A stretch of 41,657 nt of DNA from Marinobacter sp. (GTDB taxonomy: Bacteria > Pseudomonadota > Gammaproteobacteria > Pseudomonadales > Oleiphilaceae): assembly GCA_014762755.1 (NCBI GenBank), contig JABURI010000092.1:1-41657 (forward strand), in the 5' to 3' direction. The position numbers and the translations under genes were made by a program. Under the pieces are notes generated by a model. It had not been told where the DNA came from. It worked only from the letters and a program-made list of their open reading frames with translations, and made no database searches. Below, in pieces: positions 1 to 41,657 of the stretch; the first letter of the stretch is position 1; every line of letters starts with the position of its first letter.

Positions 1-36
1 ACTCAGGACATAAAACGACCAATAAGGGGATTTACT

Positions 37-315
37 ATGCGTAAACTGATGATCGCTGGGTTTGCAATGGCTACTGCTCTGACTGCCGGCTGTGCCAGCA
101 ACCAGGCTGCCATCGACGAGGCCAATGCTACTGCAACTTCTGCCGAGCAGACCGCTGAGAACGCACTGAACACTGCCAACAGCGCTGCCGCTGACGCGCG
201 CACTGCGCAGCAGACTGCAGAAGAAGCTCTGGCCGCTGCCCGCGCAGCCCAGCAAGCTGCAGACGAAGCCAACGAGCGTGCCAAGCGCATGCTGCAGAGC
301 GCCAGCCAGAAGTAA
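37..315 (+). CDS. Lpp/OprI-like alanine-rich outer-membrane lipoprotein
   Basis: Lipoprotein signal with lipobox (ALTAGC), then Ala-rich heptad coiled coil ending in K. Confidence 0.85.
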   Translation: MRKLMIAGFAMATALTAGCASNQAAIDEANATATSAEQTAENALNTANSAAADARTAQQTAEEALAAARAAQQAADEANERAKRMLQSASQK

Positions 316-332
316 TTGGCTCGCTCTAGCTG

Positions 333-360
333 AAAAAGGCCGGGTTTCCCGGCCTTTTTT
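333..360 (+). terminator. Rho-independent terminator of the lipoprotein gene
   Basis: AAAAAGGCCGGG-TTT-CCCGGCCTTTTTT hairpin just after the stop codon. Confidence 0.9.
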
Positions 361-403
361 GTGCCTGCAGCTCCGACCCGACAGGGTCTCTCCAGGCGAA
401 GAC

Positions 404-433
404 GGGGTCAGAAGAAGGCTTTCTTCTGACCCC
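404..433. repeat. Perfect 13-bp inverted repeat (GGGGTCAGAAGAA-ggct-TTCTTCTGACCCC), REP-like
   Basis: Exact inverted arms with 4-nt loop in an intergenic region. Confidence 0.7.
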
Positions 434-496
434 ATTTTTATGCCTGAACCCGAGGCAGCCCAGCCGGCTGACCCCATCTTACCTCCAAGGCTCTGA

Positions 497-1279
497 TCAG
501 CCCTGCTCCCCGGACTGCGGCGCCTTCGTCTGTTTCTCCATGAACGGCCTCAACAGATCCATCGGCATCGGGAACATAATGGTCGAGGCATTGCTGCCGC
601 TCATGTCCGCCATGGTCTGCAGATACCGCAGTTGCATGGCCCCCGAATCGGCGGACATCACCTGAGCTGCTTCCACCAGTTTCTTCGACGCCTGCAGCTC
701 ACCCTCAGCATGAATCACCTTGGCCCGACGCTCACGCTCAGCCTCCGCCTGGCGGGCAATGGCGCGAATCATGGACTCGTTCAGGTCCACATGCTTGATT
801 TCCACATTGGCCACCTTGATGCCCCACTCCTCGGTCTGGGCATCGATGATCTCCTGGATATCGGCGTTGAGCTTGTCCCGCTCGGACAGCATCTCATCCA
901 GATCGTGTTTACCAAGCACCGAACGCAACGTGGTCTGGGCCAGCTGGCTGGTGGCCGAGTTGAAATCCTCGACCCGGATGATGGCCCGCTCCGGATCCAC
1001 CACACGGAAATAGAGTACCGCGTTCACCCGCACGGTCACGTTATCCTTGGAGATCACGTCCTGGCTGGGCACATCCAGGACAATGACCCGCAGGTCCACC
1101 CTGACGATCTGCTGGATGCCGGGAATGACAATAATCAGCCCAGGCCCCTTGACGCCCTGAAAGCGCCCCAGGAAGAACACCACGCCACGTTCATACTCGG
1201 GCAGGATCTTGATCGCCGATCCGAGGATCAGAAGTAACACCACGGTCGGTGCGAGATAGGGAATCAGATCACCAATCAT
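497..1279 (-). CDS. Slipin / SPFH (band 7) family membrane protein
   Basis: N-terminal [15 protein letters not shown] and PHB-domain motifs; adjacent to NfeD. Confidence 0.9.
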
Positions 1280-1319
1280 ACGGCCTCCTTGTTTGCCGTG
1301 AACTGTTGAACGCCGGAGA

Positions 1320-2777
1320 TCAGCTTTCGTCCTCGAGGACCTCGACGCTTACTGTCAAACCTTCGATGCCAGTCACCCGCACACGATCACCGGTGCTCAC
1401 CGGCTGCTCGCTACGGGCATTCCAGCGCTCGCCACTGATCCTTACATGACCATTGTAGTGCTCGTGGCCCCGGGTGAAGTCATCCAGGGCTTCGCCCTGT
1501 TCGTGAGTGATCTGCTCCGAGCCGCTGACCGGGTGTTTCCGTCGCAGGCCGATAAAGCGGGTGACCGTCCAGAGAATGAAACCCGCTGCCACAATCGCGG
1601 TACCGCCGATGGTAGGTAATGAAATATCCCGGTGGCTGCCATCCATCAGGATCACCGAACCGGCCACGAAGGCGACAATACCGCCGACCCCCAGCATGCC
1701 GAAACTGGGTACAAAGGCTTCGCCGACAATAAAAGCCAGCCCCAACATGATCAGCGCCAGGCCGGCATAATTCACCGACAATACCTGGAAAGCGAACAGC
1801 GCGAGAATCAGACTGATGGCACCAATCACGCCCGGGACAATGGCACCGGGATTGGCCAGTTCGAAGATGATGCCGTAGAACCCGATGATCATCAGGAAGT
1901 AGGCCACGTTCGGATCGGTGATCACCGACAGCAGGTTGGTACGCCAGTCCGGCTCGACGCGCACCAGTTCCAGATCGGCGGTGCTCAGGGTAAAGTCGCC
2001 AGAAGCCATCCGGACTGTCCGGCCATCGATCTGGCGCAACAGATCCCGCAGATTGGGCGCCACCACGTCAATCACGTTGCGCTCCAGGGCCTCGGACGCA
2101 CCCACGTTGACGGCCTCGCGCACGGCCTGCTCGGCCCAGTCCGCATTGCGGCCATGGCGTTCCGCCAGACCCCGGATATAGCTGACGGCATCCTCCAGGA
2201 CCTTGCGCTCCATGGCGGTTTCACCCCGGCGCTTGTCGTCCTCCTGTTCATCGGGGGTGCCCTCGGACTGGGGCGCCGGTTCGGATCCCTGTGGTTCGGC
2301 GGGAGGCTCGGCGGGTTCGCTCCCGGGGATGCCACCCATCTGAACCGGTGTCGCCGAACCCAGGTTGGTGGCTGGCGCCATGGCGGCGATGTGACTACCG
2401 TACAGGATGTAGGTGCCGGCACTGGCCGCCCTGGCACCTTGGGGGGAGACGTAGGTTGCTACCGGCACCTCGGAGGCGAGGATGGTCTTGATGATCTCCC
2501 GCATGGAGTCCATCAGACCGCCCGGCGTATCCATCTCGATGACGACCAGCCCCATGCCCTCGGACTCCGCGCGGCGGATTCCACGGGTCACGTAGTCCAT
2601 GGTGGCCGGACCAATGGCTCCCTGCACGGTCAGGACCAGGGCGCGGTCCGGAGTGCTCTGGGCCATTAACTGGTGCGAAAGGGAAATTCCGGCGAGCAAA
2701 ACCCCGAGAAGGAAGATCGCACCAAACAGACCTGCTCGCCGGGACTGCCCGGCTCTGATGGCTTGCTTTCCTTGCAT
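1320..2777 (-). CDS. NfeD-family membrane-bound ClpP-class serine protease
   Basis: [18 protein letters not shown]... [11 protein letters not shown], multi-TM region, C-terminal OB fold; slipin partner. Confidence 0.9.
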
Positions 2778-2799
2778 GGCACGTCCCCCTTTTCAGCGA

Positions 2800-3849
2800 T
2801 CAGAAATAGAGTTTCTGCTCCGGCTCACTCCCTGTTTCAGGGGATGTCTCCCCGGCACTCTCATCCGTAGCAACCTGCGTGAGCTGTTCACCAATCATGG
2901 TGGGAATCCCATCGGCCTGGTCCACCGCCAGCTCGATGGCCCGGCGATTTACCTCCACCGCCGGATTCTGCTCACGGAACGCCTCGACCTCGGTAAACAC
3001 CCGCTGCCAGAGTTCGTCCCGGTCTTCCCGGGGATAATCCTCCCCCGGACGGTGAACCTCAAGCCACACCTCACCTCCGGATATACCGATCTTGACCGGA
3101 TCGCGGATCACCTGAACCGGTGTTCCCTTGTCCACCTGGTAGATAAACCGTGAGATATCCTCGTTGTACATCCGGAAACAACCATGGCTGACCGGCATTC
3201 CGACCCCGAAACGCTTATTGGTGCCATGGATCAGGTAGCCTTTCTCACTCAGTAACAGGGCGTGGGTGCCCAACGGATTGCCGGGACCGGGCGGGATCAT
3301 CTTGGGCAGGTATTCACCGTTGGCCTCGTATTCGGCACGGATACTGGCCGGCGGGTACCAGGCCGGTGACTCCAGCGGCATGGTCACCTCCGCATTGGTC
3401 AGGGGCGAAGGATTCTCCTCGGTACCAACCCCGACCGGATAGACCTGCACACCGCCATCTTTGGTGAAGTAATACAGGCGGTACTCCGCCAGATTGATCA
3501 CGATACCCTTGCGACGGGCCTCGTCGGGAATCACATACTGCCGGGGCAGGGTGATGGTGGTGCCTTCTCCGGGCAACCAGGGATCGACCCCGGGATTAGC
3601 CTTCACCAGCTCCAGGTAACCCAGTGCCAGACGGTTACCGAGGTTGGCAAAGGTATCTTCATAGCGGGTGGTAAAAGCCTGCAGCTCACCGGCGAGATCG
3701 CCTTTGAGCTCGAAGGTGGGAACCCGCGGGCTCCGGTCAGGCTCTGCTTCCGACTCTTTGTCCGGGGCGGCATCTGTCTCCGCCATTACCGGGGCAATCC
3801 CCAGGGCGACCAGCAGCGCCAGCATGTTCCAGTACTTTCCAAACCGCAT
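2800..3849 (-). CDS. L,D-transpeptidase (YkuD/ErfK family)
   Basis: IHGTNKRFGVGMPVSHGCFRMYNEDI catalytic motif; signal peptide (alternative start at 3876). Confidence 0.9.
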   Translation of the reverse strand: MRFGKYWNMLALLVALGIAPVMAETDAAPDKESEAEPDRSPRVPTFELKGDLAGELQAFTTRYEDTFANLGNRLALGYLELVKANPGVDPWLPGEGTTITLPRQYVIPDEARRKGIVINLAEYRLYYFTKDGGVQVYPVGVGTEENPSPLTNAEVTMPLESPAWYPPASIRAEYEANGEYLPKMIPPGPGNPLGTHALLLSEKGYLIHGTNKRFGVGMPVSHGCFRMYNEDISRFIYQVDKGTPVQVIRDPVKIGISGGEVWLEVHRPGEDYPREDRDELWQRVFTEVEAFREQNPAVEVNRRAIELAVDQADGIPTMIGEQLTQVATDESAGETSPETGSEPEQKLYF

Positions 3850-3899
3850 AAGTCTGTTCCGAAATTCAGTGTGCACGCAAACGGTGACAGCAAACCCAA

Positions 3900-4469
3900 T
3901 CAGGAGTTCATGGCTGTGGTCCAGACGGTTACTATCGCCAGGAGTACAAACAGGATGCTGGCGCTGATTCTCGCCGTCGCCAGCGGCATCCGCTCCATCA
4001 GCCAGCGACCGGCCATGATAACCGGAATATTGGCCAGCAGCATCCCGACCGTTGTTCCCATGATAACCCAGAATGTGTCCGTAAACTTCGCTGCCAGCAC
4101 AACCGTGGCGACTTGAGTCTTGTCACCGATCTCGGCCAGGAAAAACATGATCGTGGTGGCCATGAACGCGCCCATTCCCAGAAACCTGGAACCTTCACTG
4201 TCATCCTTGTCGGGAATCAGCAGCCACAAGGCAATGGCGACAAAGCTTCCCGCCAGGATCCAGGGCAACCAGGCTTCCGGAATAAAGCTGGCAATCCACG
4301 CACCCAACCAGGCTGAGAGGGCATGATTCAGGATGGTGGCGACCAGGATACCGAGGATGATCGGGGTGCGTTTGGCGTAGCGGGCTACAAGGAAAAGGGA
4401 AAGCAGCTGGGTCTTGTCACCGATTTCGGCAATGGCAACAGCGGCGGTAGAGGCGAGAAAGGCGTCCAT
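3900..4469 (-). CDS. TMEM165/GDT1 (UPF0016) family Mn2+/Ca2+ transporter
   Basis: Two E-x-G-D-K-T/S motifs (AEIGDKTQLLSL, AEIGDKTQVATV); start trimmed to MDAFLAST. Confidence 0.93.
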   Translation of the reverse strand: MDAFLASTAAVAIAEIGDKTQLLSLFLVARYAKRTPIILGILVATILNHALSAWLGAWIASFIPEAWLPWILAGSFVAIALWLLIPDKDDSEGSRFLGMGAFMATTIMFFLAEIGDKTQVATVVLAAKFTDTFWVIMGTTVGMLLANIPVIMAGRWLMERMPLATARISASILFVLLAIVTVWTTAMNS

Positions 4470-4484
4470 CAAACAACTCCAGGG

Positions 4485-4662
4485 CGGATATCCAAGACAT
4501 GAGGCAGCCCACCTTCCGCCCATTGGAGGTGATCTGCCCCAGGTCTTGCCAATCCGTGCGTTGTGAACGCGGGACACGGTGGCCATGGAGATTGAGCCCC
4601 AAGTATGTTGACCACCGTCCGGCCGGATCATCCGGCGCGGAGGCTACTCCCCTGAAGGAGGT
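4485..4662 (-). ncRNA. yybP-ykoY-type (manganese) riboswitch
   Basis: Minus-strand leader of the UPF0016 gene contains AGGGGAGUAGCC ... GGUGGUCAACAUACUUGG, the conserved loop signatures, then GGCAAGACCU. Confidence 0.87.
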
Positions 4663-4694
4663 GGCATGCTAGCCAATTTCACTCCGGATCGCAA

Positions 4695-6023
4695 CTACGC
4701 CCCCATTCGCCAGACCGGGACAGCGGCGACCGCAACAAACACCGCAACCAGCCACCAGGCACTGTGGAAGGCGCTGATGGTGGGCAGGCCATCGCTGTGC
4801 TCCCCGAATTCCACGGTCAGGGCCACAATATTGACTCCGAAGGCGCCACCCAGCTGGCGGGTGAAATTGATGGTGCTGGAAGCGGCACCGAGCTGTTCCG
4901 GCTTGAGTGGGTTGAGTGCGCCGGTGGACAGCGCCGGCAACATGAAGCCGATCCCGATACGCCCCAGGATGGTCCACAGGGCCAGCCAACCGAAGGCCAG
5001 TGTCACATCGGACACGGCAAACAACATCGCCGAGGCGGCAAACATGACAATGCCGAACACCACCAGCTTGCGGGCACTCTGGCGATCGGCCAGTCGACCG
5101 GCAAGCGGAAAGGTTATTCCCAGCACGATACCAGCCGGCAGCATCAGCAATCCCGCCCCGGTGGCGCTGAAACCCAGCGAGGTCTGGACAAACAGGGGCA
5201 CCAGGTAGGTTGATCCGAACAACGCCAACCCCAGGGCCATCGCACCGAGGTTGGCGTAGACAAAAGAGGGATTACGCAGAAGCGCGATGTTCACCAGCGG
5301 ATGCCGGGTCGACCGCTCACGCACCACGAACAGAACCACCAAAACCACCACCACCAACGCCTGGAGTCCGATGCGCAACTCTGCACCGGTCAGCTGCTGC
5401 AGGCGGTTCAGGGTATCGAGGGCCAGTCCGATCGTTGCTCCGAGCAGCAGCAGACCGGGCAAGTCGAAACGGTAGGGCTCTGGACGGCTGGGTGGCAACG
5501 GCAGAAAACGCCAGGCCATGAACACACCCAGCATGGTAACCGGGGCCGGCGCGAACATGACGTAGCGCCAGTCCAGCTGATCGACCAGGAAACCGCCCAG
5601 AACCGGGCCCAGCGCCGGGGCCAGAATCACGCCCATGCCGTAGATACCCATAGCCTGACCCCGTCGTTCCCTGGGGAAGATCCGGAATACCAGGTACATG
5701 CCCATGGGTTGCATCAGGCCTGCCATGGCACCCTGGCCGATCCGGGCAGCAATCAGCTGACCCGGTGTCGCGGCAAAACCGCCTGCGACGGAAATCAGGG
5801 TGAAGAGGACCATGGCGCCGGCCAGGGTCTTGCGGACCCCGAAATGGTCCAGCAGCCAGGAGGAAGCCAGCATGGTGGTGGTCATGGCGGCAATAAAGCC
5901 GGTCGCCAGCCAGTGCACCTGGCCCTGACGGATACCGAACTCCAGCATGATGTCATGCAGGGCGACATTCACCACCGTGGCACTGAGCACCGTTGCCATG
6001 GTGCCCAGCATCACCGTACACAC
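4695..6023 (-). CDS. MFS transporter, DHA2/EmrB-QacA type; true start probably 6086 (CTG)
   Basis: ATVVNVALHDIMLEFG, multi-TM; directly downstream of marR. Confidence 0.88.
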   Translation of the reverse strand: MCTVMLGTMATVLSATVVNVALHDIMLEFGIRQGQVHWLATGFIAAMTTTMLASSWLLDHFGVRKTLAGAMVLFTLISVAGGFAATPGQLIAARIGQGAMAGLMQPMGMYLVFRIFPRERRGQAMGIYGMGVILAPALGPVLGGFLVDQLDWRYVMFAPAPVTMLGVFMAWRFLPLPPSRPEPYRFDLPGLLLLGATIGLALDTLNRLQQLTGAELRIGLQALVVVVLVVLFVVRERSTRHPLVNIALLRNPSFVYANLGAMALGLALFGSTYLVPLFVQTSLGFSATGAGLLMLPAGIVLGITFPLAGRLADRQSARKLVVFGIVMFAASAMLFAVSDVTLAFGWLALWTILGRIGIGFMLPALSTGALNPLKPEQLGAASSTINFTRQLGGAFGVNIVALTVEFGEHSDGLPTISAFHSAWWLVAVFVAVAAVPVWRMGA

Positions 6024-6096
6024 CGCCAGCCAGCGCCAGCGGTCGCCGTAGCGGGCCCGAAGTCCGTCGACCGTGTTATCCGTCAGGAGAAAGCTC

Positions 6097-6522
6097 CTAT
6101 TTCTGCTTTTCGGCGTTTTCCATGATCTTCTGGAATATCTTCAGCGAACCCTCGATCTCTTCATCGCTGATGCCTTCCAGCATTTCCTCCCGCAACTTGG
6201 CCGCTCGCTCGGACAAGTCATCCATGAAGGCCCGACCGGCATCGGTCAGGTGCAGGCGGCGGGCCCGACGGTCATTGGGGCAGGGACGGCGCTCGATCAG
6301 TCCCTGCTGTTCCAGGCTGTCCAGCAGACGCACCAGCGTGGGGTTCTCGATCGCCATCAGGCTGGCCAGTTCACGCTGGGTAAGCCCTTCACCACCCTGC
6401 TGCAGGTAGACCATGGTGCTCCAGCGGGCCTGGGTCACGCCCAGATCCTTCAATCGCTCATCAAGCATCTTGCGCCAACGGCGGGTAACCCGGGCAACGG
6501 CAAAGGGAAACTGTTCTCTCAT
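6097..6522 (-). CDS. MarR family transcriptional regulator
   Basis: wHTH LTQRELASLMAIENPTLVRLLDSLEQQGLIERRPCPNDRRARRLHLT. Confidence 0.95.
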   Translation of the reverse strand: MREQFPFAVARVTRRWRKMLDERLKDLGVTQARWSTMVYLQQGGEGLTQRELASLMAIENPTLVRLLDSLEQQGLIERRPCPNDRRARRLHLTDAGRAFMDDLSERAAKLREEMLEGISDEEIEGSLKIFQKIMENAEKQK

Positions 6523-6602
6523 GGGTTAACGCTCCTGTCCGGTGGCCACCCGGTCGCTCTGACGGGCCGGGCTGTCGGCCAAAAAACTCACATTATGGGA
6601 TA

Positions 6603-6622
6603 GTTACCAATAGTATGCTAAC
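6603..6622. promoter_or_regulatory. Candidate MarR operator GTTACCA-N6-TGCTAAC
   Basis: Imperfect 7-bp inverted repeat (6/7) overlapping a plausible -35 (TTAGCA-18-CATAAT) upstream of marR. Confidence 0.5.
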
Positions 6623-6684
6623 CATTGAAAGAAAAACAGATATCAGATCAAAAATATAATCGGGAAAACCGAGAGGAGGCTGCG

Positions 6685-7974
6685 TCAGCCGGTCTGACGC
6701 AGCTCTTCGCCCTCTTTCATCTGTTCGACCTCGGGCGATTCATGAAATTCCTCGTTCCGGGGATCCAGTTCGGTCAATACCGGAGAGGTCTCGGGCATGG
6801 CCGGCACAAAGTGCTCCTGCTCTTCCACCGGCACATCCTCAGTGTGTGTGATGCGATAACTGGTAATCAGGGCCAGCAGAATGAGGAACCCGGCGTTACC
6901 CAGAAACAGCCCCCTCGGGCCCAGCAGCCCGATCAGCTCGGCCATGACAATGGGGCCGATCACGCTACCGACACCATAGCTGAGCAACAGGGTGGCACTG
7001 GCCGAGACAATCCGGCTGCTTTCCATCCGGTCATTGGTAATTGCCACGGCAATGGGGTAAACGCTGGCCGACAGGCCGATGACCAGCCCCACCAGCAGGG
7101 TCAGCACAGCCAGGTTGAGCGGCTCGAGCACACCAACGACACCAGCTGCCACGGCCGCAACCAGAGCCACCCAGAACATGACCCGACGACGGTCAAACCG
7201 ATCACAGACCCGCCCCAGAGGCCAGGCCAGCAACATTGCCGCGACGATGGCACTGGCCATGAAGGTCGAGGTCTTCGCCACATCCAGGCCCACCAGGGTG
7301 GCGTAGACCGGCCCCAGGGCGTAGAAGCCGCCAATCATGACGCCACAGATCAGTGCACCGGCAACACCGGAAAAGGATTGCCGGGCCAGGGTGAAGATGG
7401 ACATTCGGCTCGCCTGCTCAATGACCGGCGCTTCCATCCGGGTCAGTGACAGGGGCACCAGGGCCAGCGTCAACAGGATCGCCGCCAGCGAGAAGGGCAT
7501 GAAATTCGCCGGATCGCCCATGTTGACCACGAGCTGGCCGCCCGCCGCCGACAGGTAAAAGACAATCTGGTAGACCGCAAACAGTGCACCGCGGTTGGCG
7601 TTGGAGGCCCGGCTGGAGAACCAGCTCTCGATCACCACCAGGACACCGGCAATACTGAAACCGGAAAGCACACGCAGGAAGGCCCAGAACACCATGGATA
7701 TCGCCATGGGGTACATCAGTGAAGCCACCGCCGCCATCGCCGCGAACACGGCAAAGGCCCGGATATGCCCTACCCGGGTAATCACCCGGTGCACGTACAG
7801 GGTGCCGAGCACAAAACCAATGGAGTAGCACACCAGCACCCAACCAATCACATCCGGGGCGACCTGCTCGATACTCAACCGGATGCCCAGCAGAGTCATC
7901 AGGAAAGCATTACCACTCACCAGCAGGACAATGCTGAGGATCAGGGCGGACAGGGAAGTGACCATTCGGGTCAT
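6685..7974 (-). CDS. MFS transporter (YcaD-like)
   Basis: 12-TM MFS pattern, WSGFSIAGVLVVIESWF-like motifs. Confidence 0.85.
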   Translation of the reverse strand: MTRMVTSLSALILSIVLLVSGNAFLMTLLGIRLSIEQVAPDVIGWVLVCYSIGFVLGTLYVHRVITRVGHIRAFAVFAAMAAVASLMYPMAISMVFWAFLRVLSGFSIAGVLVVIESWFSSRASNANRGALFAVYQIVFYLSAAGGQLVVNMGDPANFMPFSLAAILLTLALVPLSLTRMEAPVIEQASRMSIFTLARQSFSGVAGALICGVMIGGFYALGPVYATLVGLDVAKTSTFMASAIVAAMLLAWPLGRVCDRFDRRRVMFWVALVAAVAAGVVGVLEPLNLAVLTLLVGLVIGLSASVYPIAVAITNDRMESSRIVSASATLLLSYGVGSVIGPIVMAELIGLLGPRGLFLGNAGFLILLALITSYRITHTEDVPVEEQEHFVPAMPETSPVLTELDPRNEEFHESPEVEQMKEGEELRQTG

Positions 7975-8141
7975 GACAGCGGCTCCGGGCGGCAGACAAC
8001 AGACTGTAAGTGTTTGGGCAACAACATAGCACCAGCCTCCGGACTATGCCGGAGCGGCATTAGACCAGTGGCACCGGATGCAGGCTACTAGGGACTTCCC
8101 GAGACCCCGGAAGTGTGCTCGAATAGTCGCAGGATGGCCGC

Positions 8142-8156
8142 TAAACCTTGGGTTTA
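8142..8156. promoter_or_regulatory. Palindrome TAAACC-TTG-GGTTTA upstream of the WYL gene
   Basis: Perfect 6-bp arms, about 94 bp upstream of the ATG. Confidence 0.4.
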
Positions 8157-8249
8157 CAGTGTTTTACATTAATGGCCCGTAACAGACCGGCTGACTCAGA
8201 GCAGGTAACATAAATTCGAGATATTCAATGGACCCGTGAGCGCCTGGAT

Positions 8250-9152
8250 ATGAAAAAGACGGACTGGCCCATTCGCTGGGATTTGCTGTTACGCTATCGA
8301 CTGATCGAGACGATTGCCTTGTGGGAAGGTCGGCTGACCACCAACCACATCTGCCACAGCTTTGGCATTGGCCGCCAGCAGGCATCCAAGGACATCAATA
8401 CTTACCTTCGGGAGCTGGCGCCGGGCAACCTGTTGTATGACCGCCATCTCAAGGGTTATGTACCGGCACCGAAATTCCGACCGGTGGTCACCCGGGGCGA
8501 AGTCGGCGAATACCTTGACCTGCTCGCCCGCCAGCAGAGCCTGAGCCATACCTTCGAGTCCCTGGATCTGGGTCTGCCCGACAGTCACGTGGTGGCGGGG
8601 CCGGGCCGGGTGATTCCTCCGGAAACCATGCGCGCCGTGGTGACCGCGACTCGCAATGGCCGACAGCTGAGGGCCAGCTACACCTCACTGAGCCGCCCCG
8701 AGCCGGTGGAAACCATACTCGAACCCCACACTCTGGTATGCACCGGTGACAGCTGGCACCTGAGAGCATGGTGTGACTCCAATCGGGAGTTTCGGGACTT
8801 TGCCCTGAGCCGGCTACGGACGGTACCCGAAGCCCTGCGCCAGCGGGCCCGCCACACCAGTCAGCACGACGAGGACTGGATCCGGGAGGTCACCCTGGTG
8901 ATCACACCGGATCACCGCCTTACCAACGCCCAGCAGGACATCATCGCCCGTGACTACGGCATGCAGGGCGGCCGCCTGACTATCCGGACCCGGGCTGCGC
9001 TGACGCCGTATGTGCTGTCACGCATGGGCATCACCTTTGACAACGAACATCCGGATCCCCTGGTCCAGCAACTGGAACTGGCCAACCCGGACGAGCTTGG
9101 GTTCGGCAGCCGCAGGGAACAGGCACTCAAAGCGGTGGCCGGACTCTGCTAG
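8250..9152 (+). CDS. WYL-domain transcriptional regulator, BrxR/CapW-like wHTH-WYL-WCX architecture
   Basis: RWDLLLRYRLIETIALWEGRLTTNHICHSFGIGRQQASKDINTYL; WYL region ASYTSLSRPEPVETILEPHTLVCTGDSWHLRAWCD; FRDFALSRL. Confidence 0.88.
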   Translation: MKKTDWPIRWDLLLRYRLIETIALWEGRLTTNHICHSFGIGRQQASKDINTYLRELAPGNLLYDRHLKGYVPAPKFRPVVTRGEVGEYLDLLARQQSLSHTFESLDLGLPDSHVVAGPGRVIPPETMRAVVTATRNGRQLRASYTSLSRPEPVETILEPHTLVCTGDSWHLRAWCDSNREFRDFALSRLRTVPEALRQRARHTSQHDEDWIREVTLVITPDHRLTNAQQDIIARDYGMQGGRLTIRTRAALTPYVLSRMGITFDNEHPDPLVQQLELANPDELGFGSRREQALKAVAGLC

Positions 9153-9162
9153 ACTGCCGGGC

Positions 9163-10917
9163 GTGAAATCATCCGCGCTGTTCATCACCACGACGCTTGT
9201 TCTCTCTCTGCTGACGCCCCTCTCGTCAGCAGCCGGTTCCTGTGGCGACGCCACCACAGCCATTGCCCGGATCCAGGGTGAGGGAGACCAGTCCCCGATC
9301 ACCGGCCATACCGTCACCGTTGAGGGTATTCTGAGCCTCGATGCCCGAGAGAACGGCGGCTTCCGAGGCTTTTACCTGCAACAGGCCGACGATGAAACCG
9401 ATGGCAATCCGGCCACCTCGGAAGCCCTGTTTGTCTACACCCGTCGCCAGCAGGGCACCCTGGGCCAACGGCTTCGTGTGACCGGCGAGGTGCGGGAATT
9501 TCACGGGCTCACCGAACTGGTCAATATCCGGGAGCTGACAGTATGCGGACCGGAGGCCTTGCCCGAACCGGTAATACTGGAGCCGGCCACGGCCGACACC
9601 TACGAAAGCCTTGAAAACATGCGGGTCGCCATCCCTACGCCCCTGACCGTTATCGACAACTATAACCTGGCGCGTTACGGCGAACTCACCCTGGCGACCG
9701 GCGATCGGGTGATTGCCACCGAATACCTGCCACCCGGCCCCTCGGCCGGCAAGTCCGATAGCCCGACCAGCAGGCCGATCACGCTTGATGACGGCCGGGG
9801 CAAACGCGATCCACGCCCGGTTCCCTGGCCGCCGGAAGGTCTCGGTACCGACCATACCGTGCGCACCGGCGACACCGTGCGCAAGGTACGTGGGGTGTTG
9901 GACTTCCGGTTCGGACAATGGCGGGTCCAGCCCGAGTCAACGCCGGAGTTCCTTTCGACCAACGCGAGGGAGCCGGCGCCGGAGCACCCCGGCAGGTCGG
10001 TTTTGCGGGTGATGACCCTCAACCTCGCCAACCTGTTCAACGGTGATGGCCGGGGCGGCGACTTCCCGACACCCAGGGGCGCGACGTCCGAATCGGCCTA
10101 CCGGCAGCAACAGGCACGCCTGGTGTCGGCACTGACCGCCCCCGACCCCGACATCCTGGCGGTCAGTGAACTGGAAAATGACGGTTACGGTGAACACAGC
10201 GCCGCAGCCACACTGGCACAGGCACTGGGCCCCCAATGGCGCTACATCCGGACACCGGGCAAGGACGGCAACGACGCCATCCGTACCCTCCTTTACTATC
10301 GCCAGGACCGGGTGGTCCCGGTCGGCAACGCGGCCCGGTTGACCGGTGCTCCCTTCCACAACGCGGGCCGGCCACCACTGGCACAGGCGTTCCGGTTACG
10401 AAATGGTAAAGCGTCCATCCGGGTAGTGGTTCCCCACCTCAAATCCAAATCCTGCCGCGGAGCCACCGGCGCAGACCGGGATCAGGGCGATGGCCAGGGC
10501 TGCTACGCCCACCGAAGAACCCTGGCCGCCGGGGCAATCGCCGACTGGCTCGATCAGCTGCCCGGGCACGAGAATATGGCCGGCACCCTGATCACCGGGG
10601 ATTTCAACAGCTACACCCGGGAAACACCACTGCAACGGCTCCGCGAACGGGGTTACACCAGCATGGTGGCACACTTCCATCCCTGCACAGCCGGGCACTG
10701 CCCTCATTACACCTACCGCTACAAGGGCCGCAAGGGCTCCCTCGATCATGCCCTGGCCTCTGCCGGTCTTGCAGGACGGGTCGTGAACGCCGTCACCTGG
10801 CGCATCAACGCCGACGAACCCAGGGCGCTCGGCTACCAATATGATATTGCCCCGAACAGTGTCGGACCCTGGCGCTCCTCGGATCATAATCCGGTTATCG
10901 TCGACATTCGGCTCTGA
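9163..10917 (+). CDS. Secreted endonuclease/exonuclease/phosphatase-family nuclease (ExeM/NucH-like)
   Basis: GTG start with signal peptide, OB-fold-like segment, EEP motifs MTLNLANLFNGDG, LAVSELEND, TGDFNSY, SDHNPVIVDI. Confidence 0.88.
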   Translation: MKSSALFITTTLVLSLLTPLSSAAGSCGDATTAIARIQGEGDQSPITGHTVTVEGILSLDARENGGFRGFYLQQADDETDGNPATSEALFVYTRRQQGTLGQRLRVTGEVREFHGLTELVNIRELTVCGPEALPEPVILEPATADTYESLENMRVAIPTPLTVIDNYNLARYGELTLATGDRVIATEYLPPGPSAGKSDSPTSRPITLDDGRGKRDPRPVPWPPEGLGTDHTVRTGDTVRKVRGVLDFRFGQWRVQPESTPEFLSTNAREPAPEHPGRSVLRVMTLNLANLFNGDGRGGDFPTPRGATSESAYRQQQARLVSALTAPDPDILAVSELENDGYGEHSAAATLAQALGPQWRYIRTPGKDGNDAIRTLLYYRQDRVVPVGNAARLTGAPFHNAGRPPLAQAFRLRNGKASIRVVVPHLKSKSCRGATGADRDQGDGQGCYAHRRTLAAGAIADWLDQLPGHENMAGTLITGDFNSYTRETPLQRLRERGYTSMVAHFHPCTAGHCPHYTYRYKGRKGSLDHALASAGLAGRVVNAVTWRINADEPRALGYQYDIAPNSVGPWRSSDHNPVIVDIRL

Positions 10918-11040
10918 CCCCCTCGGTGCATACGTCCGATGCCGGTGACTCCCGCGCCCGCGGCGAAGGGCGGCGCAGCCAAGGCCGAGTGATCGTCGAC
11001 AGGTAAACTGGAACAGTGTTTCACTCCAACAGGACCTGTG

Positions 11041-11928
11041 ATGAGAATTCCGGCCCCGAATTTCTGGCCCGCCGCCCGCACCGGGCAGCGGTGGCTGCTG
11101 AATGCCCGCCGCCGGGTGAGCACCGTCGACGGGCACCGCATGGTGTACCTGGAGCGGGGCGCCCCCGGCCCCGATCGCCCGACGGTGCTGCTGATCCACG
11201 GCTTTGCGGCCATGAAGGAGAACTGGGCCTTCTGGTTACAACGGCTCCCGCGACACTGGCACCTGCTGGTACCGGATGTTCCCGGTCTGGGCGAGAGCGA
11301 TTACCGGAAGGATGTCAGCTACCGCTATGTAGCCCAGGCATTGCGCCTGCGGGACTGGCTTGCCAGCCTGCCGACGGACAACATTCATCTGGTTGGCAGT
11401 TCCATGGGGGGTGCCATCGCCGCCGTGCTGGCCCACGAGATGGCCCAGGCGCCCAAATCCCTGACCCTGCTCAACAGTGCCGGCATTCCCGAACACCCCG
11501 ATGTGGACCTCGATTCGCCGTTCGAGACGGATCGTGACGACCTCTTGATTCCCCGGGACTGGAAGGGCGTCTATCGCATGTTCAACAGCGTCGGTAACGG
11601 CAAGGCTACGGCAACGGGCATCGCCATGGCCGGCCTGCTCGGGCCGGACCTGTTGAGCCGCACCGACGCCCTGCGGCATATTTTTGCCGATATGGTGGCA
11701 GATGCTCTCGCCCCGGCCCGCTACCTGGGGCCGGACACGCCGCCACTGCAGGTCCAGTGGGGGGATCGGGACGTGATCACTCCGACCCGGTGTGTCCGCT
11801 GGTTTGAGACCGCCACCCCGGACGCCGAAGTGCACGTGTTCCGGCATGTGGGGCACCTGCCCATGCTTGAAACGCCGGGCAAGTCAGCCGCTGTGCTGAC
11901 GCGTTTTGTTGAACGCCATGCCAGCTGA
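11041..11928 (+). CDS. Alpha/beta-fold hydrolase
   Basis: LLIHGFAAMKENW, VGSSMGGAIA nucleophile elbow, HVGHLPMLETP. Confidence 0.9.
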   Translation: MRIPAPNFWPAARTGQRWLLNARRRVSTVDGHRMVYLERGAPGPDRPTVLLIHGFAAMKENWAFWLQRLPRHWHLLVPDVPGLGESDYRKDVSYRYVAQALRLRDWLASLPTDNIHLVGSSMGGAIAAVLAHEMAQAPKSLTLLNSAGIPEHPDVDLDSPFETDRDDLLIPRDWKGVYRMFNSVGNGKATATGIAMAGLLGPDLLSRTDALRHIFADMVADALAPARYLGPDTPPLQVQWGDRDVITPTRCVRWFETATPDAEVHVFRHVGHLPMLETPGKSAAVLTRFVERHAS

Positions 11929-11955
11929 CAGCGACGCGAGCAATGAATCGGGTCA

Positions 11956-11975
11956 GTCGGGCCAGTTGGCCCGAC
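11956..11975. repeat. Inverted repeat GTCGGGCCA-GT-TGGCCCGAC
   Basis: Perfect 9-bp arms between hydrolase and AraC regulator. Confidence 0.55.
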
Positions 11976-12085
11976 CGGCCTTGCGCCCCGTCAGACCAGC
12001 CATGGGATTGCCCGGCCATCCCGGCATAATCCCTCACCATCACCGCCCCATTACATAACAAAAACGGTACTGAACGAGGAAACCC

Positions 12086-13129
12086 ATGCGCGCCTCCGTC
12101 TCGACTGCTCAGGATCTGGGGATGCCGGCCATATACCTGCACACCCTGGCCGAACTGCTACACACGATTGGCGTCGACGACCAGGACCTTCTGCTCCGCG
12201 TTGGCCTGGACCCGACCCGCCTGAACTGTCCGGAGCTCCGGGTTAGCCAGGCCCAGGCCAGCGAGTTTGTCACCCGAGCCATCATCGAAAGCGGAGAACC
12301 CGGCCTGGGCATCCTGCTGGCCCGGGAAATGAAGCTTCCCCTGCATGGCACCCTGGGTACCGCGGTCATGAGCAGCCGGACCCTGAAGGACGCTCTCGAT
12401 CTGGTCACCCGCTACCTCACCCTGCGCGCGCCCCACCTCAAGGTGAGCCGGCACAGGCTCGAAGGCAAGGCCCGATACACGGTGTCCTGCAACGTCGACA
12501 TGGGACCGCTGCAGGGTTTTATCCTCGACGCCACCCTGTTTGGCTGTGTCTTCATGGGCGCCCAGCTGACCGGCGCGCCGGTGGACGGCACACGAATCAT
12601 CAGGCGCGGTCCGGAACCCCACTATTTCCCCAGGTTCCGCCAGATCATCCCGGTACCGGTGGAGTACGAAGCCCCGGAAGACGCGCTGATCATTCCCGAG
12701 AGCCGGCTGGCCCTGCCAATCCGCTTTACCGACGACCAGCTGGCTGCCGCCTCCCGGGCCCAGTGCGAGGAGGCCCTGCAACGCCTGACCGAGGATGCAT
12801 GCTTCGCCAGCCGGGTAAGACGGGTCATTGAAACCAGCCACCCATTCCCCCCGAAGCTGGCACGCGTGGCCGGCACTCTGTTTGTCTCGGAACGGACCCT
12901 GAAACGGCGCTTGCAGGAAGAGGATGCCAGTTTCCAGAACCTGGTGGACCAGGTCCGGCTGGATCGGGCGGGGGAACTGCTCACCAGTACCGGCATGAAC
13001 CTGAGCCAGATTGCCGATGCCCTCGGCTACGCCGACGCTGCCAACTTCACCCGCGCCTTCAAGCGCTGGACCGGCATCAGCCCCAGCCAATACCGCAATG
13101 GCGCACTCCGGCCCATGGCCACCGCCTGA
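12086..13129 (+). CDS. AraC family transcriptional regulator (Arabinose_bd-type N-terminus)
   Basis: C-terminal HTH MNLSQIADALGYADAANFTRAFKRWTGISPSQYR. Confidence 0.95.
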   Translation: MRASVSTAQDLGMPAIYLHTLAELLHTIGVDDQDLLLRVGLDPTRLNCPELRVSQAQASEFVTRAIIESGEPGLGILLAREMKLPLHGTLGTAVMSSRTLKDALDLVTRYLTLRAPHLKVSRHRLEGKARYTVSCNVDMGPLQGFILDATLFGCVFMGAQLTGAPVDGTRIIRRGPEPHYFPRFRQIIPVPVEYEAPEDALIIPESRLALPIRFTDDQLAAASRAQCEEALQRLTEDACFASRVRRVIETSHPFPPKLARVAGTLFVSERTLKRRLQEEDASFQNLVDQVRLDRAGELLTSTGMNLSQIADALGYADAANFTRAFKRWTGISPSQYRNGALRPMATA

Positions 13130-13786
13130 TCAGTCGATCCCGATGATCTTGTGCATCTGCAGGGTCAGGCGCCAGCGGGGGTGGGCGAGACAGTAGTCGG
13201 TCGCCTTACTGGTATTGCTCTGCTTGACCGGGTCGTCGCCGCTCGCGGGAAGGCTCGGAGAGGCCATGGGAGACAGGAAATAATGACGGGCCCGGATATG
13301 CTCAAACCGCTCCGGCATGGCCAGCGGCTGCGGATAGACGAGCTTGAGCTCATCACAGGCTTCGATGACCACCGGCGCATCCGCCTTGGGGCTGACACAC
13401 AGCCAGTCGATACCGGCCGGCGCCGCCAGGGTGCCGTTGGTCTCCACACCCACTTCGAAACCGGCGCGATGGAAAGCGTCGATCAGCGCCTCGTCCAACT
13501 GCAGCAGGGGCTCACCTCCGGTGCATACCACGTAGGGCCGGCCCGGCGCGTCGGGCCAGAGACTCTGGATATGTCGGGCCAGATCGTCCGCGGTTTCAAA
13601 CCGGCCACCGTTCTGGCCATCGGTGCCGACAAAGTCGGTATCACAGAAATCGCACACCGCACTGGCGCGATCCTTTTCCCGGCCGGTCCACAGGTTACAC
13701 TTGCTGAACCGGCAGAAGACCGCTGCCCGGCCCGCCTGGGCACCTTCTCCCTGGAGCGTGTAGAACGCCTCTTTGACCCGGTACAT
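13130..13786 (-). CDS. queE: 7-carboxy-7-deazaguanine synthase
   Basis: [41 protein letters not shown] radical SAM; start trimmed; overlaps queC by ATGA. Confidence 0.95.
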   Translation of the reverse strand: MYRVKEAFYTLQGEGAQAGRAAVFCRFSKCNLWTGREKDRASAVCDFCDTDFVGTDGQNGGRFETADDLARHIQSLWPDAPGRPYVVCTGGEPLLQLDEALIDAFHRAGFEVGVETNGTLAAPAGIDWLCVSPKADAPVVIEACDELKLVYPQPLAMPERFEHIRARHYFLSPMASPSLPASGDDPVKQSNTSKATDYCLAHPRWRLTLQMHKIIGID

Positions 13787-14451
13787 CAGGCCTGCTCCTC
13801 GTATTCCAGCGGATCGGTCACACCGTTGGCGACAAAGGCCTCGAGCCGTTCCACGCAGGAACCGCAACGGCCACAGGCCTTGTCACGGCCGTTGTAACAC
13901 GTCCAGGTCAGACCGTAGTCCAGGCCCAGCTTCAATCCCTCGGCCAGGATCTCGCCCTTGTCCATGCGGATGAACGGCGCTTCGATACCCACCGGCTCGT
14001 AGTTGGCCACACGGCATACCGCATCCATCTTCTCGACGAATTCGGGACGGCAGTCCGGATAGATTGCATGGTCTCCGCCGTGGGCGCCGAACCAGACGGC
14101 CGAGGCGCCCACGGTCACGGCGTAGCCGGTCGCCAGGGACAGCAGAATCATGTTGCGGTTGGGCACGACCGTCGCCTTCATGCTGTCCTCCTCGTAGTGC
14201 CCCTCCGGTACCTCGATGTCGGAAGTCAGGGAAGAACCGCTCATGACCCCGGACATGGCCCGGATATCAATCTCCTTGTGGGGAATACCCAGGTCCGCGC
14301 ACACCTGCCGGGCGCAATCCAGCTCCCGAACATGGCGCTGGCCATAATTGAAGGACAGGGCATGGACCTCGTAGCCACGGGCCCGGGCCAGATGCAGAAG
14401 GGTGAAGGAGTCCATGCCTCCGGAATAGATTACAACCACGGTATCAGTCAT
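13786..14451 (-). CDS. queC: 7-cyano-7-deazaguanine synthase
   Basis: [17 protein letters not shown]-loop, C-terminal [22 protein letters not shown]. Confidence 0.97.
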
Positions 14452-14607
14452 TCAGGCTCCCACAGGGTTCCGGGACAACAACGTTGTGTCATCGGGGTTT
14501 TACATTGAGTGGACATATTGTAACAGTGGACGCACAGGTTGGGTTCGCGTCTCGGGTACGGGCCGGGTAAACTCAACGAAAAACAACGCAGCAATGACCC
14601 TGACACC

Positions 14608-15120
14608 ATGACCAGCCAATTCACTCCGGCATTCATCGATTTCGAGGCGTCGAGCCTGGATCTGATTGCAAGCTACCCGATCGAGGTGGGTATCTGCATG
14701 CCGGGTGGCGAACTGCACAGCTGGTTGATCCGGCCCCATGTGCTCTGGCAGGACTGGTCACCGAGTGCGGAACAGATTCACGGCATCTCCCGGGACACCC
14801 TGACCGAGGAAGGCAAACTGGTGGAGGAAGTGGCCCACCACCTGAACCAGCTGCTGCCGGAGCAGGTGTTCTGTGACGCATGGACCTTCGACAGCTTCTG
14901 GCTGCACCGGCTGTTCCGGGCCGCCAGTGTGCAGCCCGAATTCCAGCTGGAATCCATCTCCATGCTGCTGAACAGCCAGCAGGTCCGGCAGTGGTCGGGC
15001 GTGCGCCAGCAGGTAATCTCGGAACTGGGGTTACCCGTTCACCGGGCCGCCAACGACGCCCTCATCCTGCACAAGACCTGGCGGCGTCTTATTTTCCAGG
15101 ACGAAGCCGCACTGCAATGA
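14608..15120 (+). CDS. 3'-5' exonuclease (DnaQ-like/DEDD fold)
   Basis: FIDFEASSLDL ... HGISRDTL ... NDALIL. Confidence 0.8.
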   Translation: MTSQFTPAFIDFEASSLDLIASYPIEVGICMPGGELHSWLIRPHVLWQDWSPSAEQIHGISRDTLTEEGKLVEEVAHHLNQLLPEQVFCDAWTFDSFWLHRLFRAASVQPEFQLESISMLLNSQQVRQWSGVRQQVISELGLPVHRAANDALILHKTWRRLIFQDEAALQ

Positions 15121-15340
15121 ACTGCAGGCCGTCCTTGAGGGTATGCAGGGTCCAGTAGGTCGCCAGGGCCATCAGTGCCGCGCCTGCGACGGTAAAGCTC
15201 AGGTCATCCCCTACGGTCTTGTCCTGGGCCAGCACCATGTAGATCGCCAGGGCGACGATCAGTGCAATTTCAACGATAAAATCAGAACGGAACTTGTTTC
15301 TGGCAGATCCGGGTTCGTCGGGCATTTGCTTAGGTTTCAA
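15089..15340 (-). CDS. Small hypothetical membrane protein (83 aa)
   Basis: Two hydrophobic segments; convergent with the exonuclease gene. Confidence 0.6.
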   Translation of the reverse strand: MKPKQMPDEPGSARNKFRSDFIVEIALIVALAIYMVLAQDKTVGDDLSFTVAGAALMALATYWTLHTLKDGLQFIAVRLRPGK

Positions 15341-15445
15341 CCTCTGTATTCAGGATAAGTTGATTGACAGGTTAGTGTGCAAATTATCGCCAATCCGGGC
15401 TGATGGTTCTGTACGAAGTAGTGGCTACGAACTTTCCGAGATGCC

Positions 15446-15473
15446 AAAAAAAAACGCAGCCAAGATGGCTGCG
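15446..15473 (-). terminator. Rho-independent terminator on the minus strand with no upstream CDS
   Basis: CGCAGCCA-TCT-TGGCTGCG followed by 9 T in minus-strand reading. Confidence 0.9.
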
Positions 15474-15617
15474 TAGAAAGGAGAGATCCATTGATACCCG
15501 ACTCGGCAGGTATCGCGGATTGCACAACGTAAAAACACGTGACGCTGCGCATTATGCGCTTGCACACCGACCAGGTCTGTACGGGTTTGCCGAAGCCGGC
15601 GGGCTCTTGCAAACCGT
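15446..15617 (-). ncRNA. Candidate orphan structured sRNA
   Basis: Three consecutive stem-loops (15584-15615, 15547-15559, 15493-15514) before a strong terminator; no convincing ORF. Confidence 0.5.
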
Positions 15618-15663
15618 CCGATAGCCTATACACTGAGTAGTGAACCGAAACCAAAGAGCCGGT

Positions 15664-15753
15664 ATGACCAGGATGATTTTACAGTTCATTGTTTACCCAG
15701 CCGCTGATTGCCAGAAAGGGCAGTCTGCGCGCGCCATGGTGAAAGACATCTAA
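15664..15753 (+). CDS. Possible 29-aa small ORF / leader peptide (MTRMILQFIVYPAADCQKGQSARAMVKDI)
   Basis: ATG..TAA upstream of a plus-strand terminator that precedes the 15874 gene. Confidence 0.25.
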   Translation: MTRMILQFIVYPAADCQKGQSARAMVKDI

Positions 15754-15807
15754 CGGCTTTCGGTCAGTCCCGGGAGCCTTCGCAGCGACCGGGTCAGGTT
15801 CTCCGCC

Positions 15808-15846
15808 AAACCCCGGTTGCCCTTGGCTCCGGGGTTTTTGTTTTTG
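15808..15846 (+). terminator. Rho-independent terminator/attenuator
   Basis: AAACCCCGG-N12-CCGGGGTTTTTGTTTTT. Confidence 0.85.
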
Positions 15847-15873
15847 CAGCCGCAAAACGACAAGGAGAACATC

Positions 15874-16146
15874 ATGAAAAGACATCCGACAACACGTGCG
15901 GCAAACCAGCCGATGGGCAACCGCCAGGGCCCGATCAAGCGCCCGGAAAAACTGCCCCTGCTGGATGCGATCTGCAAGAAGCTGAACCAGCGAGTCAACC
16001 TGGATGACGAGCAGCGGGTGCTTGGGCTGTATGAGCGAGGCTGGATCTTCAACGGTGTCCTGGCCAACCTCAGTGGTGCGGAAGCCCGATACGTGCGGGC
16101 GTTGGCGACGCGCTACAACTCCTGGATCGCCCGTCAGGTCGCCTGA
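15874..16146 (+). CDS. Hypothetical protein (90 aa)
   Basis: ATG with AAGGAG SD; ordered composition. Confidence 0.6.
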   Translation: MKRHPTTRAANQPMGNRQGPIKRPEKLPLLDAICKKLNQRVNLDDEQRVLGLYERGWIFNGVLANLSGAEARYVRALATRYNSWIARQVA

Positions 16147-16182
16147 GCAGGCCACCCGCCCGACGCAGACAGACTGGACCGG

Positions 16183-16596
16183 TCAATGTTGCCGGTTCAG
16201 TCCCTGCAGCATCGCCATCTCACCACCATGCACCATCGCGTAGTTATTGATCACATCGTGAATCTTGTCCTGGGAGTAGGGTTTGACCACGTAGCCGTTG
16301 GCACCGGCACTGATCGCCCGCTGGATGCTCTCGATGGAATCATCCGCCGTCACCAGCACGATGTGCTGCTCCTCGCGGCGTTGCTTGAATTGCTGCATCA
16401 GTTCGTGACCATCACCATCGGGCAATCCCAGGTCCAGCAGGATGATGTGATACTCGCGGGCGTCGAACGCCTGCCTCGCTGACCCCACATCGGCCGCTTC
16501 GGTCACTTCCGTGGCACCGGCCCGGTAGAGCATTTCCACCAGGCGTTCCCGCATCAGGGGCTCGTCTTCCACCACCAGAACTTTCAGATCCGTCAT
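16183..16596 (-). CDS. Stand-alone receiver-domain response regulator
   Basis: VLVVEDEP..LLDLGLPDGDG..VTADDS..KPYS. Confidence 0.93.
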   Translation of the reverse strand: MTDLKVLVVEDEPLMRERLVEMLYRAGATEVTEAADVGSARQAFDAREYHIILLDLGLPDGDGHELMQQFKQRREEQHIVLVTADDSIESIQRAISAGANGYVVKPYSQDKIHDVINNYAMVHGGEMAMLQGLNRQH

Positions 16597-16645
16597 CGGT
16601 TTTCTCCACTGATTCCTTGGCTGTTCCGCATACAAATGCCCCCGA

Positions 16646-17203
16646 CTACAGTCGGTCACCGGCAGTGCGCCGGGGCAGATCCAGGGGGGCCGGCCGGGGT
16701 GTGCTGTCCTGTGGCGAATCGTCCTCCGGTTTGCCAGCTTCCTGCCCCGCCGCCCAGGTTTCAGTGCCGAACCGGGTCAGGAGATTACTGATGCTCACAG
16801 CGGTGCTGTACAGCGATATGGCAATGATCAGCAATACCGGCTGGACGAAGGCAACAAAACCGGGAACCTCCTCGTTACCGACGATGCTCAGCATCAGGAT
16901 AATGGAAGGACCCAACACCACGAACAGGGTCAGGGCGATAAAAAAGACAATCCTTTCCTTATAGCGCCCCAGCTCCCGGTTGGTCACCAGCCCCAGGACA
17001 AACTTGCCGATCGCCAGCCCCGCCAGGATAGCCGCGGCAATGCTCAGGTCCGGCTGCATCAGGGAATCGTAGAGCCGCCCGTCCCAGAGCCGCTGCATAC
17101 CGATCACCAGGAAAGGAAAGAGCACGAACAGGATATCGGCGTAAGTTCCGTACATCATGCTCAGGGAATGCTGTTCACTGCGTTGGGGCGACCTGTCTGT
17201 CAT
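16646..17203 (-). CDS. Uncharacterised multi-TM membrane protein
   Basis: Several hydrophobic helices; start overlaps the HK stop (ATGA). Confidence 0.75.
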   Translation of the reverse strand: MTDRSPQRSEQHSLSMMYGTYADILFVLFPFLVIGMQRLWDGRLYDSLMQPDLSIAAAILAGLAIGKFVLGLVTNRELGRYKERIVFFIALTLFVVLGPSIILMLSIVGNEEVPGFVAFVQPVLLIIAISLYSTAVSISNLLTRFGTETWAAGQEAGKPEDDSPQDSTPRPAPLDLPRRTAGDRL

Positions 17204-20200
17204 GGCATTTTCCTGTTGTTACTGTTTTCGGAGACCCGGGGCGATGTCGCCCTGGCCGCTCGGGCACGGTCGATCATCTCATCCAGTGCGGCCAGCTCAG
17301 TGCCAACCCGGTCCCAGTCCGTTTCCTCATCGTCCTTCAGCAGGCCCTCAAGAATACCCGCCTGCCGCGTCATCGCAGGGTACCCCATCGCGCCGGCGGT
17401 ACCCTTGATCTGGTGCGCCTCGATCCGCAGGGACTCGACCAGTCTGTCCGAAAAGGCCGCGGACATCGTCTGTTTGCGCTCCGTCAGGCCTTCCAGAAAG
17501 CGGGCCACGAGCGCTGCGATTTCCCGGTCTTCGGACGGTTCCCGGGGCTCCTGACCGGTCGGTGCCAGGTAGCGGGCCAGGATGGTCTCCAGACGGGACT
17601 GGTCTATCGGTTTATTCAACACCCCGTCACAACCTGCTGCAAGCAGGGCGTCGGTCTCCTGCTGGTCACCCGCGGTAAAGGCCATGATCGGACGCCGGAA
17701 ACCGGCCTGGCGAAGCAGCTTGGTTGCCGCCACGCCATCCAGTCCCGGCATGTGCCGGTCCATCAGCACCAGATGCACGGTGTCCGACAGTGCCGTTCGC
17801 ACCGCCTGGTCGCCGGCACTGAGGGCAATCACCTCCAGCCCCAGCCGGCGCAGCATGCGCTCCACCAACTGTCGATTCTCGTCGTTGTCCTCCGCAACCA
17901 GTACCCGGCCCCGGTAACGGTCCTGGCGCCGGTCCGGCAAAGCATCCTGGCGGACCACCAGGTAACGGGCCAGCAGCTCGTAGAAAAGCTGCTTGTCGAT
18001 GGGCTTGGCCAGGTGCTCGTTACAGCCGGCGCGGCGATAATCGGCAATGTCCTCGGCCATGACGTTGGCGGTCAGGGCAATGACCGGCGTATTCACACCG
18101 GCCTCCCGCAGGGCGGCGGTGGCATCCCGACCATTCATCACCGGCATCTGGATATCCATCAGGATCAGATCGAACGGCTCCCGGATCGCGAGCTCCAGCG
18201 CTTCGGCACCATTGACCACATGCACCAGGTCCGCGCCGGTGCGCGACACCAGCAGGGACACCAGTCGACGGTTTACCTCGTTATCCTCGGCACAGAGAAT
18301 GCGCCCGGTCAGCCGGGGCGCCGCCACCACGGGGATGGCGCGCCGGCGTTGACTGAGCTCCGAGGCGTCCCGCAGAAAATGCACCTGGTCCAGTGGCCCG
18401 GTCCGGATTGCCAGCTCGAATTCGCTGCCCTCGCCGTAGGTGCTGGTCACCGTAATGTCGCCACCGAGCAACTCCGCCAGCCGACGGGAGATGCTCAAGC
18501 CCAGGCCGGTACCGCCATACTGGCGGGAAATCGCGGCACTGCCCTGGGCAAACGGGTCGAACAGCCGGCGCAGCTGTTCCGGTTTCATGCCGATCCCGGT
18601 ATCGACGACCCGGGCCTTCAACATCCCGGCATCACGGTCACAGCGAATCACCAGGGAGATCGAACCTTTTTCGGTAAATTTAAGGGCATTTCCACACAGA
18701 TTGATGATGATTTGTCGGAAGCGGGTAGGGTCGGTACGGATCTGCTCCGGCAACGGATACTCGCAGATGATGGAAAAATCCAGGCCCTTTTCCCGGGCCC
18801 GCGGAGTAAAGAAGGCCCGGATTTCGTCCAGCAATTCCGGCAGATTGACCGGAATCACATCCACATCGAGTTTGTTGGCGTCGATTTTGGAATGGTCGAG
18901 AATGTCGTTGACCAGGTCGAGCAGGTGGCGACCACTGCGCACCACGGTCTCGGCGCTGCTTTTCTTTTCAGGCTCGGTCAGATCCGGATCCAGCAAGGTC
19001 TCGCCGTAGCCGATGATGGCGGCCAGCGGGGTGCGGATCTCGTGACTCATATTGGCCAGGAACTGGCTCTTGGCCTCGGCCGAGTTGCGCGCCAGCTCTT
19101 TCTCCAGCCGCTCCTGTTCCCGCTCCCGTTCGATCCGCTGGCGCTGCCGACTCTCGGTCACATCGATACAGGTGCCTTCCAGATGGGTCGGCTCCCCGTC
19201 GCTATCGTAGGCGGTATGCAGGGAAATGGTGGCCCAACGTTCCTCGCCGTCCCGGGTCAGGTAGCGGGCCTCGATACCCTTCACGGTGCCCCGGGCCTCC
19301 AGCTGTTCCACCACCAGGCGCCGCAGGCGGTCGTCGGCGATACAGGTTTCCAGCACATCGGGATTGCGCCTCAGCAGCTCCCGGCTGCTGTTGTAACCGA
19401 GCATCCGGGCCATGGCCGGGTTGGCGGTAACGAACCGGCGGTCCGGGGACATCTGGAATACCCCTTCCACGGCATTATCAAACAGCGACTGATAACGCCG
19501 GAGGTTGGCGAGTGCCCGCTCACTCCAGCCCAGGGCTTCTCCCTGAACCTGCTTGATGCGGTCCGCCAGGGCAAAGGAGAACAGGATGATCTGGGCGGTG
19601 AGGCCGAACTGGGGCGAATAACTGGTGAAGGTATTCAGTGGCAGGTAACCCATGACCGTCATGGCATAGATCCCGAAGCCGATCAGGGCCAGGGTCCAGG
19701 CGAAGAAATAGGATCGTGCCGCCGGGTTGTAGTAACGCCAGGACAGGTAACTGACCACGATCAGGATCATGCTGAGCAGAATGGAGCCGAGCACGATCCA
19801 CTCCATGGCCACGTGGTAGGGCAGGAAGAAGCAGAGCACGAAGGTGGCCCCGACCGAATACAGGCACAGGCGGATGATCTGGTCCAGATCCTTCGATCGC
19901 TCCCGGGTTTCCAGCAGTGAACGGGCCATCAACAGGCCCCAGAACCAGGTCAGTACGATCTGGAAGTGCAGGTATTCCTTGTTGAACAGCGCCGGGCGGC
20001 TGTCCAGCAGCTGCACACCATGGACCTGCTCTGTGAAGATGAAGATGGTGGCCGAAACCAGGTACAGGACGTAATAGACGTTACTGCGCTCGCGCACGGA
20101 CACGGCGACGAACAGGTTGTAGGCGAGGATCGCCAGCACCGCTCCCAGCAGGACCCCACGCACCGCCTCATCCACGGAAACCTTCTCGATGTAACTGTCC

Positions 20201-20820
20201 GGATGCCAGAGGCTGATGGGCAGGCGGAAGGTATTGGTGTTGGTGATCCGCAGGTACACCGTGTTGATCGTGTCCGGCGCCAGCTTCAGGCGGAACGTCG
20301 GGTTGGGCACGGCCAGGTCCCGTTCCTGCCAGTTGTCCTGGTACCCCGCCTGACGCTGGTCCACCAGCTCGCCATCACGCACCAGGTATAGATTGACCTG
20401 ATCCACCAGGGGCAATGCCAGTTCCAGGATCCAGTCGGTCCGGGCCGCGCCTCCCCGGGGCTCCAGTTCCATGCGGGTCCAGTAGGCGGATTCGGTGTAA
20501 CCGAAGTTCAGGACACCGCCCTCATGACGGGTAAAGGCCGAGGGCTCCATGGCCCGGATCTCCCGGAGCGTCAGCGATTGCCCGGGATCTTCCAGGTAAG
20601 AAACACAGCTGCCCAGGTTCCGGATACTGCTGGTGTTGCTTTCGAGTACCAGCTTGCCGTCACGGCAGACATCCTGGGCCGGCGCCGTCGCGGGCACCAG
20701 CACCAGCCCCACCAGCAACCATGCCAACAGGGCCGGGGCCGAAACCAGGTTTGTGAGCCGTTGCTGCAAAATGTGATCTCCGCGAGGGCAGATGCCGGTG
20801 TTATGTTTTATTGTCAGCAT
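17200..20820 (-). CDS. Hybrid sensor histidine kinase: 7TMR-DISM, PAS, HisKA, HATPase, two REC, Hpt
   Basis: SHEIRTPLAAIIGYGE, GTGLGLSISRRLAELLGG, two receiver domains (LILMDIQMPVMNG, LVLMDRHMPGLDG), Hpt AHQIKGTAGAMGY. Confidence 0.95.
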   Translation of the reverse strand: MLTIKHNTGICPRGDHILQQRLTNLVSAPALLAWLLVGLVLVPATAPAQDVCRDGKLVLESNTSSIRNLGSCVSYLEDPGQSLTLREIRAMEPSAFTRHEGGVLNFGYTESAYWTRMELEPRGGAARTDWILELALPLVDQVNLYLVRDGELVDQRQAGYQDNWQERDLAVPNPTFRLKLAPDTINTVYLRITNTNTFRLPISLWHPDSYIEKVSVDEAVRGVLLGAVLAILAYNLFVAVSVRERSNVYYVLYLVSATIFIFTEQVHGVQLLDSRPALFNKEYLHFQIVLTWFWGLLMARSLLETRERSKDLDQIIRLCLYSVGATFVLCFFLPYHVAMEWIVLGSILLSMILIVVSYLSWRYYNPAARSYFFAWTLALIGFGIYAMTVMGYLPLNTFTSYSPQFGLTAQIILFSFALADRIKQVQGEALGWSERALANLRRYQSLFDNAVEGVFQMSPDRRFVTANPAMARMLGYNSSRELLRRNPDVLETCIADDRLRRLVVEQLEARGTVKGIEARYLTRDGEERWATISLHTAYDSDGEPTHLEGTCIDVTESRQRQRIEREREQERLEKELARNSAEAKSQFLANMSHEIRTPLAAIIGYGETLLDPDLTEPEKKSSAETVVRSGRHLLDLVNDILDHSKIDANKLDVDVIPVNLPELLDEIRAFFTPRAREKGLDFSIICEYPLPEQIRTDPTRFRQIIINLCGNALKFTEKGSISLVIRCDRDAGMLKARVVDTGIGMKPEQLRRLFDPFAQGSAAISRQYGGTGLGLSISRRLAELLGGDITVTSTYGEGSEFELAIRTGPLDQVHFLRDASELSQRRRAIPVVAAPRLTGRILCAEDNEVNRRLVSLLVSRTGADLVHVVNGAEALELAIREPFDLILMDIQMPVMNGRDATAALREAGVNTPVIALTANVMAEDIADYRRAGCNEHLAKPIDKQLFYELLARYLVVRQDALPDRRQDRYRGRVLVAEDNDENRQLVERMLRRLGLEVIALSAGDQAVRTALSDTVHLVLMDRHMPGLDGVAATKLLRQAGFRRPIMAFTAGDQQETDALLAAGCDGVLNKPIDQSRLETILARYLAPTGQEPREPSEDREIAALVARFLEGLTERKQTMSAAFSDRLVESLRIEAHQIKGTAGAMGYPAMTRQAGILEGLLKDDEETDWDRVGTELAALDEMIDRARAARATSPRVSENSNNRKMP

Positions 20821-20894
20821 TCGGGCCGAAGCGGGCCCCGCGCGTATCCACTTTAGCGGTTAATGATCCGTAACGCATCTCAGGGCCTTCTGAA

Positions 20895-21923
20895 ATGAGA
20901 CATTCCTGCATTTTCGCTGTCGTTTCCCTCGCTTTGGTGAACCTTGGCGGTTGTGGCCTTGAAGATACCGGCCCGTCAGCCCTGAACCCGGCCACCAACG
21001 TGGACCCGGTGTTTTCCAGTTTCACCCTGACCGAACAGACCGACACCACCCTGTTCCACGACCTGTCCCTGGCCGTTGAGCCGGCGACGTCAGGCGATAC
21101 CCGGGCCAGTGCCATGGCCAGGGATATCCGCGTGCAGTTGGCGACGTTTCTGGATATCAGCTACAACGATGCCACACCGCCTGCCATCACGTCGGTGCGC
21201 AATCCGCTGGATCTTATGCGCCGGGTCATTGGTGAAAACGAGATTGCGAATTTTGTCGAGGCCCGTCAGTACATCAGCGCCCGGATTGACGCCGGCGAGG
21301 CCGGTGAGTACAGCAACACCACCAACGATGTCTCTGTTCGGTTCACCGATCAGGGCGCCTTTGACGAGGGACTGCCCCTGGCGGACTACGAGTGGCGCTA
21401 TCCCATCGTCAAATGGGTCTACACGCCGGACACCTCCGACCGGGTAACCCGGGTATTTACCTGGGCCTCTTCCGGCACTTTCCCGGCGGGCAGCACCCGG
21501 CCAAGTGCGACCCTGGGTACCGAGTTTGAGCCACGGGATTTCCTGGCCACCGGCTACAACGACCAGGCCCGTCTGCATAGCGAAGGCAGCATTGTCATCG
21601 TGGGCGAAAGGGAAATGGCGTTTGTCCGGGAATATGATGGCCTGAATATCGACACCATCAATATTGATGGCACCAGCATTGGCACCGAAAACGGCACCGC
21701 GGCCGGTCCGGAATTCCCGTTTGCCAACGAGAAGGTAGACTGCCTCAAGATCCGGATGCATTACGCCGAGAAGCGGGTCGAGGTGTTCACCTCACTGGAC
21801 CAGCCGCCCCGGGTGGAGGACCCCGATAATCCCAGAACGCTGATGGCCAATCCCGACTACTGCCTGAACCGGGATACCGCAACCCACAGCTATCAGACCA
21901 CCGACACCGGGCTGCGTACCTGA
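20895..21923 (+). CDS. Hypothetical lipoprotein
   Basis: Signal peptide with lipobox LGGC; no recognised domain. Confidence 0.7.
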   Translation: MRHSCIFAVVSLALVNLGGCGLEDTGPSALNPATNVDPVFSSFTLTEQTDTTLFHDLSLAVEPATSGDTRASAMARDIRVQLATFLDISYNDATPPAITSVRNPLDLMRRVIGENEIANFVEARQYISARIDAGEAGEYSNTTNDVSVRFTDQGAFDEGLPLADYEWRYPIVKWVYTPDTSDRVTRVFTWASSGTFPAGSTRPSATLGTEFEPRDFLATGYNDQARLHSEGSIVIVGEREMAFVREYDGLNIDTINIDGTSIGTENGTAAGPEFPFANEKVDCLKIRMHYAEKRVEVFTSLDQPPRVEDPDNPRTLMANPDYCLNRDTATHSYQTTDTGLRT

Positions 21924-21932
21924 AGACGGCAT

Positions 21933-22205
21933 TCAGCGTGGGCCACCGTCCTTCAGGTTCCAGCTCTGCAGAAAACCCTTCTTGCGATCGAGCAACCGCT
22001 GATAGGTGGAGATCAGAATATCGGCGTGGGGCGCCCGGCTCAGGCGCAGGCTGGCGATCCGGCGTTCGAGATGCTCGACTTCCGAGCTGATGCGCTCACG
22101 CACATGGCTGCGCACACTGTCATGGTGATCGAGCTTTACAGCCCGGCGGGCTATGTTTTCGGGGGGAGCAGGCTTGTCCATTTGCGACCTCGTCCATTGA
22201 GCCAT
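21933..22205 (-). CDS. Hypothetical protein
   Basis: Charged helical ORF; start uncertain (22205 or 22181). Confidence 0.5.
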   Translation of the reverse strand: MAQWTRSQMDKPAPPENIARRAVKLDHHDSVRSHVRERISSEVEHLERRIASLRLSRAPHADILISTYQRLLDRKKGFLQSWNLKDGGPR

Positions 22206-22405
22206 GAATGTTCCATTTTCCTTCAGCGAGAGTCTGCCCGTTAATCCGCAAGCCTGCAATAAAAATGAATATAGTTTCATTTTTTCGCGCTTCCGGGGCA
22301 GAACTGCGCCGGCCAAATCAATACACGACGGCTCCCCTGCTATAGTTCCTTGTAGCAGCTAATCCCTTAATCAGCCAATTACGGCCCGTAATAATCGAGC
22401 ACGCC

Positions 22406-22750
22406 ATGACCCAGACCACGATTGCCGACACACTGCGCGAATACCAGTCCCTGCTGGAACTGCTGGACGACGCTTACTGGGAAGCCGGCAGTATCCAGCA
22501 CAAGGACATGCTGTACGACATCATCAGCGTTCTCAGCCAGGAGATTGCGGAGATCAACAAGCTGAACACCCAGGACCACCATTACCCTTACGAAGTCATC
22601 ACCGAGGGAATGCGCCGCCTGGTGCCCAAGCTGGAGCGACTGGACGAACAACGCGAGGACGTGATCCAGCGCACCCAGACGCTGACCGATTTCCGGGACC
22701 TGCTGTCATCGGTGCTTGGCATCCTCGAAGCGCAGGTCCAGACCCTGTAA
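22406..22750 (+). CDS. Hypothetical protein (114 aa)
   Basis: Helical ORF in an otherwise uncovered intergenic space. Confidence 0.6.
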   Translation: MTQTTIADTLREYQSLLELLDDAYWEAGSIQHKDMLYDIISVLSQEIAEINKLNTQDHHYPYEVITEGMRRLVPKLERLDEQREDVIQRTQTLTDFRDLLSSVLGILEAQVQTL

Positions 22751-24037
22751 TCAGGCGGCCACCAGGGGCCGCTGGGTTTCCGGAATCAAGGGGAACTGCC
22801 GGCACACGGTATAGACGAATTTCGCCAACGCCGGCAGGTGGTGGGCGACGATGGGCAAACCGGTGTTAAGCAGGCTGACGGAAATATCCCGGGCCGGATC
22901 CGCCCAGCACAGCTTGTTGATCAGGCCAATGTGACCGAAGGCGTAACGACTGTTCGGCCCCCACAGACCCACCGGGTTACCGCCCAGCATCATACCGGCA
23001 CTGAACCGCATGGGAACGAGCATGGTGCGGTCAATCTGCAGGGAGCCAAACTGCTGGATCGCCCTCTTTACTGTGATTTCGCTGCAGATTCTTCGGCCAT
23101 TCCACAGGCCGCCGTTAAGCATCATCTGGAAAAACCGCCCCATTTCCTCGGCGGTGCCGCACAGGTTCCCGGCCGGGATCACCGCTTCCTGGAAGCGCGG
23201 GTCATTGGTCACCGACTCCACCGTGCCGATGTCTCCACCCAGGGCCCGGCGCACAACCCAGGAGACCGGAAAATGCGGAGTGGGTCCGGTGGCGTAGTTC
23301 ACCGCCAGGTCATTGAGGTTTTCCGGAGCAATGCCATAGGTGAACCATTTCATGCCCATGGGCTTGCGCAGGTGCTTGTCCAGATAATTCTCGATGGTAT
23401 CGCCGGTGACCTTTTCCAGCACCCGCTGCAGCACAAAACCACCAGTGATCGCGTGATAGGCCACCTTGGCACCATCCACCTCCACCGGCCGGGCCTGGCA
23501 CAGGATGCGCCATATTTCGTCCCGGTCCCAGAGCACCTCGATGGGGGTCTCCCTGGGAATGGCGGGGATCCCGCCCCGATGGGACAGGATCTGGTGCACC
23601 GTGATGGTCCGTTTGCCGCGACGGGCGAACTCCGGGCAGTAATAGGAAACCGGATCCATCAGGTTCACCAGCCCCTGCTCGGACAGCATGTGCATCAGCA
23701 GGGCCGTGACGGCCTTGGAGGCCGAGAAATAGCAGACCGGGGTATCCGTGGTCATCGGCACCCGCACCCGGTCCCGGCCGTCATGGGGACCGTTTCCACT
23801 GGCGTGGCCAATGGCGCGGTGCAGGACCTGGTGACCCCGGTGCCGGACCGAGACCTGGATCCCCGGATGGACGCCGGTCCGGTACAGCGCTTCCACGCTG
23901 TGCCAGACCGCCTCGACGGTGTCCCGGCTGAGACCGGCCGCATCGGGGTGTTCGCCGGCGGCATCCCTGCAGGTGACGGAACTCAGGTCTTTTGGAATCA
24001 ATGAGGTGTTCAGGGCTCGACGGGCAATGGGGATCAT
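22751..24037 (-). CDS. Serine hydrolase, beta-lactamase/EstB-like esterase family
   Basis: SASKAVTALLMHML (SxxK), LSHRGGIPAI, YAFGHIGLINKLCWADP. Confidence 0.9.
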   Translation of the reverse strand: MIPIARRALNTSLIPKDLSSVTCRDAAGEHPDAAGLSRDTVEAVWHSVEALYRTGVHPGIQVSVRHRGHQVLHRAIGHASGNGPHDGRDRVRVPMTTDTPVCYFSASKAVTALLMHMLSEQGLVNLMDPVSYYCPEFARRGKRTITVHQILSHRGGIPAIPRETPIEVLWDRDEIWRILCQARPVEVDGAKVAYHAITGGFVLQRVLEKVTGDTIENYLDKHLRKPMGMKWFTYGIAPENLNDLAVNYATGPTPHFPVSWVVRRALGGDIGTVESVTNDPRFQEAVIPAGNLCGTAEEMGRFFQMMLNGGLWNGRRICSEITVKRAIQQFGSLQIDRTMLVPMRFSAGMMLGGNPVGLWGPNSRYAFGHIGLINKLCWADPARDISVSLLNTGLPIVAHHLPALAKFVYTVCRQFPLIPETQRPLVAA

Positions 24038-24142
24038 GACTGGTCCTCTGACATCCTGGACTGCTTTTTTGTTGTAGTGTGGACAGCCCCGCCAACGGTG
24101 GCATTGGCCGAAGTGGAACCGCGGAGGCGTCACTGACTGCAG

Positions 24143-25381
24143 TCAGCCCCGGGCATCCTTACGGTCATTATGAGCTCCTTCGGCCGCCGGCGCCATGACC
24201 ACACAGTTCCGGCCCTGGTTCTTGGCCGCGTACATGGCCCGGTCGGCCGCCGCACACAACATGGACGCATCGGTACCATGGTCAGGGTAAACCGCCACGC
24301 CGATGCTGATGGTCATGGGAACCTCGGACCCCTGCCCGAGCGGATGCAGCTGGCTACTGACCCGGTGGCGGATACGTTCCGCGGTTTCATGGGCTTCGCT
24401 GACGCCCATCTCGGGGAGGATGATGACAAACTCCTCGCCACCAAACCGTCCTACCGAATCGACACTGCGCACGCTGTCACCCAACAGTCTGCTGATGGAT
24501 TTGAGCACCGAATCGCCGGCGGCATGACCGTAGGTATCATTGATTTCCTTGAAGTGGTCGAAATCAATCCACAGGAGGGCCATGGAGCGATTGTAACGGC
24601 GAGCCCGCTCCATCTCGTCCTCCAGCAGGCGCGAACTTTCCCGTCGGTTATAGAGGCCGGTGAGGGGATCCCGGGTCGCCAGTTCCTCCAGTTCGTCCTC
24701 CAGCAGTTTGCGATCGGAAATGTCCAGGATGATCCCTTCCAGCAGCATTTCGCCGTCATCATCCTCAACCCCACGGCCACGTTCCCAGACCCAGATCTGC
24801 CGACCATCCTTGCGGATCAGCGGGTATTCGGTGGAGAACGGTTCACGCTTATCGATCGCCTGCCGAACCTCCTCCAGCACCCTTTCGCTGCTCTCCGGAT
24901 CGGCAATCAGCTCGGCGAAGCTGACCTTACGGTTATGCACCAGATCCCCCGGCAGATAGCCGGTAAGGCGCTCGCAGCCCTGTGACACAAACAGCATGGT
25001 CCAGTGCTCGTCGAAGCGGCACCGGTAGGCCATGCCGGGAAGGTTGTCCATCAGCACCGAAAGCTGGCGTTCACGCCTGCGCAATGCCTGTCGCTGATCG
25101 TACTGCAGCGCCAGCAACTTCCGATCCTTGTGAAACTGCCGAAGCGTGACGGCAAACAGGACCGCCCCCGTCACCATGATGAACAAAAAGCCTTTCCAGG
25201 TCTGGACCAGGGACAAGGTGTCGGCGTCGGAGAACCAGGCTTCGGCAAGCCGGTCCGAGAAAACGACCCAGACCAGCCCCACGGCAATATAGATTGCGGC
25301 CGCCCACAGGGCCCGGCGGGCGGGGCCCCGGTGATCGGACAATCGCCTGTTCCGCTGTTTGTCGACACCGGATGAAGCCAT
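24143..25381 (-). CDS. PAS-GGDEF diguanylate cyclase, membrane-anchored
   Basis: FGGEEFVIILPE active site; PAS; N-terminal TMs. Confidence 0.95.
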   Translation of the reverse strand: MASSGVDKQRNRRLSDHRGPARRALWAAAIYIAVGLVWVVFSDRLAEAWFSDADTLSLVQTWKGFLFIMVTGAVLFAVTLRQFHKDRKLLALQYDQRQALRRRERQLSVLMDNLPGMAYRCRFDEHWTMLFVSQGCERLTGYLPGDLVHNRKVSFAELIADPESSERVLEEVRQAIDKREPFSTEYPLIRKDGRQIWVWERGRGVEDDDGEMLLEGIILDISDRKLLEDELEELATRDPLTGLYNRRESSRLLEDEMERARRYNRSMALLWIDFDHFKEINDTYGHAAGDSVLKSISRLLGDSVRSVDSVGRFGGEEFVIILPEMGVSEAHETAERIRHRVSSQLHPLGQGSEVPMTISIGVAVYPDHGTDASMLCAAADRAMYAAKNQGRNCVVMAPAAEGAHNDRKDARG

Positions 25382-25490
25382 GGATACCCTGTTATCAGAT
25401 AGCGGTGCTGGATGTTTACGAAAATAGCCCCGCCGACCCCATAAGTCGAGCATAATGCCTGTCGTCCCGCAAACCTGATCAGGAGCAGCC

Positions 25491-25961
25491 ATGACCCCCG
25501 GAATCAATGTGGCGAAGAAAGCCAGGGTTCCCTACCGCATCCACGAATACGACCACGACCCCAACAGCGAAAGCTACGGCACCGAAGCAGCAGAAAAGAC
25601 CGGTGTCGATCCCGCCCGGGTGTTCAAGACCCTGGTCGCCTCGGTGGACAACCGCGAGCTGGTCGTAGGGGTGCTGCCGGTGACAGCCATGTTCAGCATG
25701 AAACTGATTGCCAAAGCTGTCGGGGGCAAGAAGGCCACCATGGCGGACAAGCAGGAAGTTCAGCGCGCCACAGGTTATGTTCTCGGTGGCGTCAGCCCGC
25801 TTGGCCAGAAACGGAGGCTGAAAACTTTCATCGACCAGTCGGCCCGGAATTTCGACACCATCTATGTCAGCGCCGGCCGCCGGGGGCTGGAAATCGAGCT
25901 GGCACCGGAGGATCTGGCACAGCTTACCGCCGGCCAATTTACCGACCTGCAACAGGAATAA
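25491..25961 (+). CDS. ybaK: Cys-tRNA(Pro)/Cys-tRNA(Cys) deacylase (YbaK/EbsC)
   Basis: GVDPARVFKTLVAS, KATMADKQEVQRATGYVLGGVSPLGQK. Confidence 0.95.
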   Translation: MTPGINVAKKARVPYRIHEYDHDPNSESYGTEAAEKTGVDPARVFKTLVASVDNRELVVGVLPVTAMFSMKLIAKAVGGKKATMADKQEVQRATGYVLGGVSPLGQKRRLKTFIDQSARNFDTIYVSAGRRGLEIELAPEDLAQLTAGQFTDLQQE

Positions 25962-25970
25962 GGGGCCCCA

Positions 25971-27164
25971 GTGCAGCACGCAACGGATTTGCTACTGATT
26001 GGTGGTACTTTATTGCTGGCGCTGGCCGCCCATGGCCTGGGTCAGAAGATTCATGTGCCGCGGGTTACCCTGTTGTTGCTGCTCGGGGCCGTGTCCGGGC
26101 CGGACATGCTTGCCCTGCTACCTGAGGATACCGACCATAGTTTTGCCCTGATTACCCAGCTGACCCTTGCCATGGTTGGTTTCCTGCTTGGTGAGCGGAT
26201 GTCGGTCAAGAATCTGGCTGAAGGTCGGGAAGCGCTGATCCTCAGCCTTGCGGTGACTCTGGTGACCGCAGCCACGGTGGCCCTGGCTGTGTGGCTGATT
26301 ACGGGCAACGGTGCCGCGGCGCTTCTGCTGGGTTCCATTGCCACCGCGACCGCACCGGCCGCCACCCTGGACGTGCTCCGGGAGGCCGGGGCGCGGGGCC
26401 CCCTGACTCGGCTGGTGTACCAGGTAGTGGCCATCGATGACGCCTGGGGCGCCATTCTGTTCAGTCTTTCCCTGGTCATCGTCGGCCTGTTGGCCGGCAA
26501 TACGCACTCCGGCACCGCCACTCTGATGCACGGTTTCACCGAGGTCGGCGGATCGATTGTGCTCGGGCTCTTACTGGGATTGCCCATGGCCTGGCTGACC
26601 GGCCGACTGAGACCGGGGGAACCGATGTTGCTGGAATCCGCCGGCTTCGTTTTCGTGGCGGCCGGCCTTGCCGGACTGCTCGGACTGTCCTACCTGCTGA
26701 CCTGCATGACTTTGGGGGTGGTGGTTGCCAACAGGGCCCGCCACCATGTCCGCCCCTTCCGCTCCATTGAAGGGGTTTCCGAGCCCTTCCTGGCACTGTT
26801 CTTCTTTATGGCGGGATACCAGCTTGAGTGGTCCGCTCTGCCTACCCTCGGCGCGCTGGGCCTGGCCTATGTCGGTGCCCGGATCGTCGGCCGCCTGGCA
26901 GGGGGCCAGATCGGTGGCTATCTGGCCGGTTCGGACCACCATACCCGCAAACGCATCGGCGCCTGCCTGATGCCGCAGGCCGGTCTCGCACTGGGCCTTG
27001 CGCTGGTGGCTACGGACCGGTTTCCGGAAATGGGCTATGTCCTGCCGCTGGTCATCGGGGCCACCGTGATATTCGAGCTGGTCGGGCCACCACTGACTCT
27101 CATTCAGCTGCGCCGTGCCGGCGAAACCGGCAAGGGCTTTGAAGAGGAACCGGACGAGGACTGA
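25971..27164 (+). CDS. Cation:proton antiporter (CPA family)
   Basis: 12-TM pattern, IDDAWGAILFSLSL ion-binding region; start GTG at 25971. Confidence 0.88.
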   Translation: MQHATDLLLIGGTLLLALAAHGLGQKIHVPRVTLLLLLGAVSGPDMLALLPEDTDHSFALITQLTLAMVGFLLGERMSVKNLAEGREALILSLAVTLVTAATVALAVWLITGNGAAALLLGSIATATAPAATLDVLREAGARGPLTRLVYQVVAIDDAWGAILFSLSLVIVGLLAGNTHSGTATLMHGFTEVGGSIVLGLLLGLPMAWLTGRLRPGEPMLLESAGFVFVAAGLAGLLGLSYLLTCMTLGVVVANRARHHVRPFRSIEGVSEPFLALFFFMAGYQLEWSALPTLGALGLAYVGARIVGRLAGGQIGGYLAGSDHHTRKRIGACLMPQAGLALGLALVATDRFPEMGYVLPLVIGATVIFELVGPPLTLIQLRRAGETGKGFEEEPDED

Positions 27165-27174
27165 CGGCAAGGCA

Positions 27175-27208
27175 ATAAAAAACCCGGAGCAGCTCTGAGC
27201 TGTCCGGG
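27175..27208 (-). terminator. Terminator of idh; partly bidirectional
   Basis: CCCGGACAGCTCAGAGCTGCTCCGGGTTTTTT on the minus strand. Confidence 0.8.
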
Positions 27209-27259
27209 CTTCTTGCTCTCAGCTGGCCGGAGCAGTTGCCCGGCCATCCTCCCGAGGGA

Positions 27260-29503
27260 TCACTTCACGGATGCACGGGCATCCTCGAGGATCTTGTTAA
27301 GGGTCTTGCTCGGCTGCATGACCTCGCAGACCTTCTCCATCGGCGGGTGGTAGTAGCCACCGATATCGGCCGGATGACCCTGAACCACGGTCATCTCCTC
27401 CAGGATCTTGTCCTTGTTCTCTTCCAGCTGTGCGGACAGCCTGGTGAAGAACTCCTTCAGATCCTTGTCCTCATCCTGCTTGGCCAGCTCTTCCGCCCAG
27501 TAACGGGCCAGGTGGAAGTGGGAACCACGGTTGTCCAGCTCGCCAGTCACACGGGACGGGGACTGGTTGTTCTCCAGCAGGCGCTCGGTGGCCTTGTCCA
27601 GGGTCTGACCCAGCAGACGGGCACGCTCGTTGTGCTGCTTCTCGCCCAGTTCGTCCAGGGACACAGCCGTAGCCAGGAACTCACCCAGGGAATCCCAGCG
27701 CAGGTGGTTTTCCTGGATCAGCTGCTGTACGTGCTTCGGCGCGGAACCACCGGCACCGGTCTCGTACAGGCCACCGCCGTTGAGCAGCGGCACGATGGAC
27801 AGCATCTTGGCGCTGGTACCCAGCTCCAGGATCGGGAACAGGTCGGTCAGGTAGTCACGCAGGACGTTACCGGTCACGGAGATGGTATCCAGACCGCGGA
27901 TCAGGCGCTCCATGGTCCAGCGGATGGCGCGGACCGGAGACATGATGCGAATGTCCAGGCCTTCGGTATCGTGATCCTTCAGGTAGGTCTCGACCTTCTT
28001 GATCAGCTGGGCGTCGTGGGCGCGCTCATCGTCCAGCCAGAATACCGCCGGCATGCCGGTGGCACGGGCACGACTGACCGCCAGCTTGACCCAGTCACGG
28101 ATCGGCAGGTCCTTGGTCTGGCAGGCGCGCCAGATGTCACCCTGCTCGACGTTGTGCTCGGTCAGCACGGTGCCATCTTCCGCCACGATGCGAACAATGC
28201 CGTCTTCCTTGATCTCGAAGGTCTTGTCGTGGGAGCCGTACTCTTCGGCTTTCTGGGCCATCAGACCGACGTTGGGCACGGTACCCATGGTGGTGGGATC
28301 GAAAGCACCGTGGGTCTTACAGAAGTTGATCACTTCCTGGTAGATGGTGGCGTAGGTGGACTCCGGCATCACCGCCTTGGTGTCCTTCAGCTTGCCGTCA
28401 CGGGCCCACATTTTACCGGAGTTACGGATCATCGCCGGCATGGAGGCATCGACAATCACGTCGCTCGGTACGTGCAGGTTGGTGATACCTTTGACGGAAT
28501 CGACCATGGCGATTTCCGGACGGTGCTCGTAGCAGGCGTGCAGGTCTTCCTGGATCTGTTCCTGCTTGGACTCCGGCAGCTGCTTGATCTTCTCGATCAC
28601 CGAAGACAGGCCGTTGTTGGGGTTAACACCAATTTCCTGGAACAGTTCGCCGTACTTGTCGAACAGCTCCTTGTAGAAAACCTTCACCGCGTGACCGAAC
28701 ACGATCGGGTGGGAGATTTTCATCATGGTGGCTTTCACGTGCAGGGAGAACATGACGCCGGTCTTCTCGCAGTCTTCGATGGCATCTTCGAAGAACTTCA
28801 CCAGGGCCTTCTTGCTCATGAACATGCCGTCGAGCACTTCGCCTTCCTGCAGCGGAAGGTCGGACTTCAGGACGGTCTGCTCGCCTTTCTTGTTCTCGAA
28901 CACGATGCGGGCGTTGGTGGCCTTGTCCAGGGTCACGGACTGCTCGCTGGAGTAGAAATCGCCACCGCGCATGTGCGCAACGTGGGTGCGGGAGGCGGGG
29001 CTCCACTCACCCATGGAGTGCGGGTGCTTGCGGGCGAAGGCCTTGACCGCGGTCGGGGCACGACGGTCAGAGTTACCCTCGCGCAGCACCGGGTTGACGG
29101 CACTGCCCAGAACCTTGGCGTAGCGGGACTGGATTTCCTTCTCTTCGTCGGTTTTCGGGTGCTCGAGGTACTCAGGCACCTTGTAGCCCTGCTCGTTCAG
29201 TTCCCGGATGGCTGCCCGAAGCTGGGGAATGGACGCAGAGATGTTCGGCAGTTTGATGATGTTGGCGTCCGGATCCTTGGTGTACTCACCCAATTCAGCC
29301 AGGGCATCCGGAACCCGCTGGTCTTCCTCGAGGTAGTCGGGGAACGCTGCCAGGATACGCGCCGCGAGAGAGATATCACTGGTTTCGAAGTCGATACCAG
29401 CCGGCTTGGCGAAGGTTTCCAGGATAGGAAGCAGTGACCGTGTCGCGAGGGCGGGAGCCTCGTCGGTCAGTGTGTAGACAATCTTGGCTTTGGATGATGT
29501 CAT
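27260..29503 (-). CDS. icd: NADP-dependent isocitrate dehydrogenase, monomeric type
   Basis: About 747 aa, monomeric IDH signatures ([54 protein letters not shown]). Confidence 0.97.
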
Positions 29504-29609
29504 TTTCGTCCTCAGGCTATTGGGTGGGTTCAGGACGGTCATTGCAGGGTCAGGCGTCTTTTGGACGTCCGGCCTGTGCCATGACTGATTTAGGAACTTT
29601 TGATAGACC

Positions 29610-29654
29610 TACTAAGATACCATTTTTTCGTAATTTTTGGTTACGATCTTAGTA
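29610..29654. promoter_or_regulatory. TACTAAGAT-N27-ATCTTAGTA inverted repeat in the AT-rich idh upstream region
   Basis: Perfect 9-bp arms in an AT-rich island upstream of idh. Confidence 0.45.
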
Positions 29655-29756
29655 TTAGAACGGACTAAAAATGCCGGATCTTCGGTTACAGGACGATGAA
29701 ATGGCGGGAATTTACGAAATTTTCTAACATTATGAGTTTTATAACTTTGGAGTGAC

Positions 29757-29865
29757 GCGGCGTGGGAAGGGGCGCCCGAAACCCGCTCCTTCGGCACGTC
29801 CCTGTGACGCTTGAGCTCCGCCATCCATGGCTCCGCACAGTTTCGGGCGCCCCTTCCCACACCGC
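29757..29865. repeat. 109-bp element with 26-bp terminal inverted repeats (GCGGcGTGGGAAGGGGCGCCCGAAAC)
   Basis: 25/26 bp inverted arms at 29757-29782 and 29840-29865; internal GCCATCCATGGC. Confidence 0.8.
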
Positions 29866-29955
29866 TTGGCAGACTGCACAGTTAACACCAAAGCGCCCCA
29901 AAAACCCCTTTTCTGAACGCCAGTTTGTCAACAATCCACCGGCTATCCAGTCAGA

Positions 29956-31947
29956 TTATTCCGCCGGCAGCAGGTTCGCCTCAGCCAGTCGCTCCCGGAT
30001 CTGGTCCAGGGCTTCCGGGTTGCCCAGGGCATCCCGGTTGTCCGCTTTTTTCGAGCCGTTGATCAGCCGGGCCACCGCCAGCTCCACCTTCTTGCCGCTA
30101 CGGGTGTAGGGGATGTCCGGCACCTGGACGATGTGTTTGGGCACGTGCCGGGGGCTGGCGCCTTCGCGGATTCGGGTTTTGAGCTGTTTTTGCAGGTCGT
30201 CGGTGACGTCCTGGCCGTCGGCGGGGACGACCAGCAGGACGACTTCCACGTCACCTTCGATCTGGCGGCCGACCACGAGGCTGTCTTTGACCTCGGGGAT
30301 GGTTTCCACCTGGCGATAGATTTCGGCGGTGCCGATGCGGACGCCGCCGGGGTTGAGGGTGGCGTCGGAGCGGCCGTAGATGATGGCGCCGCCGTGTTCG
30401 GTGAACTCGATGAAGTCGCCGTGGGCCCAGACCCCGGGGAAGGTGTTGAAGTAGGCGTCTTGGTAGCGCTCGCCGTTCGGGTCATCCCAGAAACACACCG
30501 GCATGGAGGGCATCGGCTGGCGACAGACCAGTTCGCCGCGGCCGTCGCTGACCGGTTGGCCGTCGTCGCCGTAGGCAACGGCGTCCACACCGAGGAAGCG
30601 GCACTGGATTTCGCCCCGGCGTACCGGCAGCAACGGGGTGGCGCCAACGAAGCAGCCGCAGATGTCGGTACCGCCGGCGATGGAGCCAAGCAGGACGTTC
30701 GGGGCGCCGTCGGTGTAGACCCAGTCGTAGTCTTCCGGCAGCAGCGGTGAACCGGTGGAAAACACCACGCGCAGGTGGCTCTGGTCCAGGGTTCTGGCCG
30801 GCTGCAGTTCGGCTTTGCGGCAGCCCGCGATGAAACGGGCGCTGGTGCCGTAGTGGGTGACCCGCTCTTTGGCTACGGTTTCCCAGAGGAAGTTGAGGTT
30901 CGGGTAACCGGGGGAGCCATCGACGGTGATGACGGCGGCACCGGTCAGCAGGGCCGAAGCCTGCCAGTTCCACATCATCCAGCCACAGGTGGTGAAGTAC
31001 AGGAAGCGGTCTTCCGGGCCGACGTCACCGTGCAGCATCAGTTCCTTGGCATGATTAACCAGCAGACCGCCGGCACCGTGAACGATGCACTTGGGCTTGC
31101 CGGTGGTGCCGGAGGAGTAAAGGATGTAGACCGGATGACTGAACGGCAGCGGAGTGAAGCTCGGCGCCTGGCCGGCACCGGCTGCCAGGGCGTCATCCCA
31201 GGTGGTGACGAGGGGGCCGGGGATGGGGGCCTGGTCCGGCAGCTGCTGGACACTGACCACACACCGGAGGGAAGACAGGCCGTCGATCAGTCCGGCAAAG
31301 TCCAGCTGGCGGGCGAAGACCTTGCCGCCATATCCGTAACCGTTCACCACGATCAGCGCCGCCGGTTCAATCTGGCCGAAACGGTCGAGGATGGCACCAA
31401 TGCCGAAGTCCGGTGATGCCGAGCTCCAGATCGCACCCATGCTGGTTGTGGCGAGCATGCCCACCAGGGCTTCGTAGCCGTTGGTAACCACCCCGGCTAC
31501 CCGGTCGCCCTGACCGATGCCCTTGCTGCGCAGGAAGGCTTCGAGAGCGCCGGCGTCGGCTTTCAGTTCGGCGTAGGTCTTGCGCAGTACCGGGCGGGTT
31601 TCGCAGTAAGCCACCACGGCCTCGTGGCCGGCATGGTCACCGTCCGCCAGCCGCAGCAGGTTGGCGGCAAAGTTCAGCTTCATGCCCGGGAACCACTCGG
31701 CGCCGGGCATTTCCCGCTTGCCCAGCACCTTGTCCGCGGGGGTGTCGCAGACCAGGCCACAGTAGTCCCAGACCTTCTGCCAGAAGGTGTCGAGCTCGGT
31801 GATCGACCACTGGTGCAGGGCATGGTAGTCGGCAAACGGACCGAAGCCCTGCTGTTCCAGCCAGGCCTTGAATCGGCCCATGCGGGAGTGTGTCAGGGTG
31901 TCTTCCGTGGGAGACCAGACTACCGGTGATTGTTCTTGATTGCTCAT
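29956..31947 (-). CDS. Acetoacetyl-CoA synthetase
   Basis: Acyl-AMP ligase motifs [55 protein letters not shown]. Confidence 0.95.
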
Positions 31948-31963
31948 CCGTCTCTCCTGAGTG

Positions 31964-32743
31964 TTACTGCATATGCCAGCCGTGACTGACCACGATGGAC
32001 TGGCCGGTCAGTGCAGCGGACGGGAAGGCGGCCAGGTGAACGGCCAGCTCCGCCACGTCTTCCAGGGTGGTGAATTCCCCGTCCACAGTGTTCTTCAACA
32101 TGACTTTGCTGATCACTTCCTGTTCGGAAATGCCCAGCTCTTTGGCCTGTTCCGGAATCTGTTTGTCCACCAGGGGCGTGCGCACGAATCCGGGGCAGAT
32201 GATGTTGCTACGCACCCCGTGCTCGGCACCCTCCTTCGCCACCGCCCGGCAAAGCCCCAGCATGCCGTGCTTGGCCGCCACATAGGGCGCCTTCAAAGGG
32301 GAGGCTTCCAGCGAGTGCACCGAGCCCATGTACAGCATGGTGCCACCGCCGCTTTCATACATGTGCTTCAGTGCCGCGCGGGTCACCAGGAATGCGCCAT
32401 CGAGATGCACATTCATGACCTTACTCCAGTCGGAATAAGCAAGCTTGTGCACCGGGTCGATGTGCTGGATACCGGCGTTCGCAATAGCGATATCCAGACC
32501 ACCCCACTGTTTAACCACATTATTGACGTTTACGTCAACTGCATCCTCATCGGTGACATCCATTTCAAGCGCGATGGCCGTGCCTCCGGCCTGCTCAATG
32601 GCAGTCACCGTTTCCTGCGCAGTCTCCAGTGTCAGGTCTGCCACGGCGACTTTGGCACCTTCTCGACCATAAGCTTCGGCGATGGCCCGGCCAATACCCC
32701 GGCCGGCCCCGGTAATCAGGGCAATCCGATTTTCCAGACGCAT
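31964..32743 (-). CDS. 3-hydroxybutyrate dehydrogenase (SDR)
   Basis: [44 protein letters not shown]-terminus. Confidence 0.93.
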
Positions 32744-32756
32744 TGTTGTTTTCTCC

Positions 32757-34121
32757 TTAATCGTAAGCCACGCTCGGCAGCCAGGTTGCAATCTCCGGTA
32801 CCAGGAAGACGATCGCCAGTGCTGCCAACTGAATGATGATGAACGGCACCACGCCCCGGTATATATCCGTCACCTTTATTTCCGGCGGCGCCACCCCTTT
32901 AATGTAGAACAGTGCGAAGCCAACCGGCGGCGTCAGGAACGAAGTCTGCAGGCACATGGCGAACAGGATAGTGAACCACACCAGATCAAAACCGAGCTGC
33001 TGCACTACCGGAGCCACCAGGGGCAGGATGATCAGGGTGATCTCGACCCAGTCCAGGAAGAAGCCCAGCAGGAAGACACCGAACAGGATGGCGAGAACCA
33101 CACCGTAAGGCCCGAAAGGCAGCCCAAGCAGGGCGTCTTCAATTACCCGGTCGCCGCCCAGACCGCGCAGAACAACAGAGAACGCCGTTGCACCCAGGAA
33201 GATGGCAAAGATGAACGCAGCCGTTCGGGTGGTCTGCTGCATGGAGGAGTTGAGCACGTTCAGGTTCAGGCGACCTGACATCAGGGCCAACAGCAGAGCG
33301 CCCAGTGCGCCCACACCGGATGCCTCCGTTGGCGTTGCAATACCTGCAAAGATCGACCCCAACACGCCCAGAATCAGCGCGGCGGTCGGCACAACGGCCT
33401 TGGCCACGTCCCAGACAACACTCCAGCTCACTTTTTCAGTGCCCGCCGGCACCGGTGCAATGTTCGGTTGCAGCATGGGACGGATGATGGCGTAGGCAAC
33501 GTACATGGCGCCCAGCATCAGGCCGGGAAAGAATGCGCCCATGAACAGATCACCGACGGATGCCTCGGGAACCGCCAGGCGGTCAGCCATCAGCACCAGC
33601 ATGATGGAAGGAGGAATCAGAATACCCAGGGTCCCGGTGGCACAGGCCGTACCAACGGCAAATCCCTTGTCGTACTTGTTCTCCATCATTACAGGCAGGG
33701 ACAGCATGCCCAGCAACACCACAGAGGCACCAATGATGCCAGTAGTCGCAGCCAGCAGTACGCCAATGACAATCACGGTTACTGCGTAGCCGCCGCGAAC
33801 GGCGCCAAATAGCTTGACCATGCTGTTCATCAGACGCTCAGCCACACCGGACTGGTCCAGCATGATGCCCATGAAAATAAACATGGGCAGGGCCACAAGG
33901 GTCTCGCTACTTACCACCTTCCATATTCGTTCGGGAACAAGCCCCATCGAAGACGGATAATCAAACCAGAGATTGGCACCGAAATTCTCAACAGCAACAA
34001 CACCGACAACGGTCCAGATAACCGCGGTGCCACCCAGCACCCACGCCACCGGATAGCCGGTCATCAACAGCGCCCCGAAGGTGAGGAACATGCCGATTAC
34101 GAAAAGGGTTTCAAGCTCCAT
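32757..34121 (-). CDS. TRAP transporter large permease (DctM)
   Basis: Multi-[53 protein letters not shown]. Confidence 0.95.
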
Positions 34122-34759
34122 CAGGACGCATCCTCTTTCTTGTTCTCACCGGACTCGACCCGGATTGGCTTCGGAAAGCCGAAAAGCAGGGCAGTGACTT
34201 TGAGCAGACGGGACAGGGCCGCGATAATAAGGAGCACAAAAGACAGTGCCAGAATGCCCTTGAGGATCCAGCGATACGGAAGCCCGGCCGGCGCCTGGCT
34301 GGTCTCGCCCTGTTCCCAGGAACTGATGGCGTAGGGGATCATTTCGTAGACTGCCAGTCCGAGAAACGGCAACAGCAGGAACACCAGACCGAACAGTTCA
34401 ATCCAGGCCTGGCCTTTGAGCGACAGGCGTTCATGGATCACATCCACCCTGACATGATCATCGGTTACCAGGGTATAGCCCAGTCCCAACAACCAGCCCG
34501 CACCAGCCAGATGCCACTGGACTTCCTCCAGAGTCACCGAACCCATACCAAAGGCATAACGACCCACCACTGCGTAGATGATCACACCGGTGACCACTAC
34601 CCAAAGCCAGGAAGCGCTCTTGCCTATTGCAGAAATCACAGCGTCCAAAGCCCGGCTGAGCCGGGTGGTCGGAAACTCCGTGTGATGATGAATAAATTGA
34701 CCGGCGTCCGACGCCGATGCATGGACATCGGGCGGTGAGCCTTTATCAGACACTGCCAT
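34121..34759 (-). CDS. TRAP transporter small permease (DctQ)
   Basis: 4-TM, EEVQWHLAGAGWLLGLGYTLVTDDHVRVDV. Confidence 0.95.
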   Translation of the reverse strand: MAVSDKGSPPDVHASASDAGQFIHHHTEFPTTRLSRALDAVISAIGKSASWLWVVVTGVIIYAVVGRYAFGMGSVTLEEVQWHLAGAGWLLGLGYTLVTDDHVRVDVIHERLSLKGQAWIELFGLVFLLLPFLGLAVYEMIPYAISSWEQGETSQAPAGLPYRWILKGILALSFVLLIIAALSRLLKVTALLFGFPKPIRVESGENKKEDAS

Positions 34760-34797
34760 ACATGAGTTCCTCGTTCAGAAAGCCTGTCGTGAAACAA

Positions 34798-34855
34798 GGA
34801 TGGCCCCGCAGGGCCATCCAGACTTGATCAGTGAACACCGGAACTGTTTCCGGTG
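34798..34855 (-). promoter_or_regulatory. Tandem hairpins in the dctP-dctQ intergenic region (attenuator/processing site)
   Basis: CACCGGAA-ACAG-TTCCGGTG and GGATGGCC-ctgcg-GGCCATCC + TTGTTT on the minus strand. Confidence 0.65.
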
Positions 34856-34875
34856 CCCAGGGTCAGACCCGAACC

Positions 34876-35928
34876 TCAGAGGTCCGCCGGAACATAGGCG
34901 CGGGTATCCCACACCTTGTAGGATTCCATGAACTCCTGCTGGCTTTCGTATACACGCTTGAAGTCGGCATCCTTGGACGCTTCTTCCTCAAGTACTTCCT
35001 GGGTGACTTCCTGCAGCTTCAGCAGAACCTCGCGGGGAATCTGGTCGGCCTGAACGCCCTTGTCCTGGAACTCGGCCAGAACCTTGCCGTTCTTGTACTC
35101 GCCTTCGGCCAGACCACGGGTGGTGGCCGCCGTGCAGGAAGCCTCAACCAACGCCTTCTGGGCTTCGGTGGCGCGATCCCACTCGTCCTGGTTGATCAGC
35201 ATGTACTGGGCGGTGAACTGCTGGTGCCAGCCCGGGAACAGGTTGTACTTGACGACCTGATTGAAGCCCAGGATCTGGTCAATGGCGGGCATGGAGAATT
35301 CGGTGGCATCAATGGTGCCTTTTTCCAGCGCCTGGTAAAGCTCGCCGCCGGGCATCATGGTGACAGACGCACCCAGTTTTTCGAGGACCTTGCCACCCAG
35401 GCCAGCAAAACGGATCTTCAGGCCTTCGTAGTCTTCCAGTGTTTCGATAGGCTCGGCGTACCAACCTGCCGTTTCTGGTCCGATGATGCCGCACAGCTGT
35501 GCGTGCACATTGAAGCCCTTGTTGGCATAGGTTTCCTGAAGCAATTCATGACCACCACCGAAGTAATACCAGCCAATGTAGGCCGGTGGCTTCATGCCAA
35601 ACGGCACGGCGGCAAACAATGGAATCGCCGGCACCTTGCCCTGGTCGTAGCCGATCCAGGTATAACCAGCGGATACCTTGCCGTCCGAGACAGACTGCAG
35701 GATATCGAACGGCGGAACCAGCTTGCCGGGCTCATAGACACGGACCTGGATGCTGCCATTGGAAGCGGTGGTGAGATTATCTGCGACCCAGGCTGCGGGG
35801 GAGCCGAGGCCCGGAAGGTTGGTAGCGAAGGCTACGGGCATTTTCCAGCGCAGATCGTCGGCAAACGCGGAGCCCGTGGTAAGAGCGATCGCACCGGCCA
35901 CACCAGTGAGAGCCTTGAAAAGTTTCAT
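34876..35928 (-). CDS. TRAP transporter substrate-binding protein (DctP)
   Basis: Signal peptide; ...EALEDYEGLKIRFAGLGGKVLEKLGASVTMMPGGELYQALEKGTIDATEF. Confidence 0.95.
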   Translation of the reverse strand: MKLFKALTGVAGAIALTTGSAFADDLRWKMPVAFATNLPGLGSPAAWVADNLTTASNGSIQVRVYEPGKLVPPFDILQSVSDGKVSAGYTWIGYDQGKVPAIPLFAAVPFGMKPPAYIGWYYFGGGHELLQETYANKGFNVHAQLCGIIGPETAGWYAEPIETLEDYEGLKIRFAGLGGKVLEKLGASVTMMPGGELYQALEKGTIDATEFSMPAIDQILGFNQVVKYNLFPGWHQQFTAQYMLINQDEWDRATEAQKALVEASCTAATTRGLAEGEYKNGKVLAEFQDKGVQADQIPREVLLKLQEVTQEVLEEEASKDADFKRVYESQQEFMESYKVWDTRAYVPADL

Positions 35929-36104
35929 TGGCAAGTCTCCTTGCATTGTTGTTGTGTATGGCCCTGCGGAATACCGCTGTGGAGGGCCTGATCTGAGTAG
36001 GTCAGACAACGCAGGAACAGACAGACGAAGGTGAAAGTCCGGGTCCAACAATGGGGCGTCAGTCTTGTTGTCTGCGTTGTTCTGACGTCCTGCAGCCAAG
36101 GCAT

Positions 36105-36120
36105 AGCAGGGGCCGTGCCA
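36105..36120 (-). promoter_or_regulatory. Sigma54 promoter for TRAP-bdh-aacS operon: TGGCACGGCCCCTGCT
   Basis: GG/GC elements with exact -24/-12 spacing. Confidence 0.75.
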
Positions 36121-36184
36121 GATCAAAATAACCTTACCTTTTCAATTAGTTACGAGATACCATCGAAATCTGCAAGGAGAAAAT

Positions 36185-36202
36185 CGTCCGGCACACCGGA
36201 CA
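36185..36202. promoter_or_regulatory. Enhancer palindrome CGTCCGG-CACA-CCGGACA
   Basis: About 65 bp upstream of the sigma54 promoter. Confidence 0.7.
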
Positions 36203-36247
36203 TATTAAGACCGGGGTCGTAGGTATTTGTACGGAGACCAGGACAGT

Positions 36248-36265
36248 CGTCCGGAAATCAGGACA
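36248..36265. promoter_or_regulatory. Enhancer palindrome CGTCCGG-AAAT-CAGGACA
   Basis: Second site 63 bp further upstream; overlaps the end of the regulator gene. Confidence 0.6.
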
Positions 36266-37703
36266 TTTTGGCGAGCTTTTCGTAGAGTACCGAGCGGGAG
36301 ATGCCGAGCAGCTTGGCGGCACGGGTCCGGTTGCCACGGGCCGCCACAAGGGCCTCCTCGATGGCCTGGGCCTCGGCTTCCGCCATGGTCTGTCCCAGGG
36401 GCCGGACCGGACGCGGGGTCAGGGCCGACAACGAGCGGGTTCCGTTGCGGGGGAGCACCTTGAAGATGGCATCAGCGTCCAGCTGGCCGCCCTCCTCGCC
36501 CATGGTCAGGGCCCGCTCCAGCACGTTGCGCAATTCCCGGATGTTGCCGGGCCAGTCGTAACCGGCCAGCGCTGATACCCCGGCATCGGTGATCTCGCCC
36601 CGAACATCCAGGCCGTCACCGATATCCTCGAGCAACGCCTCACACAGCACGCCAAGATCGGCCAGACGGTCCCGCAGCGGCGGGATGGGAATTTCCAGCA
36701 CGTTGAGGCGGTAATACAGGTCCGATCGGAAACTGCCCTCGGCAATCATCTCTTCCAGATTACGGCTGGTGGCGGCAATCACCCGCACATCCACGGGCAC
36801 GACCTTGTTGGAACCCAGGGGCTCGATTTCTCCCTCCTGCAGGGCCCGCAGCAGCTTGGCCTGCAGTGGCAGGGGCATATCGCCCACCTCGTCCAGGAAC
36901 AGGGTGCCGCCATTGGCCAGCTGGAACTTGCCTTCGCGGGTGCGCCGGTCCGCGCCGGTATAGGCGCCGGGAGCCACCCCGAAGAATTCCGCCTCCAAGA
37001 GGTTGTCGGGAATCGCCGCCACGTTGACACCCACGAAGGGCTTGTCGGTGCGCGCGGACACCGTATGGATAGCCTGCGCCAACACTTCCTTGCCGGTGCC
37101 GGTCTCACCGAGCAGCAACACCGGCATCTCCCGTCCGGCGGCCAGGCGGGCCCGCCGTTTCACTTCCAGCGCGGCGGGGCTGGCGCCAACAAAATCCCCC
37201 AGACTGTAGCGGGTGCCCCGGGCTTTCTTTGCCAGTGCCTTGCGCGCCGCGGCCAGATCCTGATGCAGCCGGCGGTACTTGCTGACCAGCGGGGTCAGGG
37301 GCTGCAGGTCATCGTAGAGGACAAAGGCCACGGCGCCGACCAGCTCACCGTCGTCGTCATAATACGGCATGCGGGTCACCACCAGTTGCTGCTGGTCATG
37401 CTCCATGATGTCCAGCAGCAACGGCTTTCCGGTCTCCACCACTTCCGGCATGCGGGTATGGGGGATCACGACCCGTACCGGTTTGCCTATGGCATCGGCA
37501 ACGTCGCCCAGTCCCAGCAACTGGGCGTAACTCTGATTGATCCAGGTTATCCGGGCCTCCCGGTCCACGGCGATGGCACCGGCACTGGCTTCCTCAAACA
37601 TGGGAAACAGCGCCTCGATCAGTTCGCAGGTCAACCCGCGCCGGCTCCGGTCGCCAAACAACTGTGTCATGGAGTGTGCACCACCGCTTTCAGGTTTGAT
37701 CAT
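36258..37703 (-). CDS. Sigma54-dependent enhancer-binding regulator (PAS-AAA+-Fis HTH)
   Basis: GETGTGKEVLAQAIH, GAYTGADRRTREGKFQLANGGTLFLDEVGD, C-terminal RTRAAKLLGISRSVLYEKL. Confidence 0.95.
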   Translation of the reverse strand: MIKPESGGAHSMTQLFGDRSRRGLTCELIEALFPMFEEASAGAIAVDREARITWINQSYAQLLGLGDVADAIGKPVRVVIPHTRMPEVVETGKPLLLDIMEHDQQQLVVTRMPYYDDDGELVGAVAFVLYDDLQPLTPLVSKYRRLHQDLAAARKALAKKARGTRYSLGDFVGASPAALEVKRRARLAAGREMPVLLLGETGTGKEVLAQAIHTVSARTDKPFVGVNVAAIPDNLLEAEFFGVAPGAYTGADRRTREGKFQLANGGTLFLDEVGDMPLPLQAKLLRALQEGEIEPLGSNKVVPVDVRVIAATSRNLEEMIAEGSFRSDLYYRLNVLEIPIPPLRDRLADLGVLCEALLEDIGDGLDVRGEITDAGVSALAGYDWPGNIRELRNVLERALTMGEEGGQLDADAIFKVLPRNGTRSLSALTPRPVRPLGQTMAEAEAQAIEEALVAARGNRTRAAKLLGISRSVLYEKLAKMS

Positions 37704-37719
37704 TACAACAGCACCCGGG

Positions 37720-37737
37720 TATCCGGAAAACCGGACA
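37720..37737. promoter_or_regulatory. Palindrome TATCCGG-AAAA-CCGGACA immediately upstream of the regulator start
   Basis: Same motif as the enhancer sites; 17 bp before the ATG. Confidence 0.6.
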
Positions 37738-37820
37738 CCTCGCCGAGAGTATATGACCACCCCCGAAAAGGGGCAAACGGGTGAAGCCCCGGCACAGGGC
37801 CGGGGCAAGGAATGGAGGCA

Positions 37821-39914
37821 TTACTCGGGAATCCGGAGCTGGCTGCCGGTAAAGAGGATCCGGTCCTCCGGGGCGGGCTCGGCACTGATCCCGGGCAGGT
37901 TTTCCTCGCTCAGTGGTGTGCCCAAGCTGCCTCGGGGCACGGTTCGGACCACCTGGCTTGGCGGCAACGGGCGTTTGTTCGTCAGATGTTCCCACACCAG
38001 GTCCAGCGCCCGGAAATAATAGTGATGCAAAGGCACGTAGTGTTCGGCAATGCCGGGGAAACCATTTAGCACATCCAGGTGGTGGGCATTGAGGATTTCG
38101 TAGTAACGCAGGCCGCTGTGCTTGCCCTCGACCCGGCGGTTGAGGCCGACGTAGGGGCGGGAAGTGTGATTGATGGGCAAAATGGCATCGGCCCGGCCCG
38201 TCACAAACACCGCCGGCTTGCCCTGCAGATCACCGGAAGTCCGGACCGCCGATATGCCTTCGGCTATGCGATCGGCCCACATCGCCTGTTCGCCGGTCAG
38301 CGGATCGCCGGTGACCGGATCGCGACCGGTGGCGAGCGCACGCAGGCACAGGAGCGAATCCAGGCCGTGGTCCGCCAGCCCGGAGCTCGCCGAAATACTC
38401 GCTGCCAGCAACGTCGGCTGACCGACGGCACCGTCATTGACCAGATTCACGCCACCGGTGGGAGGAATGCCGTTACTGGTGGCAAACAGCGCCGCCTCAC
38501 CGGTCGGGGACAGGGGCGTAACCGCACCGGAGGCGTCCGTGGCCGCCAGGCTGATACCACAAACCCGATCCTCGACGCCCGCGCGACCATAGGCATTGGC
38601 GTAGGTCATGGCAATGCTCTGGGCCACGGAAAGGCCGAAGTGCACCGGCGCCAGCAGGTTCTGTTCGGGCTGGATACCGAAGTCCTCGTTGAGAATTCGC
38701 AGGGCATCGGCGGCCTGCTCCTGGACAGTCACGCCGGTCACCAACCCCTTGGCGGCCAGCGACTGACAGATGTTTTCGCCCACGGCGGTCGGATTGAACA
38801 GGGTATTCAGCGGCGCCTGCTCCCGGATCCCGGGCGCCTGATTGGCGCAGCCCTGATAGACCGCCAACGCCGTGGTGTAGTCCAGCAAGCTCCGGCTGTG
38901 ATCAGTGATCGCCGGCCCGTCGCCCTGGCGAATGGTGAAACTGCGATCCACGGTCGGGTTGAGATTGGGTTCGGACACGGCCACGCCGTCGATCAGGCCG
39001 TGGTCATCCAGTTCCGCGGCCCGCACCGAGGCGCCTCCGCCATTGGACACACTGGAGGCGATCACCAGGGTGTTGCGGGGCCGGATGGTTGCGAGGGTTT
39101 CACCGTTACCCAGGGCCCGACCATACCGCTCGTTGAGCACATAGAAGCCGAACTCGATGGACTGCAACACATGCCGGCCCCAATCCGCCTCGGGGTTGGC
39201 CTCCGAGTGGGCATGTTTCCAGGCAAACCGGTCCGGCCAGGCCGTATCGAACTGCGCACGTTCCTGATCGGAAAGATCTGTCCGGAACTGGACCGGCTCA
39301 TCGTCCCCGGTCAGGGTGCCATCGATTCGTTGCGCCGTGTCGGTGGCCAGGTTGTGAGCGCCGGTTCCCGTACCCTTGTCGGTATAGACCACCGCACACC
39401 CCTTCTTGAGGCCCCATTCTCCGGCGGTACCAATGGCTCCGTAGATACCCCGGGAGCCCGAGGAGGGCGCGGTCACCAGGCAAGGCCGGCCAGGATCGAA
39501 GCTATCCGGTACCTGGGCCATCACAGTCACCGGAACGTCACTGCCCGGCACCGTCATGTAGGCCAGATATTCATCGCCCCCGATCAGACCGTCGCCGTCG
39601 CTGCCCACCGCGGGGCCGAAAAAGGTACCGTAACCACCGCCGGGTACGGTATTCACCAGCGCCCGGTAGTTGTTGTAGATCGCCAGTCGTCGCAGCTCGG
39701 CCGGTGTCGGGTTGAGGGCATCGTCGAAGGCGGGGGGTGTCGGGTTCTGGAGTCCTGACGCCCCCAGGCCCGCGGTCAGAAGATCGTTGGTGACACCGTC
39801 GTACCAGGTGCTTTGGACAGGTCCCTGAAGGAACTCCGGGCGTTCGTTGAACGGTGGCGCAGCCACAGCAATCCCCGAAGCGCCGATCAAGGCGCAGAGC
39901 GTGAATCGTTTCAT
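37821..39914 (-). CDS. 3-hydroxybutyrate oligomer hydrolase, secreted
   Basis: Signal peptide; [72 protein letters not shown]. Confidence 0.9.
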
Positions 39915-39981
39915 AATCGTTCCCTGTTTGTTGTTGTTGGCAAACCCGAGGACGGCAGTTCCGCCGCCTCTGCCGGTGCCA

Positions 39982-39997
39982 TGCGGATCCTGTGCCA
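39982..39997 (-). promoter_or_regulatory. Sigma54 promoter for oligomer hydrolase: TGGCACAGGATCCGCA
   Basis: TGGCAC-N7-GC with exact -24/-12 spacing. Confidence 0.7.
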
Positions 39998-40060
39998 AAA
40001 CAACAACTAGCTGATTTTTATATCTTTTCCAGGGCAAATCAGAGATGACACACAGGAGTG

Positions 40061-40078
40061 CTTCCGGATTTCCGGACA
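40061..40078. promoter_or_regulatory. Enhancer palindrome CTTCCGG-ATTT-CCGGACA
   Basis: About 64 bp upstream of the sigma54 promoter. Confidence 0.65.
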
Positions 40079-40149
40079 ATCGGAAGCTCTATCATGGCCC
40101 AGAGCCGACAGCCACGCCGCCGGCCGCACCTGTCTCCGGTTCCGGACAC

Positions 40150-40167
40150 TGTCAGGGGATCCGGACA
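40150..40167. promoter_or_regulatory. Enhancer palindrome TGTCAGG-GGAT-CCGGACA
   Basis: 13/14 arm positions symmetrical; a degenerate copy (TGTCTCC-GGTT-CCGGACA) sits at 40131-40148. Confidence 0.6.
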
Positions 40168-40251
40168 GGATCAACCGGGCGAAGGGGCGCATCCGCAGCT
40201 CCGAATCGCTCGTAAATTGTCCTGACAGGTAACAAACACAGGAGCCCTGCG

Positions 40252-41172
40252 GTGAGACAACGCTGGAGCGCAAACCTGGCCGCCCTGATCCTTGGCGGCC
40301 TTGTGCTGGCCGGGTGCGCCAGCCATGACAACGCACGCCAGGAGCCGGTCGCGTTGCCGGAGACCGACTTCGAAGTGCGTCAGGCGCTCCGTTTTTCTCC
40401 GGAGGACTGGCCGGAAGCGCTGTTGGCAGACCTCTATCTGCCGGAAGGGCCCGGCCCGGCGCCAGCGGTGCTGCTGGTCCACGGCGGGGGCTGGGAGCGG
40501 CGCTCCCGGGAGGATATGACCTGGATTGCCGAGGAACTGGCCGGGCGCGGTTTCGCGGTGATGAACATCGATTACCGCTTTGCGCCGGCGTACACCTTCC
40601 CGGCGCAGCTCCAGGACCTGCAGGTAGCAATGCGCTGGCTGCGCGTGCATGCCGCTGACTACCGGATTGATCCGGATGCCATCAGTGCCTTCGGGTTCTC
40701 CTCCGGCGCTCACCTGGTCAGCCTGCTGGCTCTGACCAGCGAACCCGGGCATCCCCTGAGCGAACCCCATGGCGGACCCGGGACCCGGCCGATTGCGGTG
40801 GTCGCCGGCGGCATCCCCAGCGACCTGCGCCGGTTCGATTCGGGGCGGCTGATCCGCCAGTTCCTGGGGGGCACCGAGCAGGAGAAGCCGGAGACCTACC
40901 GGCTGGCCTCACCCATTGCCCATGTCAGCTCCGACGCGCCACCCTTCTTCCTGTTCCACGGCAATCTGGACATGCTGGTACCACCAGATCAGGCGGAGGA
41001 CTTCCATAAGGCCCTGCTGGAAAACGGGGTGCATTCCGAATTCTATCTGATGCACCTGAGAGGCCACATCACCAGTTTCCTGACCGCCGGCAACGCGGTG
41101 GAGCAGGCAACCGAGTTCCTCGCCCGCTATGGCCGCCGGCCCGGTCAGCGAATTACCGGGACGGGACACTAA
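40252..41172 (+). CDS. Alpha/beta hydrolase lipoprotein (HSL/esterase-like)
   Basis: Lipobox LAGC; LLVHGGGWERRS, FGFSSGAHLVSLL, GTG start. Confidence 0.9.
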   Translation: MRQRWSANLAALILGGLVLAGCASHDNARQEPVALPETDFEVRQALRFSPEDWPEALLADLYLPEGPGPAPAVLLVHGGGWERRSREDMTWIAEELAGRGFAVMNIDYRFAPAYTFPAQLQDLQVAMRWLRVHAADYRIDPDAISAFGFSSGAHLVSLLALTSEPGHPLSEPHGGPGTRPIAVVAGGIPSDLRRFDSGRLIRQFLGGTEQEKPETYRLASPIAHVSSDAPPFFLFHGNLDMLVPPDQAEDFHKALLENGVHSEFYLMHLRGHITSFLTAGNAVEQATEFLARYGRRPGQRITGTGH

Positions 41173-41528
41173 CCGAGACGAACAAAAGGCGCGAGGGTGA
41201 GGGCCAGGATCACCAGGATGGCGACCAGGGCGGCAATGATGGTCACCGGCTTCTGACGGAAGCTGTGCCAGAAACCCACTTCGCCCCTGGCCTGGCGGGC
41301 CTGGAAATCCTCCCGCTGCCGATCTTGCCGCTGCCTCTGGTATTCCTCAAGCAAGGCCCTGGCCCGGGCGGCCTCATCATCATCGTGCACCCAGAAGCCC
41401 CCCATGCTGATACCCCAGCGGCTCGGGGGCGTCTCGTAATAGCGAACACCGTGTTCATCGAACAGGGCCCGGATCTCTTCGGCCTCGTCATCGGGTACAT
41501 GGCGCAGATTCATCAGGTGGTGGGGCAT
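41169..41528 (-). CDS. Uncharacterised protein with C-terminal TM (DUF6164-like, tentative)
   Basis: DEAEEIRALFDEHGVRYYETPPSRWGISMGGFWVHDDDEAARARALLEEYQ; C-terminal TM. Confidence 0.7.
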   Translation of the reverse strand: MPHHLMNLRHVPDDEAEEIRALFDEHGVRYYETPPSRWGISMGGFWVHDDDEAARARALLEEYQRQRQDRQREDFQARQARGEVGFWHSFRQKPVTIIAALVAILVILALTLAPFVRLG

Positions 41529-41616
41529 GGGCTTCCATTGGCTGGTATCAGGATCGGGATTGCCTATATGCTAACAGCAAAGCATCACTGACCGAATTTG
41601 CCACCAGGACACTGCA

Positions 41617-41657
41617 TGAGCCAGAACCCCCTTCGTCTGCTGCTGGATTTTGATGAC
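41617..41657 (+). CDS. Start of a truncated CDS (MSQNPLRLLLDFDD...)
   Basis: ATG in-frame to the window edge. Confidence 0.4.

Follow-up and report, generated by a model that had tools for sequence, protein, structure and literature searches.

Does the minus strand at positions 15446-15617 of a Marinobacter sp. contig carry a gene for a small RNA (sRNA), and if so, where would this RNA begin and how could it act? The window, i.e., the whole stretch of DNA analyzed, comprises 41,657 nucleotides, and a sequence-only reading had placed there an orphan structured sRNA, with three stem-loops before a strong terminator and a promoter TTGGTT-18-TATAGG. All the sequence elements that it listed are present in the window: the terminator ACGCAGCCA-TCT-TGGCTGCGT-T9 (15446-15474, minus strand), the repeats GGTTTGC..GCAAACC, GCGCAT-A-ATGCGC and GATACC..GGTATC, and the TTGGTT-18-TATAGG string (15649-15654 and 15625-15630). 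Its core call, the orphan structured RNA on the minus strand, is backed by genus-wide synteny, sequence conservation and covariation, whereas the extent and the promoter that it had assigned had to be revised. Judging from the comparison of genomes, the existence of a stand-alone sRNA gene of Marinobacter on the minus strand appears almost certain, and its RNA most likely runs from about 15543 into the terminator, as far as 15446, over about 97 nt. Its parts are as follows:

15446..15543, minus strand: sRNA of about 97 nt, with the likely +1 at 15543 and the end in the U-tract at 15446-15447
15517..15543, minus strand: near-invariant 5′ segment GUCACGUGUUUUUACGUUGUGCAAUCC of 27 nt, a weak hairpin ACGUG-UUUU-ACGUU followed by GUGCAAUCC
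15486..15520, minus strand: hairpin 2, with an invariant AUCC/GGAU base and a freely varying, covarying upper stem GAUACCUG/CGGGUAUC
15475..15487, minus strand: CU-rich linker AUCUCUCCUUUCU (anti-Shine-Dalgarno), containing the single-stranded CUCUCCUUU, the proposed seed
15446..15474, minus strand: intrinsic terminator ACGCAGCCA-UCU-UGGCUGCGU with a U-tract (U8-9), the best of the 5 terminator-like sites found in the scan (1.6 expected)

Marinobacter is known for growth on hydrocarbons and for life alongside algae, and we found no regulatory RNA described in this genus in the literature searched.

Conservation and loss in Marinobacter

The covariance model R1 matches the window at 15447-15543 with 109 bits, and 66 other Marinobacter genomes and one sister genus carry the sRNA at the same chromosomal position; in its own genome it is a single copy by BLASTN. 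The 18-nt core pattern TTTTACGTTGTGYAATCC, run over a species-wide collection, gave 67 Marinobacter loci, of which two are redundant copies within a single assembly, and R1 scores 51-113 bits for 67/67 loci and the window. The seeming two sRNA copies of M. mobilis were discarded as assembly redundancy, both contigs being 100% identical over 6.9 kb. Since TTTTACGTTGTGYAATCC was the search pattern, it is invariant by construction in the 67 loci, where only the remainder of the 5′ segment counts as independent; GTCACGTG, GGATCTCTCCTTT and the terminator lie outside the pattern. The same invariant blocks were seen in the alignment A1, whose 30 genomes were collected by BLASTN without the pattern.

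Synteny is kept in essentially every locus, with a divergent 90-aa gene (a response-regulator gene beyond it) on one side and a small membrane-protein gene, an exonuclease gene and queC on the other; in the sister genus (G223) the membrane gene still lies downstream of the RNA. In 392 genomes from the order and 369 from the class, only Marinobacter and one further genus of its family gave convincing matches, in a search whose strict Infernal filters may miss distant homologues. Matches of 27-33 bits in the order and the class were rejected as homologues in other families, and the four order matches that were aligned were driven by the terminator or by a generic hairpin. The plasmid and phage collections gave no match.

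By BLASTN the locus was matched in 36/36 genomes of the same genus, in G022, G027 and G034 through flanking or terminator sequence only. Both flanks are present and the sRNA is absent in G022, G034, G262 and G408, with terminator-like remnants in two of these four, a clean loss in one subclade; in G027 the adjacent divergent gene is absent as well. A tree of neighbouring proteins unites the genomes without the sRNA in one clade (support 0.89) that also includes M. aromaticivorans, where the sRNA is retained, and one or two losses would therefore account for this distribution.

Likely promoter and extent of the RNA

The conserved blocks outside the RNA are the following:

15551..15556, minus strand: -10 box CATAAT, this or a near variant in almost all of 30 genomes, 7 nt upstream of the conserved GTCACG
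15575..15595, minus strand: -35 region TACAGAC with the upstream conserved box CTTCGGCAAACCC, conserved
15607..15635, plus strand: divergent promoter-like block TTGCAA-16-TACACT for a plus-strand transcript, overlapping stem 1 and the TATAGG box of the sequence-only reading
15380..15417, minus strand: separate promoter, TTCGTACAGA..GATAATTTG, belonging to the downstream membrane-protein gene and not to the sRNA gene, conserved 3′ of the terminator and still present in genomes that lost the sRNA

A promoter scan found none. The distance from ACAGAC to GTCACG is 37 nt in 27/30 genomes and differs by one nucleotide (36 or 38) in the remaining three, and between these two motifs all but CATAAT varies freely. 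Such a combination of constant distance and free sequence is that of a promoter spacer and thus likely marks the true promoter, so that the sRNA promoter is likely TACAGA-19-CATAAT, with constant spacing and a variable spacer sequence. We infer that the gene is transcribed, and the start site near 15543 and the length of about 97 nt would follow from the promoter spacing. The gene is a stand-alone one, with an intrinsic terminator and its own promoter, the latter recognized by conservation only. The box CTTCGGCAAACCC is a possible activator site. GGCAAACNCNTACAGA has essentially a single occurrence per genome, in 55/61 Marinobacter genomes (3 in total for the reversed control), and a regulon sharing the promoter box was rejected, the box sequence being found once per genome.

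A longer RNA of about 170-190 nt, transcribed from TATAGG as had been proposed at the outset, would agree with the low folding energy of the whole 172-nt stretch (-67.9 kcal/mol, z = -3.7, 1/200 shuffles equally good); the last 97 nt alone fold with z = -4.4, and 0/200 shuffles are equally good. However, its first two stems would fall within promoter DNA, 5′ of the likely start site, and in the upstream helices only 82%, 38% and 54% of cells pair, with a covariation of the stem set of 0.10, little above the 0.06-0.08 of slid controls. The divergent block is kept in four genomes without the sRNA body, and in L030 an insertion of 18 nt separates it from the sRNA promoter. Because the TATAGG/GTTTGCAA block survives in the genomes that lost the sRNA, we assigned it to the divergent transcript; the constant spacing, moreover, belongs to the downstream promoter, and we regard the longer RNA as very improbable.

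Even less credit is due to a cis-acting leader or attenuator of the membrane-protein gene (15089-15340), a reading which would fit the position of this gene, on the same strand and beginning about 110 nt past the terminator, but which is close to refuted: the gene has its own conserved promoter 3′ of the terminator and persists in genomes from which the sRNA is deleted, and a recognizable copy of it is absent from at least 12 genomes that have the sRNA. The 83-aa product of this minus-strand gene belongs to no Pfam/NCBIfam family. The motif TACAGA-19-(C/G)ATAAT is common to the sRNA promoter (15551-15581, minus strand) and the membrane-protein gene promoter (15380-15417, minus strand), which hints at a shared mode of transcription.

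Two open frames cross the region, one of 105 codons on the minus strand (15337-15654) and one of 73 codons on the plus strand (15403-15624). Neither frame is conserved among relatives: their U-run near the 5′ end of the RNA counts 4, 5 or 6 residues, and between the 5′ end and CUCUCCU they have anything from 53 to 71 nt. A coding origin was rejected on account of these frame-breaking indels.

Structure of the RNA and comparison with known families

In the predicted fold of the RNA a weak 5′ hairpin is followed by hairpin 2, the linker with its open CUCUCCUUU, and the terminator. The 5′ 27 nt are its most conserved part in A1, invariant or almost so in the 30 genomes, and are also kept in the sister genus. 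The upper stem of hairpin 2 changes on both sides in 7/8 pairs (A1), and in the sister genus its base reads AUUC/GAAU instead of AUCC/GGAU, with the pairing preserved; the terminator stem covaries as well, with double changes in 7/8 pairs (64 sequences). Over the whole of the alignment A3 (64 distinct sequences) double changes occur in 14 pairs, 145 cells compared to 32 in shuffles, and 94.2% of cells are paired, compared to 27-43% with slid partners, although A3 was fitted to the covariance model and the A1 covariation numbers are therefore safer. A conserved secondary structure is borne out by compensatory changes in hairpin 2 and the terminator. The linker is invariant across CUCUCCUUU in A1, while the adjoining stem drifts, and the mean unpaired probability predicted for CUCUCCUUU is 0.95 (68 sequences), as for a conserved and accessible anti-Shine-Dalgarno segment.

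No Rfam family was reached at thresholds in the whole window. Three families share traits with the RNA. The neisserial NmsRA/NmsRB (RcoF, NgncR_162/163; RF02877) resemble it in their three stem-loops, UC-rich single-stranded anti-Shine-Dalgarno segments and intrinsic terminator, but they are sibling copies with two such segments, whereas the Marinobacter RNA is a single copy with one CU-rich linker, another sequence and another genomic place. Membership in RF02877 was rejected, the window having no match at the gathering threshold and the best score being 29.6 bits (cut-off 52) in one relative only. The Burkholderia sRNA ncS025 (RF02869) is similar in the 3′ half, i.e., a hairpin, a GAUCUC..CUUU linker and a GC-rich terminator with a U-tail, but the similarity is confined to this half and the 5′ segment has no counterpart; its scores, at most 33.7 bits against a cut-off of 46, were found in 5/20 relatives and do not support membership. 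GcvB (RF00022), with a GU-rich stretch (GUUGUG) followed by a hairpin, is the best sub-threshold match in sense orientation in the window, and homology was rejected at 19.8 bits against a cut-off of 42; none of 20 relatives repeats this match, and the weak ones that do recur among them were ncS025 and, once, NmsR. The RNA family of this locus is real and new, belonging to no Rfam family, though the general kind of RNA is already known. It would supply Rfam with a new family, and its function is directly testable in a laboratory strain, e.g., M. nauticus, given the covariance model, the dozens of orthologues, the promoter defined here and the natural deletions.

Proposed mode of action, targets and neighbouring candidates

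In Neisseria, reporter and mutation tests have established that the UC-rich single strands of NmsR repress by Shine-Dalgarno coverage, and NmsRA represses several mRNAs in this way (PMC5362039, PMC9973317). By analogy, we give a probability of roughly 60% to a trans-acting sRNA of the Hfq type, in which the CU-rich linker would mask Shine-Dalgarno sequences. A dedicated gene would be transcribed from its own promoter TACAGA-19-CATAAT, perhaps with the help of an activator at CTTCGGCAAACCC, and the intrinsic terminator would end a product of about 97 nt with the weak 5′ hairpin, hairpin 2, single-stranded CUCUCCUUU and a U8-9 tail. Hfq would sit on the U-rich 3′ end, and the linker would pair with (A)AAGGAGAG(AU) Shine-Dalgarno sequences and block in trans the translation of several mRNAs. 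Hfq binding, repression and the targets, like the start site, are what we infer. The hfq gene is present in 5/5 genomes tested, its own included.

The target screen gave many possible targets, none of them widely conserved. AAGGAGAG-N(2-11)-ATG occurs 16-26 times per genome, compared to 2-7 for the reversed pattern, an enrichment that ordinary Shine-Dalgarno sequences would also give, and the 9-mer AAAGGAGAG shows no excess over its reversed control before ATG. When the genes downstream of the AAGGAGAG sites were clustered over seven genomes, no gene had AAGGAGAG at its start site in the majority of them; two orthologous sets came out best, one of a short-chain dehydrogenase gene and one of an OsmC-like gene (named by the look of the protein sequences), each reaching only three genomes, and a five-genome cluster was dismissed as a shared target since it mixes non-orthologous dehydrogenases.

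Two further points weigh against the linker model: it leaves the 5′ 27 nt, the most strictly kept part, unexplained, and one subclade lives without the sRNA. Pairing mainly through the invariant 5′ segment UUUUACGUUGUGCAAUCC, with the linker mainly part of an Hfq-binding module, would account for the conservation of this segment, in which UUGUGCA has a mean predicted unpaired probability of about 0.55; moreover, a U-rich stretch before a terminator hairpin is an Hfq module described, going by its title, in reference 48 of PMC5362039. Yet a search of five genomes for TGCACAACG upstream of ATG gave, in most of them, only a mild excess over the reversed control, the sites reveal no obvious shared gene in these five, and the conservation of the linker (CUCUCC) exceeds mere U-richness, which leaves pairing mainly by the 5′ segment rather unlikely. 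Strictly conserved single-stranded parts could also reflect recognition by a protein, the RNA being a decoy that titrates Hfq, a CsrA-like protein or another RNA-binding protein; the loops, however, hold no repeated GGA, the sole GGA of the mature RNA lies within the base of hairpin 2, and repeated motifs of any kind are absent, so that a decoy seems improbable. Beyond masking by the linker, we consider as a speculative extension an sRNA specific to the genus whose two independent modules for pairing would be the invariant 5′ segment and the anti-Shine-Dalgarno linker; this sRNA would coordinate a Marinobacter-specific regulon under a dedicated activator and would have been discarded by one subclade.

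On the divergent side, the orphan 90-aa gene (15874-16146, plus strand) is 71-100% identical across Marinobacter and has no Pfam/NCBIfam family. A possible small protein of 29 aa, MTRMILQFIVYPAADCQKGQSARAMVKDI (15664-15753, plus strand), is encoded divergently from the sRNA, with a frame and a C-terminus (RAMVKDI) conserved in about 45 loci; the conserved 3′ end of this frame may partly stem from the RNA candidate that follows it. This second conserved structured RNA candidate (15752-15842, plus strand; GGCTTTCGGTCAGTCCCGGGAGCC..GCGACCGGG..TTCTCC..terminator) precedes the 90-aa gene, has 71-99% identity in 69 loci and no Rfam family. A pseudoknot of GGCU/AGCC and CGGUC/GACCG is possible in it, the pairs of which hardly vary, and its TCTCC is predicted to be able to pair with AAGGAGA of the ribosome-binding site of the 15874-16146 gene itself.
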